Assembly (NCBI GenBank): GCA_021778845.1
Contig: JAJYBU010000015.1
Location: 1 to 64,000 of the forward strand
Direction: 5' to 3'
DNA length: 64,000 bases
DNA from: Acidobacteriota bacterium
Lineage (GTDB): Bacteria; Acidobacteriota; Terriglobia; Terriglobales; Acidobacteriaceae
Shown: positions 1-64,000 of the stretch, one piece after another
How positions within the stretch are numbered: position 1 is the stretch's first letter
How the letters are laid out: each line of letters opens with the position of its first letter
Translations under genes and position numbers: made by a program
The notes under the pieces: generated by a model
Seen by the model: the letters and a program-made list of their open reading frames with translations, nothing else
Told to the model about the DNA's origin: nothing
Databases searched by the model: none

Positions 1-568
1 TGCCGAGGACCTGGTCGAGCTGCTCCCAGCAGTCGGTGACGGAGTCGAGGTCGGCCATGTCGGCCATGGAGCAGCCGGCGGCGAGGTTGGGGAGGATGAC
101 GGCCTGGTCGGGACGGGAGAGCATGTCGGCGGTTTCGGCCATGAAGTGGACGCCGCAGAAGACGATGGTTTGGGCGTCGGGACGGGTGCGGGCGGCCTGG
201 GCGAGCTGGAAAGAGTCGCCGATGAAGTCGGCGTACTGGACGACTTCGTCGCGCTGATAGAAGTGGCCGAGGATGACGAGCTTGTCGCCGAGGGCGGTTT
301 TGGCGGCGCGGATGCGGAGGTCGAGCTCGGCGGGGGAGGCGTTGCGGTACTCGGAGGGAAGGCCGGGCTGACGGGGGGAGTTGGCGGGGAGAGGGTCGGA
401 CATGGAGGCGCCGGGGCCGTAGGTGGGGGAGGCGTCGAAGTCCCAGGGGGCGTCGGCGAGCGCGGCGGCGCAGGTGGTGGGCGCGGCGGTGTGCGCTTGG
501 GGGGAGAGTTGGGTTCCTCGCTGCTCGCTGATGCGAATCAGCTGGATGGTGGTGTCGACTGAGGGCAA
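1..568 (-). CDS. nadA: quinolinate synthase NadA, 5' part (runs off the window)
   Basis: Condenses iminoaspartate with dihydroxyacetone phosphate to quinolinate in NAD synthesis, using a [4Fe-4S] cluster. The minus-strand frame reads through the window start, so only the N-terminal portion is present. It shows the family signatures ILGHFYQRDEVVQYADFIGD, IVFCGVHFMAE (the Cys is the expected first cluster ligand) and LAAGCSMADMADL. Start choice: an ATG at 403 would begin close to where NadA homology starts, but the frame stays open upstream to a TTG at 566-568 preceded by GGAG at a 6-base spacing, giving about 55 extra residues (PSVDTTIQLIRISEQ...). I chose the TTG because the ATG has no visible ribosome site. 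The enzyme identity is secure; the start is not. Confidence 0.9.
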   Translation of the reverse strand, partial: MPSVDTTIQLIRISEQRGTQLSPQAHTAAPTTCAAALADAPWDFDASPTYGPGASMSDPLPANSPRQPGLPSEYRNASPAELDLRIRAAKTALGDKLVILGHFYQRDEVVQYADFIGDSFQLAQAARTRPDAQTIVFCGVHFMAETADMLSRPDQAVILPNLAAGCSMADMADLDSVTDCWEQLDQVLG

Positions 569-906
569 GACCGGCTCCTTGATGCGGCTCCCCTTGCCTC
601 CTGTTGTGGTAGGCCGGAGAGATTTGGATGCTGCTTTAAATAGGGTACTACCGCGAATAAGCAAGGAAGTGCTTCCCATCGCTCAGGATGCCAATTTCAG
701 TCACAAGTTTTTAGAACTAGCTAAAGGGGAGTTGCCTGACTGAGTGGAGATTGCAGGCAGTCGACAGGGATTGGGCCAACCACGAGAGGTGCCAGGTTAG
801 AGATGTGCGCTATTCCTGCGCGTCGGGGAAGGCATGCGAGAGCCGCTTTCGGGGGAAAAACGACGTGGGAGGTCGAGGCTGCCACTTCATCGATAGAGAT
901 ACGGCT
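569..906. other. intergenic region upstream of nadA
   Basis: About 340 bases between the acyltransferase stop and the nadA start. The only structure I see is one copy of the 27-base repeat at 624-650. No RNA gene or convincing reading frame. Confidence 0.6.
624..650 (-). repeat. 27-bp dispersed repeat, copy 1 (possible promoter element)
   Basis: An exact 27-base match to 2276-2302 (core TGCTTTAAATAGGGTACTA on the plus strand). Flanking purine-rich bases (GGAGAGAT versus GGGGAGAT) are also similar. Both copies lie upstream of minus-strand genes in the same orientation, 56 bases before the nadA TTG here. An A+T-rich core in a GC-rich setting suits a promoter or operator, but function is inferred. 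Confidence 0.6.
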
Positions 907-2109
907 TTAGGCTGTGGGATCGGCGGTGCCGACTACCGTGCAGGTGGACTCGACGGGGGTGGATATGGGGGCAGGCGCTTTGCTCAGGAATTTCTTCTGA
1001 AGCCAACGCAGTAAAGGTTTTTCAACGAAGGTGTAACACGCCAAGCCAGCGGCCATGACAGCGATTATCATGGTTGACTCAAAGAGGAGCCGGTTCCATA
1101 AAGATAGCGCCGGAGGTGGGTCCAAATGGATAAAGAGGCGGTTGGAAAATTCGAGGACGAGCGCTGAGGCTACATAGGTGGAGTAGGACGCGTTGCCCAG
1201 GATAACCCCCCATTTGCCGAGGGTGCTCTTCATGGAAGGGGACCAGAAGACGGTGCCGCCGACGATGAGGGCCGCACAGACACCCCATGTGGCCGAGCGA
1301 GCTAAAGCACCGTTGTTGACCATGATCATCTGCGCGCCGTTGGCGACGGTGAAGGGCAGGCGTAGCCAAGGGAGGCAGAGCGTAGCTGCGATGCCGAGAG
1401 CGGTGACGACAATGCCCGCCACGCGACGACGACCGATACGAGCTAGAGCAAGGCCAATGGCTGCTCCGAAGACGAACTCAAGCAGGATCGGATTGGCGAT
1501 CAGAATGATGACAGGGTAACGTATGCCGGTGATCGAGCCGATCGCGATCAGCGAGATCAACAGGAGAATCAGAATGGGGACGGCCCACTTGATGGTCTTG
1601 AGGAGGATGAGACCAAGAAGACAGTAGAAGAAGAGCTCGAAGTTCATCGTCCAGGAATAGGTGATGATTGTCTGGCCGCCGGGATAGTGAAGAGATGGAA
1701 GGAGAAAGAACGGGGCGAAGTAGTCATGGTCGAAAAGATTATGGGAGCGAGCCAGGCGAGCCAGAGTGAGCAGGGCGAGTACCCAATAGATGGGGTAGAT
1801 ACGGAGGAAACGGCGCATCATAAATTCGCGCATGGGCCGGAATCCGGGCTGCGAGCGCTCCCGTAGAACGACGAGGGAGAGGATAAAGCCGCTGATAACG
1901 AAGAAGATATCGACCCCGAAGACGCCGAGGTTGGGAAGTGCGCGGGAGCCGGTGATATCCAGTATCTGGCCGGAATGGCACTGGACGACGATCACGACGG
2001 CGATGGCACGGAGAAGCTGCAATGCATCGATCTGGCGAATAGTTGGGGTTATGGGTAGAGATGTGTCCGTTGCGCGGACGGTGGCGGAGGTCTCCCTGGC
2101 GTCGGGCAT
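907..2109 (-). CDS. acyltransferase family 3 membrane protein (OafA/YrhL type)
   Basis: A 400-residue polytopic inner-membrane protein of the acyltransferase-3 family, which O-acetylates or otherwise acylates exported sugars and lipids. The N-terminal IDALQLLRAIAVVIVVQCHS carries the family Arg and catalytic-type His. It is followed by GVFGVDIFFVISGFILS and RRFLRIYPIYWVL, both typical of the family, then about eight more hydrophobic segments and a basic tail. The start ATG has GAAGG six bases upstream. It is a single gene on the minus strand between nadA and IS remnants, so neighbours do not reveal the substrate. A dispersed 27-base repeat lies 167 bases upstream and may hold its promoter. 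Confidence 0.88.
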   Translation of the reverse strand: MPDARETSATVRATDTSLPITPTIRQIDALQLLRAIAVVIVVQCHSGQILDITGSRALPNLGVFGVDIFFVISGFILSLVVLRERSQPGFRPMREFMMRRFLRIYPIYWVLALLTLARLARSHNLFDHDYFAPFFLLPSLHYPGGQTIITYSWTMNFELFFYCLLGLILLKTIKWAVPILILLLISLIAIGSITGIRYPVIILIANPILLEFVFGAAIGLALARIGRRRVAGIVVTALGIAATLCLPWLRLPFTVANGAQMIMVNNGALARSATWGVCAALIVGGTVFWSPSMKSTLGKWGVILGNASYSTYVASALVLEFSNRLFIHLDPPPALSLWNRLLFESTMIIAVMAAGLACYTFVEKPLLRWLQKKFLSKAPAPISTPVESTCTVVGTADPTA

Positions 2110-2275
2110 GATCTACCTTCTGTGTTCCCCTCGAAGGTGCTCTGGATGGGGACTGTCAGTTGATGGCCGAAATGAAAGTGCAATGCACTCCGGCGATGAT
2201 TCATTATGCCAGTTGGCAAGGGAGAGAGATGCGCGAAGCCCGGAGGCTGAGGCCTCGTGTTGGGGGCTGGGGAGA

Positions 2276-2302
2276 TTGGATGCTGCTTTAAATAGGGTAC
2301 TA
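2276..2302 (-). repeat. 27-bp dispersed repeat, copy 2 (possible promoter element)
   Basis: An exact copy of the element at 624-650, in the same orientation, 167 bases upstream of the acyltransferase start and just beyond the degraded transposase. The two occurrences upstream of unrelated genes suggest a shared control element or a short mobile repeat. Confidence 0.55.
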
Positions 2303-2339
2303 GGGTGCGGGCGGAATTGGTATGCGGGGGGCGTCCCTG

Positions 2340-2599
2340 GCCCGAAGATGCTGTTAGGCGCATCGGCGATTCTGGGGTGAGGGCGGGTTTCGTCGAGCCA
2401 CTTCTGCGCTGCGGCAGGGGACTGCTCCCAGGCTCGGCGGATGGGCTTCCGCAGTGTACATCCGCGCCGAGAAATCACTCAAGCCAGGCTCACGCTCAAT
2501 CTGATGTTGCTTCACTTCGCGCTTGCAGGCTCGAACCACCTGACGGCGACCTTTACGCTGCGCATCCGGTGATAACTTGCGGCCATCCTCTCGTTCCAT
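2340..2599 (-). pseudogene. degraded IS630-family transposase fragment
   Basis: Two minus-strand pieces in different frames resemble the first part of IS630-type transposases. From 2599 downward, DGRKLSPDAQ...RRQVVRACKREVKQHQIE...GLS looks like the N-terminal helix-turn-helix. From about 2478 downward in another frame, RRGCTLRKPIRRAWEQSP and AAAQKWLDETRP resemble the inter-domain segment usually written as rwGftpqkPirrAyEqsP...vq.WL.ee.P. Roughly 80 residues between them are missing and the catalytic DDE part is absent, where an intact protein is about 340 residues. The fragment is therefore non-functional. No terminal inverted repeats were recognised. Confidence 0.6.
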
Positions 2600-2643
2600 T
2601 CTTCATTCAGGGAGACGCAATATGCGCTGATATGTATCCGTAT

Positions 2644-4683
2644 TTATTTGTCGGAGCTATAGCCAGATGCAATCTCGTAGCATTCCAGGCGAAGCTCCTG
2701 ATAGATCTCAACTGAGTTCCTGACATACGAAGGCGCTTCGGCAGTGGCCGCCGGGTGCACATCCGAGTCCGCGAAAGAGCCTCTTTGCACCAGCGCCGCG
2801 GAGATGGTGCGAAGGTGTTTCTCGAGGGACGTGCGCAACTGCTCGACATGAGTATTTTCAGGGCCTGCTTCGCTCGGCCAACTGTTGACGCTCAGGAGAA
2901 GATTTCCCGAGCTTGAGATTGCACGCTCGATGCTCTCGCTGGTCTGGACGTGCTGTTCTCGTTCCCTGCTGAACTCATAGACCATAAGCTCTGCAAACCC
3001 GCGAGCTGTGGCGACTGTCTGCTCCATGCGGCTTCGCAGATCCGCGACCTTGACTCGCCTCTCCTCAACAGGAACGGACGGCGCTGTGGCCTCGAGGTAG
3101 TCGGCCTGCAGGGCAATCAGGCGGGCAAGCGTCTGCCGCATCTTGTCGATGCTCTTCTCCGGCCTGAACACGAACACCATGACGACCAGCGCCAGCAGGA
3201 TGCCAATGAGGCGATTCGTCGCTGGCGACATCTGGGTGGGTGGAGAGAAGCCCGCGAACACTACGAAGTAGAACGAGAATGCGATCTGCAACCCGATGTA
3301 TGAAAAGTGCGGACTGCGGGAAACCCACGCTGCGATGAAGGTCACCGCTGCAACCACGATCAGGAAGGGGGTAATTGTATCGACGTAGGGAAACAGAAAG
3401 ATGATGCAGCCGAGGCCGAAGACTACGCCGCCGAGAGCGGACCCGAGAAAGCGAAAAATAAGTTTTTGATTGGTGGCACCTGATGAACTGAGGCCCGCTA
3501 TCAGCACGGTCGTTACTGCTGTGGAGATTCCGGGCCACGCCACTGCGTTGAAGATGATGTAACAGACGAGAGCCGACAGGCTGACTTTGAGAGCGAATGT
3601 TACGTGCTCCATGTTTGTGAACGTATCCTGCACGAACCATGCTGGACGAGGCTGAGCGGTCAGTGGGTCATGGGGCAGTTCCTTGGAATCAGCGCCTTCG
3701 GTATGGGAGACAACAAGCGTCCAGAGGCTATGTTCCAGGCGATCCAATTCTGTGTCGGATGAAAGCGAAGGGACATTCAAGAGTGAGTTAGCCTGAATCC
3801 AATTAAATTTACGAGTCGCAGCTACAGCTTGCGCAAGACGAACCATGCGAGCTCTGTCTCCGCTGAAACCAGACGGGTCCTGATGAACAGCGAAGGCGGC
3901 TGCGAGGTCCAGTAAACGCGCGAGTCCGGCAACGAATGCGGGTGCGATGTCCTCGGCAGAGTTCCTCTTGTGCCGATCGTCAATCTCCTGAAACAGCGCC
4001 TGCATCTTGCCCTGCCCCATGAAGGCGTAGCGCTTGATCCTGGTGACCCGCTCCTGCATCTCCGGCACATTCTGATCAGACGCGTAGGACAGCAACAGAT
4101 TCTCGAGTGCCACCAGACGCTCGTCGATCTCACGCTGCAGAGCATGGAAAGGATTTCTATTGGTGAAGATGTATTCAATCGCGATCTTGCAGCCAATGGC
4201 TACCGCGCCGGAGGCGATCAGCCACAGGGAAAGATGAACTGATCGTTCGGCGGGCGTGGAGGAATCAAAATAATAGAGAGTGCCGATTGCGAAGATTGCG
4301 AAGTCGGTAGCCTGTATGTAACTGGTAGCGGTACTACGTACAAACGCTGCGATGAAGGCGAATGCTGCAACCCCGATGACCCTCGCCATGGGATCATTGC
4401 CGGAGACGGCGACGAGGCACAGCGCGGAGCCGGTTCCGAGAGATTGAAGCGCGAGAGCCATCAGGCCTCTCTTGAAGGTGAGATACGGCGTCTCGTAGGA
4501 GACGACGAAGATCATGAAGACGCCAATGGCCAGGGTGGGCGCCTGAAGAATAAGTAACAACAGGGTCGCGAGCGTCGCGGCCAGGGCTGTGCGCAGAGAA
4601 CCGCCCATTCGCCCAGGTGCCGGCTCCAGTTCCTTTCGCAGCAACTCAAGCCACGAATCGAGTGCTAAAGGTGGAGTGGGCAA
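2644..4683 (-). CDS. FUSC-family inner-membrane efflux protein
   Basis: About 679 residues with the two-block layout of FUSC/AaeB-type exporters. There is a hydrophobic N-terminal cluster (roughly residues 30-175, with the YETPYLTFKRG stretch), a long soluble helical part, a second membrane cluster (roughly 360-510, SALVCYIIFNAVAWPGISTA) and a soluble tail. These proteins pump aromatic acids or drugs with a HlyD adaptor, and here it is the last gene of a TolC-YtcA-HlyD-FUSC operon. I chose the TTG at 4681-4683, immediately after the hlyD stop. An in-frame start at 4791 would overlap hlyD by about 100 bases and add a low-complexity Ser/Arg segment without family character. Confidence 0.85.
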   Translation of the reverse strand: MPTPPLALDSWLELLRKELEPAPGRMGGSLRTALAATLATLLLLILQAPTLAIGVFMIFVVSYETPYLTFKRGLMALALQSLGTGSALCLVAVSGNDPMARVIGVAAFAFIAAFVRSTATSYIQATDFAIFAIGTLYYFDSSTPAERSVHLSLWLIASGAVAIGCKIAIEYIFTNRNPFHALQREIDERLVALENLLLSYASDQNVPEMQERVTRIKRYAFMGQGKMQALFQEIDDRHKRNSAEDIAPAFVAGLARLLDLAAAFAVHQDPSGFSGDRARMVRLAQAVAATRKFNWIQANSLLNVPSLSSDTELDRLEHSLWTLVVSHTEGADSKELPHDPLTAQPRPAWFVQDTFTNMEHVTFALKVSLSALVCYIIFNAVAWPGISTAVTTVLIAGLSSSGATNQKLIFRFLGSALGGVVFGLGCIIFLFPYVDTITPFLIVVAAVTFIAAWVSRSPHFSYIGLQIAFSFYFVVFAGFSPPTQMSPATNRLIGILLALVVMVFVFRPEKSIDKMRQTLARLIALQADYLEATAPSVPVEERRVKVADLRSRMEQTVATARGFAELMVYEFSREREQHVQTSESIERAISSSGNLLLSVNSWPSEAGPENTHVEQLRTSLEKHLRTISAALVQRGSFADSDVHPAATAEAPSYVRNSVEIYQELRLECYEIASGYSSDK

Positions 4684-4688
4684 AGGAT

Positions 4689-5876
4689 CTATCTCACAAT
4701 GCTGACGGCGGTTTCGCCAACGCGAAACGCGCTCTGATCTGGATTCTGAACTCGAATGCGAACGGGGAACCTGGCTGCCAGGTGGACCCAATTGAGGGTG
4801 TGATCAATCTGCGGAAGGCCGTTGCTTAGTCCGGTGTCGTCGGGAGAGATTCCGTAGCCGACGCTCTCCACGATGCCCTCGTATCGCCGGGAAGGATTGC
4901 CCATGAGGTACAGGTCCACATGTTTTCCCGGCCAGATGGCTTTCAAATCCGACTCGCGATAGTTGGCTACGACGTACCAGTTGCGGCGGTCGATCAGCGT
5001 AAATATGGGCACGCCGGGCTTGGCATATTCACCCTCGGAGATGTTGAGGTTCGTGGCGTAGCCATCAAACGGAGCAACGACCGTGCAGCGCTCCACATCC
5101 AGTTTTGCCGCGGCCACTTTGGCGGCCCGCTCCTGCCTCTGAGCCACCAGGCTGTCGAGTGTATCGACCGAATGAATGCTCTGGTGAAGACGGGCGTCAG
5201 AGGCTGACACGGCGATCTGGGACTCCTGTTGTTCGAACTCTGACTGCTTCTGCCGCGACAGGGCCTCCTGAAGAGAAGCCTGGGCCTGCGCGTATTCCTG
5301 ATCCGCGATGCGCGCTTTGGTTCTGGCTTCATCGACCTGCTCGACTGTGACGTACTGCTTTCGCAACAGAGGCTCGATTCGATTCAAGTCGCTGGTTGCA
5401 AGTTTGCTTTGTGCGTCGGCAGCGTCGACGGCCGCGCGAGCGCGCACCACGGCGGCGGTGGCAACGTCTTCAGCGCTCGCCACTGTTCTGGTTTGAGTCT
5501 GGGAGGCAATCAGCGTGGCTCGTGCAGCCTCAACGCTGCTTGATTCTGCTGCAATCTTGCGTTGCTCGTCTTCGATCTGCTTCTCCAGCAGTTGCTGATC
5601 GGAGAGCGCCTGCTGCAGTGCATACTCGTACGGGCGGGAGTCAATCGTGAAGAGGACCGCGCCCTGACGCACAAATGAATTGTCTTTGACGGCGAGAGAT
5701 GTCACCCGTCCGCTGACCTCAGGCGCGAACTGAATGTAATTAGCACGCACGCTGGCGTCGTCGGTGCGAGGGTTGCGGTTCATCTCCCAAAGGACCATGA
5801 GAGCCAGAACGACTGCGAGCATGGCTGTTCCGCCCGAGATGAAAATGCCTCTAGAATTTGTCCATCGATGTTGCAA
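4689..5876 (-). CDS. HlyD/EmrA-type membrane fusion (periplasmic adaptor) protein
   Basis: A 395-residue periplasmic adaptor linking the FUSC pump to TolC. It has one N-terminal membrane anchor (about residues 12-32), then NPRTDDASVRANYIQFAPEV, the typical first strand of EmrA/AaeA proteins. A long Gln/Glu/Ala-rich coiled-coil hairpin (about 75-235) follows, then VVAPFDGYATNLNISEGEYA, the second half of the lipoyl-like domain, and a beta-barrel end. It sits 16 bases after ytcA and 5 bases before the FUSC start, so it is co-transcribed. Confidence 0.92.
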   Translation of the reverse strand: MQHRWTNSRGIFISGGTAMLAVVLALMVLWEMNRNPRTDDASVRANYIQFAPEVSGRVTSLAVKDNSFVRQGAVLFTIDSRPYEYALQQALSDQQLLEKQIEDEQRKIAAESSSVEAARATLIASQTQTRTVASAEDVATAAVVRARAAVDAADAQSKLATSDLNRIEPLLRKQYVTVEQVDEARTKARIADQEYAQAQASLQEALSRQKQSEFEQQESQIAVSASDARLHQSIHSVDTLDSLVAQRQERAAKVAAAKLDVERCTVVAPFDGYATNLNISEGEYAKPGVPIFTLIDRRNWYVVANYRESDLKAIWPGKHVDLYLMGNPSRRYEGIVESVGYGISPDDTGLSNGLPQIDHTLNWVHLAARFPVRIRVQNPDQSAFRVGETAVSIVR

Positions 5877-5892
5877 AAGGTGCGCCTCCTAT

Positions 5893-6183
5893 TTAGAGAA
5901 ATAGCGTGAGCCACAGCAGGCAAGCGACAACCACCACCACGCTGGGATAGAACAGCACCAGGTAAGGAATATCCTTCTCCACGCCATAACGAACCAGAAA
6001 CCAACGCGTGACGCCAGCCAGGGTGATGCCGACTACGATGCAGAGCATCCAGGCAGGGAAGAAAGATCCAAGGACGTCGACAGAGGGAGCACGCGAGCAT
6101 CCACTACAGCAGATGGAAAGAAAGGCGGTGAGCGGCAGCCATTGCCGGGAGTGGGACATCGGATCCTTGCTTGCTGGGTTCAT
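5893..6183 (-). CDS. ytcA: YtcA-family small membrane lipoprotein
   Basis: A 96-residue protein with a Cys-containing signal end (LSICCSGCSRAPSVDVLGSF, a lipobox-like CSGC) and two hydrophobic helices, ending in VVVVACLLWLTLFL. The segment SVDVLGSFFPAWMLCIVVGI matches what is known of YtcA proteins, which accompany HlyD/FUSC efflux systems and are positional equivalents of AaeX. Its ATG overlaps the upstream tolC stop (ATGA), showing tight translational coupling. Its exact job is unknown in the family. Confidence 0.75.
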   Translation of the reverse strand: MNPASKDPMSHSRQWLPLTAFLSICCSGCSRAPSVDVLGSFFPAWMLCIVVGITLAGVTRWFLVRYGVEKDIPYLVLFYPSVVVVVACLLWLTLFL

Positions 6184-7643
6184 GGATGCACCTTTGAAGG
6201 CTGTGCGGGCTGAGGCGCCTGCCGCAGCAGAATGCCTGTTCGATAGTCCAGATTGATTGCGCTGACCTGCGCGGAGGAATGAGACTGGACGCTCGCGAAA
6301 CGTGCCTGTGCCAGTTGGTTCTCTGCTGCGACGACGTCCACAAGGTTCTTCACTCCGTATCGATACGCATCGAGGGAGGCATCGTATGAGGCTTCAGCGG
6401 AAGCCAGCAGCGTATTGGCCGCTATCTGCTGCCGAACCGCGGTCTGGTACTGCACGTAGGATGTCCACACTTCGCGAGTCACCTGATCTTCTTTGGCGCG
6501 AAGAGCTTCGCTGGCTTCACGGGCACGGGAGTCGGCAAGCCGCGCTTCGTTCTTGCGCTGGCCACCGTCAAAGATAGTCAACTTAACACTAAGGCCCACA
6601 TTCCAGATCGTCTCGTTCGCGTTGCCGAGTGACCCGTAGTCGACTGTTGGCCAGATTGCGCTTTGCGCTGCGGAGGCATCCAGATGGATGGTGGGACCGT
6701 ACTCGGACCTGGCAGCACGACGGTCTGCCGTTGCGGCGTGAAGCTGCTCGGAGAGGGCGGTGAGATCCGGGCGATTCTGCCTGGCCACCTCGACCAGCTT
6801 CGCCGCGGAAACCGATAACTCATCAGGGTTCGGCGGGACTTCCGGTGCCTGCACTTTGATCTCGTCGGAGGGCTCAACACCGATGACCTCACGCAATGCA
6901 ACGCGCGCTTCGGTTTCGGCCCCGATGCTGGCCTGAAGATCAAATGCTGCCTGCGCCGTGGCCGCCTGTGCGTTCAGAACGTCAGGCCTGGTGGCGCGTC
7001 CGTTGGCTAACTGAGCTTCCGCCGCCTGTTGCGTGGTCTCCGCCGTCTTCACAACCTGTTGCGCTGCGTCCAGGCGCTCCTGCGCCGTGATCAGGTTGTA
7101 GTAAGACGTTACGACGCGAAAGGCGACGTCCTGATTGGTCTTTTGAAACGCAGCGACGGCCGCGAGCCGGGAGGCCTTACTCGACTCCAGCCGGGCGCCA
7201 CGCTTGCCGAAGTCAAACACGTCGTATTCCAACCCCATGCCCCCCTGGGCGATAGGAACTTCGACCATCACGTAGCCACGGGGAGCCAATGGCTCCGGAA
7301 ACGGATTGATCATGCGCTGATCGCCGAAGAGAGCGAGCGCCGCCAGATGTGGATAGTATGCGCTGCGTTCGATGCCCATGCGATTTGCCGCCTGCTTGGC
7401 CGACTCCCAGGCAATGCGGGTCTCGGGATTGTTGTGCTCGGCAAGATCGATCAGCTCCTCGAGACGATACGGATGACTGGGGTCAATCTGCTTTTCGGTG
7501 ACAGGAGGAGTTGCACGTGCGGTACAGGTGGCGGCCAAGGCCAGGGGATCAACCTTTCCCGCGCATTGAGCGTGCAGATGCAGAGAATGGATCGCGATAA
7601 GAGCTGCGACGACTACCAACGTTTTATTCCGGGGTCGCTCCAT
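6180..7643 (-). CDS. TolC-family outer-membrane efflux channel
   Basis: A 487-residue outer-membrane factor and first gene of the efflux operon. From the ATG at 7643 it begins with a signal peptide (MERPRNKTLVVVAALIAIHS...HAQ). Two OEP repeats of long amphipathic helices follow, with the usual motifs LIDLAEHNNPETRIAWESAK and, near the end, YRYGVKNLVDVVAAENQLAQ and LDYRTGILL. The frame is open further upstream into the divergent regulator, but that extension has no signal peptide and no homology. The start chosen leaves a 108-base divergent promoter with a palindromic operator right next to it. The last codons overlap ytcA. Confidence 0.9.
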   Translation of the reverse strand: MERPRNKTLVVVAALIAIHSLHLHAQCAGKVDPLALAATCTARATPPVTEKQIDPSHPYRLEELIDLAEHNNPETRIAWESAKQAANRMGIERSAYYPHLAALALFGDQRMINPFPEPLAPRGYVMVEVPIAQGGMGLEYDVFDFGKRGARLESSKASRLAAVAAFQKTNQDVAFRVVTSYYNLITAQERLDAAQQVVKTAETTQQAAEAQLANGRATRPDVLNAQAATAQAAFDLQASIGAETEARVALREVIGVEPSDEIKVQAPEVPPNPDELSVSAAKLVEVARQNRPDLTALSEQLHAATADRRAARSEYGPTIHLDASAAQSAIWPTVDYGSLGNANETIWNVGLSVKLTIFDGGQRKNEARLADSRAREASEALRAKEDQVTREVWTSYVQYQTAVRQQIAANTLLASAEASYDASLDAYRYGVKNLVDVVAAENQLAQARFASVQSHSSAQVSAINLDYRTGILLRQAPQPAQPSKVHP

Positions 7644-7652
7644 GTTTTTCTT

Positions 7653-7685
7653 GTATACAGTGTATACGATGTGTACATCGTATAC
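7653..7685. promoter_or_regulatory. palindromic operator between tolC and tetR
   Basis: A perfect 24-base palindrome at 7662-7685: GTATACGATGT, two central bases, then ACATCGTATAC. An extra GTATAC half-site lies nine bases away at 7653-7658. It sits 19 bases upstream of the tolC ATG in the divergent spacer, which is where a TetR-family protein would repress both the efflux operon and itself. Confidence 0.75.
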
Positions 7686-7751
7686 AGTTGAGATGGGTTG
7701 ACACGCAGGAAAGATGCATTTTCTGCAGCTTGAGCTGGAGACGTGACAGGT

Positions 7752-8381
7752 ATGAGCAAAGCAGCAAAACGGCGTATTCTTCCGGCAGTTCGTCCTGCGT
7801 TCAAGGCCGGAGCCGATCTCCGGGACCAGGTTCTGGATGCGGCGAGCCGGCTGTTTGCCGAGGGCGGATACGAGAATGTGTCCATGCGGCGCATTGCCGA
7901 GATCGTGGGCTGCTCGCAGATGGCGATGTACCGCCACTTCCCGGATAAAGATGGTCTGATGCAGCAACTCTGCATTGACCTGTATGAACAATTCACGCTC
8001 AAGCTGCACCGGAAGTTCGATCAGATCGAAGATCCGAGGGAGCGAATCCGCGAGGCAGTGCGCCAGTTCATCACGTTGTCGGTGAAGAACCCGCACCACT
8101 ACCGCCTTGCGTTTTTGACTCCATCGGCGGATGCCCGCCAGCAGCAGCTTAGAGCGAAGGTTGCCGATCCGGCGCTTGCGTATTATCGCGAGACGCTACG
8201 GCTGGCCCTGCCTCCCCGGACACCTGATTCCTTGATCACCGAACGACTGCATCAACTGCTCGCGTGCCAGCATGGGATGGCGGTGCTGCTCATTACGCAT
8301 CCCGATGTGTACAAGATCACGAAGGAGGCGGCCTTGCATGAGTTGGAGGTCGTGCTCGACCGCCTGTTGACCATTCGGTGA
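7752..8381 (+). CDS. TetR-family transcriptional regulator
   Basis: About 209 residues. The N-terminal helix-turn-helix (roughly 25-70) reads QVLDAASRLFAEGGYENVSM then RRIAEIVGCSQMAMYRHFPD, which is classic TetR. The C-terminal half is helical and family-specific in sequence, as expected for a ligand-binding domain. It is divergent from the efflux operon and next to the palindrome at 7662-7685, so it is most likely the local repressor released by a pump substrate. A GTG at 7743 is an alternative start. I prefer the ATG at 7752 because it leaves GGAG at a workable distance (11 bases). Confidence 0.9.
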   Translation: MSKAAKRRILPAVRPAFKAGADLRDQVLDAASRLFAEGGYENVSMRRIAEIVGCSQMAMYRHFPDKDGLMQQLCIDLYEQFTLKLHRKFDQIEDPRERIREAVRQFITLSVKNPHHYRLAFLTPSADARQQQLRAKVADPALAYYRETLRLALPPRTPDSLITERLHQLLACQHGMAVLLITHPDVYKITKEAALHELEVVLDRLLTIR

Positions 8382-8443
8382 TCTCACTTTGGCTTCGAAC
8401 TGCGACTCATTGGAAGAGATGATTGGATCAGTTTTTTCTGGTG

Positions 8444-10030
8444 TTACTTGAGACAGCTTGCATTGTCTGCATGGGGAAACGCGAGGAACGTGATGCTTGC
8501 GGGCGCAAATGTTACTTGACCGGAATGGATTGCGACTCCGTTCAACGCAGGCAAAGTATCATCGGCACCTAGTTTCAGATCATTACCATTCAATTGCACC
8601 TGCTTGCCGGTGAGGTTCTGAGCGGTAAGCGTGTACCGTTCGGAAGAAGCAGGAACGTTGAGCGAACGTGCTTGCTTGTCGTCTGCGTTGATGACCAGTA
8701 GAGACACGCCGCCGGGATGATTGCGAAGGCATTGCGCGTACACATGCAGATCCGTGTCAGGTGAAGACCCCGGATCAAGAACCGTGGTCCCCATGAGCCT
8801 GCGCCACAGGAGTGCTGCCCAATAGTTGGGACGAGGTTCGTAGGTCTTCTCATCGAGGAGGCCATAGTCGCTTGCGGCAAGGGTGTTGTACATGTGTACC
8901 TGCACCCCGCGCCGGGCCAGATCTCCCAACTGATTCAGGTAGCGGAAGGTGTCGAGAAAGGTAGATGCCCAGCGGTCTCCGCCGCAGGCTGCCTGTGCGG
9001 TCTCGGTTAACCACATGGGTTTGCCGGGCTCGAAGCGATCGCGGAGAGCCGCATAGTACTGCTCGCTCTGATCGCCACGCGAGAGCCAGTTTTCTGACAG
9101 AGCCGCTGAGCTGGAGGTAGTTGCATCTGGGCCCATGGATGCGCAGCGACTGGAGACCGCGCCGTAGGTGTGGTAGGAGAAGACGTCGAAGACCGGGCCG
9201 GTGACGGAGAGGATGGCATCGGTCTTCATCTCGTGCGCGGGATCGGGGATGATCAAGGTGCCTTCGCCGACGGCTCCCGGTCCAAGGATCAACATGTCAG
9301 GCGCGGCGTTTTTCGCGAAGGCGCGGAATACGGTGATGTCGCGGCCAAAGGCTGCTGCGTTATACCCCTTGGGAGCGCCGCCCATTTCGGGCATGGTTGG
9401 TTCGTTCATGAACTCCGCCGCAGCGATGCTGCCGCCGACAGCCTTGGTATAGTCGAGGATTTGTGTGGCCTGTGCGGGCGTCCAAACGCCCTTCGCATCG
9501 CGGGTGCCGGGGCTGATGGCGAACGAGGTGACGATCTTCGAGTCGGTGGCGTTTGCGAAGTCGACGACGCCCTTCCACTCATCGCGTGTGAGTACGCCCT
9601 TGAAGCCCGAGGGGGCAGTGGCGGGTGCCGGATCGTCGGAGTTCCAGAAGTACGTGGAGTTTGCCCAGGTGCCGCTGACACGGACATAGGCTGGCCCCAA
9701 CGCCGCGGCCAGTTTGCGCAGACGAGCGTTGTAGAGATCGATCGGCTTGCGGTATTCGTAGAGTGACGCGCTCATGCCGGAAGGCTGATTGTCCCCAGTC
9801 TCCGTGGCCTTCGTGCTGGCGTAAGGCTTCCAGAATCTTCCTCCGGTGACCTCAACCATTTCGATGTTGTAGGACTGAAAGCGCTCGCTGATGGTCCCAG
9901 TGCGCGGCATCTTAGCGGGCTTCATCACGGTTGGAGTCGAGGCGGGAGATGCTGCAACGCACGACACAACTCCGAAGACGATCAAGGCTACGCTTGCAAG
10001 GAGCCCCGCATTTATTTTTCTGCTCATCAT
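8444..10030 (-). CDS. secreted GH79/heparanase-like glycoside hydrolase
   Basis: A 528-residue exported protein with a hydrophobic N-terminus ending in a lipobox-like VVSC (Cys about 24), so it may be a lipoprotein. The clan-A pattern is visible: an NE pair in AAEFMNEPTMPEMGG (E about 210, acid/base) and WLTETAQAACGG (E about 343, nucleophile). Later, RRGVQVHMYNTL, DYGLLDE and PNYWAALLWRRLMGTTVLDP parallel the heparanase pattern of MGxxVxxR...Y.LxDE..PDYWLSLLFKKLVGTKVL. Substrates in this family are glucuronides or related polysaccharides. The assignment to GH79 comes from pattern memory; GH39- or GH30-like alternatives are less likely. Confidence 0.7.
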   Translation of the reverse strand: MMSRKINAGLLASVALIVFGVVSCVAASPASTPTVMKPAKMPRTGTISERFQSYNIEMVEVTGGRFWKPYASTKATETGDNQPSGMSASLYEYRKPIDLYNARLRKLAAALGPAYVRVSGTWANSTYFWNSDDPAPATAPSGFKGVLTRDEWKGVVDFANATDSKIVTSFAISPGTRDAKGVWTPAQATQILDYTKAVGGSIAAAEFMNEPTMPEMGGAPKGYNAAAFGRDITVFRAFAKNAAPDMLILGPGAVGEGTLIIPDPAHEMKTDAILSVTGPVFDVFSYHTYGAVSSRCASMGPDATTSSSAALSENWLSRGDQSEQYYAALRDRFEPGKPMWLTETAQAACGGDRWASTFLDTFRYLNQLGDLARRGVQVHMYNTLAASDYGLLDEKTYEPRPNYWAALLWRRLMGTTVLDPGSSPDTDLHVYAQCLRNHPGGVSLLVINADDKQARSLNVPASSERYTLTAQNLTGKQVQLNGNDLKLGADDTLPALNGVAIHSGQVTFAPASITFLAFPHADNASCLK

Positions 10031-10099
10031 TTTCTTCCCTCTCCAATTCCTTGCTGTGTCTCGTTGCTTGATGCGTTGCTGCCATTCGATCGCGCGGGT

Positions 10100-10134
10100 T
10101 CTGCGCCTCGCCCTGCGCGAGGACGAGGCGCAGA
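10100..10134 (-). terminator. GC-rich hairpin after the porin gene
   Basis: An 11-base perfect stem, TCTGCGCCTCG (10100-10110) with CGAGGCGCAGA (10124-10134), five bases past the porin stop codon on the minus strand. There is no T-run, so it may be a stabilising hairpin or Rho-assisted terminator rather than a classic intrinsic one. Confidence 0.55.
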
Positions 10135-10138
10135 CTGG

Positions 10139-11761
10139 CTAAAAGAAGATCATCAGCATGGTGTTCATGATGAGCGAGTTGCGAGCTTTTGTGCCGGGAA
10201 CCGGGCCCTGGGTGTAGCCCAGAGCGTTGACCCAGTATGCCTGCCGGTAGAGCTTGAAGTTGTAGGTCGGGGTCAGCGACCACGAGCCCGTGGAGAACGA
10301 TCCTGCAGGCTTCCCTTTCGTCAGGTCCGGGCTGTAGACCGAGTGAGAGCCGACCAGCGAGATGAAATCCGAAGGACGCCTGGTGAACGGACCGGAATAG
10401 TATGTGCGGATTTCGTAGTACTCGTGAAACGCATTCACAGCCGGGGGAGAGTACATGGCCGAACCACCGATAAACAGGCCATGACGCTGGTTAGCCGGAT
10501 CCGGATGCGTGATCTGCTTGTCACCCACCAGATAGAAAGCGTAGTTCTTGGTGTCGTACTGGTTGGTCAGGTAGTTCCTGTACTTCGTCTGGTTATTCAT
10601 GTAGCCGGCGCGAATCCACAAGGCCGACGGATCCTTGTACTGCGACTTCTGGTAATCAGCTTCCACGAACGTCAACAGGCGGTCGCCCTTGGTCCAGACG
10701 CCGTGGGCTGCGTCGAAGGTTGGTCCCGGGGCAAAGCGGAATCCGACCTTGTCCTGTGCCTGTTCGCCGACGCTGTTCATGGGCGAGAAGCTGCGCTGAA
10801 AGCCGACCTTGGCGTAGAAGTGATTGGGAAGATTTGCGCGGACATCGAACGAAGGAGCCTGCTGCGGCTTGTTGGACATGCCGACGTTGTAGGGCAGCAC
10901 TCCCAGCACGCCGGCCGCTCCGTTGTTCGCCAGGCCGCCGACTCTCATCTGAATGAACTCTTCGGCATTCGACATGTAGCCGATCTTGAATTGAAGGTTG
11001 TCCTTCATGAAGCCCTTGTAGAAAGTTGCCTCATCAAAATCGACGGCTTCCGGACCGCCTGGATACCAGTTCACCTTCTGAATTCCGGCGTCGAGCACCA
11101 CCTGTGCATCCTTCATGTGGAAGTGGCGCATGTCGTAGGTCAACGTCAGGTAGCTTGACGATTGAATAAACGCGTTCTCGCCGGGGTAGGCAATCTTAGC
11201 GGTCGGAACCGCGGGGTTCAGCGTGTTCTCCGCATAGATTGTCTGGCTGATGGCGTATATGCCGATGCCGTATTTGTCCTGGAGCTCCTTGCGGAAGTCG
11301 TTGAAAGGCTTAAATGTTCTGGCCGAATCGGGCGGCTGGAGCAGAATCTGCCCCTTTAACATTCCGCCCAACTGCGCAGGGGTCGGCTCAGGCTTCGGCG
11401 CTGGGAGAGCCTGAGCCGCGGGAGATGGCTCTGCCGCAGGCACGCTGTCGCCCGGCGCAACATCGGCAACCAATGTTTGCCCGCTCGCAGTCTGCGTCGT
11501 ACTCTGGTCGGCAGGATGGATGGGCGCCTGGGCTTCCGTCTGGACGGTCTTGTCAGCCGCCAAATCCTCAGCAACCGTTTGAGCGTGAATCGTGGGCATG
11601 GCGGGCATCACGATCAGAGAGAGTAGGATGGTCGTGATCATAGAGGCGCGGCGAGCCGGTGCACTGCAATGGTTGGAGGAAACGTTGACGTCGCAGGTCA
11701 ACATCCGGGCAGGGCCTGAAACTGCCGAGCCGAACTTGTCCCCTTTCAAGTTGAGTTTCAT
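10139..11761 (-). CDS. OprB-like carbohydrate porin
   Basis: A 540-residue outer-membrane protein. An N-terminal region with a hydrophobic signal (ITTILLSLIVMPAMPTIHAQ) is followed by a Pro/Ala/Gln-rich linker of about 70 residues. A long alternating beta-strand region then ends in Phe (LIMNTMLMIFF), the usual barrel C-terminal signal. The layout YGIGIYAISQTIYAENTLNP and the YMSNAEEFIQMRVGG segment fit carbohydrate-selective OprB-type porins. AAGGAG lies ten bases before the ATG. The neighbouring GH79-like enzyme on the same strand suggests joint use on saccharides, though a hairpin separates them. Confidence 0.75.
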   Translation of the reverse strand: MKLNLKGDKFGSAVSGPARMLTCDVNVSSNHCSAPARRASMITTILLSLIVMPAMPTIHAQTVAEDLAADKTVQTEAQAPIHPADQSTTQTASGQTLVADVAPGDSVPAAEPSPAAQALPAPKPEPTPAQLGGMLKGQILLQPPDSARTFKPFNDFRKELQDKYGIGIYAISQTIYAENTLNPAVPTAKIAYPGENAFIQSSSYLTLTYDMRHFHMKDAQVVLDAGIQKVNWYPGGPEAVDFDEATFYKGFMKDNLQFKIGYMSNAEEFIQMRVGGLANNGAAGVLGVLPYNVGMSNKPQQAPSFDVRANLPNHFYAKVGFQRSFSPMNSVGEQAQDKVGFRFAPGPTFDAAHGVWTKGDRLLTFVEADYQKSQYKDPSALWIRAGYMNNQTKYRNYLTNQYDTKNYAFYLVGDKQITHPDPANQRHGLFIGGSAMYSPPAVNAFHEYYEIRTYYSGPFTRRPSDFISLVGSHSVYSPDLTKGKPAGSFSTGSWSLTPTYNFKLYRQAYWVNALGYTQGPVPGTKARNSLIMNTMLMIFF

Positions 11762-11942
11762 ATTGCTCTTTCTCCTTGCTCGTCTGAACCTTCAGGGCGT
11801 GCATAACGGCGTTCATCGAGTCGCGCAACCATAGGTTCCCGGATGTGCAACAAACAAGATTGCTACCGTAGCCTCCGGCGTTTCACGGTGGCGTAGCATT
11901 GCGGGGAAGTGTAAGATTTTCATGGCGTAAGGGGTTCTACGC

Positions 11943-11994
11943 GAAACGTATCGTGAGCTTTGATACGCTCGTTGATACGCTCTTGATACGTTTC
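11943..11994. promoter_or_regulatory. operator-like cluster of GATACG sites upstream of the sensor gene
   Basis: GAAACGTATC (11943-11952) and its exact reverse complement GATACGTTTC (11985-11994) bracket two more direct GATACG hexamers at 11962 and 11974. The three plus-strand GATACG copies recur at 12 and 11 bases, about one helical turn. The cluster ends 31 bases before the 12026 start codon, between it and the divergent porin gene. Confidence 0.6.
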
Positions 11995-12025
11995 ACCCGC
12001 CGGATGCGGACAGAGGGTAAACACG

Positions 12026-13234
12026 ATGACGGCTGATGCTGCTGAGGGAAAGTGGCGTCCTCAATCCGAAACGGAGCGCGAGCAGGTCCGGCAGCAGTTG
12101 GGCAAGCTGCTTGTCAGTCCGAGCTTCGCCAGCAGCCAGCGATATCCCAACCTGCTCCGCTTTGTGGTGGAGCAGACATTGGCAGGCCAGGAGGACACGC
12201 TCAAGGAACGACTTCTGGGCATCGAGGTCTTCCGTCGAGCACCCGACTATGACACGAATCAGGACCCGGTTGTTCGATTGAGCGCTGCCGAAGTCCGGAA
12301 GCGGCTGGCTCTCTATTACCAGCATCCAGACCATCACAACGAGTTGGTGATCGCTCTGAACCCGGGCTCGTATGTACCGTTCTTCCGACCCGCAGGAGTT
12401 GGCTCAGCCCAGCCCCAACCCGACTTGCACGAGCCCACCCCAGGAACGCAGCCCGCCAAGGCGGTACTCTCGAGGCCCTGGTGGATCTATGTTGCCGCAT
12501 CCATATTAGTAGTTGTCGTGGCACTGGGACTGGGCGTTCATTTCTTCAGCCGTCGATCGGTGACGGAGCAGTTCTGGTCGCCATTCCTGGCGGCTCCGGG
12601 CCGCGTCACACTCTGCGTCGGGACGCCGGACACGATGACCCCTGCGTCTCAGTCGTCGCCTCCCCCCACGGTAAACGACGAAATTCTCCGCTCGGGCAGG
12701 TTAGGGATATCCAATGTGACCACCCTGATCCATCTGGGAGGTGCACTCGATAATTCCCATAAAGCCTTCCAGTTGGAGCTTGCTTCACAGGTCGGCTATC
12801 GGGAGCTGCATCAGGGCCCGGTGATCTTGATCGGAGCCCTTGATAATCCGTGGACCATGCGACTGACGGAGCAGCTTCGTTACGGCTTCGCGAAGAATGA
12901 AGACTCGATGTACATCGTTGACCACCGGAATCCCTCGGCGAGGAATTGGGCCGTCTCACTCACGCAGTCACCCTCCTCACAATCGGGTGATTTTGCCATC
13001 ATCGCGCGGTATCACGACAACACGCTGGGCCAGCCGGTCGTACTGGTGGCGGGCCTGTCGAGCAAAGGCACGGAAGCAGCGGGCGATGTTCTGTCGGACC
13101 CGGAATTTCTCAAGGCGCTGTTCAAAGATGCTCCCCGAGCCTGGGACACTGTGAACTTCGAGGCTGTCGTACGGACCCAGGTGGTGGAAGGATATCCCGG
13201 AACTTCGCGCCTGATTGCCGTCGAATACTGGTAG
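12026..13234 (+). CDS. acidobacterial single-pass sensor protein with N-terminal regulatory-like domain
   Basis: 402 residues. The first 115 residues carry a pattern I know from many acidobacterial proteins: LLVSPSFASSQRYPNLLRFV, then LKERLLGIEVF, YDTNQDPVVRLSAAEVRKRL and PGSYVPFF. It is predicted to be a helical, possibly nucleic-acid-binding domain. One membrane helix follows (about 154-176, WWIYVAASILVVVVALGLGV). A soluble, probably periplasmic domain of about 225 residues without a recognised family completes it. This architecture suggests a one-component membrane sensor. The GATACG cluster directly upstream would suit autoregulation and control of the divergent porin. Function is inferred. 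Confidence 0.7.
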   Translation: MTADAAEGKWRPQSETEREQVRQQLGKLLVSPSFASSQRYPNLLRFVVEQTLAGQEDTLKERLLGIEVFRRAPDYDTNQDPVVRLSAAEVRKRLALYYQHPDHHNELVIALNPGSYVPFFRPAGVGSAQPQPDLHEPTPGTQPAKAVLSRPWWIYVAASILVVVVALGLGVHFFSRRSVTEQFWSPFLAAPGRVTLCVGTPDTMTPASQSSPPPTVNDEILRSGRLGISNVTTLIHLGGALDNSHKAFQLELASQVGYRELHQGPVILIGALDNPWTMRLTEQLRYGFAKNEDSMYIVDHRNPSARNWAVSLTQSPSSQSGDFAIIARYHDNTLGQPVVLVAGLSSKGTEAAGDVLSDPEFLKALFKDAPRAWDTVNFEAVVRTQVVEGYPGTSRLIAVEYW

Positions 13235-13395
13235 ACCAGCGCTGCGCTGCGTGGAGCCCTGCTGCCCTGAAGGTGCAAGCGGAAGCAGGCATGCTCCTCG
13301 CCGGCGAAACGCTGCTGCCATCGGGGCAGGACTGAATGTGAGCGTCGTCGCGGGTGCGGCGCCGGGAAATACTTACTGCTCCGAGCGCATTTGCC

Positions 13396-14103
13396 CTACC
13401 AGCCCATCTGCGCCATGCGGCGGAGGATGACCGCGCTGTAGCTGTTCATGCGGTCGGGGCGGCGGTGCAGAGGCGCGGGGAGGATGGCGGCGAGACGGGC
13501 GGAGGGTTGGCGGCCGATGGTGCGGGCCGAGGTCTTGTAATAGAAGCGGCAGGCGGCGTCGGCACCGTAGATGCCGGGGCCCCACTCGACGACGTTGAGG
13601 TAGAGCTCGAGGATGCGGCGCTTGCCGAGGACGAGTTCGGCGATGGGGACGAGGGTGGTCTCGACGCCCTTGCGGAGGATCGAGCGATTGGTGCCGAAGA
13701 AGAGGTTCTTGACGAGTTGCTGGGTGAGGGTGGAGCCTCCGTGGGTGCGGCCGCCTTCCATGTCTTCGTGGGCGGCGAGGTCGATGGCGTGCCAGTCAAA
13801 GCCGTGGTGCTGGTAGAAACGCGCGTCCTCGGCGGCGATGACGGCGTGCTGGAGGTTGGGCGAGATCTGGGTGAGAGGGACGAAGGTGTAGCGGGCGTTG
13901 TAGGGCTTGTGGTGGAGCCAGGCCTGCACGCGGCGCTGCATGTGGACGGCGGTGGTGGGTGGGTCGATCCAGCGCGCGGCGACGAGGGTGAGAGCGGCGA
14001 GCGTCCAGGCAAGCGCCAGCGCGAGGCTAATCCAGCGGGCAATCGAGCGGAGAGAAAGCTTGCGCCGCGGGCGCTGGGCGGATGTGGTTGGCTTTGGGCT
14101 CAC
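13396..14103 (-). CDS. mtgA: monofunctional biosynthetic peptidoglycan transglycosylase
   Basis: A 235-residue GT51 enzyme polymerising lipid II into glycan strands at the inner membrane. One N-terminal membrane anchor (about 24-45) is followed by the GT51 motifs in order: AAEDARFYQHHGFDW (catalytic Glu in ED), GGSTLTQQLVKNLF, RKGVETTLVPIAEL and KRRILELYLNVVEWG. No transpeptidase domain follows, so it is the MtgA type rather than a class A PBP. It lies 46 bases after arsC on the same strand and may be read from the ars promoter by chance of position. Confidence 0.93.
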   Translation of the reverse strand: MSPKPTTSAQRPRRKLSLRSIARWISLALALAWTLAALTLVAARWIDPPTTAVHMQRRVQAWLHHKPYNARYTFVPLTQISPNLQHAVIAAEDARFYQHHGFDWHAIDLAAHEDMEGGRTHGGSTLTQQLVKNLFFGTNRSILRKGVETTLVPIAELVLGKRRILELYLNVVEWGPGIYGADAACRFYYKTSARTIGRQPSARLAAILPAPLHRRPDRMNSYSAVILRRMAQMGW

Positions 14104-14149
14104 GTGTGAGCATGATAACGCGGCCGGGTGTGCGGTTGAGGCTGCGCGG

Positions 14150-14554
14150 CTAGGCGCGGGTGAGGTGTTCGGCGGCGAGCAGAGCGGCGATGCGGGCGCG
14201 GATCGCTTCGCGGATGGGACGAACTTCGGCGAGCGGGAGACTCTTGGGATCGGGGAGGGGCCAGTCGTCGCGGCGCAGACCGGGGATGTGCGGGCAGGCT
14301 TCGCCGCAGCCCATGGTGATGAGCATGGTGGCGTCGCGGGCGAGGTCGTCGGTGAGGAGTTGCGGGCGCGCGGAGGTGAGGTCGAGGCCGGCTTCGTGCA
14401 TGGCTTCGAGGACGATGGGGTGGACGTGCGGGCCGGGATTGGTTCCGGCGGAGATGGCGCGGGCGAGGCTGGGGTCGGCGAGCTGGTTGAAGAATGCGGC
14501 CGCCATTTGCGAGCGGCCGGCGTTGTGGACGCAGGCGAAGATGTAGGTCTTCAT
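14150..14554 (-). CDS. arsC: arsenate reductase, low-molecular-weight phosphatase fold
   Basis: 134 residues. It begins MKTYIFACVHNAGRSQMAAA, the P-loop Cys-X5-Arg-Ser with catalytic Cys about residue 8. GTNPGPHVHP and the GCGEACPHIPG segment supply further Cys residues for the redox relay, as in thioredoxin-linked ArsC. It reduces arsenate to arsenite for export by Acr3 or methylation by ArsM. Only five bases separate it from the arsM stop, so the two form an operon. Longer in-frame starts run into arsM and lack homology. Confidence 0.9.
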   Translation of the reverse strand: MKTYIFACVHNAGRSQMAAAFFNQLADPSLARAISAGTNPGPHVHPIVLEAMHEAGLDLTSARPQLLTDDLARDATMLITMGCGEACPHIPGLRRDDWPLPDPKSLPLAEVRPIREAIRARIAALLAAEHLTRA

Positions 14555-14559
14555 GAGGG

Positions 14560-15474
14560 CTAGGCTTTCGTCGGCGAGCAGCAGGTGGGGCCGCAGCAGC
14601 AGGCGGAGGCGGGTTTGAGGGCGTAGACCTTGACGCTGGCTGCGGCGGCGTTGACGTCGTAGGTTGCAAGCAGCGCGGATAGATCGGCGTGGAGGGTTGC
14701 GGCGTCGGCGGGTGCGGCCGGGGTGCAGCAGGAGGTCTGCGTTGCGCTGTCCATGGCGGGAGAGCAGCAGCCGGATTGGTTCTCGACCTTGGTGTAGGCG
14801 TTGAGGTCGGCGCCACTGTCGACGATGGCGATGTTGGAGAAGCCGGCGCGGAGGAGTTCGTTGCGGTAGGTTTCGATGTGAATGGCGCCGGCGATGCAAC
14901 CGACGTAGGCGGCGAGCGAGGAGGAGATCTCGGGGGGAAGGTCGGTTTTGAGGGCGATGTCGCTGGCGGCGAGGCGGCCGCCGGGCTTGAGGACTCGGGC
15001 GATCTCGCGGAAGACGGCGGGCTTGTCGGGGGCGAGGTTGAGGACGCAGTTGCTGATGACGCAGTCGACGGAGGCGTCGGGGAGGGGGATGCGGTCGATG
15101 GTGGAGAGGAAGAACTCGACGTTGGTGTAGCCGCCGGAGGCAGCGTTGGCGCGGGCGCGGTCGATCATGGCGGGAGTCATGTCGATGCCGATGGCGCGAC
15201 CGGTGGGACCGACTTGCTTCGCTGCGAGGAAGACGTCGAGGCCGCCGCCGGAGCCGAGGTCGACGACGACTTCGCCGGGGCGGAGGTGCGCGGTGGCGGT
15301 GGGGTTGCCGCAGGAGAGGCCCATGTTGGCCGCGGCGGGAATGCTGGTGAGCTCCTCGGCGGAGTAGCCGAAGGCTTCGGCGACGGCCTTGACGCCGGCG
15401 TGGTCGGTGGAGAGAGAGCTTTCGGCGACGGAACCGTATTTGGATTTGACGGCATCGAGGAGTTGGTCGGACAT
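14560..15474 (-). CDS. arsM: arsenite S-adenosylmethionine methyltransferase
   Basis: 304 residues. A class I methyltransferase core with [20 protein letters not shown] for SAM binding, plus the ArsM signatures [23 protein letters not shown] and AYVGCIAGA, whose Cys residues are the expected arsenite ligands. The C-terminus is unusually Cys-rich ([23 protein letters not shown]), probably extra metalloid binding or trafficking. It converts arsenite to methylated arsenicals. It is transcribed divergently from arsR across a spacer with two direct repeats. Confidence 0.93.
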
Positions 15475-15521
15475 GGGGGCCTGCTTTCTGTGCGCGGCGA
15501 ATCTATCTTGTGAATAAATGC

Positions 15522-15572
15522 GTCAAGGCGAATATATTGCTTGATTACATATCTGTCAAGGCATATATATTG
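15522..15572. promoter_or_regulatory. paired direct-repeat operator of the ars promoter
   Basis: Two 18-base direct repeats, GTCAAGGCGAATATATTG (15522-15539) and GTCAAGGCATATATATTG (15555-15572), matching at 16 of 18 positions and spaced 33 bases (about three turns). They occupy the arsM/arsR divergent spacer in an A+T-rich pocket, fitting ArsR binding sites over promoter elements. Confidence 0.7.
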
Positions 15573-15577
15573 GAAGG

Positions 15578-15994
15578 ATGACGAAGAGAGTATTTGAGGT
15601 CGAGCGATTTTTTCAGGCGTTGGGAGACACGACGCGGCTGCGGTTGCTGAATTTGATGGGGGAGCAGGAGATCTGTGTCTGCTACCTTGTGGAGATTCTG
15701 GGGCAGGCGCAGCCGAAGATCTCGCGGCACCTGGCGTACCTGCGCAGTGCGGGGATTGTGGAGGCGCGGAGGGAGGGCAAGTGGATGCACTACCGGATCG
15801 TGATGCCTCCGCATGTTGGTGCGACGCAGATTCTGCGGCAGACGCTGGAGTCCATTAAGGATGAGCGGGCGATGCAGGCGGACCGGGCGCGGCTGTTGAA
15901 GGCTTGTTGCTCGCCGCGGAAGTTTGCGGGGATTGAGGGTGCGCCGCTGCCGGTGAAGGTTGGAAAGATTTGTTGCGAGGCGAAGGGACGATGA
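15578..15994 (+). CDS. arsR: ArsR-family arsenite-responsive repressor
   Basis: 138 residues. The winged helix-turn-helix contains [18 protein letters not shown] and [25 protein letters not shown]. The ligand site EICVCYLVE has Cys33 and Cys35 as in E. coli ArsR. The tail adds two CC pairs ([17 protein letters not shown]). It would release DNA on arsenite binding. The ATG follows GGAAGG with no spacer at all, and no other start exists in frame, so initiation may be leaderless or atypical. The stop overlaps acr3 (ATGA). Confidence 0.92.
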
Positions 15995-17088
15995 CGATGA
16001 TTGCAACACAAGGACAGGTATGTGCGCCGGCGGCTCGGAAACATCTTTCGTTTCTGGATCGGTATTTGACGCTTTGGATTTTTCTGGCGATGGCGATTGG
16101 CGTGGGCGTGGGGCACTTTGTACCGTCAACGGCAGGGTTTGTGAACCAGTTTCAGGTGGGGACAACGAATGTTCCGATTGCGATCGGGCTGATCATCATG
16201 ATGTTTCCGCCGCTGGCGAAGGTACGGTATGAGAAGCTCGGCGAGGTGTTTCGGAACAAGCGCGTGCTGGGGCTTTCGCTGGTGCAGAACTGGGTGATTG
16301 GGCCGCTGTTGATGTTCGGGCTGGCGGTGGTGTTTCTGCGCGGTGAGCCGGCGTATATGCGCGGACTGATCCTGATTGGCATTGCACGTTGCATTGCGAT
16401 GGTGCTGGTGTGGAATGAACTGGCCGACGGCGATACGGATTATGTGGCGGGACTGGTGGCGCTCAACAGCGTGTTCCAGGTGCTGTTCTACAGCCTGTAT
16501 GCGTGGGTGTTTCTGACGATCCTGCCGCGCTGGTTCGGGCTGCAGGGCAGTGTGGTGCATGTGGGGATCGGAGAGCTGGCGAAGAGTGTGGGGATCTACC
16601 TGGGGATTCCGTTTGTGGCGGGATTTCTGACGCGGCTGGTACTGCTGCGGGCGAAGGGTGAGACGTGGTATCAGACAAAGTTCATTCCGCGCATCAGTCC
16701 GCTGACGCTGGTGGCGCTGCTGTTTACGATTCTGGTGATGTTCTCGCTGAAGGGCGATTTGATTGTGCGGCTGCCGCTGGATGTGGTGCGGATTGCGGTG
16801 CCGCTGGTGATCTATTTTGCGGTGATGTTCCTGGTGAGCTTCTGGATGGGGAGGAAGCTGGGGGCGAACTATGCGCAGTCGGCGACACTGAGCTTTACGG
16901 CGGCGGGAAATAACTTTGAGCTGGCCATTGCGGTGGCCGTGGCGGTGTTCGGGATTAATTCGGGTGAGGCGTTTGTCGGCGTGGTGGGGCCGCTGGTGGA
17001 GGTGCCGGCGCTGATCGGGTTGGTGAATGTCGCGTTCTGGATTCGTGGGCGGTACTTTGCGGAGGCGTCGGGTGACTTGCCGGCGTAG
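15991..17088 (+). CDS. acr3: Acr3-type arsenite efflux permease
   Basis: 365 residues with about ten membrane helices. The family motifs are clear: [40 protein letters not shown] (with the conserved transport Cys) and [19 protein letters not shown]. It exports arsenite, completing the arsR-acr3 / arsM-arsC set. I start it at the ATG overlapping the arsR stop codon; a longer in-frame start lies within arsR and adds nothing conserved. Confidence 0.93.
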
Positions 17089-17162
17089 TGCGCGGAGGAT
17101 GGGGTGGGGTGTCGGAGGAGTGTGGGGACGGACGCTATGAGCGAGAGCGGAAGCAAGAGCAG

Positions 17163-17203
17163 AAGCAGATTCCTCCGCTGCGCTGCGGAATGACAACCAA
17201 AAA
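17163..17203 (-). repeat. 41-bp dispersed REP-like element, copy 1
   Basis: Identical to 42143-42183. Read on the minus strand it contains GTCATTCCGCAGCGCAGCGG, a partly palindromic family I know as a dispersed repeat in acidobacterial genomes. It splits an AANNGC hexamer array in both places. Confidence 0.7.
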
Positions 17204-17296
17204 GGCAAAGGCAAAGGCAAAGGCAAAGGCAAAGGCAAAGGCAAAGGCAAAGGCAAAGGCAAAAGCAAAGGCAAAGGCAAAGGCAAAGGCAAAGGC
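17201..17296. repeat. AAAGGC hexamer array, 16 units
   Basis: Sixteen uninterrupted hexamers, fifteen AAAGGC and one AAAAGC at 17261, followed by degenerate units (AAGTGC, AGGAGC, AAATGC). A hexamer repeat keeps any overlapping frame open, which explains the Lys-Ala frame across it. Confidence 0.9.
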
Positions 17297-17399
17297 AAGT
17301 GCAGGAGCAAATGCAACTACAGGGGGCCTTCGCCTTGCTCAGGATTACGGGAAATCTGCAGATGCAGAGGTGAGAGCAATGGCAACTACAAGTGCGACT

Positions 17400-17441
17400 G
17401 CGGGTCTCTCCGCTACGCGTTGCGCGCTTCGGTCGAGATGA
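17400..17441 (-). repeat. second type of dispersed REP-like element
   Basis: On the minus strand this begins GTCATCTCGACCGAAG and ends with AGCGGAGAGACCC, around an inner palindrome-rich core. It resembles another well-known dispersed family often mistranslated as VISTEARNA. Single copy in this window. Confidence 0.5.
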
Positions 17442-17459
17442 CGACGGGTGATGCTCTTG

Positions 17460-19571
17460 CTAGTGGGTGGGGCGTTGGAGGATGACTACGTCGAAGCGGT
17501 TGAGGGTTACGGAGTGCGTGGGGCTGCCGGTGAGGACGTTGGTGAAGGCGGTGGGGAGCGTGACGGTTTGCGGGGCGGCCTTGGCGTCTCCGAAGTTGAT
17601 GAGGATCCAGACTTCGTGGTGGGCGTCGGAGCGGATGTAGAGGTCGACGCCGGGAGGCAGGGCGCCGAACGCGGGATGGACGCCTGCGTCGGTGAGCATC
17701 CACTTTGCGGCGGCGGCGAGGGCGGGGCTGGCGGAATCAGAGGCGAGATCGGCGCCGATGTAGGTGATGCGGCCTTTGCCGACCTGGCGGGTGATGGCCG
17801 CGGGCTGGTCGTCAAGCCAGCCGAGGGGGGACTTGCCGTAACGCATGAGGACTTTGGTGTCGGGGCTGGAGGTGGAGAGGAGTTCGGCCCAGACGTTGGT
17901 GGAGCTGGAGCCCCAGGCGCCGCTGATGGGGATGGAGGAGTCGAGCGCGTAATACTGGGCGACTCGTCCGCCGAGGAGGTCTGCGAGGGGGCCGGGCTGA
18001 CGCTCGGTGAAGAGGCCGTTGTCGGTGTTCTTCATGGCCGAGCGCTGGGTGAGGACGAGGTGGCCGCCGTTGCGGACGTAGTCGATGAGGTTCTGGGCCT
18101 GCTGGTCGGTGAGGAGATTGAGCGCGGGGGCGACGACGAGCTTGTACTGCGAGAGCGGGACGGAAGGGTTGACGATGTCGACGGAGTGGGCAAGCGCGCG
18201 AAGGGCTCCGTAGTAGGTGACCATGGTGGCGAGGGGGTCGAAGGCCTTGTTGTGGCGCTGCCAGTTGATGGCCCAGACGGCGTCGTAGGAGTGGAGGATG
18301 GCGACGTCGGAGTGGACGGCCGTGCCGGCGAGGGAGGGCCCGGCCATTGCGAACTCGGAACCGAGTTGAGCGACTTCGGGATAGAGCGGGACGGGGGTGC
18401 CATCGGCGCCGACGAGGGTGCCGTGGTACTCCTCCTGGCCGTTGAGCGCGCTGCGCCACTGCCAGTAGGAGACGGCGTCGGCACCGTGGCCGACATCGTG
18501 CCAGGCCATGGCGCGGACGGCGCCCTTGTCGAGGGAGTTGTTGTCGGGAGACCAGTTGACGAAGCCGGGCTGCGTCTCCATGACCCAGAAGTTTTTGCGC
18601 AGGAGCCCACGGGTGAGGTCGTGGGCGGCACCGTTGGAGACGGGGTTGAGCTGGCCGGTGCCGACGTAGTCGTCCCATGAGGCGAGGTCGAGGTCTTGCG
18701 ACACGGTGTACTCGTCGTAGCCGTCGAAGAAGCCCATCATGTTGGTGGTGATGAACTGGCGTGGGTCAGATTTAGCGCGGATGACGTCGATCTGATTCTT
18801 CTGATAGCTGCGCCAGGTGTCGGAGACGAAGCGCTTCCAGTTGAGCAGCAGGCCGGGGTTGCCGTAGGAGGTCTCGATGGGGATCTGCGACCAGTCGGTG
18901 TAGGTCTGGCTCCAGTAGGCGGTGGTCCAGCGGGCGTTGAGGTTGTCGAGGGTGGTGTAGCGGGCGTGGAGCCAGTCTTGGAACTGGGCCTGCGTGGCGG
19001 GGCCGTAGGACTCGTTGGCGTACTCGTTGTCGATCTGCCAGCCGATGACGTTGGGGTCGTGGCCGAAGCGTTGGGCGAGTTGCAGAGCCATGGCGCGAGC
19101 CAGTTCGCGATACTTCGGATTGGACCAGTCGAACTGCTGACGGTTGCCGTGCTGGTCACGCTGACCGTCCTGCTTGATGCGGAGGGTCTCGGGGTATTTG
19201 GTGGTGAGCCAGGCGGGCGGCGCGGCGCTGGGTGTGCCGATGACAACGGCGATGTGGTGACGCTGGGCGGCGCGGATGGCGCGGTCGAGCCAGTCGAGAT
19301 CGTAGTGGCCTTCGGAGGGCTCAAGCATGGACCAGGCGAACTCGCCGACGCGGACGAAGCGGATGTGCGCGGCCTGCATGAGGGTAAGGTCGGTGTCCCA
19401 GCGGGACTCGGGCCACTGCTCGGGATACCAGGCGGTGCCGAGGTAGAGGGCTGGGGGAGTGGCATCGGCAGGGGCGTTTGAGGGCGCGGGCTGGGATGCG
19501 AAAGTGCGGGCGGCGGGGCCGAGGACGAGGGCGGCGGCGAGAGACAGGAGGAGCGCGCGGCGAAGGTGCAT
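17460..19571 (-). CDS. secreted GH42 beta-galactosidase
   Basis: 703 residues with a Sec signal (MHLRRALLLSLAAALVLGPA...FAS). The GH42 domain starts YLGTAWYPEQWPESRWDTDL. The acid/base Glu lies in IGWQIDNEYA (E about 183) and the nucleophile in FWVMETQPGF (E about 332). The trimerisation-like domain (about 390-590, LVVAPALNLLTDQQAQNLID) and a small C-terminal beta domain follow, so it is full length. Export suggests it removes galactose from plant or microbial polysaccharides outside the cytoplasm. It is divergent from the amino-acid catabolism island. Confidence 0.92.
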   Translation of the reverse strand: MHLRRALLLSLAAALVLGPAARTFASQPAPSNAPADATPPALYLGTAWYPEQWPESRWDTDLTLMQAAHIRFVRVGEFAWSMLEPSEGHYDLDWLDRAIRAAQRHHIAVVIGTPSAAPPAWLTTKYPETLRIKQDGQRDQHGNRQQFDWSNPKYRELARAMALQLAQRFGHDPNVIGWQIDNEYANESYGPATQAQFQDWLHARYTTLDNLNARWTTAYWSQTYTDWSQIPIETSYGNPGLLLNWKRFVSDTWRSYQKNQIDVIRAKSDPRQFITTNMMGFFDGYDEYTVSQDLDLASWDDYVGTGQLNPVSNGAAHDLTRGLLRKNFWVMETQPGFVNWSPDNNSLDKGAVRAMAWHDVGHGADAVSYWQWRSALNGQEEYHGTLVGADGTPVPLYPEVAQLGSEFAMAGPSLAGTAVHSDVAILHSYDAVWAINWQRHNKAFDPLATMVTYYGALRALAHSVDIVNPSVPLSQYKLVVAPALNLLTDQQAQNLIDYVRNGGHLVLTQRSAMKNTDNGLFTERQPGPLADLLGGRVAQYYALDSSIPISGAWGSSSTNVWAELLSTSSPDTKVLMRYGKSPLGWLDDQPAAITRQVGKGRITYIGADLASDSASPALAAAAKWMLTDAGVHPAFGALPPGVDLYIRSDAHHEVWILINFGDAKAAPQTVTLPTAFTNVLTGSPTHSVTLNRFDVVILQRPTH

Positions 19572-19673
19572 GGGTTCATCCTATGATGTTTCGGCAGACA
19601 TTTATGCAGATATTTCATGGGGGAGTCTGTAGGGGTAGGAACAACGGTTCGGCGGACGGTTGCAGGCGCGCGC

Positions 19674-19679
19674 TATAAT
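19674..19679 (+). promoter_or_regulatory. candidate -10 box TATAAT
   Basis: An exact TATAAT in a GC-rich stretch about 290 bases before the aminotransferase and 25 bases before the small frame at 19704. No good -35 hexamer at 16-18 bases, so activator dependence or chance remains possible. Confidence 0.45.
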
Positions 19680-19703
19680 CTTCGCTAACGAAGGGTTGGA
19701 TCT

Positions 19704-19835
19704 ATGTTGCTGCTGCGCAACTCGATGATGGACCCCCAGAGGATGCGGGAGGCGGCCAAGACACACGAGTGTGGGTGCGTGCCGTCGCGTGCTCTGCCGA
19801 GCAGCCTGCGGCCCAATCTTTTCTCCGGCGACTAA
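19704..19835 (+). CDS. possible 43-residue leader peptide
   Basis: ATG to TAA, preceded by GAAGGG at a suitable distance and by a TATAAT box. The product begins MLLLRNSMMDPQRMREAAKT and has a CGC pair. It resembles nothing I know. Its place between a promoter-like hexamer and a hairpin upstream of an aminotransferase gene suggests an upstream open reading frame in a regulated leader, but it may be noncoding. Confidence 0.3.
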   Translation: MLLLRNSMMDPQRMREAAKTHECGCVPSRALPSSLRPNLFSGD

Positions 19836-19872
19836 ATTCCTGCAACGCTCCCTTGTGCGCCATGCATGTCTG

Positions 19873-19902
19873 AAGCTCCTTTGATTCCATCAAGGGAAGC
19901 TT
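19873..19902 (+). promoter_or_regulatory. hairpin in the aminotransferase leader
   Basis: AAGCTCCTTTGAT pairs with ATCAAGGGAAGCTT around a TCC loop, with one bulge and one wobble. It lies 38 bases after the small leader frame and 67 bases before the aminotransferase ATG. No adjacent T-run. Confidence 0.45.
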
Positions 19903-19969
19903 GGCGTTCATGTTTTTCAGGACGACATGGCCTCCTTAATCCGTTGCAGAACCCCAGGAGAAAAATTCA

Positions 19970-21355
19970 ATGAGCACCCAGATGCAAGAGATGACCCGCG
20001 TGGCTACACCGGAGATGCATGAGAAGTTTGGCCCGAAGTTTGTTACGGCTGTGCCCGGCCCGCGCGCGCAGGCGGTGGTAGCGGAAGATGATCTGTATAT
20101 TTCGCCGAGCTATACGCGTGGCTATCCGCTGGTGGTGAAGCGGGGCTATGGCTGCCGCATTGAGGATCCGGATGGAAATGAGTTTCTGGATTTCACGGCG
20201 GGGATTGCTGTGACATCAACGGGACACTGCCACCCGGAGGTGGTGAAGGCGGTGCAGGATCAGGCGGCGCAGTTGATGCACATGTCGGGCACGGATTTTT
20301 ATTATGACCTGATGCCGAAGGTGGCTGCGCGGCTGTCGGCGATAGCACCGATGAAGGGGCCGCACAAGATTTACTACGGCAACTCCGGCGCGGAGGCGGT
20401 GGAGTGCGCCATGAAGCTGGCGCGGTATCACACGGGACGGCAGAACATCATCAGCTTCCTGGGAAGCTTTCATGGACGCACGATGGGCGCGCTGTCGCTG
20501 ACCGCGTCGAAGGTGCAGCAGAAGCGGAGGTTCGCGCCGTTTGTGCCGGGCGTGACGCATGTGCGCTATCCGTATGCGTATCGCGGATGCAGCGGAGGAC
20601 CGCAGGAGCAGGAGGCGTTTGCGCTGGGCTGCGCGCGGTATATCGAGGAGAAGCTCTTCAAGACGCTGCTGGCGCCGGAAGAAGTTGCTGCGATCTTCGT
20701 GGAGCCGATCCAGGGCGAGGGCGGGTATGTCGTTGCTCCGGATATTTTTCTGCAGGAGATTCGGCGGATCTGCGATCGTCATGGAATTCTGATGGTGGTC
20801 GATGAGATTCAGTCGGGCGCGGGACGCACGGGGAAGTGGTGGGCGATTGAACACTCGGGCGTGCAGCCGGATATTGTTTGCATGGCGAAGGGTATTGCGT
20901 CGGGCATGCCGCTGGGCGTGTGTTTGGCGAAGGCCGATGTGATGGATTGGGTGCCGGGATCGCACGCGAGTACGTTCGGTGGCAACCCGATTTGCCTGGC
21001 GGCTGCGCTGGCGACGATCGACATCATTGAGCGCGAGGCGATGCCGAATGCGGCCAGGGTTGGAGCGGCTGCGCTGGAGCGGTTGAGCACCTGGGTGGAT
21101 AAGCATGAGATCGTTGGCGAGGTGCGCGGGCGCGGGCTGATGATTGGCGTGGAGATAGTGGAGAACAAGCAGACGCGCGCGATCGCTGGGGATCTGCGGG
21201 ACAAGATTGTCGATCTCGCGTTTGAGCGCGGGTTGCTGCTGCTGGGTTGCGGAGCGAACACGCTTCGGCTGTGCCCGCCGCTGGTCGTGACGCAGGAAGA
21301 GACGGATGTGGCGCTCGATCTGATCGAGGAGTGCATTGTGCAGGCGATGCGATAA
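19970..21355 (+). CDS. class III PLP aminotransferase (lysine 6- or 4-aminobutyrate type)
   Basis: 461 residues of the ornithine/GABA/lysine omega-aminotransferase family. Visible are [34 protein letters not shown], the cofactor Asp motif [13 protein letters not shown] and the PLP Lys at about 307 (CMAKGIASGMPLG), then HASTFGGNPICLAAAL. It transfers a terminal amino group to 2-oxoglutarate. The next gene, 42 bases on, is an ALDH7-type dehydrogenase acting on aminoadipate semialdehyde, so lysine 6-aminotransferase is the best contextual guess; GABA aminotransferase cannot be excluded. CAGGAG precedes the ATG. Confidence 0.87.
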   Translation: MSTQMQEMTRVATPEMHEKFGPKFVTAVPGPRAQAVVAEDDLYISPSYTRGYPLVVKRGYGCRIEDPDGNEFLDFTAGIAVTSTGHCHPEVVKAVQDQAAQLMHMSGTDFYYDLMPKVAARLSAIAPMKGPHKIYYGNSGAEAVECAMKLARYHTGRQNIISFLGSFHGRTMGALSLTASKVQQKRRFAPFVPGVTHVRYPYAYRGCSGGPQEQEAFALGCARYIEEKLFKTLLAPEEVAAIFVEPIQGEGGYVVAPDIFLQEIRRICDRHGILMVVDEIQSGAGRTGKWWAIEHSGVQPDIVCMAKGIASGMPLGVCLAKADVMDWVPGSHASTFGGNPICLAAALATIDIIEREAMPNAARVGAAALERLSTWVDKHEIVGEVRGRGLMIGVEIVENKQTRAIAGDLRDKIVDLAFERGLLLLGCGANTLRLCPPLVVTQEETDVALDLIEECIVQAMR

Positions 21356-21397
21356 ACAGCGCCGGGTGCGAGCGAAGGCAGTGGAAGGAGAAGGGAT

Positions 21398-22930
21398 ATG
21401 GCAATGAATGCGATTGGGCTGGAGCATGAGGTTCGCGAGCTGCTCACGCGGCTGGGTGTGCAGGAGAGCAGGTATACGGAGGGCGAGTTGGTGGTGCGCA
21501 CTCCGATCACAGGGCAGGTGATTGCGCATGTGGCGAAGACGTCCGGGCCAGCCGCGCAGTTGGCGATCGACGCTGCACGGCAGGCGTTTCTGGTGTGGCG
21601 AAATATTCCGGCTCCGCGGCGCGGTGAGTTGGTGCGCGCGCTTGGCGAAGAGCTGCGAGCGGAGGTTGAGGCTCTGGGACGGCTGGTCACGATTGAGACG
21701 GGAAAGCTGCTGACGGAGGGCTGCGGCGAGGTGCAGGAGATGATCGATATCTGCGGCTTCGCTGCGGGGCTCTCGCGGCAGTTGACGGGGCTGACGATTG
21801 CGTCGGAGCGTGCGCACCATCGCATGATGGAGACGTGGCATCCGCTGGGAGTGGTGGGCGTGATTTCGGCGTTCAACTTTCCGGTTGCGGTGTGGTCGTG
21901 GAATGCGGCGCTGGCGTTGGTGTGCGGCAATGCGGTGGTGTGGAAGCCGTCAGAGAAGGCTCCGCTGACGGCGCTTGCGACACAGGCGCTGTTTGAACGT
22001 GCGGCGGCAAAGGTCGGCGGAGTGCCTGCGGGACTTTGCGCTCTGCTGGTGGGCGATGCGCAGTTGGGTGAGTTGCTGGTGGATTCGCCGCAGGTCTCGC
22101 TGGTGTCGGCGACCGGTTCGACGACGATGGGACGGGCGGTTGGGCCGCGGCTGGCGAAGCGATTTGCGCGGTCGATTCTTGAGCTGGGTGGAAATAATGC
22201 AGCCATTGTGTGCCCAAGTGCGGACCTTGATCTGACGCTGCGGGGGATTGCATTTTCGGCGATGGGAACGGCGGGGCAGCGGTGTACGTCGCTGCGGCGA
22301 TTGATTGTGCATGAGTCGATCTACGACAACATGGTGACGCGATTGAAGCGAGTGTATCTGTCGGTTGGGGTGGGCGACCCGCGCGAGAGCGGAACGCTGG
22401 TGGGACCGCTGATTGATGCACGGTCGTTTGCTGCAATGCAGTCTGCTCTGGAGGAGGCGAGAGCTGTCGGAGCGACGGTTACCGGCGGAGAGCGTGTGGG
22501 AGTTGATGGTGCGGCAGAGGCATTCTACGTTCGGCCTGCTCTGGTGGAGATTGCAGAGCAGGCGGCGGTAGTAAAGCGCGAGACCTTTGCGCCCATTCTG
22601 TTTGTGCTGAAGTATCGCGAGATTGAGGAGGCGATTGCCTTGCAGAATGATGTTCCGCAGGGTTTATCGTCGTCGATTTTCACGCTGAATATGCGCGAGG
22701 CCGAGAGGTTTGTCTCGGCGTCTGGATCGGACTGCGGGATCGCCAACGTTAATATCGGGACGTCGGGCGCAGAGATCGGTGGAGCGTTTGGCGGCGAAAA
22801 GGAGACTGGTGGAGGGCGCGAGTCGGGATCGGATGCGTGGAAGCAATATATGCGGCGAGCCACGAATACCATTAATTATGGAACGGACCTCCCACTCGCG
22901 CAGGGAGTTAGTTTCGATATTGCGGAGTAG
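21398..22930 (+). CDS. ALDH7-type L-aminoadipate-semialdehyde / piperideine-6-carboxylate dehydrogenase
   Basis: 510 residues, full-length NAD(P)-dependent aldehyde dehydrogenase. FNFPVAVWSWNAALALVCGN and WKPSEKAP form the cofactor site, ELGGNNAAIV holds the general-base Glu, and GTAGQRCTSLRR the catalytic Cys at about 296. The C-terminal INYGTDLPLAQGVSFDI is diagnostic for the ALDH7 (antiquitin/AmaB) branch, which oxidises 2-aminoadipate 6-semialdehyde to 2-aminoadipate in lysine breakdown. AAGGAG precedes the start. It forms an operon with the preceding aminotransferase. Confidence 0.88.
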   Translation: MAMNAIGLEHEVRELLTRLGVQESRYTEGELVVRTPITGQVIAHVAKTSGPAAQLAIDAARQAFLVWRNIPAPRRGELVRALGEELRAEVEALGRLVTIETGKLLTEGCGEVQEMIDICGFAAGLSRQLTGLTIASERAHHRMMETWHPLGVVGVISAFNFPVAVWSWNAALALVCGNAVVWKPSEKAPLTALATQALFERAAAKVGGVPAGLCALLVGDAQLGELLVDSPQVSLVSATGSTTMGRAVGPRLAKRFARSILELGGNNAAIVCPSADLDLTLRGIAFSAMGTAGQRCTSLRRLIVHESIYDNMVTRLKRVYLSVGVGDPRESGTLVGPLIDARSFAAMQSALEEARAVGATVTGGERVGVDGAAEAFYVRPALVEIAEQAAVVKRETFAPILFVLKYREIEEAIALQNDVPQGLSSSIFTLNMREAERFVSASGSDCGIANVNIGTSGAEIGGAFGGEKETGGGRESGSDAWKQYMRRATNTINYGTDLPLAQGVSFDIAE

Positions 22931-22948
22931 TGTGGCAATAGGTTGCGG

Positions 22949-22983
22949 GATAGAAACTATAAGTCACTGCAGTAGTTTCTATC
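22949..22983. promoter_or_regulatory. 11-bp perfect inverted repeat upstream of the arginine fusion gene
   Basis: GATAGAAACTA (22949-22959) and TAGTTTCTATC (22973-22983) with a 13-base centre, 18 bases after the dehydrogenase stop. No T-run follows, so an operator fits better than an intrinsic terminator. A related repeat lies at 23023-23051. Confidence 0.6.
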
Positions 22984-23022
22984 TGCACTATCATCGCGTC
23001 CTATGAGAAGTTATGCATAGGA

Positions 23023-23051
23023 GATAGATAAAATAATCATGTATATCTATC
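23023..23051. promoter_or_regulatory. related GATAGATA / TATCTATC inverted repeat
   Basis: An 8-base perfect inverted repeat with a 13-base centre, the same spacer length as the repeat at 22949-22983. Its left arm begins 74 bases (about seven turns) after that of the first, and both arms share GATAGA. It lies in an A+T-rich stretch 77 bases before the fusion gene start. Confidence 0.6.
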
Positions 23052-23127
23052 CACTCAATTACGAATAATCATTCTTGTTGACGGCACTCCATCGGCACTG
23101 CGATGCTTCAGAGTAGATAGAGGCCGC

Positions 23128-25302
23128 ATGACCATGAATGCCATATTGCAGCATGAAGTTATCTCCAAAGTAGTTAATCCAAGCAGTGTAGAAAAGCTAT
23201 CGCTGCTCATGTGTCCTCCTACTTTGTACGAGGTGAGTTATGTCATTAATCCTTGGATGCAGGGGAATATGGGTCACGCATCCCGGCAGCGCGCGATGCG
23301 GCAGTGGGAGAGCTTGTATGAGGTGCTATCGGAATTAGCCGACGTGCAGTTAGTGCAGCCTATCGCTGGATCACCGGATATGGTGTTTACGGCAAATGCT
23401 GGTTTGGCGCGGAATGGTGTTGTGGCGATCAGCAGCTTTTACTATCCCGAGCGTCAAGGCGAGGAGCCACACTTTCGCGCCTGGTTTGAGAAGGCCGGGT
23501 ACAAGATTGTCGACCTTCCACGTGAGACGCCATTCGAGGGTGAGGGCGATGCGTTGTTCTCGGCGGATGGGTCGCGCTTGTGGGTTGGCTATGGGACGCG
23601 TACGGCGGAGTCAAGCCATGCTGCACTGAGTGGGTTGTGGGACGCCGAGGTGACGGGATTGCATCTGATCGATCCACGCTTCTATCACCTGGACACCTGC
23701 TTTGCTCCGCTGATGGATGGATCGTTGCTGTACTATCCGTCGGCGTTCGATGCGGCGTCAATCGAGAAGATTGAAGCGTACTATCCGGCGGAGATGCGCA
23801 TTGCCGTGGGCGAGAGTGATGCGCTGTCGTTCGCTTGCAATGCTGTGAATATCGGGAAGACGATAGTGCTCAACCTCATCAGTGCTGAGTTGGAACTGGA
23901 ACTCCGCAGACGTGGGTTCGAGGTTGTGCAGGTGGAGTTAGATGAGTTTTTGAAGGCTGGTGGCGCGGCAAAGTGCCTGGTGATGAAGTTGACACCGGAG
24001 TTGCATCGCGCGCCTCGGGAGGGTGACGAGATGGAGCGGAAAGAGAAGTCAGAGGCGGAGTTGATTGCGCTGGAAGAGCAGTACGGGGCGCACAACTATC
24101 ATCCGCTGGATGTAGTGATTGAGCGCGCGCAGGGTGCGTGGGTGACGGATGTTGCCGGACGACGCTATCTGGATTTTCTTGCGGCGTACTCTGCGGTGAA
24201 TCAGGGTCACTGCCATCCGGTGATTCTGAAGGCGATGGTCGAGCAGGCGCAGAAGGTTACGCTGACGTCGCGAGCATTTCGGAACGATCAACTGCCGCTG
24301 CTGCTGCGCGATCTACATGAGTTGACGGAGTTTGATCGAGCGCTGCCGATGAACTCCGGCGCGGAGGCGGTGGAGACGGCGTTGAAGGCGGCGAGAAAGT
24401 GGGGTGAGACCGTCAAGGGAATCGAGCGCGACCAGACAGAGATTATTACGTGCTCGAATAATTTTCACGGGCGAACGATTGCGATTGTCGGCTTCTCTAC
24501 GGATGCACAGTATCGTGCGGGCTTTGGGCCGTTTCCTGCCGGGTTCAAGCATGTACCGTTTGGTGATGCGGACGCGCTGCGTCGGACGATTACGCCGCAG
24601 ACGTGTGCGTTCCTGGTCGAGCCGATCCAGGGTGAGGCCGGCGTGATCGTTCCTCCGGAGGGATATCTGCGGGAGGTTGCGAAGATCTGCCGTGAGAACA
24701 ATGTGCTGCTGGTCGTGGACGAGATTCAGTCTGGGTTGGGGCGCACGGGAAAGCTGTTTGCGTACATGCATGATGGGATTACGCCGGATGTGGTGATCGT
24801 GGGCAAGGCGCTGTCGGGAGGGTTCTACCCAGTGTCGGCGGTACTAAGTTCGACCGAGGTGCTGGGCGTGTTTCAGCCGGGCGATCACGGCAGCACGTTC
24901 GGTGGAAACCCGCTGGCGTGTGCTGTGGCGAGAGCTGCGCTGCGGGTGATTGTGGAGGAGCAGCTTGCGGAGCGGTCTGCGGAGTTGGGAGTGTATGCCC
25001 TGGCAAGGCTCAAAGAAATGAGCAGCAGCAACGTTGTGGAGGTGCGCGGGCGCGGACTATGGCTGGCGATTGAGTTGAATGTGCCGGCGCGACCAATCTG
25101 CGAAGCGCTGCGCGACCGCGGCGTCCTGTGCAAGGAGACGCATGAGACGGTGATTCGCATTGCACCGCCGCTGATGATCAGCCGCGAGGACCTGGACTGG
25201 GGGCTCGCGCAGATTGAGCACGTGTTGGATGAGCGCCGCGTCGAGAACCTGGACGCTCACTCGACTAGAAGCGAAGCGGACGCTTTCGCTCCAGTGGCGT
25301 AG
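23128..25302 (+). CDS. fused arginine dihydrolase-like / ornithine aminotransferase protein
   Basis: 724 residues in one frame. Residues about 20-295 are an amidinotransferase-fold guanidine hydrolase. INPWM (N41), [10 protein letters not shown] (N90), FEGEGDAL (E137), HLDTCFAPL (H187) and [10 protein letters not shown] (C283) all sit at a constant +19 from the residues I recall for cyanobacterial arginine dihydrolase ArgZ (N22, N71, E118, H168, C264), which yields ornithine, ammonia and CO2. Residues about 315-700 are an ornithine aminotransferase: [31 protein letters not shown] and K560 in [12 protein letters not shown]. Together they would convert arginine to glutamate semialdehyde. A deiminase or dimethylarginine hydrolase is the alternative for the first half. 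AGAGG precedes the ATG; the 3' end overlaps the convergent lrp gene. Confidence 0.85.
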
Positions 25303-25717
25303 AGAGAACCATGCTCGTGGTTGGACTGCCGTAGGGAAGAAGCTTCTCGATGAGATCTTCGAGATCGGTCATGGAGGCGAGCACAACTTTGAGCAGGAAG
25401 GCGTCGTTGCCGGTGAGGTGGTGGCACTCCTGCACGGCGTCCAGCGTGGGAAGGAATTTGAGGAAGGGCTTGTAGCGGGTTCCGTCGCAGGTGAGGCGGA
25501 CGAAGGCGGTGATGGTGAGCCCGAGGGCCTGGAGATTGATGTCGGCGCGATAGCCGCGGATAATCTCAAGGCTTTCAAGGCGGCGCAAACGCTCGGCTGT
25601 TGCTGAGGGGGAGAGTCCGATGCGGCGTGCGAGTTCGGCAATGGCGAGCCGTGAGTCGGTGGTGAGCTCGCGCAGTAGCTTGCGGTCGATGGAGTCGATT
25701 CCAGTGTGTAGAAGCAT
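25265..25717 (-). CDS. Lrp/AsnC-family regulator
   Basis: 150 residues from the ATG at 25717, which has AAGGAG six bases upstream. The N-terminal helix-turn-helix is [20 protein letters not shown] then [20 protein letters not shown]. The C-terminal ligand-binding RAM domain contains [20 protein letters not shown] and the usual [17 protein letters not shown]. It is divergent from hutH and convergent with the arginine fusion gene, whose end it overlaps by 38 bases, so it probably senses an amino acid and controls the surrounding catabolic genes. An in-frame extension to 25879 is rejected for lack of homology. Confidence 0.92.
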
Positions 25718-25800
25718 GTGGTGCTCCTTGGATGCTGAGTGCCCGCGATTGAAGATCCAAGTCCCGGATGGATATGCAACCGTGGATTGCAATGATAATA

Positions 25801-25824
25801 GTTCATTTGAACGTTGAATCAACG
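25801..25824. promoter_or_regulatory. two abutting palindromes in the lrp-hutH spacer
   Basis: GTTCATTTGAAC (25801-25812) is a perfect 12-base palindrome. CGTTGAATCAACG (25812-25824) is a 13-base one sharing its first base. They lie 84 bases upstream of lrp and 67 upstream of hutH, the natural place for Lrp-type binding. Confidence 0.6.
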
Positions 25825-25890
25825 GCAGAGACTGGTGATAACCGCCGTATGGGTGTTCACGCGCGTAGTCCGGCTGCATAGGATTACAGC

Positions 25891-27417
25891 ATGATTGCTT
25901 TGGATGGTGCCTCGCTGAGGATCGAAGATGTGGTGGCTGTGGCCGACGGGCACACCACGGTGCGGATTAGTGCCAGCGCGCTCGAGCGGATGGAGCGGTC
26001 GAGGGAACGCGTCGAGGCTGCGATGTGTGGGACGAAGCCGGTGTATGCGCTGAATACGGGCGTGGGGCTGCTGGCGAATATCCGGCTGGAGGACGATGAG
26101 ATTGAGGCGATGCAGGTCAATCTGATCCGTTCGCACTGCTGTGGCGTGGGCGCGCCGTTGCCGGTGACGGTGGTGCGGGGGATGATGTTGATCCGGGCCA
26201 ACGTGCTGGCGAAGGGGCTGTCGGGGATTCGGGCTGTGGTGGCAGAACGGATCTGCGATCTGCTGAATCATGGAATTACGCCGGTGGTGCCGTCGCGTGG
26301 AAGCGTGGGCGCGAGTGGAGATCTTGCTCCGTTGGCGCATATGGCGCTGGTGCTGATCGGCGAGGGGCGCGCTGAGTATCGGGGTGAGGTAATGCGTGCG
26401 GCGGAGTGCATGGAGCGAGAGGGGATTGAGCCGCTCGTGCTCCTGGGGAAGGAGGGTATCTCGCTGCTGAATGGGACGCAGGCGATGCTCTCCATTGGAT
26501 GCCTGCAACTGACAGAGATGGAGAACCTGTTCTATGCGGCACAGACGACAGCGGCGTTGAGTATCGAGGCGTTACGTGGAACCGCTGCGGCGTTTGATGC
26601 TCGGCTGCATGCGGCACGGCCGCACGCCGGACAGGTGCTGAGCGCGAGCCATCTGCTGAGTCTGCTGGAGGGAAGTCCGATTCCGAGGACGCATGGTGAG
26701 GGCAGCAAGATTCAGGATGCCTACTGCCTGCGGTGTATTCCGCAGGTGCATGGAGCGGCCTGGGACACGCTGCAGTATGCGCGCGGGGTGTTTGAGATTG
26801 AGTTGAACAGTGCGACGGATAATCCGCTGGTGTTTGAGGATGCGATTGTGTCAGGGGGCAATTTTCATGGAGCTCCGCTGGCGCTGGAGCTGGATTATCT
26901 GTCGATCGCGTTGTGCCAGATCGCGGGGATCTCGGAGCGGCGGACGGAGCGGCTGATGAACCCGAGCTTGAACGAGGGGCTGCCTGCGTTTCTTGCGTCG
27001 CGGCCGGGAATTGAGTCGGGCATGATGATGGCGCAGGTGACGGCAGCGGCGCTGGTGGCGGAGATGCGCGTGCTGGCTTCGCCGGCGTCGACGGGATCGA
27101 TCCCGACAAGCGGCAACCAGGAAGATTTCGTCAGCATGGGAATGACGTCGGGGCTGAAGCTGGAGCAGGCGGTGGGTCTGGCGCGGATGGTGATTGCGAT
27201 CGAACTGCTGGCTGCGGCAAGAGCGATGGATCTTCGCGGCGATACGAGCACGGAGGCGTTGGAACGGGCGCGAGCGAGCTTTCGAGAGCGCATCCCTGCG
27301 TGGAAAGAAGATTGTGTGCTGTCGGTGTGGATGGAAGAGGCCACAAAGTTTTTGGAGGATGACGGATGGCGAGAGCTTGGGCTTGGGCGGCTGATGGTTG
27401 AGGAGGTAGTTCGATGA
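25891..27417 (+). CDS. hutH: histidine ammonia-lyase
   Basis: 508 residues, normal for HutH. It carries the MIO-forming Ala-Ser-Gly at about 141-143 in [14 protein letters not shown]. Other family landmarks are [42 protein letters not shown] and [13 protein letters not shown]. It removes ammonia from histidine to give urocanate. First gene of hutHUIF; its stop overlaps the hutU start. Confidence 0.96.
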
Positions 27418-29072
27418 TGGAAGGATATTCTCCGGTACGAGCGGCGCGCGGTGGGACAAGAACAGCGAAGGGATGGATTCAGGAGGCAGCCAAGCGGATG
27501 CTGATGAACAATCTCGATCCTGAGGTTGCGGAGAAGCCGGAGGAGTTGATCGTGTATGGAGGGCGGGGGAAGGCGGCGCGCAATTGGGAGTGCTATCACA
27601 CGATTGTGGAGACGCTGGACCGGCTGGAGAATGATCAGACACTGCTGGTGCAATCGGGCAAGGCGGTGGCGGTGCTCAATACGCATCGGCTGGCGCCGCG
27701 GGTGTTGATTGCGAACTCGAACCTGGTGCCGCACTGGGCAAACTGGGAGGAGTTTGATCGGCTGGATGCTGCGGGTTTGATGATGTACGGGCAGATGACG
27801 GCGGGCTCGTGGATTTATATCGGCACGCAGGGAATTTTGCAGGGGACGTATGAGACGTTTCGCGGTGCGGCGAAGAAGCACTTCAACGACACACTGGCGG
27901 GTACGATTATGGTGACGGCTGGACTGGGAGGGATGGGTGGGGCGCAGCCGTTGGCGGTGAAGCTCGCTGGTGGCGTGAGCATTTGCGTTGAGATTGATGC
28001 GTCGCGGATTGAGCGCAGGTTGGAGACGCGATATCTGGACAAGGCGACGCGCTCGCTGGATGAGGCAATTGCCTGGGCGCAGGCGGCGAAGAGGAATCGA
28101 GAGGCGGTGTCGATTGGTCTGCTGGGGAATGCGGCCGAGGTGCTGCCGAAGATGGTCGCGACCGGATTTATTCCCGACCTGGTCACGGACCAGACGAGCT
28201 CGCACGACCCGATGTGGGGATATCTGCCGCCAGCGGAGGCTGATGAAGATTTGAATGCGCTGCGGTCGTTGCAACCGAAGGAGTATGCGGTTCGCGTCCA
28301 GGCGGCAATGGCACAGCATGTGCGCTCGATTCTGGAGATGCAGCGGCGCGGCGCGGTGGCGTTCGACTATGGAAATAATCTGCGCACACAGGCGAAGATC
28401 GCTGGTGTGGATGATGCATTCTCGTATCCAGGATTTGTGCCGGCGTTCATTCGCGATTCGTTCTGTGAGGGGCGCGGGCCGTTTCGATGGGTTGCGCTGT
28501 CGGGCGATCCGGCCGATATTGCGGCGACCGATCAGGCGCTGCTGGAGCTGTTTCCGGAGGACAAGCGGCTGAAGGAGTGGCTGACGTTTGCGTCGAAGCA
28601 GATTGCGTTTCAGGGACTGCCGGCGCGCATTTGCTGGCTCGGTTATCGGGAACGTGATCGTGCCGGGTTGCTGTTTAACAGGATGGTGCGTGATGGTCGT
28701 TTGAGTGCGCCGATTGTGATTGGACGAGACCATCTGGATGCGGGATCGGTGGCGAGTCCGTACCGCGAGACGGAAGGGATGATGGATGGTTCCGATGCTG
28801 TTTCAGATTGGGCGCTGCTGAACTTTGCGACGGGCGTTGCGAGTGGGGCGGGCTGGATGAGCTTCCATCATGGCGGCGGTGTGGGCATGGGGTATAGTCA
28901 GCATGCGGGATTGGTTGCTGTCGCTGATGGAAGCGATGAGGCCGAGGAACGGCTGCGCATGTGCTTGACGAATGATCCGGCGATGGGCGTGGTTCGTCAT
29001 GCGGATGCGGGCTATGAATTGGCTAAAGAGACCGCTGCGAAACGTGGTCTGGACCTTCCGAGTGTTCGATGA
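27414..29072 (+). CDS. hutU: urocanate hydratase
   Basis: 552 residues, matching the usual 550-560. NAD-dependent enzyme converting urocanate to imidazolonepropionate. Family stretches include [69 protein letters not shown] and [17 protein letters not shown]. Starts on the ATG overlapping the hutH stop and ends overlapping hutI, so translation is coupled along the operon. Confidence 0.96.
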
Positions 29073-30295
29073 AGACAGACTTACTCATTACGGGCGTGGC
29101 GCAACTCGTCACCGCTGAAGGTGCGGAGGCGAAGCGCGGCCGCGCGATGAGTGCACTGAAGATTATTGATGATGCTGCGATGGCTGTGCTCGATGGGCAC
29201 ATTGCGTGGGTGGGAAGAGCGAGCGAGTGGACGGGAGAGGCGGCGGCCACGGTGGACGTTGGCGGGGCTGCGGTGGTGCCGGGATTGATTGATCCGCATA
29301 CGCATGCGGTGTGGGCGGGTGATCGGCTATCAGACTTCGAGGCGCGTGCGGCGGGAGCAACCTACGAGGAGATTCTGGCGGGTGGCGGCGGGATTAGGAG
29401 CACAGTGCGAGCGACCGCTGCGGCTACGCGCGAGGAGTTGGTTGCGCTTGCGAAGGTGCGAATCAATGCGCTGACGAGATCGGGCGCGACGACGATCGAG
29501 GTTAAGTCAGGATATGGGTTTTCGATGGCTGCCGAGATTGCAATGCTGGAGGCGATTGAACGACTGGCAGAGGATTCGGCCGCGCAGATTGTCGCTACAC
29601 TGCTGGTCCACATACCGCCGGCCGATGTGACGGAACGTCGCGAGTATGTCGAGCAGGTTTGCGGAGACTTGATTCCTGTGGTGGCGCGGCGTGGATTGGC
29701 ATCGGCGGTGGACGTATTTGTCGAGCGCGATGCCTGGCATGTTGATGAGGCGGAGGAGATTCTCGCGTGTGCGAAGCAACATGGGCTGGGGATCAAGCTG
29801 CATAGTGATCAGTTTCACAGTGTTGGCGGAGTTGAGTTGGGAGTGCGCCTGGGAGCGCTGAGCGTCGATCATCTGGAGGCCGCTGGAGAGACGCAGATTG
29901 CGCTGCTTGCGGGGAATACGACGGTTGCGACCATTCTTCCGGGGGTGTCGCTGCACCTGGGAATCCCGGCGGCGCCGGGACGGAAGCTGATCGATGCGGG
30001 CGCTGCGGTGGCTGTGGGTACGGACCTTAATCCTGGATCGAGTCCGCTGTATTCGAGCGCTGCTGCGTTGGCACTCGCGGTGCGGATGAATGGATTGACT
30101 GCACAGGAGGCGCTGGTTGCTGGAACGGTGAATGCAGCACGTGCGCTGGGGTTGAATGATCAAGGTCGACTGGAAGCTGGGTGTGCGGCGGATTTTCTCG
30201 TGCTCGACAGTGGAGACTGGCGGGACCTGGTTTATAGGATGGGGGCGAGCCCGGTCCGCGAGGTGTGGGTCGGTGGCAGGAAGGTGGGCGCGTGA
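29069..30295 (+). CDS. hutI: imidazolonepropionase
   Basis: 408-residue metal-dependent amidohydrolase opening the imidazolone ring to N-formimino-glutamate. Metal ligands are seen in [14 protein letters not shown] (HxH), with [12 protein letters not shown] and VDHLEAAGE supplying further His residues and [10 protein letters not shown] the conserved Asp. Overlaps both neighbours by four bases. Confidence 0.95.
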
Positions 30296-31686
30296 AGACT
30301 CTTTATCGACCGGAGCTACTGTATTCGGATGGAAGATTTATTGAACATGGTGAAGTGGTGGTGGGCGAAGATGGGTGCGTAATTGGTGCGACCAAAGGCT
30401 TGGATCTTTCGGCTGCGAAGATTGTAAAACTTCCGGGGAAGGCGTTGCTGCCGGGATTTGTGAATGCACACTCGCACGCTTTTCAACGCTTGATTCGCGG
30501 CAAGTCGGAGTCGCGTGCTGTGAGTGGCAGAGACTTCTGGTCGTGGCGAGGGACGATGTATCACGCCGCCAGCAGGCTCGATCCCCAGCAGGTGTATGAC
30601 GTTGCGAGAATGGCGTTTCTGGAGATGGTGTTGGCGGGCACGACCACCGTTGGGGAGTTTCACTATCTGCACAACGCACCGGATGGACGACCTTATGATG
30701 ATCCGAATGTGCTGAGCAAGCAGGTGATTGCAGCGGCGCAGTCGGTGGGCATACGGATCGTGTTGCTGCGCACGGCTTATGTGCGTTCGGGTTTCGAGCT
30801 GCCACCTGATCCGGGACAGACGCGCTTCTATGAAACGTCGAAAGCGTTCCTGAAAAACATGGCCGCACTGGTGCGTGATAGTGCAGAGCGGGGGACGTCA
30901 GTTCACTGCGGAGTGGCTCCGCATAGCATTCGAGCGGTGCCCTTGCGTGAGTTGCATGAGATTGCTGAATGGACGCGAGCGAGCAAACTGCCGCTGCATA
31001 TGCATGTGGCGGAGCAGGTTGCGGAGAATGCCGCGTGCGTGCGGGAGTATGGAGCTACGCCGGTGGCACTGCTCGCCAAGGAGCGAATCCTTGCGCCTGA
31101 TTTAACCGCGGTGCATGGAGTTCATGTCTCCGCTGAAGAGATTGCGATGTTGGCGGCGGCAGGGACGACAGTCTGCTCATGTCCGACGACGGAGCGAAAT
31201 CTCGGCGATGGGTTTGTGCGCGCGGATGACATGATGGCGGCTGGAATTCGCTTTGCACTGGGGTCTGATAGCCAGGCACAGATTGATTCGCTGGAGGATG
31301 CGCGGGAGTTGGAATATCACCTGCGTTTGCAGCAACAGAAGCGAGCCATCCTGGATCAGTTGGGAGGAAAGCCTCTGGCAGCACGGCTGTTTGAGTGTGT
31401 GACGATCCATGGGGCGGCGTCGCTACAGGTGGCCAGCGGAGAGTTGAGGCCGGGAGCTTTCGGTGATTTCTTTACGGTCGATCTGAAAGATGTTTCGATT
31501 GCTGGAAACTCCGCGGAGGACTTGCTTCCTATCATCGTCTTCTCGCTGAATCGATCGGCGATTCGAGACGTGGTGGTGAACGGACGTGTGATCCTTCGAG
31601 ACCAGATGCATGAGCAATACGAGGAGATCCTGTCGCGGTATCGAGAGCTTCACGAGAAGATATGGTCGGACGCAGGGGTACGCTGA
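30292..31686 (+). CDS. hutF: formimidoylglutamate deiminase
   Basis: 464 residues from the GTG that overlaps the hutI stop (GTGA). Amidohydrolase of the TRZ/ATZ group: GFVNAHSHAFQRLIRG supplies the first metal His pair, HMHVAEQVAE the third, VHGVHVSAEE the fourth, and GSDSQAQIDSLEDARELE the Asp and family segment. It deaminates formimino-glutamate to formyl-glutamate, so this strain uses the five-step Hut route. The next enzyme (HutG, formylglutamate deformylase) is not in the window. A start at 30265 would overlap hutI by 31 bases and is less likely. Confidence 0.93.
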   Translation: MKTLYRPELLYSDGRFIEHGEVVVGEDGCVIGATKGLDLSAAKIVKLPGKALLPGFVNAHSHAFQRLIRGKSESRAVSGRDFWSWRGTMYHAASRLDPQQVYDVARMAFLEMVLAGTTTVGEFHYLHNAPDGRPYDDPNVLSKQVIAAAQSVGIRIVLLRTAYVRSGFELPPDPGQTRFYETSKAFLKNMAALVRDSAERGTSVHCGVAPHSIRAVPLRELHEIAEWTRASKLPLHMHVAEQVAENAACVREYGATPVALLAKERILAPDLTAVHGVHVSAEEIAMLAAAGTTVCSCPTTERNLGDGFVRADDMMAAGIRFALGSDSQAQIDSLEDARELEYHLRLQQQKRAILDQLGGKPLAARLFECVTIHGAASLQVASGELRPGAFGDFFTVDLKDVSIAGNSAEDLLPIIVFSLNRSAIRDVVVNGRVILRDQMHEQYEEILSRYRELHEKIWSDAGVR

Positions 31687-31701
31687 TCTGCGTCCGCAAG
31701 G

Positions 31702-32403
31702 TTATGCGTTGGGATGAAGTTCGTCGCGAAAACGGTAGCCAACATAGGGTGCCGTCAATAGATATTGCGGGTGAGCAGGATCGTCTTCGATTCGCTTGCG
31801 AAGTTCACGGACGTAGGTTCTTAAATATTCGATATGGTCTTTGAACTCGGCTCCCCATATGGTGCTGAGTATCTTCTTGTGTGTGACGGGTCGGCCCTGA
31901 TTGCACATGAGGAGATGCAGGATATCGAACTGCGTGCGAGTGAGAGGGATAGAACTACCGCGCTTGAGGAAGACCCGGCGCTTACCGCAAAGGGAGACAT
32001 CGCCAACGACGAGAGGGGTATTCGAGAGCGCAGGCGACTGTCCGCGGCGGATGGCTGCATTCACGCGTGCGACCAACTCTCGAATGGCAAAGGGCTTGGT
32101 AATGTAGTCGTCGGCACCTGCTTCAAGGGCCTCGACTTTGTCGTCGACAGAATTGCGGACGGTCAACATGAGGATGGGGAGCGTGGGGGCGATGCGACGA
32201 ATGGCACGGCACGCTGCGATCCCGCCCATGCCCGGCATGTTGATGTCGAGCAACACGGTATCGAAGTGCGATAACCCGATGAGCGAGATGGCTTCTTCCG
32301 CTCGCGCAGAGCCAACAACGTCGAAGCCAAGCGGGCGCAACGTCCCGGCGATTACTTTATGAATTCCGACTTCATCATCAACAACAAGAAGCTTTGCCTT
32401 CAT
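31702..32403 (-). CDS. KdpE-like OmpR-family response regulator
   Basis: 233 residues. Receiver domain with acidic pair D9/D10, phospho-acceptor D53 (LLDINMPGMG), T81 and K103 (ITKPFAIREL). A winged-helix output domain ends YLRTYVRELRKRIED...YVGYRF, strongly KdpE-like. It lies four bases downstream of the sensor kinase. No kdpFABC potassium pump is nearby, so its targets may be the adjacent porin/permease operon, though the family controls potassium uptake elsewhere. Confidence 0.88.
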   Translation of the reverse strand: MKAKLLVVDDEVGIHKVIAGTLRPLGFDVVGSARAEEAISLIGLSHFDTVLLDINMPGMGGIAACRAIRRIAPTLPILMLTVRNSVDDKVEALEAGADDYITKPFAIRELVARVNAAIRRGQSPALSNTPLVVGDVSLCGKRRVFLKRGSSIPLTRTQFDILHLLMCNQGRPVTHKKILSTIWGAEFKDHIEYLRTYVRELRKRIEDDPAHPQYLLTAPYVGYRFRDELHPNA

Positions 32404-32407
32404 TGCA

Positions 32408-33931
32408 TTATCCTTTGGTGCTAGTTAGAGCTCCAGCCCTGATCGGGAGGGAAAGATGAAACGTCGTACCACTTTCTTCGCTGCTGGTGACCCAGATGTG
32501 TCCGCCGTGCGCCTCCGTAGTTCTACGCGCAACGGAGAGGCCGATGCCTGTTCCTGGTGCTGCGTGGCGATGATCCAGACCGCGGTAGAACCTCTCAAAG
32601 ATGCGATCACGGTCTTCCATACGGATGACGGGTCCGTAGCTTTGTACTGAGAGTGTGAGCTCATCAGGGTCCTCAGTCAGAGCAATCGTAATGGGTGAGC
32701 CTACGTTGGAATATTTGGCGGCATTATTCAAGAGCTCGTGCAAGGTAGATGCAATCATGTCGAAGTCCGCACTGACTGGCGTGAAGACTCCATCGGCGCA
32801 GATCTTGATTGCGGTGTCACTGCTGAATCCGCTCACGGAATCCGGAGAGTCTGCGTGAAATTCTTGAACTACGTGGTGGATGAGCGCAAGCACGTCAATG
32901 GTTTCGAGTTGCAGACACATCGCTTCACCTTCAACCCTTGCAGTCTCAAGAAGGCGGTTGGTCATGTCATCGAGCTTCTCTGACTGTTCATCGATCATTT
33001 GTGTGAGTTGGTGTTGCATCTCGTCCAGATGGCCAGCTTCGAGCAGGCCGGAGCTAGCGGCACGAATGATCGTAAGCGGTGTCTTGAATGCGTGCGCCAG
33101 ACCGTCGAGTACCGTGGTCCTAAGCTGTTCGGTTTTGCGAGCTGCATCGGCGGTGCCTTCGTTGACGCAGGCGCGGTGACGTTCCAATGCAAGAGCTGCG
33201 AGAGACGCCAGTGAGTCGAGCACAAGGTGCGGGATGTCACCAAGTACTAGAAGCGATCCAATCGCGCCGCGGGTGCTGAGGAGCGGCTGGATCGAAACTC
33301 CTGCGGCGCGCTCGGGGCTTGTGGCTAGCGTGCGCAGCTTCTGTTCGCACGCGTGCTCTTCTTCTCGCGCCCAGATTCCGGCGGTGCCTACGGCATGGGG
33401 CAGGTTGCTGACAATCGCCACAGCATCGAGCTCAAACTCCTGCTGGATAAACTCAGCGATCTGCTTCTCTGGGGAGTCTTGAAGATTCAGCAGCAGGACA
33501 TTGTGACTGACTGCGTGTAGACGCTGGGTCCGGTGGCGCTGCATCTCACTCTCTGCCGCGTATGATCGCTCTCTTTGCGAGATGCGGCTCACGATGAATG
33601 CCGACACTTCGGAGACGAAGAGGGCAATCACAATGTGCGGCGTGATGAGATGAAAAAGAAATGGCGGAGGAAGAAAAAAGCAAGTTAGCCAGAGCGCGAC
33701 GGAGATAGCGAATGCGGAAGCCTGCCAGAAGCCACAGCGTGCTGCGAATAAGACTGTAGGCAAGAGCAACAGGAGGTTCAGCGTGGATACGTCAAGCCGC
33801 AGCTCCAAGCCCGCGCGAGCCAGCAGGGGCGCCAGCAACACCGCAAGAATGCATTGCAGCAGTAAAGCATGGCGGCGGGAGAAGACACCAATCCGGGAGG
33901 CTACGAGTCGATCAGTGAATGATTGAAACAT
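32408..33931 (-). CDS. KdpD-like sensor histidine kinase lacking the N-terminal KdpD/USP domains
   Basis: 507 residues from the ATG at 33931 (GGAG eight bases upstream). Four N-terminal membrane helices form a DUF4118-type sensor (LNLLLLLPTVLFAARCGFWQ). A GAF-like part follows (about 150-250), then the HisKA box DGLAHAFKTPLT with H280, the N box ELLNNAAKYS and the G box GTGIGLSVARR. Full KdpD proteins are about 890 residues; the ATP-binding KdpD and universal-stress domains are absent here. Earlier in-frame starts to 34105 have no homology. Confidence 0.87.
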   Translation of the reverse strand: MFQSFTDRLVASRIGVFSRRHALLLQCILAVLLAPLLARAGLELRLDVSTLNLLLLLPTVLFAARCGFWQASAFAISVALWLTCFFLPPPFLFHLITPHIVIALFVSEVSAFIVSRISQRERSYAAESEMQRHRTQRLHAVSHNVLLLNLQDSPEKQIAEFIQQEFELDAVAIVSNLPHAVGTAGIWAREEEHACEQKLRTLATSPERAAGVSIQPLLSTRGAIGSLLVLGDIPHLVLDSLASLAALALERHRACVNEGTADAARKTEQLRTTVLDGLAHAFKTPLTIIRAASSGLLEAGHLDEMQHQLTQMIDEQSEKLDDMTNRLLETARVEGEAMCLQLETIDVLALIHHVVQEFHADSPDSVSGFSSDTAIKICADGVFTPVSADFDMIASTLHELLNNAAKYSNVGSPITIALTEDPDELTLSVQSYGPVIRMEDRDRIFERFYRGLDHRHAAPGTGIGLSVARRTTEAHGGHIWVTSSEESGTTFHLSLPIRAGALTSTKG

Positions 33932-34393
33932 GCGACCGGACTCCCTTCTGGATGGCGCTCGATGGTTCTGGTCATGCGAACGGAAGATTGCAACGGAGCT
34001 GCGCCGGAAACTCGGCATGACCTGGCGTATAGAGTGAATACCAAAGGTTGCGTGAACTCCTCTAAGGCTCTGAACCGTACTGAGCGGGCATGCGGGCTGA
34101 AGCAACTACGAGGGCGATCCATCCTCCTCGGACTCGAAGGCCCTGCCATGACGGCTGAACTCTTTTCGTCTTCTTTATGCCTTCTTTATCAAACTTTAAG
34201 CTAGAGTAGCTGATCAGCCCCATGGCATCAAGAACAGCCCGGCTCTTCGTGTCAAGCCCCCTGTATCCGGCACACCATGATGTGTAGCAGGGGGCAGGCG
34301 GGGTGTATCTGAAATACACATCCACGATGGCCCAGAAGAAGGGCCTCCAACGATCCAATCTTTGGATCACGGAAGAGAGAGAGAGACGACCTA
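33932..34393. other. divergent spacer with structured leader
   Basis: The half nearest the kinase shows no recognised structure. The half nearest the porin (34257-34368) consists almost entirely of consecutive hairpins. No gene is supported in it. Confidence 0.6.
34257..34368 (+). promoter_or_regulatory. leader with four consecutive hairpins before the porin gene
   Basis: In order: CCCCCTG/CAGGGGG (34257-34263 with 34288-34294), with an inner ACAC/GTGT; GTGTAT/ATACAC (34303-34308 with 34314-34319); GGCCC/GGGCC (34329-34333 with 34341-34345); GATCCAA/TTGGATC (34352-34358 with 34362-34368). All arms are perfect. The ACACC at 34272-34276 could instead pair with GGTGT at 34302-34306, giving a competing fold. 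The last hairpin ends 25 bases before the TTG start and next to the purine-rich ribosome site. Suggests RNA-level control; no known riboswitch was recognised. Confidence 0.55.
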
Positions 34394-35650
34394 TTGATAG
34401 CTAAGAGAACGAGTCAGAGCCTTGCTGTCTTCTTTGCATTATCGACAATCGTCTGTGCGCACGGATACGCAACGGCGCAGACGTCTACCTCTGCAGCACC
34501 TGCGACTGAGCAGGCTGCCCCAGCTACCGCAGCCGCTCCGGCTGCGGCGGCGCCAGGGCCGCTTTCCACATTCGTTCTCACGGGTCCGCTGCAATGGCTG
34601 CCGCCGGCGACCTTTGATGCGGGCCCGTTGGGCAAGTTGTCCGTCAATGGCATCGTAACTGGCTTCGCGCAGTTCCAGAACAATTCCGTGCCGGGAGACG
34701 ACAAGGCGCAAGCTACTCTGAGCAACGGTCAGATCTTTATTCAGAAGCCGGACGGAAAGTTCCAGTACTACATTCAGGCGGGTGTCTACACCATGCCGAC
34801 ACTTGGAGTACCGTTTGTCAACGCCCAGAATACCGTGAACAATTTCTTCGGGCCTGTTCCAGTTGCCTTTGTGAAGGTGCCGGTAGGAAAGACCACGTCA
34901 TTCGAGATTGGTTCGTTGCCGACGCTGATGGGCGCAGAGTCCACGTTTACTTATCAAAACTTCAATATCGAGCGCGGCATTGTCTGGAACCAGGAAAACG
35001 CGATTAATCGTGGCATTCAAGTAAATCAAACGCTGGGGAAATATCTCTCCGCATCGCTCAGTTGGAACGACGGCTACTATTCCAACCGCTACACATGGCT
35101 CTCGGGATCGGTGACCTTTACGAAGGGGCCGCATAGCCTGGTGTACGACGGGATGGGGAACCTCGGGCAGACCGTCTATCAAACGGCCGCCACACCCGTG
35201 CAAAACAACGGCTACATGCACGTGCTGATCTATACGTACACCAAGGGTCCGTGGATCGTGCAACCGTACTTCCAGTACGGAAAACTACCGACCAACCTGA
35301 AGGTGGGCGTGGCCAAGGGCACGTCCGCAACTGGCGGTGCAGTGAATGTCAGCTACGCATTCAAGAGCGGCTTCTCGCTTCCGGTGCGCTGGGAATATCT
35401 GACGAGTTCAGGCAGTCCAACGGATGGATCGGTGAACATGCTGGGTTTTGGATCGGGCAGCGCGGGCACCACCTTTACCGCGACACCGACCTACCAAAAA
35501 GCCGGCATGTATGTTCGCGGCGATCTCGCGTATGTGCACGCAAGCAACTTCACGAGCGGAGATGTCTTTGGCGCGACGGGAACGAATCAGAGCCAATTCC
35601 GGGCCGTACTTGAATTCGGCTTTATCTTCGGCAACAACATCACAAAATAG
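34394..35650 (+). CDS. outer-membrane beta-barrel porin (BBP2/OmpL-like)
   Basis: 418 residues. A signal peptide (SLAVFFALSTIVCAHGYATA) is followed by an Ala/Pro-rich linker, then a barrel. The segments YYIQAGVYTMPTLGVPFVNA, AFVKVPVGKTTSFEIGSLPT and NFNIERGIVWNQENAINRGI fit the putative beta-barrel porin-2 family. The start is a TTG after a long GA-rich ribosome site; no ATG is available before the signal peptide. It is 112 bases upstream of an APC permease on the same strand, so outer-membrane entry and inner-membrane uptake of the same amino acid or amine is a reasonable inference. Confidence 0.75.
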   Translation: MIAKRTSQSLAVFFALSTIVCAHGYATAQTSTSAAPATEQAAPATAAAPAAAAPGPLSTFVLTGPLQWLPPATFDAGPLGKLSVNGIVTGFAQFQNNSVPGDDKAQATLSNGQIFIQKPDGKFQYYIQAGVYTMPTLGVPFVNAQNTVNNFFGPVPVAFVKVPVGKTTSFEIGSLPTLMGAESTFTYQNFNIERGIVWNQENAINRGIQVNQTLGKYLSASLSWNDGYYSNRYTWLSGSVTFTKGPHSLVYDGMGNLGQTVYQTAATPVQNNGYMHVLIYTYTKGPWIVQPYFQYGKLPTNLKVGVAKGTSATGGAVNVSYAFKSGFSLPVRWEYLTSSGSPTDGSVNMLGFGSGSAGTTFTATPTYQKAGMYVRGDLAYVHASNFTSGDVFGATGTNQSQFRAVLEFGFIFGNNITK

Positions 35651-35762
35651 CGGTGTTGAGGCGCTGACTCCGCCTCGCCCAGTTCAGTTCACTTCAGCAT
35701 AGCTGTAACACGCTGCAGCAACCGGTAGCACAGGTAGCAGACTTTATCTAGTGGAGGAGCAT

Positions 35763-37565
35763 ATGGCAGAAGTACCTGCAGTCGAAATGAAAAAAACGCT
35801 GGGTCTTACGGGCCTGACGAGCAACGCGATGGCGCTGATTGCGCCAGGTGCATTTCTCTGGTTGACCTTCTTCATTCAGTCGACGACTGGCGTTACCGGA
35901 CCCTCGATGTGGATGGGTGTTATCGGAGCGCTGTTGTTGTGTCTTTCCACCGCGGTCTGTTATGCGGAGATGGCGAAGTTATATCCGGGAACTGGAAGCT
36001 CGTACTACTTCGCCGAGCAGGCATTCCTGAATCGCGAGCAGGCCTGGAAGTATGCTCGCATCTCGAAGTTCATCGTAGGTTGGGCGTCTCACCTCTACTA
36101 CTGGATCTATCCGGGCGTGATGGTTGGGACCATGGGCATCGTGTGCGGCTATCTGGTGGGAACGCTCTATCCGAACTTCATGAGCGCGTCGAATCCGGGC
36201 ATGCTGTTCATGATGGCCGTGGCGGTAGTGTTCGCCTTCGCGGTCGCATACATTGCGTATCGCGGCGCCAATGCCTCGACGGCAATCAATCTCGGCATCA
36301 ACGTGATTCAGATTACGGCGCTGATGATCTTCAGCGTGCTGGCCCTTGGCTACCGGATGAATCATCCGCCGGGGTCGATTGCCTACCAGTTTGATTCGTC
36401 CAGCGGGGAAGCCTACACCTACGAGTTCAAGACAGTGACGTCGATGGTGGGTGGAGTTTCGACCGACACCGTTGTGCGCGATGCGAGTGGCGTGCCGATG
36501 CCAAAGCTGGATGCGGCCGGCCAGCCGGTTCCGTTCCACATCAGCTATGCCGAGCGTGATGCCGCTGGCAACTTCCTCGCCCATCCTACGGCGAAGTCGG
36601 TGATCAGCCCGCATCATTGGAGCTGGGTATTTATTCAGGCAACCGTTGCAATTCTTATCCTGGTTGGATTCGAGTCAGTCACTTCGATGGGCGGTGAAGC
36701 GAAGAATGCAAAACGCGATGTGCCAATCGCAGTGATTACTTCGCTGCTGGTGCAAGGCGTCGTCTTCTATTGTTTCGAATACTTTGCGGCGAATTATTTT
36801 CTGAATAGTGGATATACCATGCAGAGTGCCTCTGGTTCGGCGGCTCCCATCGGAGACATGATGGTCGTCGTCGGGGATGCGCTCTTTGGACCTGGACACG
36901 GGCGGGCGTTCATGCTCGCCGAGGCCGCCACCGTGGTGCTCGCGCTCATTGGAACGACGCTTTCCTGTATGAATACGGGAGCGCGCGTTACGTATGCGAT
37001 GGGCAAGGATAAAGAGGTGTCGGGCCACTTTGGCAGCCTGCATAAAACTAATCTGACACCACACCGCGCTGTGTGGACGCTGGCAGCAATCTCTGCCGTT
37101 ATTGGGTGCATCGCCGTGGTTCTGGTATTCGGAGACGGCGGAGCTCCGACTGCGGCGGCCATTGCTTCTATTCCGCACGGAATCTTTTCGAGCTTCGGAT
37201 ACACGACGCATGACAAGATGGCGGCGCTGCCGAACAGCTTGCTGACGGTAACGCTGGCGTCGAACTTCGGGACGTTCCTGCTGTACGCGCTTAGCTGCAC
37301 GCTGTGCATGGTCGCGTATCACAAGCATCCGAAGTTCAGCTTCATCCGGCACATGGCGATCCCGTTGTTCGGATTGGTTGCTAACCTCGCCTGCATGGGC
37401 TTCTATCTCGTCGGTCCGTTCATGGGCTACGGCACAAAAATGGAGCCGCTGCTGGCGCTGGGCATTGCTGGAGTCTGGGCCGTCTTCGGAGCTCTCCACT
37501 TCGTTACCAGCGGAAAGGCGGCAGGGAAGACGGCATTGATCGAGTCGAGGCCGACTTCAGCGTAA
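35763..37565 (+). CDS. APC-superfamily amino acid permease
   Basis: About 600 residues from the ATG preceded by GGAGG. Begins GLTGLTSNAMALIAPGAFLW, an APC helix-1 pattern, and has about twelve membrane helices including VGFESVTSMGGEAKNAKRDV, the conserved APC segment after helix 6. Unusual is a polar insert of about 85 residues (roughly 205-290, rich in Asp, Ser and Gly) between helices, probably outside the membrane core. It follows a porin gene and is downstream of the structured leader. Substrate unknown; glutamate, GABA or another amino acid are possible. Confidence 0.88.
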   Translation: MAEVPAVEMKKTLGLTGLTSNAMALIAPGAFLWLTFFIQSTTGVTGPSMWMGVIGALLLCLSTAVCYAEMAKLYPGTGSSYYFAEQAFLNREQAWKYARISKFIVGWASHLYYWIYPGVMVGTMGIVCGYLVGTLYPNFMSASNPGMLFMMAVAVVFAFAVAYIAYRGANASTAINLGINVIQITALMIFSVLALGYRMNHPPGSIAYQFDSSSGEAYTYEFKTVTSMVGGVSTDTVVRDASGVPMPKLDAAGQPVPFHISYAERDAAGNFLAHPTAKSVISPHHWSWVFIQATVAILILVGFESVTSMGGEAKNAKRDVPIAVITSLLVQGVVFYCFEYFAANYFLNSGYTMQSASGSAAPIGDMMVVVGDALFGPGHGRAFMLAEAATVVLALIGTTLSCMNTGARVTYAMGKDKEVSGHFGSLHKTNLTPHRAVWTLAAISAVIGCIAVVLVFGDGGAPTAAAIASIPHGIFSSFGYTTHDKMAALPNSLLTVTLASNFGTFLLYALSCTLCMVAYHKHPKFSFIRHMAIPLFGLVANLACMGFYLVGPFMGYGTKMEPLLALGIAGVWAVFGALHFVTSGKAAGKTALIESRPTSA

Positions 37566-37618
37566 ACTGAGTGCGTTGGGCGAGGCTTCGCGGCCTCGTC
37601 CGGTGCCTCCACACTTCT

Positions 37619-38419
37619 ATGCTTGATCTTGAATTTGCCGAACGAACCGACACGGGACGCGTGCGGGAAAATAACGAAGACGCCTTCGGCCATGTGCTGC
37701 CGATGGGGCCTGCCCAGGTGCAGTCGCAGGGCTGGTTCTTTGCGACGGCCGACGGAATGGGCGGCCATGAGCGTGGAGAGGTGGCTTCAGCCCTGGCGAT
37801 CAAGACCGCGCTCGAAGGCTTCCGCAAGATTCCTAAAGGGGTGATGCACGTATCGCTGTTGCCGCGACTGGTGCAGGAGGCGAACGCAGCAGTCTATGAT
37901 GCGGGACACGCTACTGCTTTGCGCGGCGCTCGCATGGGGACGACCTTTGTGGCATGCGCCCTGCGCTTCGACTCTGCGGTGGTATCGCATGTAGGGGATT
38001 CGCGCTGCTACCTGTTTCGCAATGGCAACGGGACGCAGTTGACGCGCGACCACACGATGGCCGATGAGCAGGTGCGGCTGGGTATCTTATCCAAAGAAGA
38101 GGCTGCAACGCACGACGGCCGGCATGTGCTCACGCGATCCCTTGGGAGTGAGTTGTTTGTTGCAGCCGATACCATTACAGTGAATGTCCTGCCTGGAGAT
38201 ATATTGCTTTTGTGCACTGATGGCTTGCACGGTTTTGTGCCGGATACGGCAATCCTGCATACTCTGCAGCGCAACAGTAATCTGGAGCAAGCGGCGGCAG
38301 GACTGATTGCGGCTGCCAACGCAGCGGGTGGACATGATAATGTCAGCGTGCAGTTGATCCGCGTGAAGACGGTGGAGCGAATGGGGCTCTACCGGGGACG
38401 ACCGTACAGGCTGCTCTGA
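37619..38419 (+). CDS. PP2C-family Ser/Thr protein phosphatase
   Basis: 266 residues. Metal-binding Asp motifs are visible in order: RENNEDAFG, FFATADGMGGHERGE, SHVGDSRCYLF, LLLCTDGLHG and GGHDNVSVQLI. Compact bacterial PP2C with no sensor domain, cytoplasmic. Overlaps the downstream kinase gene at its last base, the usual phosphatase-kinase pairing in which it reverses the partner's phosphorylation. The ATG lacks a strong ribosome site, and an in-frame start at 37571 is possible. Confidence 0.92.
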   Translation: MLDLEFAERTDTGRVRENNEDAFGHVLPMGPAQVQSQGWFFATADGMGGHERGEVASALAIKTALEGFRKIPKGVMHVSLLPRLVQEANAAVYDAGHATALRGARMGTTFVACALRFDSAVVSHVGDSRCYLFRNGNGTQLTRDHTMADEQVRLGILSKEEAATHDGRHVLTRSLGSELFVAADTITVNVLPGDILLLCTDGLHGFVPDTAILHTLQRNSNLEQAAAGLIAAANAAGGHDNVSVQLIRVKTVERMGLYRGRPYRLL

Positions 38420-39402
38420 TGATTGCTCCGAATCTGACCCTCCATCCCGGCGACCGGCTCGATCACTATGAACTCGAAGGCATTGTTGCGACCAGCGGCA
38501 TGGCCACGGTGTTTCGCGCGCGAGACCTGAAGACTGGCCAGCAGGTGGCCATCAAGGTCCCGCATCCGGAGGTCGAGAGTGATCCGACGATGTTCGACCG
38601 GTTTCGCCGCGAGGAGGAGATTGGAACGCGCATCGACCATCCGGGTGTGATGAAAGTCTTTGCGAACCCGGATCGCTCACAGGTCTACATGGTGATGGAG
38701 TGGCTGGATGGGCGGCTGCTGCGGCAGGTGCTGAACGATGAGAAGCGGCTGCCGGTGGAGCGCTCGGTGAAGCTCACGGTGGGCATCTGCGAGGCTCTTG
38801 AGCATGTGCACGCGAATGGCGTTGTGCACCGCGACCTGAAGCCAGAAAACATCATGGTGAGCGACGACGATGAGATTCACCTGATTGACTTCGGCATTGC
38901 AGCCAGCGCCGGTGCGCGGCGGTTGACGTTCGCACACTTTTCACAGAGCATGGGAACGCCGGATTACATCTCGCCGGAGCAGGTGCGGGGAAAACGCGGC
39001 GATGCGCGCAGCGACATCTATGCGCTCGGCGTGATGCTCTACGAGATGCTGACGGGCGCTGTGCCGTTCACGGGCCCCAATCCGTTTGCCGTGATGAATG
39101 ACCGGCTGCTCAATCAGCCTGTGCCTCCGCGAGAGCTGGAGCCATCGATCACGCCGCAGCTGCAGGAGATACTGTATCGTGCGCTGGAGCGGGAGCCGAA
39201 GAACCGCTACGCCAGCGCGCGAGAGATGGCGCACGATCTCTTGCATCAGGATGAGGTGGGCATCGCCGAGCGCCCCGATGCAGAGCAGTGGAAGACGCGG
39301 CGGTCGCCGGAGCGGCGTCGCATGCTACTGTACGCAGGGCTGGCGCTGATTCCACTGCTGCTGTTCGGGTTGCTGCTGCTGGTGTCGCGCCATCATTCGT
39401 AA
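38419..39402 (+). CDS. membrane-anchored Ser/Thr protein kinase
   Basis: 327 residues. Complete Hanks-type kinase: ATP-binding Lys about 46 (VAIKVPHP), VVHRDLKPENIMV (D139), HLIDFGIA (D157), MGTPDYISPEQVRGK and SDIYALGVMLYEML. The usual GxGxxG loop is weak (EGIVATSGMATVF). One C-terminal membrane helix (about 302-322) with only four or five residues beyond it, so there is no external sensor domain. Directly coupled to the PP2C gene. Confidence 0.93.
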   Translation: MIAPNLTLHPGDRLDHYELEGIVATSGMATVFRARDLKTGQQVAIKVPHPEVESDPTMFDRFRREEEIGTRIDHPGVMKVFANPDRSQVYMVMEWLDGRLLRQVLNDEKRLPVERSVKLTVGICEALEHVHANGVVHRDLKPENIMVSDDDEIHLIDFGIAASAGARRLTFAHFSQSMGTPDYISPEQVRGKRGDARSDIYALGVMLYEMLTGAVPFTGPNPFAVMNDRLLNQPVPPRELEPSITPQLQEILYRALEREPKNRYASAREMAHDLLHQDEVGIAERPDAEQWKTRRSPERRRMLLYAGLALIPLLLFGLLLLVSRHHS

Positions 39403-39419
39403 CGGACGAGAGTGAAAGG

Positions 39420-40697
39420 TTACCGGGGGATGAACTCGTCGGAGTGGACGACGAACTCAGGGTAGGCGCCGGCCCCCAGTTCACGGATGTCCATGCCCTG
39501 CCAGTCGCCGTCGGCGTCGACGCGGAAGGGGATGAGCCGATTGAGCAGGGAATAGCTGATGTGGATCAGTGGAAACATCACGCCCAGCAGCGTCGCGATT
39601 CCGATCAGTTGCGCGAGGAGCAGCGCTCCGCGTGGGCCAGCGGCAGGGCCGAAGAGTCCGAAGGCCAGCAGACCCCATAGACCGGCGCCGAGATGGATGG
39701 AGATGGCGCCGCCGGGGTCGTCGATGAACAGGTGGAGTTCGAGTGTCTCAACGAGGAAGGTGACGAGCGCGCCTGCGACGAGGCCGATGAAGACGGTGGC
39801 CAGCGGCGAGAGCAGGCCGCAGCCAGCGCTGCCGGCGACCAGGCCGGCGACCCAGCCGTTGGCGCTTAGCGAAGCGTCGGGCTTGCTGTAACGCAGGTGT
39901 GTGATGAGGACGGCAGCGAGGCCACCCGCAGAGGCGGAGAGCGTCGCATTGATGACCACGACGACCACTTGCACCGCGTTGGCTCCGTAGAAGAGGATGG
40001 AGGCAGCGGTGTCGAGGCCGATCCAGCCGATGAGCGCGAGGATGCAGCCGAAGAGCACCAGCACGATGTTATGGCCAGGAATGGCGGCGGCTACGTGGTC
40101 TGCGTACTTGCCCTGGCGCGGTCCGAGGATCCATGCGACGGAGAGTGCGGTGAGGCCGCCGATGACCTGGATGACCGCTGCTCCGCCCGCGTCGGTGAAG
40201 GTGGGAAGGCCGAAGAGCGTGGGAAGCTGCGCGAGCCAGCCGTTGCCCCAGACCCAGTGCGCGAAGAGCGGGAAGATGACTGCGGCGAAGAGAGCGTTGG
40301 CGGCGCAGATGGAGCCGAGGCGCCAGCGGTCGCTGCCGGCGCTGATGGGGATCAGCGAGGCCAGGCCGACGGCGAAGATCTGGAGAGCGAGCACGAGCAC
40401 TGCGTACGGGCTATGAAGCAGGTTCGAGCGAAGACCTCCGGCGAAGAAGGGCTCGGCGCCGATCCAGTCGAAGTGCTTGCCTGCGAGCAGGAAGGTGTGC
40501 GCGAGGCCGCCTGGAACTCCGGCCCAGGCGGCGCCGATGAGGACGAAGACGATGGCTGTGATGCCCAGCGAACAGAGGGTTGCGAGCATCGCGTGGGCAG
40601 CGCTGCGCGAGCGTCCGAGACCCTGATGGATGAGCGCAAGGCCCGCGGCGGCGAGCGGGATCAGGATGATGCAGAGAAGGCTGAGGCTCAGGCTCAT
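39420..40697 (-). CDS. Amt-family ammonium transporter homologue with altered twin-His
   Basis: 425 residues from the ATG at 40697, about eleven membrane helices. Family features: GLALIHQGLGRSRSAAHAML, HWVWGNGWLAQ, FTDAGGAAVIQVIGG and AISIHLGAGLWGLLAFGLFG. Aligning with DFAGGTVVHINAG of typical Amt proteins keeps the key Asp but puts Gln where the first pore His stands; the second His (SIHLGAG) is kept. Fungal Mep proteins with Glu there show altered transport, so conductance or specificity may differ. Its ATG overlaps the stop of a 59-residue membrane protein gene. Confidence 0.85.
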   Translation of the reverse strand: MSLSLSLLCIILIPLAAAGLALIHQGLGRSRSAAHAMLATLCSLGITAIVFVLIGAAWAGVPGGLAHTFLLAGKHFDWIGAEPFFAGGLRSNLLHSPYAVLVLALQIFAVGLASLIPISAGSDRWRLGSICAANALFAAVIFPLFAHWVWGNGWLAQLPTLFGLPTFTDAGGAAVIQVIGGLTALSVAWILGPRQGKYADHVAAAIPGHNIVLVLFGCILALIGWIGLDTAASILFYGANAVQVVVVVINATLSASAGGLAAVLITHLRYSKPDASLSANGWVAGLVAGSAGCGLLSPLATVFIGLVAGALVTFLVETLELHLFIDDPGGAISIHLGAGLWGLLAFGLFGPAAGPRGALLLAQLIGIATLLGVMFPLIHISYSLLNRLIPFRVDADGDWQGMDIRELGAGAYPEFVVHSDEFIPR

Positions 40698-40873
40698 TCC
40701 GGGCCTCTCTGCAGTGCGCGATAGCGCATGGCGACGAGCGCGAGGCCGAGGCACTCGACCAGCAGACCCGCGACGACAAAGGTGAACCGCTGCCCAAGAC
40801 CTGCGAGCAGGAGCAGAGCTGCGAAGACCAGCAGCCAGCCGGAGAGCATCAGGAGATAACCAATGAGCCTCAT
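40694..40873 (-). CDS. 59-residue two-helix membrane protein co-transcribed with the Amt gene
   Basis: Begins MRLIGYLLMLSGWLLVFAAL and ends RYRALQRGPE, with two hydrophobic helices separated by QRFTF. AAGGG precedes its ATG and its stop overlaps the Amt start (ATGA). Too short for default gene calling. No family recognised. The coupling suggests an accessory subunit or regulator of the transporter, but this is only context. Confidence 0.65.
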   Translation of the reverse strand: MRLIGYLLMLSGWLLVFAALLLLAGLGQRFTFVVAGLLVECLGLALVAMRYRALQRGPE

Positions 40874-41120
40874 CGAAGATCACCCTTCCGTCTCATCATG
40901 GGTGGCCTGCCGGTCTCGTCAATACGTAGCCAATCAAACTCAAGGACAGTTCCTTTGCACTTCATGAAGGAGACGAGGGGTGATGGACCCAGTCTATCTT
41001 CCTTCTTCCAGCTTCAGGCATAAAGGCATAAAGATTCCATTTGTAGATTCTGTTTTGGCGAAGGATGTCTTGTAGACTCGAAGAAATTCCAACCCAGAAT
41101 AAAGCGTGAGGAGACGTGCG

Positions 41121-41483
41121 ATGAAGAACGTGCTGAACGAATTTGTGTCGACACCGATGGGTGCGTTTGCGGTGCTGGTGCTGGCGGCTTCGCTGGAGGT
41201 GCTGGGGGATTCGTTCTTCCAGTCGGGGCTGTATCGATCGACGGGAACGCATCGGGCGATGTGGTTTGTCGTTGGCGTCGGCGTGCTCGGATGCTATGGG
41301 CTGTTCGTCAACCTGCCGCAGTGGGACTTCGGCAAGTTGCTGGGTGTGTATGTGGCGCTGTTCTTTGTCGTCGCGCAGGTGGTGGCGAAGGTGCGGTTTC
41401 ATCAGTCGCCTGGCACGCCGATCCTGGTGGGCGGAAGCCTGATCGTGGCTGGCGGGCTGGTGATTACGTTCTGGAAGGGATAG
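41121..41483 (+). CDS. small four-helix membrane protein (DMT/SMR-like)
   Basis: 120 residues from the ATG with GGAG seven bases upstream. Four hydrophobic segments: AFAVLVLAASLEVLGDSFFQ, MWFVVGVGVLGCYGLF, LLGVYVALFFVVAQVVAKV and ILVGGSLIVAGGLVITFW. The Glu in the first helix and the final GGSLIVAGGLVI resemble small multidrug-resistance or EamA-half proteins. Substrate unknown. Stands alone between the Amt unit and a repeat-rich spacer. Confidence 0.65.
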   Translation: MKNVLNEFVSTPMGAFAVLVLAASLEVLGDSFFQSGLYRSTGTHRAMWFVVGVGVLGCYGLFVNLPQWDFGKLLGVYVALFFVVAQVVAKVRFHQSPGTPILVGGSLIVAGGLVITFWKG

Positions 41484-41566
41484 GCATCGCTCGTTGCAGG
41501 CTCCCCCCTCCCCCCCGTACTTTATCGCGTAAAGCGTCTGGATGCAGCAGTTACGACAGTTTAGGT

Positions 41567-41695
41567 TCGTAAAGTATTCCATCCAATGGGGTTATCGGTA
41601 AGATATTCAGCGCGTTGGAGTTAGGCTGCTGATGGCCTTCAACTAGCTGATTCCATGGTGGTTGCGCGTAAGATATTCCATTCAGGCGGGTTAGG
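41567..41695 (+). repeat. degenerate ~30-bp repeats of the GTAARRTATTC...GGGTTA type
   Basis: Copies at 41567-41597, 41596-41625 and 41665-41695, with a weaker one at 41525-41555. Shared pattern: CGTAAGATATTCCAT, variable bases, then GGGTTAG. The first two good copies abut head to tail; the third is 69 bases further on. Not CRISPR-like: too few, unequal and without uniform spacers. Confidence 0.6.
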
Positions 41696-41773
41696 GCCGA
41701 TTTTGGGACGCTGCGCTGCTTGCGGGGCCATTTCCCTGTAGGGAGTCGGCGAATATTTACGACCTAAAAAAGC

Positions 41774-41801
41774 CATGCCGTCCCGGGAAGGCAACGGCAT
41801 G
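41774..41801. repeat. CATGCCGT/ACGGCATG hairpin
   Basis: A perfect 8-base stem with a 12-base loop, preceded by six A residues. On the minus strand the A-run becomes a T-run right after the stem, so it could work as an intrinsic terminator in that direction, although no minus-strand gene lies immediately upstream of it. Confidence 0.4.
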
Positions 41802-42142
41802 AAGCTGTGGGCATATCCTGCTCTGCGTCGCCCCGAGATTTAACTGTAGGGCCCAGGAAAGTTGGTGTTGTGACGAGAATCACCGGGCAATATTAATAAA
41901 TGTAACGGGTGCGACGAGGCCCTTCGGGAGCCGTTTTCCTTCTTCCTCCCTATATCAATTGTAGTGATTCGGTGGGGGCACTATGCCAACTTTTGGGAGG
42001 TTTTATTTGGCTTGGTTTCAGTGGGTTAGAGGGTCTTGGGGTGGTTGGGGGGCTTGACACGGTTTTCGCTGATCGAGGATCAGGAGACGAGGGAGAAGGG
42101 CGCTATCAGGTTTAGCAAAGGCAGGAGCAAGGGTAGCAGCAA

Positions 42143-42183
42143 AAGCAGATTCCTCCGCTGCGCTGCGGAATGACAACCAAAAA
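42143..42183 (-). repeat. 41-bp dispersed REP-like element, copy 2
   Basis: Identical to 17163-17203 and likewise embedded in AANNGC hexamers on both sides, close to the 3' end of a minus-strand glycoside hydrolase gene. Confidence 0.7.
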
Positions 42184-42348
42184 AGCAAAAGCAAAAGCAA
42201 AAGCAAAAGCAAAAGCAAAAGCAAGAGCAAGAGCAAGAGCAAAAGCAAGAGCAAAAGCAAGAGCAACAGCAACAGCAACAGCAAAAGCAAGAGCAAGAGC
42301 AAGGGCAAGGGCAACGGCAACAGCAACGGCAAGGGCAACAGCAAGTGC
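42181..42348. repeat. AANNGC hexamer array, 28 units
   Basis: Units are AAAAGC, AAGAGC, AACAGC, AAGGGC and AACGGC, ending in AAGTGC like the array at 17201-17296. It stops about 30 bases before the GH57 stop codon. Variation is at positions three and four only. Confidence 0.9.
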
Positions 42349-42377
42349 CAGGTCAACGGCGATGCGAGGGACTGCTG

Positions 42378-44936
42378 CTAGAAGGTGTGGACGCTTCGGT
42401 CGATGACGAGCTCGTCGACGGAGATGTTGAGGGCCAGGCCAACTTTGCGGAAGCCCTCACGCCACTCGCGGGACCAGTAGGTGGCGTCGGAGCGGCTGAG
42501 GAGATCATTCCAGATGTTCTGCGCCTGCCAGAGGTTGATCTCCATCGGAATGGTGCGGAGGCTCTCCGCGATGGCGAGCGTTTCGTTGAGAACGGTGAGG
42601 CTGTGCGTGGTTTGCTGCTCGGCGGCGCCTTCGAGGCGGACCATGGCGCGCTTCATGCGCTTGTCGGCGGTGTAGCTGAGCAGGCCGGCGTCGAGGGTGA
42701 CGTGGTCGATCTCGGCGCGGCGGAGGAGTCGGGCGATCTCGGCGGAGTCAAAGGTCTCGACTTCGAGGGCGCGGCGAAGACCGGCGTTGATGGCGAAGCT
42801 GGCGGTGACGGCGAGCGCGGGAGGGGCGGCGACGTTCGCTTCGCCGAGGAAGTCGAGCAGCGTGGCGTGCTCGTTGTAGATGCGGATGAGCGAGCCTTCG
42901 ACTTCGGAGAGGGTCTGGTTGAGGATGTTCTCAAGGATGCGGTGCTGTTCGTCGGCGAAGAGCGAGGTGAGGGAGTAGAGGGTCGAGTCGAAGTAGCCGT
43001 CGATGAAACGGATGAGCTCGGGGAGATTGGCGCGGCGGATGGAGTGGCGCGCATTCTCGATGAAGGCGTCCCAGGCTGCGGCGTCTTCCGCGGGGAAGCG
43101 CTTGACGGCGGCGGAGAGGTTCTGGTCGCCGAGGTGCAGGACGACGAAACAGATGTCCTCACACTCCTCGGTAATGCGAGAGCAGAGGGTGGCGCGTCCG
43201 ACGGCGAAGCGGCCGCGGCCGGAGGTCATGACGTCGTAGCTGTGGCGGTGGACGTCGAAGCAGAAGATGTTGCCGGAGTCAGGATAGCTGCGGAACATGG
43301 AGCTGATGGCGTAGTGCGCGCCGACGCTTTCGAGGTCGAGGCGGCCGGCGTTGACGAAGCGGCGGTAGACCTCGGCACCGTTGCCGAGGTCGGGATCGTT
43401 GCTTTCGGCGCGGGCGAGGATCTGGAGGAAGTCTGCCTCAAGCTCGTAGGCGGAGCGGATGGAGAGTTCGGGGGTGGTGAAGAGGGCGGGATCGGTGAAG
43501 AGCTTGTTGGCGAGCTGGAGGACGCGGCCGGCGTAGGCGATGATCTGGATGGTTTCGATGCCGGAGATGTCGTCGAAGAACCAGCCGCAGGAGGTGTACA
43601 TGAGCTGGGTGTGGCGCTGGAGCTCGAGGAGTTCGAAGACGGTGATGCGTTCCTGCGATGTCAGAGGACGGGTGGCGTGGGCTGCGAAGAAGCGGTCGAG
43701 ATTGTCGGAGGAGCGGTCGAGGATGACGTGGATGTAGGCGTCACGGGCGGCCCAGAGATCCTTGAGGAGTGGGGCGGCGACGGCCTCGGCGAGGGGAGCG
43801 GTGCGGTCGCGGAGGAGGTCGAGGGCTTCGCGCAGAGGAGCGCGCCAGCGTTGGTTCCAGCCGGGCTTGCCGCCGCTGTTGCAGCCGCAGTCGGAGCGCC
43901 AGCGCTCGACGCCGTGGGCGCAGGACCAGGAGGTGTCGTCGACGACTTCGGCCTCCCACTGCGGGGGAAATTTCTCGAGGAACTCGCCGTAGTTGGTGAG
44001 CCGGGCGAGGTTGTTGTCCTTGACCCAGTTGAGGGCGTAGCTGAGGGCCATCTCGCCGTGCTTGTGGTGGTGGCCGTAGGATTCGCCGTCGGTGGCGACG
44101 TGCACGAGCTGCGGCTCGGGGGCGGGATGGTCGGCGGGGAAGCGCGAGAGGAGGCGGCGGGCGAAGGTTTCGCCGTCGTTGAGCAGGCCCTCGAAGGCGA
44201 TGGCGCGGGAGGCCGGGCCGTCGTAGAAAAAGACGGCGATGGAGCGGCCGTGGTCGAGCTGGACAATGTAGGGGCGGGTGGTATCGACGGTGGCGTCGTG
44301 GGTTTCGGTCCACGCGTCGGGGTCTTTGCCGGCAGTGGCGATGCGGCGGACGCGGGCGGCCTGGTGGGGAGCGAGGACGGTGAACCTGATGCGCTCCTGG
44401 GCGAGCAGGTCGAGGACGGAGCGGGAGACGGCGGTCTCGGCCAGCCACATGCCCTCGGGCTTGCGGCCGAAGCGGTGCTCGAAGTCGGCGATGCCCCAGC
44501 GGATCTGCGTGCGGGCGTCGCGCTCGGAGGCCAGCGGCATGATGATGTGGTTGTAGACCTGCGCCAGCGCGGAGCCGTGGTTGGAGTAGAGCGATGCGCT
44601 GGTCTGGTCGGCGTCCTGAATCATGCGGTAGGTGCGGGGGGCGTTGTCCTCCAGCCAGCTTAGTAGCGTGGGGCCGAAGTTGAAGCTCATGCGCGCGTAG
44701 TTGTTGACGATGCGGATGATCTGGCGCTGCTCGTTGACGATGCGCGAGGCGCCGTTGGGGGCGTAGCACTCGGAGGTGATGCGCTCGTTCCAATCGTGAT
44801 ACGGCGCGGCGGAGTCCTGCAGTTCGACGGTCTCGAGCCAGGGATTCTCGCGCGGCGGCTGGTAGAAGTGGCCGTGGACGCAGAGGTAGCGCTGCGGGGG
44901 AGCGGAGGCGGAGCCTGATTTGCGTGTTGCTGACAT
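42378..44936 (-). CDS. GH57-family glycoside hydrolase with DUF3536
   Basis: 852 residues, cytoplasmic (no signal peptide). Begins after a short leader with YLCVHGHFYQPPRENPWLE, the first GH57 motif. Later motifs include GMWLAETAVSRSVLDLLAQE and VATDGESYGHHHKHGEMALS, and the C-terminal half matches the DUF3536-type extension (DISGIETIQIIAYAGRVLQL, CFVVLHLGD). GH57 enzymes act on alpha-glucans such as glycogen. The same frame stays open 5' across the neighbouring glycosyltransferase to 45758; I reject that because those residues are a shadow and the ATG at 44936 starts the homology. Confidence 0.9.
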   Translation of the reverse strand: MSATRKSGSASAPPQRYLCVHGHFYQPPRENPWLETVELQDSAAPYHDWNERITSECYAPNGASRIVNEQRQIIRIVNNYARMSFNFGPTLLSWLEDNAPRTYRMIQDADQTSASLYSNHGSALAQVYNHIIMPLASERDARTQIRWGIADFEHRFGRKPEGMWLAETAVSRSVLDLLAQERIRFTVLAPHQAARVRRIATAGKDPDAWTETHDATVDTTRPYIVQLDHGRSIAVFFYDGPASRAIAFEGLLNDGETFARRLLSRFPADHPAPEPQLVHVATDGESYGHHHKHGEMALSYALNWVKDNNLARLTNYGEFLEKFPPQWEAEVVDDTSWSCAHGVERWRSDCGCNSGGKPGWNQRWRAPLREALDLLRDRTAPLAEAVAAPLLKDLWAARDAYIHVILDRSSDNLDRFFAAHATRPLTSQERITVFELLELQRHTQLMYTSCGWFFDDISGIETIQIIAYAGRVLQLANKLFTDPALFTTPELSIRSAYELEADFLQILARAESNDPDLGNGAEVYRRFVNAGRLDLESVGAHYAISSMFRSYPDSGNIFCFDVHRHSYDVMTSGRGRFAVGRATLCSRITEECEDICFVVLHLGDQNLSAAVKRFPAEDAAAWDAFIENARHSIRRANLPELIRFIDGYFDSTLYSLTSLFADEQHRILENILNQTLSEVEGSLIRIYNEHATLLDFLGEANVAAPPALAVTASFAINAGLRRALEVETFDSAEIARLLRRAEIDHVTLDAGLLSYTADKRMKRAMVRLEGAAEQQTTHSLTVLNETLAIAESLRTIPMEINLWQAQNIWNDLLSRSDATYWSREWREGFRKVGLALNISVDELVIDRSVHTF

Positions 44937-45022
44937 CGTGCCTTCAAGGATAGCAAGGCTCGGCGAGGGGATGAAGCCGTCGCGGGATGAGGTGCGCCGC
45001 GGACGTGAGGCTGCGCGGAGGC

Positions 45023-46006
45023 TCAGGGGGTCTCGTCGAGCGTGCGGCCGAAGATGAGTCTGCGGCTGGCCAGATAGGGGTGGAAGTCTACGAGGGGGAT
45101 GAACAGGCGCTGCACGCGGTTGTTGAGCAGCACGAGGATGGAGGAGATGGTGGTGAGCAGGACCTGGACCAGGATGATGATCATGCTGAAGGCTACGGTG
45201 GTTGCCCAGTCGAGCGTGGCGTGCACGGGAGAGAAGAGCCGGAACGAGAAGCCGGCGAAAATCAGGATGACGCAGGAGACGAAGAGGCCGATGGAGAGCA
45301 GCAGCAGACGGACAAAGATGGTGTCGGCATAGACCGACATGCTGCTGAAGCCGTGCACGATGAGCGAGGAGAAGCTCATCTTGGATTTGCCAGCGTAACG
45401 ACGGCCGCGGCGCACGGGCACCAGCGTGATGGGGAGCTGCGAACGCATAATGGCCGCGGGAAGATTGTTCCATAGATCGGAGACCATGACGAGCCGGTCG
45501 ACGTAGCTGCGGGAGAGGACGCAGAAGTTCCCGAAGCTGATGGACTGGCCGGTGACGAACTGGAAGAACCACTTGTAGAGCATGTAGAAGGTCTTGAAGG
45601 AGATGGTCTCGACGCGCTTCTTGCTGTGGGCGATGAAGCAGAAGTCGGTGCTGCGGTCGATGGTGTGGGTGAGAGCCTGGATGGCGTGCGGAGGGTCCTC
45701 GCCGTCGGCATCCATGACGAGCACGGCGTCTGCGTCGTGGTCCTCTGCGGCTACGCAAAGACCGATGGCGATGGCGCGCTGGTGGCCGACGTTGACCGAC
45801 ACGGCGACGACTTCGGCGCCGACAAGGTGCTCAAGGTCAGATGCGTCCTGGCAGCTGGGCGGCAGCTCATCGGTGGAGCCGTCGTCAATGATGCTGACGA
45901 AGATCTGGAAGGGGAGCATGGCTGCGGACCTGTCCAGCTCGCGCAGAAGCATGCCCAGTGCAATCCAGTCGTTATAAACGGGAATGATGATACGCAGCTT
46001 TTTCAC
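45023..46006 (-). CDS. GT2-family glycosyltransferase with C-terminal membrane helices
   Basis: 327 residues from the GTG preceded by GGAGG. The N-terminal GT-A domain opens LRIIIPVYNDWIALGMLLRE, with IIDDGSTDE and the metal-binding VLVMDADGEDPP. Two strong membrane helices follow (about 235-300). This is the DPM1/GtrB/ArnC layout, in which sugar is moved onto a polyprenyl phosphate at the inner membrane. It lies 86 bases upstream of the GH57 gene on the same strand, a possible operon without a clear functional link. Confidence 0.87.
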   Translation of the reverse strand: MKKLRIIIPVYNDWIALGMLLRELDRSAAMLPFQIFVSIIDDGSTDELPPSCQDASDLEHLVGAEVVAVSVNVGHQRAIAIGLCVAAEDHDADAVLVMDADGEDPPHAIQALTHTIDRSTDFCFIAHSKKRVETISFKTFYMLYKWFFQFVTGQSISFGNFCVLSRSYVDRLVMVSDLWNNLPAAIMRSQLPITLVPVRRGRRYAGKSKMSFSSLIVHGFSSMSVYADTIFVRLLLLSIGLFVSCVILIFAGFSFRLFSPVHATLDWATTVAFSMIIILVQVLLTTISSILVLLNNRVQRLFIPLVDFHPYLASRRLIFGRTLDETP

Positions 46007-46269
46007 GAGACCTCCTGAAGTGCGGACGCTCGGGTTGCGGGTGTCGTGGCAGCATGATAGCAAGGGCGAAGGCGACCGGATGTGATGTCGGACGCTGGAG
46101 TTCGACGTCGAGGGTCCACCCCATCCGCTGACGTCCGTATGGCCTGCTCGGTCAGAGCCTCGTTATTGCGGCAACAAGGAAGCCTGGATGCTGAAGACGA
46201 TCATAGAGGTGTGAATCTCTTCTCTTCTTTCGTGGCGAAACGCGCCAAGCCTTGCACGGGTAACTGCAA

Positions 46270-46968
46270 TCATTCGGGCTTGGCGAGGTCGCAGGCGCGC
46301 CACAGGTACCAGCTCGCCACCGAGCGCCAGGGTGCCCACTTCTTTGCGCGGCGTTCCATCACATCGGGCTTCGGGAGCAGGTCGGGCGTGACCTTGGTGG
46401 CGGGCTTCAAGCCCTGGAAGGTGAGGGCGAAGCCTTTGCGGACGCCATAGTCGGTGGTGGGCAGGACGTCCGCGCGGCCGAGCCTGAAGATGAGCATCAT
46501 CTCGACGGTCCATTTGCCGATGCCACGCACCTGCGTCAGGTGCTCGATGATGTCGGCGTCAGACATGCGGCGAATGCGGGCCAGCGTGGGGACGGTGCCG
46601 TCAAGAGTTTTGGCGGCGAGGTCACGCAGCGCGAGGATCTTGTTGTGCGAGAGGCCGGCGGCGCGGAGTTGCGGCGTGGGGCAGTCCAGGATGTGCTGCG
46701 GCGTGGGGTGCTGGCCAACGCCGCAGATGGGTTCGAAGCCGGCGAGCATGCGGGCGTGGATGGTGGCCGCGGCCTTGCCGTGAAGTTGCTGATAGATGAT
46801 GGACTCGGTGAGCGCCTCGAAGGGCGACTGACTGGAGGCGAGGCGGAGGGTAAACGGGCCGGCACGGTCGATGAGCCGGCCAAGTTTCGGGTCAGCAGCG
46901 GAGAGCGCGGCGATGGCCGCTGCGGGATCGTAGGGGAGTTTGCGGGTCGGGCCGGAGCGTCGGGGCAT
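46270..46968 (-). CDS. AlkA-like DNA-3-methyladenine glycosylase
   Basis: 232-residue HhH-GPD base-excision enzyme. Visible are ALTESIIYQQLHGKAAATIH, the helix-hairpin-helix VRGIGKWTVEMMLIF, and the catalytic Asp in DVLPTTDYGVRKGF. No iron-sulfur Cys cluster, so it belongs to the AlkA/MAG branch rather than Nth/MutY, and it lacks AlkA's N-terminal domain. It removes alkylated purines. Single gene. Confidence 0.9.
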   Translation of the reverse strand: MPRRSGPTRKLPYDPAAAIAALSAADPKLGRLIDRAGPFTLRLASSQSPFEALTESIIYQQLHGKAAATIHARMLAGFEPICGVGQHPTPQHILDCPTPQLRAAGLSHNKILALRDLAAKTLDGTVPTLARIRRMSDADIIEHLTQVRGIGKWTVEMMLIFRLGRADVLPTTDYGVRKGFALTFQGLKPATKVTPDLLPKPDVMERRAKKWAPWRSVASWYLWRACDLAKPE

Positions 46969-47360
46969 GAAGAGAATGATAGGCGGTGGCCGCGGGGCCT
47001 GGGGGGCAACAGGCGAAGAAATATCTGCGGAAATGGCGCCAGGCCTGTAGGCAGGAAATTTTCGCCGGTGAGGGAGTGAGTGAGCCGGTGGGTGCGCCCC
47101 GGGTGGGAGCGATTAACACTGGAGGGAAAATTCGCCGGGAGCCATTTTTTGCTCGATTAGCGGACAAAATAGGGGTATTAGCGTGGGTAAGGTGATCGCC
47201 ATCACATCTTTTTATTTTCGCTGCTATACTCAATTTCGCAAAAACTATTGGTTCCAGACGACGTGATCTGGGCCGGTGGGAGCACGAATCGTCGGCAGCG
47301 GGATCGTCGTCAACAACCTCAACAGTGGACTTCTGACGCAGGGGAAGCAGGAACGGATTC
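46969..47360. other. promoter region of the respiratory operon
   Basis: Contains two near-copies of GGAAAWTTCGCCGG about 67 bases apart (near 47057 and 47124), then an A+T-rich stretch with a CRP/FNR-like palindrome and a -10 hexamer. After the predicted start there is a leader of about 120 bases before actA. No gene is supported. Confidence 0.55.
47191..47230 (+). promoter_or_regulatory. CRP/FNR-like site and promoter of the act-cox operon
   Basis: GGTGATCGCCATCACA (47191-47206) fits the TGTGA-N6-TCACA pattern with one mismatch. TATACT at 47225-47230 is a good -10. The 17-base interval from TCACAT (47202-47207) places a weak -35 inside the palindrome. The palindrome centre is then about 40 bases before the predicted start, the class II activator position. 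Confidence 0.6.
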
Positions 47361-48236
47361 ATGGCGCAAGTATTTGACCGCAGCTCGAATGCCCTGGCTC
47401 GCGCAAGCCTGGTGCTGTCGGGACTGATCGTCATCGCACTCGGGGTGGCGCTGAACAGCTTGCAACGGTCGCCGTGGGTGACCAGGCAAGGACAGCGTCC
47501 GGACCAGCCGGTACCTTTCAGCCACAAGCACCACGTGGAGGGGCTCGGGCTGCAATGCCAGTACTGTCATACGTCGGTGGAGAAGAGCTCGTATGCAGGC
47601 ATCCCTCCAACCAAGACCTGCATGAACTGCCACTCGCAGATATGGACGAACGCGAATCTGTTGGAGCCGGTGCGGCAGAGCTGGGCGACGGGAGCGTCGC
47701 TCCAGTGGATCAAGGTGCATGACCTTCCGGACTTCGTCTACTTCAATCATGAAATCCATGTGAACAAGGGCATTGGATGCGCAAGCTGCCACGGCCGCGT
47801 GGACGAGATGCCGCTGATGTATATGCAGAACTCGCTGCAGATGGAGTGGTGCTTGAATTGCCACCGCAATCCGGCGGTGAATCTGCGGCCGACCGCGGAG
47901 ATCTACAACATGGCGTGGACAGGGCCTTCGAGCGATAAACCCGTGTGGTGTTCTGCAACCGGTGCGGTGGGACCAACGGCACAGCAGGTGGCTTGCGTGG
48001 AGACCGATCCTGCGGCGAGCAATCCTGAGATGGCGCAGATGAGCCAACCTGCGGAGTTGAGCAAATCCGCGGCGCTGGACAAGGCGCAGACGGTTGCGGA
48101 TGTCTCGCCGGCCGTCGTGATGCCGGCCAACTATGTGAAGTTCACCAGCCAGGACGAGCTGGGACATTACCTGATGAAGCAGTACCACATTCGCACGGCC
48201 AACGAGCTGTCCAGCTGTGAGGTGTGCCACCGATGA
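47361..48236 (+). CDS. actA: Alternative Complex III pentaheme cytochrome c subunit
   Basis: 291 residues. N-terminal membrane anchor (about 15-33) and five CXXCH haem sites: CQYCH (66), CMNCH (87), CASCH (140), CLNCH (164) and CEVCH at the very end. The number, spacing and FSHKHHVEGLGLQCQYCHTS opening match ActA. It passes electrons on the periplasmic side of the quinol oxidising complex. First gene of the operon; stop overlaps actB (ATGA). Confidence 0.93.
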   Translation: MAQVFDRSSNALARASLVLSGLIVIALGVALNSLQRSPWVTRQGQRPDQPVPFSHKHHVEGLGLQCQYCHTSVEKSSYAGIPPTKTCMNCHSQIWTNANLLEPVRQSWATGASLQWIKVHDLPDFVYFNHEIHVNKGIGCASCHGRVDEMPLMYMQNSLQMEWCLNCHRNPAVNLRPTAEIYNMAWTGPSSDKPVWCSATGAVGPTAQQVACVETDPAASNPEMAQMSQPAELSKSAALDKAQTVADVSPAVVMPANYVKFTSQDELGHYLMKQYHIRTANELSSCEVCHR

Positions 48237-51200
48237 ACGAGACGCGCATAGGAATCGAGCAGGCGATGGCGGTAGAGGGCGGGACGCAGGAAGTTGGAGC
48301 GCAGGAAGCGCAGGTTGTGACGGCGATTGCGCCGGCCCAGCCGTCGAAGTTGAAGATGACGCTGGCTGAGGTGCGCGCTAAGCTCGACGGAAAGAGCGGC
48401 AAGCGCTACTGGAAGAGCCTGGATGAGTTGGCTGACACGCCAGCATTCCAGGAGCTGATGCAGGAGGAGTTTCCGCGCCAGGCCTCAGCAGGCGAGTGGG
48501 TGGATTCAGTCTCTCGGCGCGGCTTTCTGAAGGTGATGGGCGCAAGCTTTGCACTGGCTGGATTGGCCGGATGCACCAAGCAGCCCGAGGAGCCGATCTT
48601 TCCGTATGTGAAGCAGCCAGAGGATCTGGTGCTCGGCAAGCCGATGTACTTTGCCACGGCGCATCCGTTTCCGACGGGCGCGATTCCGGTGCTGGTGAAG
48701 TCGGATGCGTTCCGCCCCATCAAGCTGGAGGGCAATCCGGAACACCCGATCGCGAAGGGCAAGTCGGATGCGTTTACGCAGGCGTCGCTGCTGGATTTGT
48801 ACGATCCTGACCGCTCGCAGTTTCCACGCTTCCGTGGAGAGCAGGCGGACTTCAGCCGCTTCCAGCAGGAGTTCGCGAAGGCGGTTGCGGCGAGCAAGAC
48901 CGGCGACGGCGTGGTGTTCCTGTCGGAGACGATTACGTCGCCGACCCTGGCCGCGCAGTGGAAACAGGTGCAGGCGAAGTATCCGCAGGCGAAGCTGGTG
49001 CAGTATGAGCCGGTGAACAACGATGCGGGACGTGCTGCGTCGAAGGCTGCGTTTGGCGACTACTACGACACGCAGTACAAGCTCGAAGATGCGGATGTGA
49101 TCCTCGCGCTGGATGCGGATTTTCTGGGCGGAATCGGGTTCCCCGGTTTTCTCCCGATGTCGGCCGCGTGGGCCGAGCGGCATCGGTTCGACAAAGACAA
49201 GCCGATGAACCGGCTGTATGCGGTGGAGACGATGCCGACGGTCACGGGCTTCAAGGCCGAGCATCGCCTGGCGCTCAAGCCGAGCGAGATCGACCAGTTT
49301 GCGAATGCGTTGGCGGGCGGGAACTCGACGCTGAGCAACCCTGAGGCGCAGAAGTTTCTCTCCGTCGTGATGGAAGACATCAAGAAGTCGGGCGGCCGGT
49401 TCGCAATCGTCGTTGGGCCGTCGAGTTCGCAGGCAGCGCACTTTGCGGCGCTGACGGTGAATGCGGGATTGGGCGCCGTCGGCAAGACGGTCTTCTACAC
49501 CGAGACGGTGGCGTCGATTCCGAGCGAGCATGTGTCGGATCTGAAGGCGCTGGTTGCGGACATGAACGCCGGCAAGGTGGAGTGGCTGGTGATGCTGGGC
49601 GTCAATCCGCTATACAACGCTCCGGTGGATTTGAACTTTGAAGACGCGTTCAACAAGGTGCCGCATAGAGTGCATCTCGGCTCGCATGTGGACGAGACGG
49701 GCTTCTACTCGACGTGGCACATCAACAAGTCGCATTACCTTGAGAGCTGGACAGACGCGCGCGCATACGATGGCACGATCTCGATCGTGCAGCCGATGAT
49801 TGAGCCGCTGTATGGCGGCAAGAGCGCGCACGATGTGTTGCAGACGTTGATCGATCCGCAGGTGAGCGCGTATCAGTTGGTCCTCGCCAACGCGAAGACC
49901 TACATCAAGGCACCGGGTGGCGATACAGCGAAGACCGTGGCAGCGAACGTGCCTGCCCCAGCGGCGACCGGAGCTGGGAATAGCGCTGCTGCGGATGCCG
50001 CCGCGAGGGCCGCTCTTGGAGTGGCGCGGGCCACCACACCCTTCGAGATGGCGTGGCGCAAGGCGCTTCACGATGGCTGGGTTGCGGACACGGCGTTTGT
50101 GCCCAAGACGCTCGGTGCACCAAAGGGTGGCGTGACCACTCCAGCGAGCGCGGGCAGCGGCATCGAGATCAGCTTCCGCCCCGACCCTTCGCTGTACGAC
50201 GGCCGCTACGGCAACAACGGCTGGCTGCAGGAGTTGCCCAAGCAGGTGACCAATATGAGCTGGGATAATGCTGCGCTCATGAACATGGACCTGATGGGCA
50301 AGCTGGGCATCGAGGAGAACGAAGCGATTGAGTTGACGCTCAATGGCCGCAAGATCATTACGCCGGTGCTGATGGCGCCCGGACATCCCAACGATGCGGT
50401 GACGGTGCACCTGGGGCTGGGGCGGCGCGCGGAGTGCGGACGCGTTGGCGCTGGCGTTGGCTTCAATGCATATGCGCTGCGGACGTCGGGCCAGCCGCTC
50501 TCTGCGGGTGGACTGATGATTGCGCGCGGCAAGGGATCGTATGACCTGTGCGTCACCAAGGTGCACAACATCGAGCATCGCGGAGCATTCGCGCAGCGCG
50601 ATTTGGAGCATCCTGAGTTTGACACGCAGGGCACCTACTCGCTGGCCGGACATGAGGCGATGGAGCGCTCGATCATCCGCTATGCGACCTACGAAGAGGC
50701 GATGAAGAATCCTGACTTCGCGCATCTTGGCACGAAGGATTCCAACGACACGCTGGTGAACAAGGTTGGATATAACCCGCAGGGTGAGGCCGTTCCGCAC
50801 GATGACAGCTTCTATCCCGATAACTGGCGCTACGACCATGTGATGGAAGTAGCCGCAGGCAAGGTGCTGCAGAACAAGTGGGGGATGTCGATTGATCTGA
50901 ACTCCTGCGTGGGATGCAACGCGTGCATCGTGAGCTGCTATGCGGAGAACAACATTGCGGTGGTGGGACGCGAGCAGGTGAAGATTGGCCGCATCATGCA
51001 GTGGATGCGCATCGACACCTACTTCGAGGGCGATCTGCATGCGCCCATCGCGCACTTCCAGCCGATGCTCTGCCAGCACTGCGAGAGCGCTGGCTGCGAG
51101 CAGGTTTGCCCGGTGGGCGCAACGGTACACACGCCCGAGGGCATCAACACGATGGTTTATAACCGTTGCGTTGGAACGCGCTACTGCTCCAATAACTGCC

Positions 51201-51580
51201 CGTACAAGGTGCGCCGATTCAACTTCCTGCTGTACTCGGATTACGACACCGAGAGCTTGAAGCTCATGCGCAATCCGGATGTAACGGTGCGCTCGCGCGG
51301 TGTGATGGAGAAGTGCAGCTACTGCATCCAGCGCATTGAGGCGGTGAAGATTGAAGCCGACAAGAACAATCGCGCGATCGCGGATGGAGAGATTCTGACG
51401 GCGTGCCAGCAGGCGTGCCCGACCGATGCGATCGTCTTCGGCAATCTCAACGATCCGAAGTCGCGCGTGGTGAAGCGCAAGGCCGAGGAGCGCGATTACC
51501 AGGTGCTCGCAGATTTGAACTACCGCCCGCGCACGACGTATACCGCTGGCGTCATCAACCCGAACGCGGAGCTTGCATAA
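48233..51580 (+). CDS. actB: Alternative Complex III iron-sulfur / molybdopterin-like subunit
   Basis: 1115 residues. The N-terminus has KRYWKSLDELADTPAFQE and a twin-Arg stretch SRRGFLKVMGASFALAGLAG (RR about 95), typical of ActB. A large molybdopterin-oxidoreductase-like domain follows (to about 740). The C-terminal ferredoxin part carries CVGCNACIVSC, CQHCESAGCEQVCPVG, CVGTRYCSNNCPYK, CSYCIQRIE and CQQACPTDA, enough Cys for four clusters. In known ACIII this subunit binds no molybdenum and relays electrons. Two domains in one chain, as in other ACIII operons. Confidence 0.93.
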   Translation: MNETRIGIEQAMAVEGGTQEVGAQEAQVVTAIAPAQPSKLKMTLAEVRAKLDGKSGKRYWKSLDELADTPAFQELMQEEFPRQASAGEWVDSVSRRGFLKVMGASFALAGLAGCTKQPEEPIFPYVKQPEDLVLGKPMYFATAHPFPTGAIPVLVKSDAFRPIKLEGNPEHPIAKGKSDAFTQASLLDLYDPDRSQFPRFRGEQADFSRFQQEFAKAVAASKTGDGVVFLSETITSPTLAAQWKQVQAKYPQAKLVQYEPVNNDAGRAASKAAFGDYYDTQYKLEDADVILALDADFLGGIGFPGFLPMSAAWAERHRFDKDKPMNRLYAVETMPTVTGFKAEHRLALKPSEIDQFANALAGGNSTLSNPEAQKFLSVVMEDIKKSGGRFAIVVGPSSSQAAHFAALTVNAGLGAVGKTVFYTETVASIPSEHVSDLKALVADMNAGKVEWLVMLGVNPLYNAPVDLNFEDAFNKVPHRVHLGSHVDETGFYSTWHINKSHYLESWTDARAYDGTISIVQPMIEPLYGGKSAHDVLQTLIDPQVSAYQLVLANAKTYIKAPGGDTAKTVAANVPAPAATGAGNSAAADAAARAALGVARATTPFEMAWRKALHDGWVADTAFVPKTLGAPKGGVTTPASAGSGIEISFRPDPSLYDGRYGNNGWLQELPKQVTNMSWDNAALMNMDLMGKLGIEENEAIELTLNGRKIITPVLMAPGHPNDAVTVHLGLGRRAECGRVGAGVGFNAYALRTSGQPLSAGGLMIARGKGSYDLCVTKVHNIEHRGAFAQRDLEHPEFDTQGTYSLAGHEAMERSIIRYATYEEAMKNPDFAHLGTKDSNDTLVNKVGYNPQGEAVPHDDSFYPDNWRYDHVMEVAAGKVLQNKWGMSIDLNSCVGCNACIVSCYAENNIAVVGREQVKIGRIMQWMRIDTYFEGDLHAPIAHFQPMLCQHCESAGCEQVCPVGATVHTPEGINTMVYNRCVGTRYCSNNCPYKVRRFNFLLYSDYDTESLKLMRNPDVTVRSRGVMEKCSYCIQRIEAVKIEADKNNRAIADGEILTACQQACPTDAIVFGNLNDPKSRVVKRKAEERDYQVLADLNYRPRTTYTAGVINPNAELA

Positions 51581-51582
51581 CG

Positions 51583-53022
51583 ATGGCAACCCAAGGACCC
51601 ATTCCGGAGATCGTTGATCCGATGATTGACCCGCGCACCGGCGAGTACGCGGTGATTGCGCCGGGGCAGACGTTCAAGAGTGTGACGCAAAAGATCGCGG
51701 GCATCGTGCTGACGTCCAACACGCCGATCGCATGGATGGGCGGCCTGTTCCTGGCGGCGACGGTCGCGCTGGGCGTCGTCATTGCGGTTACGTGGCTGGT
51801 GCTGAAGGGCGTTGGAATCTGGGGCATTACGATTCCGGGCGCGTGGGGCTTTGCCATCATCAACTTCGTTTGGTGGATCGGTATCGGCCACGCTGGCACG
51901 CTGATCTCCGCGATTCTGCTGCTGTTCAAACAGACCTGGCGCAACTCGATCAACCGGTTCGCCGAAGCGATGACGATCTTCGCTGTCGTATGCGCTGGCA
52001 TGTTTCCGCTGCTGCACGTTGGGCGTCCGTGGCTGGGCTACTGGCTGCTGCCGTATCCGAACACGATGAACGTGTGGCCGCAGTTCCGCAGCCCGCTGGC
52101 GTGGGATGTCTTTGCGGTTTCGACGTACGCAACCATCTCGGTGGTGTTCTGGTATATCGGCATGATCCCGGACCTGGGCACGCTGCGCGATCGCGCGACG
52201 ATGCCGCTGGCGAAGTACATCTACGGAATGCTGAGCCTGGGCTGGAGAGGCTCGACGCGCCACTGGATTCGCTACGAGTCAGCATCGCTGCTGCTGGCGG
52301 GCCTATCGACGCCGCTGGTGCTTTCGGTGCACACGACCATCAGCTTCGACTTTGCAGTGGCCGCAATGGCCGGCTGGCATACGACGATCTTCCCGCCCTA
52401 CTTCGTGGCCGGCGCTGTGTACTCAGGCTTTGCGATGGTGCTCACGCTGGCGATTCCGATCCGCAAGTTCTATCACCTGGAAGACCTGGTGACGCTGCGT
52501 CATCTCGACAACATGGCGAAGGTGATGCTGGCAACGGGCTCGATCGTAGGCTATGGCTACGGCATGGAAGTTTTCATGAGCTGGTACTCGGCAAGCCACT
52601 GGGAGTTCTTCATGATGTGGAACCGTATGTTCGGGCCGATGGGCTGGGCGTACTGGGTGCTGATCCTGACCAACCTTGCCATTCCGCTGACGACGCTGTG
52701 GAGCCGCAAGCTGCGCGTGAACGTCGGCTATCTTTTCTTCCTGTCGTTTGTGGTGAACATCGGCATGTGGTTTGAGCGCTTCGTCATCGTCGTGACCAGC
52801 CTCTATCGCGACTACCTGCCGTCGAGCTGGGGCACGTATCGCGCGACGAAGTGGGACTACATATTGTTCATCGGAACCTGGGGACTGTTCACCACACTGT
52901 TCCTGTTATTTGCGCGCCTTGCGCCAATGATTCCGATGTCGGAGATCAGGATGATGCTGCCACAGACGAAGGTGCGTCCAGGTGGCGCCGATGCAGAAGC
53001 AGTTGCTCAGGAGGCGCTCTAA
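51583..53022 (+). CDS. actC: Alternative Complex III NrfD-like membrane subunit
   Basis: 479 residues, about ten membrane helices of the PSR/NrfD family. Stretches such as WMGGLFLAATVALG, NFVWWIGIGHAGTLISAILL and HTTIFPPYFVAGAVYSGFAM are typical. It provides the quinol site and probably a proton path. Starts two bases after actB. An upstream in-frame start inside actB is rejected. Confidence 0.93.
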   Translation: MATQGPIPEIVDPMIDPRTGEYAVIAPGQTFKSVTQKIAGIVLTSNTPIAWMGGLFLAATVALGVVIAVTWLVLKGVGIWGITIPGAWGFAIINFVWWIGIGHAGTLISAILLLFKQTWRNSINRFAEAMTIFAVVCAGMFPLLHVGRPWLGYWLLPYPNTMNVWPQFRSPLAWDVFAVSTYATISVVFWYIGMIPDLGTLRDRATMPLAKYIYGMLSLGWRGSTRHWIRYESASLLLAGLSTPLVLSVHTTISFDFAVAAMAGWHTTIFPPYFVAGAVYSGFAMVLTLAIPIRKFYHLEDLVTLRHLDNMAKVMLATGSIVGYGYGMEVFMSWYSASHWEFFMMWNRMFGPMGWAYWVLILTNLAIPLTTLWSRKLRVNVGYLFFLSFVVNIGMWFERFVIVVTSLYRDYLPSSWGTYRATKWDYILFIGTWGLFTTLFLLFARLAPMIPMSEIRMMLPQTKVRPGGADAEAVAQEAL

Positions 53023-53564
53023 TGCCGCCGCGCGAGGGAGTCTACGGCCTGCTGGCCGAGTTCAATACGCCGAGTGAGTTGGTGCATGCAACCGAGATGG
53101 CGCACCGTGCGGGCTATCGCCGCATGGAGTGCTATACGCCGTATCCGGTGGAGCAGGCAGCGGAGGCATTGCGCTTCCACAAGACGCGCGTGCCGTTGCT
53201 GTGCCTGCTCGGCGGTCTGGCCGGCCTCACGACCGGATCGCTGCTGGAGATATGGATCAACGTGTGGGGATATCCGCTGAATCTTCGCGCGATGCCGCTG
53301 TTCAGTTGGCCTGCGTTTGTCGTTCCAGCCTACGAGATGACGATTTTATTTGCAGGACTCTCGGCGGCCTTCGGGATGATCGCGTTGAACGGCCTGCCGC
53401 AGTTGTATCACCCCTTGTTCAACGCACCCAACTTCGCCAGCGGAGCGACGACGGACAAGTTCTTCCTCTGCCTCGAAGCGAACGATCCAAGATTTGAGGG
53501 TGCAAAGACGCGTGAGTTCCTGGAGCAGTTTTCGCCGGTCTCCGTGGTGGAGGTTGACCACTAA
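53022..53564 (+). CDS. actD: Alternative Complex III subunit with DUF3341
   Basis: 180 residues. REGVYGLLAEFNTPSELVHA and GYRRMECYTPYPVEQ mark DUF3341/ActD. Two membrane helices (about 60-80 and 105-125) are followed by DKFFLCLEANDPRFEG. It overlaps the actC stop and the actE start by one base each. Structural subunit without cofactors. Confidence 0.92.
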   Translation: MPPREGVYGLLAEFNTPSELVHATEMAHRAGYRRMECYTPYPVEQAAEALRFHKTRVPLLCLLGGLAGLTTGSLLEIWINVWGYPLNLRAMPLFSWPAFVVPAYEMTILFAGLSAAFGMIALNGLPQLYHPLFNAPNFASGATTDKFFLCLEANDPRFEGAKTREFLEQFSPVSVVEVDH

Positions 53565-54424
53565 TGCAGGCAACAGGGACGCGGTTACGGGGAGCAGGAA
53601 AGACAATGCCAGGGACGCGCAAACTCGCGGGGCTTTCAACGCTGATGGCGATGCTGGCGCTGGCAGGCTGCCGCCAGGACATGCACAATCAGCCGAAGTT
53701 TATTCCCCAGCGCGGAACCACGTTCTTCGCCTCGGGACGCTCCGTGCGGCCACAGGTTGAGGACACGGTTGCGCGCAACCAGATGGACCAGGACGCCTAC
53801 TTCTATACCGGCATTCAGGACGGCAAGGAGGGTGATGGTCTGCCGATTCCTCTCAATGCTGCGACACTCGAGCGTGGGCAGGAGCGCTACAACATCTACT
53901 GCGCTCCGTGTCACTCGCGCGTAGGCAATGGTGCGGGCATGATCGTACAGCGGGGCTATCGTCCTGCGGGTAACTTCCACACGGACCGCCTGCGCAATGC
54001 GCCGCTGGGACATTTCTTCACAGTGATGACCAATGGTTATGGTGCGATGCCGGAGTACGCCGCACAATTGACGCCGGCGGATCGCTGGGCTGTGGCTGCG
54101 TATATTCGTGCGCTGCAGTTGAGTCAGAATGCGAAGCCGAGCGATGCCGCGCCGAGTGGCCACGTCGAGGACCTTCACGCGATTGCGAAGGATCTCGGTA
54201 TGCCCAACGGATTTGCTGACCCGTGGGCTCTGCCTTCGACCGCCGTATACGGAACGCCGAACGGTGAGGACAACGGCATTCCCGGACAACCGATGGGAAC
54301 GCCGCCTGCAGGTGCGGGTGCGCACTATGGGAAGGCCGCGACCGAGAACTCCGGGCAACGTGACTCTGGCGGAGCGCCCGCCGCATCGTTTTCAAATGGC
54401 ACACCGTATGGCCAGCCGAATTAA
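53564..54424 (+). CDS. actE: Alternative Complex III monoheme cytochrome c lipoprotein
   Basis: 286 residues. Signal with lipobox LAGC (Cys about 36), then GTTFFASGRSVRP, one haem site CAPCH (about 112) in RYNIYCAPCHSRVGNG, and a Met-containing YGAMPEYAAQLTPADRWAVA. The C-terminal 70 residues are low complexity (Gly, Pro, Asn). Short in-frame starts downstream (MPGTRK...) would also give a good signal peptide. Confidence 0.92.
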   Translation: MQATGTRLRGAGKTMPGTRKLAGLSTLMAMLALAGCRQDMHNQPKFIPQRGTTFFASGRSVRPQVEDTVARNQMDQDAYFYTGIQDGKEGDGLPIPLNAATLERGQERYNIYCAPCHSRVGNGAGMIVQRGYRPAGNFHTDRLRNAPLGHFFTVMTNGYGAMPEYAAQLTPADRWAVAAYIRALQLSQNAKPSDAAPSGHVEDLHAIAKDLGMPNGFADPWALPSTAVYGTPNGEDNGIPGQPMGTPPAGAGAHYGKAATENSGQRDSGGAPAASFSNGTPYGQPN

Positions 54425-54469
54425 CGCAGAAACAGGGACAGCAACTACGAGATCGAAGGCGACTGACGC

Positions 54470-55813
54470 ATGGAAATGGCAAACGAACATCACGGAGCGG
54501 ACCTGACAATGGGACATGCAGCAGCTCATGGTCCGCGCACGCTGCCAGCCGTTCTGGCAGCACCCAGCGTCGTTTCGACGTGGCGCACGCGCGCGGGCAT
54601 TGTGGCGATCGTCTTCGCCCTGATCTCGCTGGTCTTTCTGGGTACACACGAAGGCCGCAACCACCTGCTGCGTGCCTATCTGATGGGCTACATGACGTGC
54701 TTCAATTTTGTCGGCGGAGCACTCGCATTCCTCATGGTGCAGTACGTGTCGGGCGGCAAGTGGGGACAGATTCTGCGCCGCCCGCTGGAGGCCATGACGC
54801 GTACCATCTGGGTGCTCATCGCGATGACCCTCCCCATTCTGTTGCTGATGAAGCATCTCTATCAGTGGGCTGCGTTCCCCACTGCGGCGGCCAAGCTGGA
54901 GGCGCTCAAGCAGGGTTTGATGACCCAGGAGCAGCAGCTCACAGCAACCTCCAAGCAGGCGATGTTGAACCCGACCGCAGCCGTAGTTCAGGCGGCAATC
55001 GTGCTCGGCTGGATGGCGCTCGTCATCACGCTGCTGAATCACTGGTCAATGCAGCGCGACAACGATCCGTTGGCGGGCACGCAGGCGAGCTTCGACAAGT
55101 GGCGGGTGCGCTTCGAGAACCTCTCCGGCCCCTCCATTCTGTTCTACGTCATTCTCATGACCGACTTCGTGATCCTGTTTGTGAAGTCGCTCGACGTCAC
55201 GTGGTATTCGTCGGTGTATGGGCTGCAGTTCCTCGTGGCGCAAGGGTACGCGGTGTTGGCGCTGGGCATCCTCACGCTCATTCTGCTCTCGCGCTATGAG
55301 CCGATGAAGACGATGTTCCGCATGACCGAGCAGCACGATCTGGGCAAGCTGGCGTTCGCCTTCGTGATGTTGAACATCTACCTCACCTTCGCGGAGTTTC
55401 TGATCATCTGGTCAGGCAATGTGCCCGACGAAATCCCCTGGTACCTGCACCGGATTCATGGCGGCTGGTGGGTCATCTGCTCGCTGGATGTTATCTGCCA
55501 CTGGGTCATTCCGTTCTCCCTTCTGCTGTCGCGCGACATCAAGCGGTCGAAGCACAAGATGATCTGGCTGTGCTGCTTCATGCTGGTGGCGCGGCTCATC
55601 GACATGTTCTGGCTGATCGAACCAAACTTCAAGGACGCCGCGAGCAACCTGCACCTTGCGGGCAACATCGGGATCCTGGCGTACGTCACCGTGCCCATTT
55701 CGGTGGTCGCGTTCTGGATGGTGTTTTACCTGAACGAGTTGATGAAGCGGCCACTGATCAACCTGAACGATCCGCATACGGAAGAGCTTTTGGAGCCTGA
55801 ACATGCACACTGA
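54470..55813 (+). CDS. actF: Alternative Complex III integral membrane subunit
   Basis: 447 residues with about ten helices, related to ActC's fold. Typical segments: GRNHLLRAYLMGYMTCFNFV, DFVILFVKSLDVTWYSSVYG and PWYLHRIHGGWWVICSLDVI. The last subunit of the core complex. It follows actE after 45 bases and overlaps the next gene by 11. Confidence 0.91.
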   Translation: MEMANEHHGADLTMGHAAAHGPRTLPAVLAAPSVVSTWRTRAGIVAIVFALISLVFLGTHEGRNHLLRAYLMGYMTCFNFVGGALAFLMVQYVSGGKWGQILRRPLEAMTRTIWVLIAMTLPILLLMKHLYQWAAFPTAAAKLEALKQGLMTQEQQLTATSKQAMLNPTAAVVQAAIVLGWMALVITLLNHWSMQRDNDPLAGTQASFDKWRVRFENLSGPSILFYVILMTDFVILFVKSLDVTWYSSVYGLQFLVAQGYAVLALGILTLILLSRYEPMKTMFRMTEQHDLGKLAFAFVMLNIYLTFAEFLIIWSGNVPDEIPWYLHRIHGGWWVICSLDVICHWVIPFSLLLSRDIKRSKHKMIWLCCFMLVARLIDMFWLIEPNFKDAASNLHLAGNIGILAYVTVPISVVAFWMVFYLNELMKRPLINLNDPHTEELLEPEHAH

Positions 55814-56480
55814 GGGACAAGACAAGGGCCAACCCAAAGACGTCATCGCCCATCGAGCGTCGGTGCCCGACAGCGAACACCCCGGCTACGAAGTCGAGGA
55901 TGTAAGTGTCGGCGGCGTCGTCACCTTTCTTGCGGGGCTCTCGGGCTTCGTCGTGATCTTCTTCTTCTTCGCCTTTGCCATGGGCAAGGCCATCAACTAT
56001 GCGCTCGTGAAGCATGACGGAACGCCAAACAAGTGGCATCAAAGTCTTTCCAACGTGGGCGCAACACCGCGTGGCGAAAAGCTTGAGGATCTGACCTCGA
56101 GCGCGACGATGCAGCAGCGCCAGTTGCAGCAGATGACCCAGGTCTTCCCGACCCCGCGTCTGGAGGCGGACGATGGCAACCAGGACCTCGCCGACCTGCA
56201 TGCACGCGAAGACCTGCTGCTGAACTACTACAGCAGCTCGCCGGATCTGCCCGCAGGCACGATCCGCATTCCAATCGATCGGGCTATGCAACTGGTTCTT
56301 CAGCGCGGACTGCCGCAGGCGCCCTCCCCGCAAACGTCGGGAACACTGATGGCAGGAGAGACCGTGCCGACCGTGACGGCTCCATTGACCAACGGATTTG
56401 CCCGCACCGGCTATGAGCTTCAGACCATCGCCGCGCGCGAGGAGAAGAATGAATTCAATCGCGCCGAAGGAAAGCAGTAG
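55803..56480 (+). CDS. unrecognised single-helix membrane protein in the act-cox operon
   Basis: 225 residues. A charged N-terminus, one strong helix (about 37-60, VVTFLAGLSGFVVIFFFFAF) and a soluble, probably periplasmic tail rich in Gln/Leu. The tail carries MQQRQLQQMTQVFPTPRLEA and IPIDRAMQLVLQRGLP. The helix followed by QPRLQ-like and MALVxxRGLP-like motifs recalls small proteins seen near acidobacterial oxidases, but I know no name. The start overlaps actF by 11 bases and it sits directly before sco. An assembly factor or extra ACIII-oxidase linker subunit is possible. Confidence 0.75.
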   Translation: MHTEGQDKGQPKDVIAHRASVPDSEHPGYEVEDVSVGGVVTFLAGLSGFVVIFFFFAFAMGKAINYALVKHDGTPNKWHQSLSNVGATPRGEKLEDLTSSATMQQRQLQQMTQVFPTPRLEADDGNQDLADLHAREDLLLNYYSSSPDLPAGTIRIPIDRAMQLVLQRGLPQAPSPQTSGTLMAGETVPTVTAPLTNGFARTGYELQTIAAREEKNEFNRAEGKQ

Positions 56481-56543
56481 GACGCGCAACCAGGCAGGAA
56501 CAGGGCAACGCATCAGCCGCATCGTACATCAGCACCCAGCAGC

Positions 56544-57515
56544 ATGGAGAGCAGCAACCAGGTGAAGGCAGCAATCCCAACTCGCAGCATGGCCAGGAAC
56601 ATGGCCGGACTCGCAGCCGCAGCAGGCCTGATGCTGGGTCTGCTGGCCGCGCCGCTGCGGTGTGGCGCCCAGGTCTCCAGCTACGGCGACAAGTCTGAGG
56701 GGGACAACGTGGGCGAGCAGTTGCCCACGGTGCTGCAAAAGGTGCAGGTCTCCCAGCACCTGAACGCGCAGTTACCGCTCAATGCACCGTTCGTCGACGA
56801 TGCCGGGCAGCCTGTCACGCTAGGGAAGTACTTCGATGGCAAGCATCCGGTGGTGCTTACCACCGTGTACTACAACTGCCCCATGCTCTGCTCGGAGGAG
56901 ATGGACGGACTTACCAGCGCGCTTGAGATGGTCAACCTGGTGCCGGGCAAGGACTTCCAAATTGTCATCATCAGCATTGATCCCACCGAAACGCCTAAGC
57001 TGGCAGCGGAGAAGAAGGCCTTCTATCTGCGCCGCTACGGACATCCGGAGACGGCCAGCGGATGGCACTACCTGACCGGCCAGCCATCCGCCATCGACGC
57101 CGTCACCAAGGCTGTTGGTTTCGGCTATGTGCGCGTACCGGGGCCCGATGGCAAGCTGACACAATTCGCGCACGCGAGTTCGATTGAACTTGCTACGCCG
57201 CAAGGAAAGATCGCGCAGTACTACCTCGGCGTGGAGTACTCGCCCAAGGACGTGCTGCTTGGATTGATCGACGCGTCCGGCAACAAGATTGGATCGCCGG
57301 TGGCAAATATTCTGACCTACTGCTACCGCTACGATCCGCAGACCGACAAGCACTCCCTGATGGTGGTGCGTGCCGTACAGTTGGGCGGTATCGTTACGGT
57401 AGCGTCGCTGGGCAGCTTTATATTCTTAATGTTTCGGCGCGATATCCAGCTTGCGCACGAACACGACACACCTCAGCCGGACGAAAAAAAGTCTGGCGAA
57501 ATGGATAAAGGCTAA
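56544..57515 (+). CDS. sco: SCO1/SenC copper chaperone for cytochrome oxidase
   Basis: 323 residues. Signal or anchor at the N-terminus, then a thioredoxin-like domain with the copper motif CPMLC (about 112-116) in VYYNCPMLCSEEMDGLTSAL and the third ligand His in QFAHASSIEL (about 210). It delivers copper to the CuA site of subunit II, whose gene is next. An extra C-terminal membrane helix (about 279-298) and short tail make it longer than classic Sco. The exact start among several possible is uncertain. Confidence 0.9.
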   Translation: MESSNQVKAAIPTRSMARNMAGLAAAAGLMLGLLAAPLRCGAQVSSYGDKSEGDNVGEQLPTVLQKVQVSQHLNAQLPLNAPFVDDAGQPVTLGKYFDGKHPVVLTTVYYNCPMLCSEEMDGLTSALEMVNLVPGKDFQIVIISIDPTETPKLAAEKKAFYLRRYGHPETASGWHYLTGQPSAIDAVTKAVGFGYVRVPGPDGKLTQFAHASSIELATPQGKIAQYYLGVEYSPKDVLLGLIDASGNKIGSPVANILTYCYRYDPQTDKHSLMVVRAVQLGGIVTVASLGSFIFLMFRRDIQLAHEHDTPQPDEKKSGEMDKG

Positions 57516-57518
57516 ACG

Positions 57519-58577
57519 ATGGGACTTAGTCCGGTATTGTGGCAATTTCTCGTGAAGTGGCTCCACAACTCCTCGCTGTTTCCGGCGGAGGCGAGCGGCA
57601 TTTCACCGTATGTCGATGCGTTGTACTTTTTTCTGGTGATGATGACCATCGTCGGAACAGCGCTGGTCGCGGTCCTGCTGCTGGTGTTCTCCATTCGCTA
57701 CCGGCGCGAGAAGAATCCCGTAGCCACGCAGATCGAGGGCTCGACGCTGCTCGAAGCCACGTGGACGATCATTCCGCTGGCGATCTTTCTCGTCACCTTC
57801 GTGTGGGGAGCGCTGCTGTACTTCCGCATCTACAATCCTCCCGCGAATGCGATGAATATCTATATTGTCGGCAAGCAGTGGATGTGGAAGGCGGAGCATC
57901 CGGGTGGCCAGCACGAGATCAATGCGCTGCACGTTCCCCTCGGCAAGCCCGTACAACTCACCATGATCTCGCAGGATGTGTTCCACAGCTTCTCCATTCC
58001 TGACTTCCGCATCAAGCGTGAAGTCATTCCTGGCCGCTACTCGACAGTGTGGTTTGAGGCAACACAGGTGGGCACCTATCACCTGTTCTGCACGCAGTAC
58101 TGCGGGACGCAGCACTCCGGCATGGTTGGCGAAGTTACGGTGCTGACACCGCAGGATTATAAGAAGTGGCTGGACCAATCCACCTCGGGTCAGAGCCTGG
58201 CGCAAAATGGCGAGCGCCTCTTTGCGAGCATGGGCTGCAACTCCTGCCATAGCGGAACGGCGGCAGCTCGCGGCCCAAGCCTCGCGGGCGTCTATGGCTC
58301 CAAGCTGACGCTCACCGACGGAAGCCAGATTCTGGTTGATGATGCCTATCTGCGTGATGCCATCCTCAATCCGTCCAAGCATGTGACCGCAGGCTTTGCG
58401 CCCATCATGCCTACGTACCAGGGGCAACTCAGCGAAGACGGCCTCATCGATCTGGTCGAGTTCATCAAGAATATGCAATCGAACTATCGCGTACAGCAGA
58501 CCTTCGTAACCTCTGCATCCGGTGAATCAGCCCCAACAACGCCCCCGCAGGGCACAAACGAAACGGTGAATCCATGA
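57519..58577 (+). CDS. coxB: cytochrome c oxidase subunit II with fused cytochrome c domain
   Basis: 352 residues. Two membrane helices (about 30-60 and 82-105) and a cupredoxin domain with CuA ligands in HSFSIPDF and [14 protein letters not shown]-terminal cytochrome c domain carries CNSCH (about 240) and the Met ligand in IMPTY. The fusion marks a caa3-type enzyme that accepts electrons directly. It starts three bases after sco. Confidence 0.95.
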
Positions 58578-60250
58578 GTGCTGCGATCGGTAATACCATC
58601 GTCTCTCTGCCTGACCAGACCACGGCGCAGATCCCAAAGCGCAACTACATCAACAACGAGCACGGCTTGTTGAGTTGGTTGCTGACCGGGGATCACAAGC
58701 GCATCGCGATCCTCTATCTGATCTCGATCACGTTCTTCTTCTTTATTGGTGGAGCATTTGCAGGGTTGATTCGCCTTGAGTTGCTTACACCGCAGCCCGA
58801 CCTTGTCTCGTCAGATACCTACAATAAGTTCTTCACCATGCACGGCATCATCATGATCTTCCTCTTCCTGGTGCCATCGGTGCCTGCGACGCTGGGAAAT
58901 TTTTTGATTCCAATCATGCTCGGCGCCAAGGACCTTGCGTTTCCGAAGATCAATCTGCTGAGCTGGTATCTCTATGTGATCGGCGGAACGTTGACGCTTG
59001 CCGCGCTCGTCCTTGGTGGCGTGGATACCGGGTGGACTTTCACCACGCCCCTCTCTACGCATTACCTGAACACGCACGTGATTACGGCGGCAATGGCGAT
59101 CTTCATCGCCGGCTTCGCATCCATCTTCACAGGCCTGAATTTCATCGTAACCATTCACCGCATGCGCTGCCCGGGCATGACGTGGTTCCGCATGCCCCTG
59201 TTCGTGTGGGCACATTATGCGGCTTCGCTGCTGATGGTGCTCGGCACGCCCGTGCTGGCGATCGCGCTCGTCCTGGTCGCGCTGGAGCGCATCTTCGGCA
59301 TCGGAGTCTTTGATCCCACCAAGGGTGGTGATCCGCTGCTGTTCCAGCATCTGTTCTGGTTTTACTCGCATCCGGCCGTGTACATCATGATTCTGCCGGG
59401 CATGGGTGTGATCTCCGAAGTGATCTCCACCTTCAGCCGCAAGCGCATCTTCGGGTACACCGCAGTCGCGTTCAGCTCCGTGGCCATCGCGCTCTTCGGC
59501 TTCTTTGTGTGGGAGCACCACATGTTCATCATGGGTGTCTCCAATTACTCAGCACTGGTCTTCTCCCTGCTGACGATGCTTGTTGCAGTTCCCTCGGCCA
59601 TCAAGATCTTCAACTGGGCGTTCACCCTGCAAAAGGGCTCCATCACGTTTGAGACGCCCATGCTCTACTCGTTTGGCTTCATGGGTCTGTTCACAATCGG
59701 CGGCTTGACGGGCGTGTTTCTCGGCTCGCTGGGCATGGACATCCACCTCACCGAGACCTACTTCATCGTCGCTCACTTCCACTTCGTCATGGTGGGCGGC
59801 ATGCTGATGGCGTTCCTTGCGGGCATCCATTTCTGGTGGCCGAAGATGACGGGGCGCATGTACCCCGAGTCGCTTTCAAAGCTGGCGGCTGTCACCACGT
59901 TCATCGGTTTCAACCTCACCTTCCTGCCGCAATTCATTCTGGGCTACCTCGGAATGCCGCGCCGTTATCATGCGTACCCTCCCGAGTTCCAGGTGCTCAA
60001 CGTGTTGTCGACAGCGGGCGCGACTGTGCTTGGGGTCGGCTACATGCTTCCGATGCTGTACCTGGCCTGGTCGCTGAAGTACGGCGCGATTGCCGGCGAT
60101 AACCCCTGGCAGGCTACCGGCCTCGAGTGGCAGATTCAGTCGCCACCGCTCACAGAAAACTTTACCGAGACACCCATCATGGACCACGAGGCCTATGACT
60201 ACGAGTGGCTCGCGAACAAGACCAAAAAAGAGGTGACGACCGTTGGATAG
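58574..60250 (+). CDS. coxA: cytochrome c oxidase subunit I, A2 type
   Basis: 558 residues, twelve-helix haem-copper oxidase. The motif [17 protein letters not shown] (about 261-277) has YSHP in place of the GHPE found in mitochondrial-type enzymes, which defines the A2 branch. CuB ligands HH lie in WEHHMFIMG, and haem ligands in TMHGIIMIF and [11 protein letters not shown]. It reduces oxygen and pumps protons. Overlaps coxB and coxC. Confidence 0.96.
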
Positions 60251-61007
60251 CGCACTCGCCACGACAGATCCGAACATGCCGGAGACCGAGGTTCACGCGG
60301 AACACGAACACGTGGCTCTTCCGCAGCACCGTCACCACTTTGAAACCGAAGAGCAGCAGCGTGAAGCCGGCAGCTTCGGTATGTGGCTGTTCCTGCTCAC
60401 CGAAATCATGTTCTTCGGCGGCATGTTTTTCGCGTACCTGCTGTATCGCAACTGGTACTACCCGGCGTTTGCCGTGGCTTCGAATCAGTTGAGTGTCCCG
60501 CTGGGGACGATCAATACAGCCGTCCTCATCACCTCTGGCTTTTGCATGGCGATCGGTGTCTGGGCAGCCGAGGTACGCAAAAAAGGCGTCCTCGTTGCCA
60601 TGCTCCTTCTCACCACCGTCTTCGGCCTGATCTTTCTTGGCGTGAAGTACGACGAGTATCACGAGAAGTATGAGCTGCACCACATCCCAGGCGACAGCTT
60701 CAACACATCCATGTTCACGAATCCAGCCGGCTACGGTATCAAGGAAGAGCCGCTCGCTCCCGACATGGCGCAGAAGACGCAGATCTTCTTCTTCCTCTAC
60801 TTTGCAATGACAGGAATGCATGCCCTGCACATGATCATTGGCATTGCGTTGCTCCTCTGGCTGACGTGGAGAGCGCAGCGAGGCGACTTCAGTTCAGGCT
60901 ACGTCGCGCCGATAGAAAACTTCGGGCTCTACTGGCATTTCGTCGATATTGTGTGGATCTTCCTCTTCCCGTTGCTCTATCTCATCAACCGTCATCCGCT
61001 GCACTAG
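60243..61007 (+). CDS. coxC: cytochrome c oxidase subunit III
   Basis: 254 residues. [20 protein letters not shown] opens the first helix, and [20 protein letters not shown] and [18 protein letters not shown] are standard subunit III signatures. The start is a TTG overlapping the coxA stop; an ATG 33 bases on (MPETEV) would lose only polar residues. Confidence 0.93.
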
Positions 61008-61039
61008 AACATTCTGAAGCCGACCACGAAGGAACTACG

Positions 61040-61393
61040 ATGGCTCACGAAGCAATTCACACCGACGCGCACGATCCGCTCAACGTAACCAACCCTGAGC
61101 ACGCACAGCATCATATTGTGACGCCGCTGCAGTATGGGTACGTCTACGTCACGCTGTTGCTGTTCACCGGCATCACCGCAGCCGCAGCCTATGTCAACCT
61201 GGGGTGGGCCAACCCGGTGATCGCCCTGGCCATTGCCTGCTTCAAGGCCGTGATCGTGATTTTGTTTTTCATGCATGCGGCCTATCAGTCGCGGCTGATC
61301 AAGATGACCATCGGTGCAGGCTTCTTCATGTTCCTTGTGCTGGTTACGATGACGTTGACAGACTATATCAGCCGCGCCTGGGGCTTGTGGTAG
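61040..61393 (+). CDS. coxD: cytochrome c oxidase subunit IV (caa3 small subunit)
   Basis: 117 residues. A polar His-rich N-terminus, then three helices: YVYVTLLLFTGITAAAAYVN, PVIALAIACFKAVIVILFFM and GFFMFLVLVTMTLTDYISRA. This is the prokaryotic COX4 family. GGAAC before the ATG. Last gene of the operon, followed by a strong terminator. Confidence 0.9.
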   Translation: MAHEAIHTDAHDPLNVTNPEHAQHHIVTPLQYGYVYVTLLLFTGITAAAAYVNLGWANPVIALAIACFKAVIVILFFMHAAYQSRLIKMTIGAGFFMFLVLVTMTLTDYISRAWGLW

Positions 61394-61422
61394 ATCGCAT
61401 ACGTCCCATGCAGCACAGGTAA

Positions 61423-61457
61423 AGATGGGCCTCACCTCCGGGTGAGGCCCATCTGTT
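61423..61457 (+). terminator. intrinsic terminator of the act-cox operon
   Basis: A perfect 13-base stem, AGATGGGCCTCAC (61423-61435) with GTGAGGCCCATCT (61442-61454), and a CTCCGG loop, followed by GTTTGT. It lies 30 bases after the coxD stop and before the convergent RNase T2 gene, so it can serve both. Confidence 0.88.
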
Positions 61458-61470
61458 TGTATGCGCATTG

Positions 61471-62109
61471 CTAATGCGCAGGCGGCGTAATCTTCACCGA
61501 GTTCGCACGGCAACTGCGCAGCCCCTGGCAGACGATGGGCCTGAGATCCTTGCTGAAGCAGGCCTCGATGGCGGTTAGATGATTACGTCCGCAACTGAGC
61601 AGAATGCTCCCCGTCGGAAATGCAGGATTAGCCCGCGCAAAGAGCCCGAGAATGTCATCGGGTGTCATGCTCGTCTCATGGTCGATACGCTCGATCTGCG
61701 GAGGAATCGTGAGCGAGTGGAAGGCCTGGTGTTCCATCGCGAAGAAGCGTTGCGGACCCACGCCGGAGCAGGTGCCATGCTTGGCCCACTCGTGCCGAAG
61801 CAGTGAGAGGTCAGGCGTGATGTCGAGGTTCTGCTCCGGCTTGGCAGGCCCCGCCTCCTCACTGCAGAAGACCGGATAACTGCCGTCGTTATTCTGCGCC
61901 CACAGGCCATGCAGAATGAAGCCCGGACGGGCCACGCATTCCGGCGATGTGCCGTGGATGGAGCAAAACTCCGGTGACCATGAGAGGTTCATCAGGTAGA
62001 AGTCGAACTTGCCGGGCTCTCCCCTTTCCTGCGCGCGCGCAGAGCAGGCGAGTGTGAGCGAGGCCGTGAAGAGCAGAATCAATGCAAGCCAGCGTTGTCG
62101 AGCGTACAT
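61471..62109 (-). CDS. secreted ribonuclease T2-family enzyme
   Basis: 212 residues from the ATG at 62109. Sec signal (RQRWLALILLFTASLTLACS), then the two catalytic stretches FILHGLWAQ (CAS1) and LLRHEWAKHGTCSG (CAS2) with their His and Glu residues, and several Cys for disulfides. It degrades RNA outside the cytoplasm, probably for phosphate or nucleotide supply. Divergent from the LOG-family gene. Confidence 0.92.
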   Translation of the reverse strand: MYARQRWLALILLFTASLTLACSARAQERGEPGKFDFYLMNLSWSPEFCSIHGTSPECVARPGFILHGLWAQNNDGSYPVFCSEEAGPAKPEQNLDITPDLSLLRHEWAKHGTCSGVGPQRFFAMEHQAFHSLTIPPQIERIDHETSMTPDDILGLFARANPAFPTGSILLSCGRNHLTAIEACFSKDLRPIVCQGLRSCRANSVKITPPAH

Positions 62110-62176
62110 GGTCGAGGGTCCTCCGCTGAAATGGCTGCGAGGCCATGATATCGCGGGCCCTTGGTATTCTGGGTTA

Positions 62177-62731
62177 ATGGCAAACATAGCAGCAGGTAAA
62201 AGCGTAGCCGTATTCTGCGCGTCGGCGGAGGGTGCGCGGCCGGAATATCGAGCAGCGGCGGAGGCGTTGGGTCGAGCGCTGGCCGAACATGGGCTGGGAT
62301 TGATCTATGGTGGAGGAAAGGTAGGCCTGATGGGCGCCGTGGCCGATGGCGCGCTGGCTGCGGGCGGACACGTGGTCGGCGTGATTCCGCATGTGCTGGT
62401 CGAACATGAGATCGCGCATCCGGGCCTTTCGGAGTTGCACGTCACCACCACCATGCACACGCGCAAGGCCATGATGGCGGAGAAGGCGGATGCATTTTTC
62501 ATCCTGCCCGGAGGCTACGGCACCTTCGAAGAGATGTTCGAGGTGCTGGCGTGGCAGACGCTGAAGATCCATTCCAAGCCCGTGGTGCTGCTGAACGTCG
62601 CGGGGTTCTACAACCCCATGCTGGAGTTTCTCGATGCCTGCGATCGGGAGGGCATGCTGCGGGGCAATCGCGCAATTCTGCTCGTGGCCGACACGCCTGA
62701 AGCGGCATTACGCCTTGCCGAGCTCGACTAA
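62177..62731 (+). CDS. LOG-family phosphoribohydrolase (TIGR00730 type)
   Basis: 184 residues with the family motifs SVAVFCASAEGARPEY, LGLIYGGGKVGLMGAVADG and the active-site PGGYGTFEEMFE. It hydrolyses N6-substituted (or unmodified) nucleoside monophosphates to base and ribose phosphate. TATTCT lies seven bases before the ATG and no ribosome site is visible, so the mRNA may be leaderless. In-frame starts further upstream overlap the RNase gene and lack homology. Confidence 0.92.
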   Translation: MANIAAGKSVAVFCASAEGARPEYRAAAEALGRALAEHGLGLIYGGGKVGLMGAVADGALAAGGHVVGVIPHVLVEHEIAHPGLSELHVTTTMHTRKAMMAEKADAFFILPGGYGTFEEMFEVLAWQTLKIHSKPVVLLNVAGFYNPMLEFLDACDREGMLRGNRAILLVADTPEAALRLAELD

Positions 62732-62791
62732 ACCGAGGAAAATTCGCCGCTCCCCGGACAGCGTCGAGCGCGTGACTACAATGAAGAGAAC

Positions 62792-63577
62792 ATGTTCTTC
62801 GAGCACATTCCCCATCTGCACTACATCTGGCTGGTCGTCGCCTCCACCATCGCAGGCGTGATGAATGCCATGGCCGGCGGTGGGTCGTTCCTTTCTTTCC
62901 CTGCGATGTTGGGCGTGGGGGTGCTTCCGGTGCAGGCCAATGCAACCAACACGGTTGCTCTGTGGCCGGGACAGTTGACGTCGGTCGTTACGCTCCGCGG
63001 CGATGTGCGTAGAGACCTGCTCCCGACGATCGCCACGACGTCCGTGCTGGGCGGCGTGCTCGGCGCAGAGGTCTTGCTGCATACGGCCCAGCGCACCTTC
63101 ATGCACTTGATTCCGTGGCTGATCCTGATTGGAACGCTGATCTTCGGCATCAGCGGATGGCTCTCGAAGTGGGTTCGTGGCCGCGCCACGCGTCATGACG
63201 TCGAGCCTCCCATTCCCCACTTCTGGCTGGCCTGCGCGCTGCTTCCTGTCTGCTTCTATATTGGCTACTTTGGCGCTGGCGCAGGGTTTCTGGTGATGAC
63301 CATCCTCGCTCTGTTTGGCATGGAACGCATGCACGCTCTCAATGCACTGAAGGTCGTTGCGGCGATGCTCTCCAATCTGTGCGCCATCATTACCTTCATC
63401 CTGCAGGGAGCCATCGTATGGCACTACTGCCTGGTGGCCATGTTCTTTGCGGCCTTTGGCGGATGGGTGGGCGCCCGCTTTGCGCGACGCGTCAACGGCG
63501 AGGTGTTGCGTGTCATTGTGGTCGGGACCGGTATCGTGATCGCAGCATATTTTTTCTGGAAGCAGGCGCACGGATGA
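62792..63577 (+). CDS. TauE/SafE-family (TSUP) anion exporter
   Basis: 261 residues with about eight helices. VVASTIAGVMNAMAGGGSFL is the family's first-repeat motif, and GYFGAGAGFLVMTILALFGM the second-repeat counterpart. These proteins move sulfite, sulfoacetate or related anions; substrate here unknown. Four-base overlap with the next gene. Confidence 0.9.
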   Translation: MFFEHIPHLHYIWLVVASTIAGVMNAMAGGGSFLSFPAMLGVGVLPVQANATNTVALWPGQLTSVVTLRGDVRRDLLPTIATTSVLGGVLGAEVLLHTAQRTFMHLIPWLILIGTLIFGISGWLSKWVRGRATRHDVEPPIPHFWLACALLPVCFYIGYFGAGAGFLVMTILALFGMERMHALNALKVVAAMLSNLCAIITFILQGAIVWHYCLVAMFFAAFGGWVGARFARRVNGEVLRVIVVGTGIVIAAYFFWKQAHG

Positions 63578-63882
63578 ACCTGTCGCGCATCCAAATCGAC
63601 GCGATCGGCTACGCAGCCGCAACCATGACGACGGTGTCGTTCGTGCCCCAGTTGCTGCGTGTCATCCGGCTGCGCTCGGCCCGCGATATTTCACTGGGCA
63701 TGTTTCTGATCTTTTCGGCAGGGACGTTTACCTGGTTCGTGTATGGTCTGCTGGTGCACTCAACACCTGTCTGGGTTGCAAATGCGGTGACCTTCATCCT
63801 CGCCGCATCAATCCTCGGGATGAAGCTCCGCTTCGATCAGCGCGCTACGAAGAAGCATCAACCCGCACGTGCAACACGCTAG
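63574..63882 (+). CDS. SemiSWEET (PQ-loop) sugar transporter
   Basis: 102 residues with three helices. IGYAAATMTTVSFVPQLLRV contains the PQ motif, and SARDISLGMFLIFSAGTFTW and ANAVTFILAASILGMKL complete the triple-helix bundle. SemiSWEETs act as homodimers for sugar exchange. Starts on the ATG overlapping the TSUP stop. Confidence 0.9.
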   Translation: MNLSRIQIDAIGYAAATMTTVSFVPQLLRVIRLRSARDISLGMFLIFSAGTFTWFVYGLLVHSTPVWVANAVTFILAASILGMKLRFDQRATKKHQPARATR

Positions 63883-63910
63883 CGAGAGAACAATAGAACG
63901 AGGAGTCACA

Positions 63911-64000
63911 ATGAGTCACGAGGGAATTCGATTTGGCAGCGCAGATCAAGCCGACAGCGAAGATCAGCCCAAACTCACCGGCGATGCCATTCGTCCGGCC
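63911..64000 (+). CDS. start of an unidentified gene, cut by the window end
   Basis: An ATG preceded by AGGAG at a 5-base spacing opens a frame of 30 codons to the end of the window (MSHEGIRFGSADQADSEDQP...). Strongly acidic and polar. Too little to identify. Confidence 0.55.
   Translation, partial: MSHEGIRFGSADQADSEDQPKLTGDAIRPA

Follow-up and report, generated by a model that had tools for sequence, protein, structure and literature searches.

A conserved fusion of an arginine dihydrolase-type domain with an ornithine aminotransferase in Granulicella-type Acidobacteria

The fused gene and its two domains

The window, meaning the whole 64-kb stretch of DNA analyzed here, carries a single ATG-started open reading frame of 724 amino acids that runs without an internal stop from 23128 to 25302 on the plus strand. 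The initial annotation had read this frame as a guanidine hydrolase joined to a complete ornithine aminotransferase (OAT), and both the ORF check and the profile matches bore this out. The features of the locus are as follows.

22949..22983, no strand: inverted repeat GATAGAAACTA-13-TAGTTTCTATC, in the intergenic region upstream of the fusion
23040..23053, plus: ARG-box-like site 1 (TGTATATCTATCCA), from the promoter line-up and the consensus in PMC4865122
23062..23075, plus: ARG-box-like site 2 (CGAATAATCATTCT), 22 bp from site 1, from the promoter line-up
23078..23107, plus: promoter-like element, -35-like TTGACG, 18-bp spacer and extended -10-like TGCGATGCT, suggested by conservation
23128..25302, plus: fused gene, arginine dihydrolase-type domain and OAT (ORF, NCBIfam profiles)
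23191..23997, plus: N-terminal arginine dihydrolase-type (guanidino-group hydrolase) domain, residues about 22-290 (NF052232, ArgZ PDB alignment)
23248..23976, plus: codons for N41 (23248), N90 (23395), E137 (23536), H187 (23686) and C283 (23974), from the ArgZ alignment
23998..24057, plus: species-variable linker, residues 291-310, with Met302 (24031) after a GGGAGGG stretch as a possible internal start
24058..25227, plus: C-terminal OAT domain, residues 311-700, with the presumed PLP lysine K560 (24805) (TIGR01885, 3ruy alignment)
25265..25879, minus: Lrp/AsnC-type regulator gene, convergent with the fusion (PF13404/PF01037)

The 3' ends of the regulator gene and the fusion gene overlap. Among the 12 upstream regions searched, an inverted repeat similar to that at 22949..22983 was present only in L010, and the repeat is therefore a local feature. 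An assembly artefact was judged unlikely, with the fusion also present in Granulicella sp. L46 (L066), G. mallensis X5P3 (L072), and the one-contig 6.2-Mb genome G002.

The N-terminal part matched the NCBIfam arginine dihydrolase profile NF052232 (Arg_dihydro) over residues 23-287 (1.8e-111, 371.6 bits), below the curated cut-off of 450. This cut-off was also missed by the standalone relatives that were scored, L041 and L094, and it appears to be tuned to cyanobacterial proteins. The dimethylargininase model NF045659 scored 243.5 bits (cut-off 300, not reached), Pfam PF19420 (DDAH_eukar) passed its cut-off, and the profile of bifunctional ArgZ/AgrE, NF052231, aligned over positions 3-282 of 696 only. 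The only PDB sequence matches of the N-part at E <= 0.001 were ArgZ (Sll1336) and AgrE (Alr4995).

The alignment to ArgZ revealed that N41, N90, E137, H187, and C283 correspond to N22, N71, E118, H168, and C264, confirming the constant +19 offset claimed in the initial annotation. The PDB titles describe ArgZ N71S with a covalent reaction intermediate (6juz) and C264S with substrate (6jv1). A set of 55 cyanobacterial rows (54 loci plus ArgZ; the truncated sequence L104 and L028 were left out) has 122 invariant columns; the window protein retains 104 of these, and its identity with ArgZ in the remaining columns of the same alignment is 28.6%. The same NNEHC set is carried by four distant DDAH-like proteins (L035, L036, L064, and L065); thus, the set is not fully diagnostic, and N71 of ArgZ is weakened as a strict dihydrolase marker. 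The Asn that had been proposed to separate dihydrolases from deiminases is present at the matching position, but it alone does not settle the function, since distant DDAH-like relatives share it. By analogy with the ArgZ mechanism, we assume that the asparagines at 41 and 90 let hydrolysis run past citrulline.

The whole protein was modeled from a 31-row alignment (mean pLDDT 77.3, pTM 0.51). In the superposition on ArgZ proposed in the initial annotation, the predicted N-domain matched the ArgZ fold in 6jv1, 6jv0, and 6juz at 1.0-1.1 Å over 264-267 columns, with 55% identity and a target TM of 0.95-0.96. An N-domain of the ArgZ type is thus borne out by sequence, residues, predicted fold, and tree. 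The OAT part of the model lies partly below pLDDT 60, and because the pTM is low, the relative placing of the two domains is unreadable and the inter-domain geometry was set aside as unusable.

The C-terminal part matched TIGR01885 (Orn_aminotrans, NCBIfam) over residues 311-700 (1.3e-158, 527.9 bits), above the cut-off of 378.4; NF003145 (ornithine aminotransferase) gave 583.8 bits, below its curated cut-off of 656, and Pfam Aminotran_3 also matched the fusion protein. The best PDB sequence match of this part was the Bacillus anthracis ornithine aminotransferase 3ruy, on which the predicted C-domain was superposed with a target TM of 0.88 and 56% identity. By eye, K560, Y324, Y354, and R449 sit in motifs common to 3ruy and the window OAT. 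Presumably, K560 is the PLP lysine, and Y324, Y354, and R449 are the substrate-binding Tyr and Arg residues, with roles taken from human OAT.

Occurrence and origin of the fusion

The genome survey that had been proposed as a further check found the same fusion in Granulicella-type genomes and in one genome of a second genus. Within the window's genus, which we infer from the named matches to be Granulicella, the orthologue was present in 11 of 28 genomes (the window's own included), as a fusion in 8 and as two neighboring genes in 3; one of the 8, L034, is partial and lies at a contig end with its first residues missing. Among 396 sampled genomes of the phylum, the second genus (g31) contributed one fusion (G336, L040) and one adjacent pair (G297, L039). 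Distant matches (E about 1e-5) in the same sample fell in long open frames of G067 (706) and G113 (740), and other fusions may exist among such matches. Across 19 genomes of g31, the genes were fused in 1 and adjacent in 2 (G297 and G458). When 300 genomes of the family were screened at E <= 1e-100 with three candidates scored per genome, six were fused (G000, G001, G002, G021, G022, and G336) and four adjacent (G003, G008, G297, and G458). A further candidate in G540 (open frame 823) was rejected; the part examined consisted of an OAT and a long upstream open frame with no hydrolase match. In several species, the fused proteins are 73-92% identical to that of the window.

Named loci were taken from the 80 matches listed of 578. 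All 55 cyanobacterial loci among them were fused to ornithine cyclodeaminase. Among the other 25 listed, 4 were fused to OAT (Granulicella sp. L46, G. mallensis X5P3, and two MAGs), 1 had an OAT adjacent, and 20 had no OAT above 50% identity in the flank examined. The OAT fusion in Granulicella-type genomes and in one second-genus genome, as against a cyclodeaminase partner in 55 of 55 cyanobacterial loci fetched, is new. Two genomes of another acidobacterial family (L062 and L063) carry a dihydrolase-cyclodeaminase fusion of the cyanobacterial type. A Rhodanobacteraceae record (Pseudomonadota; L094, among the matches listed) has a standalone ArgZ-type protein with 56% identity, for which horizontal transfer and mis-binning are both possible.

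Where the two genes are split, they overlap or abut. The candidate OAT start is an ATG 7 nt before the hydrolase stop in L039, a GTG overlapping the hydrolase stop in L076, and a GTG 4 nt after the first base of the hydrolase stop in L014-L016, with an additional ATG at 16 in L014. The fused L040 and the split L039 are sisters (support 100/100). Their junctions align with a length difference of 16 bp, which shifts the frame, and the L040 linker keeps the region that codes for the OAT start in L039. The linker varies among species.

In a 19-row tree of chosen sequences, with L076 on a long branch, a single fused clade was rejected (AU p 0.0001, log-likelihood 148 lower), and the minimum number of changes between fused and not fused was 2. 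The adjacent pair L076 branched first in the OAT-linked group, on a long branch, which is suggestive, though no proof, of adjacency preceding fusion. The larger tree behind the ArgZ-type assignment of the N-domain had 87 rows, with the partial L034, the duplicates L066-L068, and most cyanobacterial loci left out. Most probably, a tight two-gene operon gave rise to the fusion when the frame changed at its junction; the fused or split state has changed at least twice. The occurrence of close relatives in which both genes are separate, overlapping or abutting, and of fused forms that do not make up one clade, is a new finding. The sister pair that differs by 16 bp in junction length captures a gene fusion close to the act, and a pairing found both fused and as neighbors may show how a two-step enzyme arises.

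Promoter region and genomic context

All 12 promoters of fused or adjacent loci that were aligned, the window's included, contain a pair of palindrome-like sites spaced by 22 bp; TTGAC comes 2 nt later, with an extended -10-like TGC(C/G)AT(G/T)CT after it. The spacer between the -35 and -10 elements is one shorter in L012. The motif model was built from these 12 loci, several of which are closely related, and was compared with mononucleotide shuffles. L076, which lay outside the model-building set, scored 42.7, bringing the motif to 13 of the 13 OAT-linked loci examined. According to PMC4865122, the ARG-box consensus is TNTGAATWWWWATTCANW for E. coli and AWTGCATRWWYATGCAWT for streptomycetes, and E. 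coli sites are described in PMC6640053 as two 18-bp boxes 3 bp apart that overlap the -35 element at artJ and artP. The exact E. coli core, TGAATWWWWATTCA, is present in site 1 of L039 and L040. Compared by hand, the boxes of the window are degenerate, each with three mismatches to the E. coli core. The pair is nevertheless the top-scoring one in its 64 kb, with 23.0 of 28 on our own consensus score, and 0 of 5 mononucleotide shuffles reached 22.

A similar pair was found before argR. In all six argR regions fetched, from the 10 genomes with an ArgR match, the top pair (23-26; shuffles at most 20.5) starts within about 130 bp upstream of argR, and further arg genes were recognized by eye in three of these regions. 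It is a new finding that all 13 OAT-linked loci examined have an ARG-box-like pair next to a -35-like element and that this pair resembles the one before argR. Among 37 standalone active dihydrolase loci, 24 beat the best of 30 shuffles with the promoter motif and 13 did not; three of the 24 (L042, L045, and L071) did so with negative scores, and several loci represent the same species from two collections, such as L042 and L070, which gave opposite outcomes. Three of 21 His/Ser paralogues (described below) beat shuffles, with scores of -9 to -11 and no visible motif. None of the 14 cyanobacterial loci scored with this motif beat its shuffles.

ArgR itself was matched in 10 of 10 other genomes at E <= 1e-8, and none of the 11 genomes passed the TIGR01529 cut-off. 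The window's draft genome (G000, 89% complete) gave no ArgR match, presumably because of a gap in the draft. A relative's ORF taken by eye as argC also had no match in the window's genome, in a search run without a positive control. In G. mallensis, an ArgR-type gene lies directly behind the fusion (L072:7977-8495; 114.5 bits against a cut-off of 130.45). In G002 and G022, this post-fusion gene is a second ArgR match besides one elsewhere. Arginine would probably set expression of the fusion, through activation or repression, by means of ArgR acting on the two putative ARG boxes that immediately precede the -35 element.

The genes directly upstream (19970-22930 of the window) encode a class III aminotransferase and an L-piperidine-6-carboxylate dehydrogenase (796.9 bits, cut-off 730), which together probably serve lysine breakdown. 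Downstream (25265-30295), the Lrp/AsnC-type regulator gene is divergent from hutH, and hutH, hutU, and hutI are genes of histidine utilization. Because of these upstream and hut neighbors, the locus appears as a cluster of genes resembling those for arginine, lysine, and histidine breakdown. Granulicella sp. L46 has an identical gene order, assigned mostly by eye and, for the aminotransferase and the Lrp-type gene, also by profile.

We further compared arginase and OAT genes among 54 chosen genomes of the family, a contrast that shared ancestry confounds for both genes. Strong arginase-family matches (PF00491, E < 1e-60) were present in 0 of the 26 genomes with an active dihydrolase orthologue and in 8 of the 28 without one, which is a new observation; three of the 26 (G212, G289, and G384) had weak arginase-superfamily matches of about 1e-18 to 1e-20 that pass the Pfam cut-off. 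An OAT of at least 70% identity was found in 17 of the 26 and in 7 of the 28. Ornithine must go elsewhere in the nine dihydrolase genomes without such an OAT. G010, of the same genus, has an arginase match and a free OAT (76%) and no active dihydrolase. A P5C dehydrogenase exceeded the cut-off in all 10 genomes tested, the window's included (C54:59840-61369), and a proline dehydrogenase-family gene was present in 12 of 12.

Proposed pathway, alternatives, and related hydrolases

The explanation that best fits these results is a bifunctional arginine-catabolic enzyme, probably expressed under ArgR control and derived by fusion from an operon; we place the probability of this whole explanation at about 0.78. 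The N-domain, with Cys283 as the nucleophile and with His187, Glu137, Asn41, and Asn90, would remove the whole guanidino group of arginine, yielding ornithine, two ammonia, and CO2. The PLP-dependent OAT domain would then move the delta-amino group of ornithine to 2-oxoglutarate, giving glutamate and glutamate-5-semialdehyde/P5C, and the separately encoded P5C dehydrogenase would oxidize P5C to glutamate. We infer both activities and this direction of flux, and likewise the regulation and the order of events at the junction, from the sequences and their genomic setting. The route from arginine through ornithine to glutamate semialdehyde had been proposed in the initial annotation, and it fits the domains, the ARG-box-like promoter, the P5C dehydrogenase, and the lack of a strong arginase match.

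In the arginase-RocD pathway, arginine is converted to ornithine and then to glutamate semialdehyde by way of a metal arginase and urea. The overall route proposed here is the same, whereas the Cys hydrolase of the window is expected to release ammonia and CO2 directly. In this acidobacterial group, the fusion appears to take the place of arginase plus RocD. It also suggests that soil Acidobacteria have an arginine route without arginase. Its C-domain exceeds the cut-off of the RocD family (TIGR01885), to which the window protein adds an N-terminal hydrolase domain.

The arginine dihydrolase known from cyanobacteria forms one half of a protein whose other half is a cyclodeaminase (PMC8262935). 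The window protein resembles ArgZ (Sll1336) and AgrE (Alr4995; NF052231) in its N-terminal hydrolase, with 52-55% identity and, for the predicted model, about 1 Å for most entries, as well as in the five catalytic residues and in the order of a dihydrolase followed by an ornithine-consuming domain. It differs in the partner, as had been pointed out from the start: the cyclodeaminase of ArgZ/AgrE gives proline, whereas the PLP transaminase of the window would give glutamate semialdehyde. The window protein is not an AgrE because it has no cyclodeaminase domain, and the two are separate fusions in different phyla.

The hydrolase and rocD are already known as separate clustered genes from mycobacteria. 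PMC4569260 describes an arginine-induced cluster of a DDAH-annotated protein (Rv2323c), an OAT gene (rocD), and an adjacent regulator gene, with Rv2323c needed for the conversion of arginine to proline and glutamate and with rocD non-functional in Mycobacterium tuberculosis, though not in non-tuberculous mycobacteria. These are separate genes, in contrast to the fusion in the window, and Rv2323c is likened to its N-domain by annotation. No report of a dihydrolase-OAT fusion was found in the literature searched, which covered titles and abstract openings with most subscription journals outside its scope and is thus weak evidence of absence. The fusion is a real and conserved domain combination, new to that literature, with residue, predicted-structure, phylogenetic, and promoter support.

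Channelling of ornithine between the two domains, which the initial annotation had offered as a possibility, fared less well: it is possible, and it seems not to be required, as the existence of split relatives suggests, with a variable linker and a predicted structure that gives no usable inter-domain geometry. The fusion may instead secure co-expression only, with no channelling and no kinetic gain. We lean towards this view, which is compatible with the bifunctional arginine-catabolic enzyme proposed above; sister species have split, overlapping or abutting pairs, linkers vary, the fused or split state changes at least twice, and a 16-bp difference separates L039 from L040. Nevertheless, fusions 73-92% identical to that of the window occur in several species, and a search of six fused genomes with the OAT part gave no second OAT above 40% identity; fusion may therefore be of some benefit. 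With its different partner and its close split relatives, the fusion offers a natural set of matched enzymes in which to ask if there is any kinetic advantage in joining consecutive steps. A broader proposal is that many of these Acidobacteria use the dihydrolase, and not arginase, as their standard arginine-degrading enzyme, and that repeated, independent fusion events have linked it to whichever enzyme consumes ornithine (a cyclodeaminase in cyanobacteria and in a second acidobacterial family, a transaminase in the window) since channelling in the fused form keeps catabolic ornithine out of the biosynthetic pool and prevents a futile arginine cycle. We regard this as speculative and rather unlikely in its entirety.

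A second product of the gene besides the full fusion, namely a free OAT translated from the internal Met302, is unlikely. The ATG at 24031 follows GGGAGGGTGACGAG, and the same Met is present in L010; by eye, however, L011, L012, L013, L017, and L018 lack a Met at the corresponding linker position, although some have one elsewhere in the linker, and an internal start is therefore not general. Equally doubtful is a main role in an ornithine-ammonia cycle as proposed for cyanobacteria, with ornithine returned to biosynthesis and the OAT as a side activity. The 9 of 26 genomes that have the dihydrolase and lack an OAT of at least 70% identity would suit such a cycle, whereas the OAT is fused here and the neighbors resemble lysine and histidine breakdown genes. 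Also unlikely is an N-domain that acts as a deiminase or dimethylargininase and leaves citrulline as its end product, with the OAT using ornithine from elsewhere: the DDAH kinship (NF045659 under its cut-off, PF19420 over it) and the missed dihydrolase cut-off speak for it, but the nearest solved relatives by sequence and fold are ArgZ and AgrE, the dihydrolase model outscores the DDAH model (371.6 against 243.5), most dihydrolase-invariant columns are retained, and citrulline would presumably not feed the fused OAT.

Other hydrolase loci were observed beside the fusion. A standalone dihydrolase paralogue is present in the window's own genome (G000:C68:48753-49577; L002:1453-2385, minus strand), with 48-55% identity across the paralogue rows (L019-L033, L038, and L058-L061, plus the own-genome copy in L002). 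It was matched in 24 of 28 genomes of the window's genus and also in genomes of genus g28. The position of ArgZ N71 is His in 21 of 21 of these rows, that of C264 is Ser in 19, Ala in 1, and a gap in 1 of the 21, and that of Tyr136 is His in 20 of 20. The paralogue may be a conserved pseudoenzyme, or it may have gained a new enzymatic function. In G031 (L035:87-2319), whose genome also has arginase matches, an OAT gene (71%) is followed directly by a distant DDAH-like protein with the NNEHC set kept, a second pairing of hydrolase and OAT genes.
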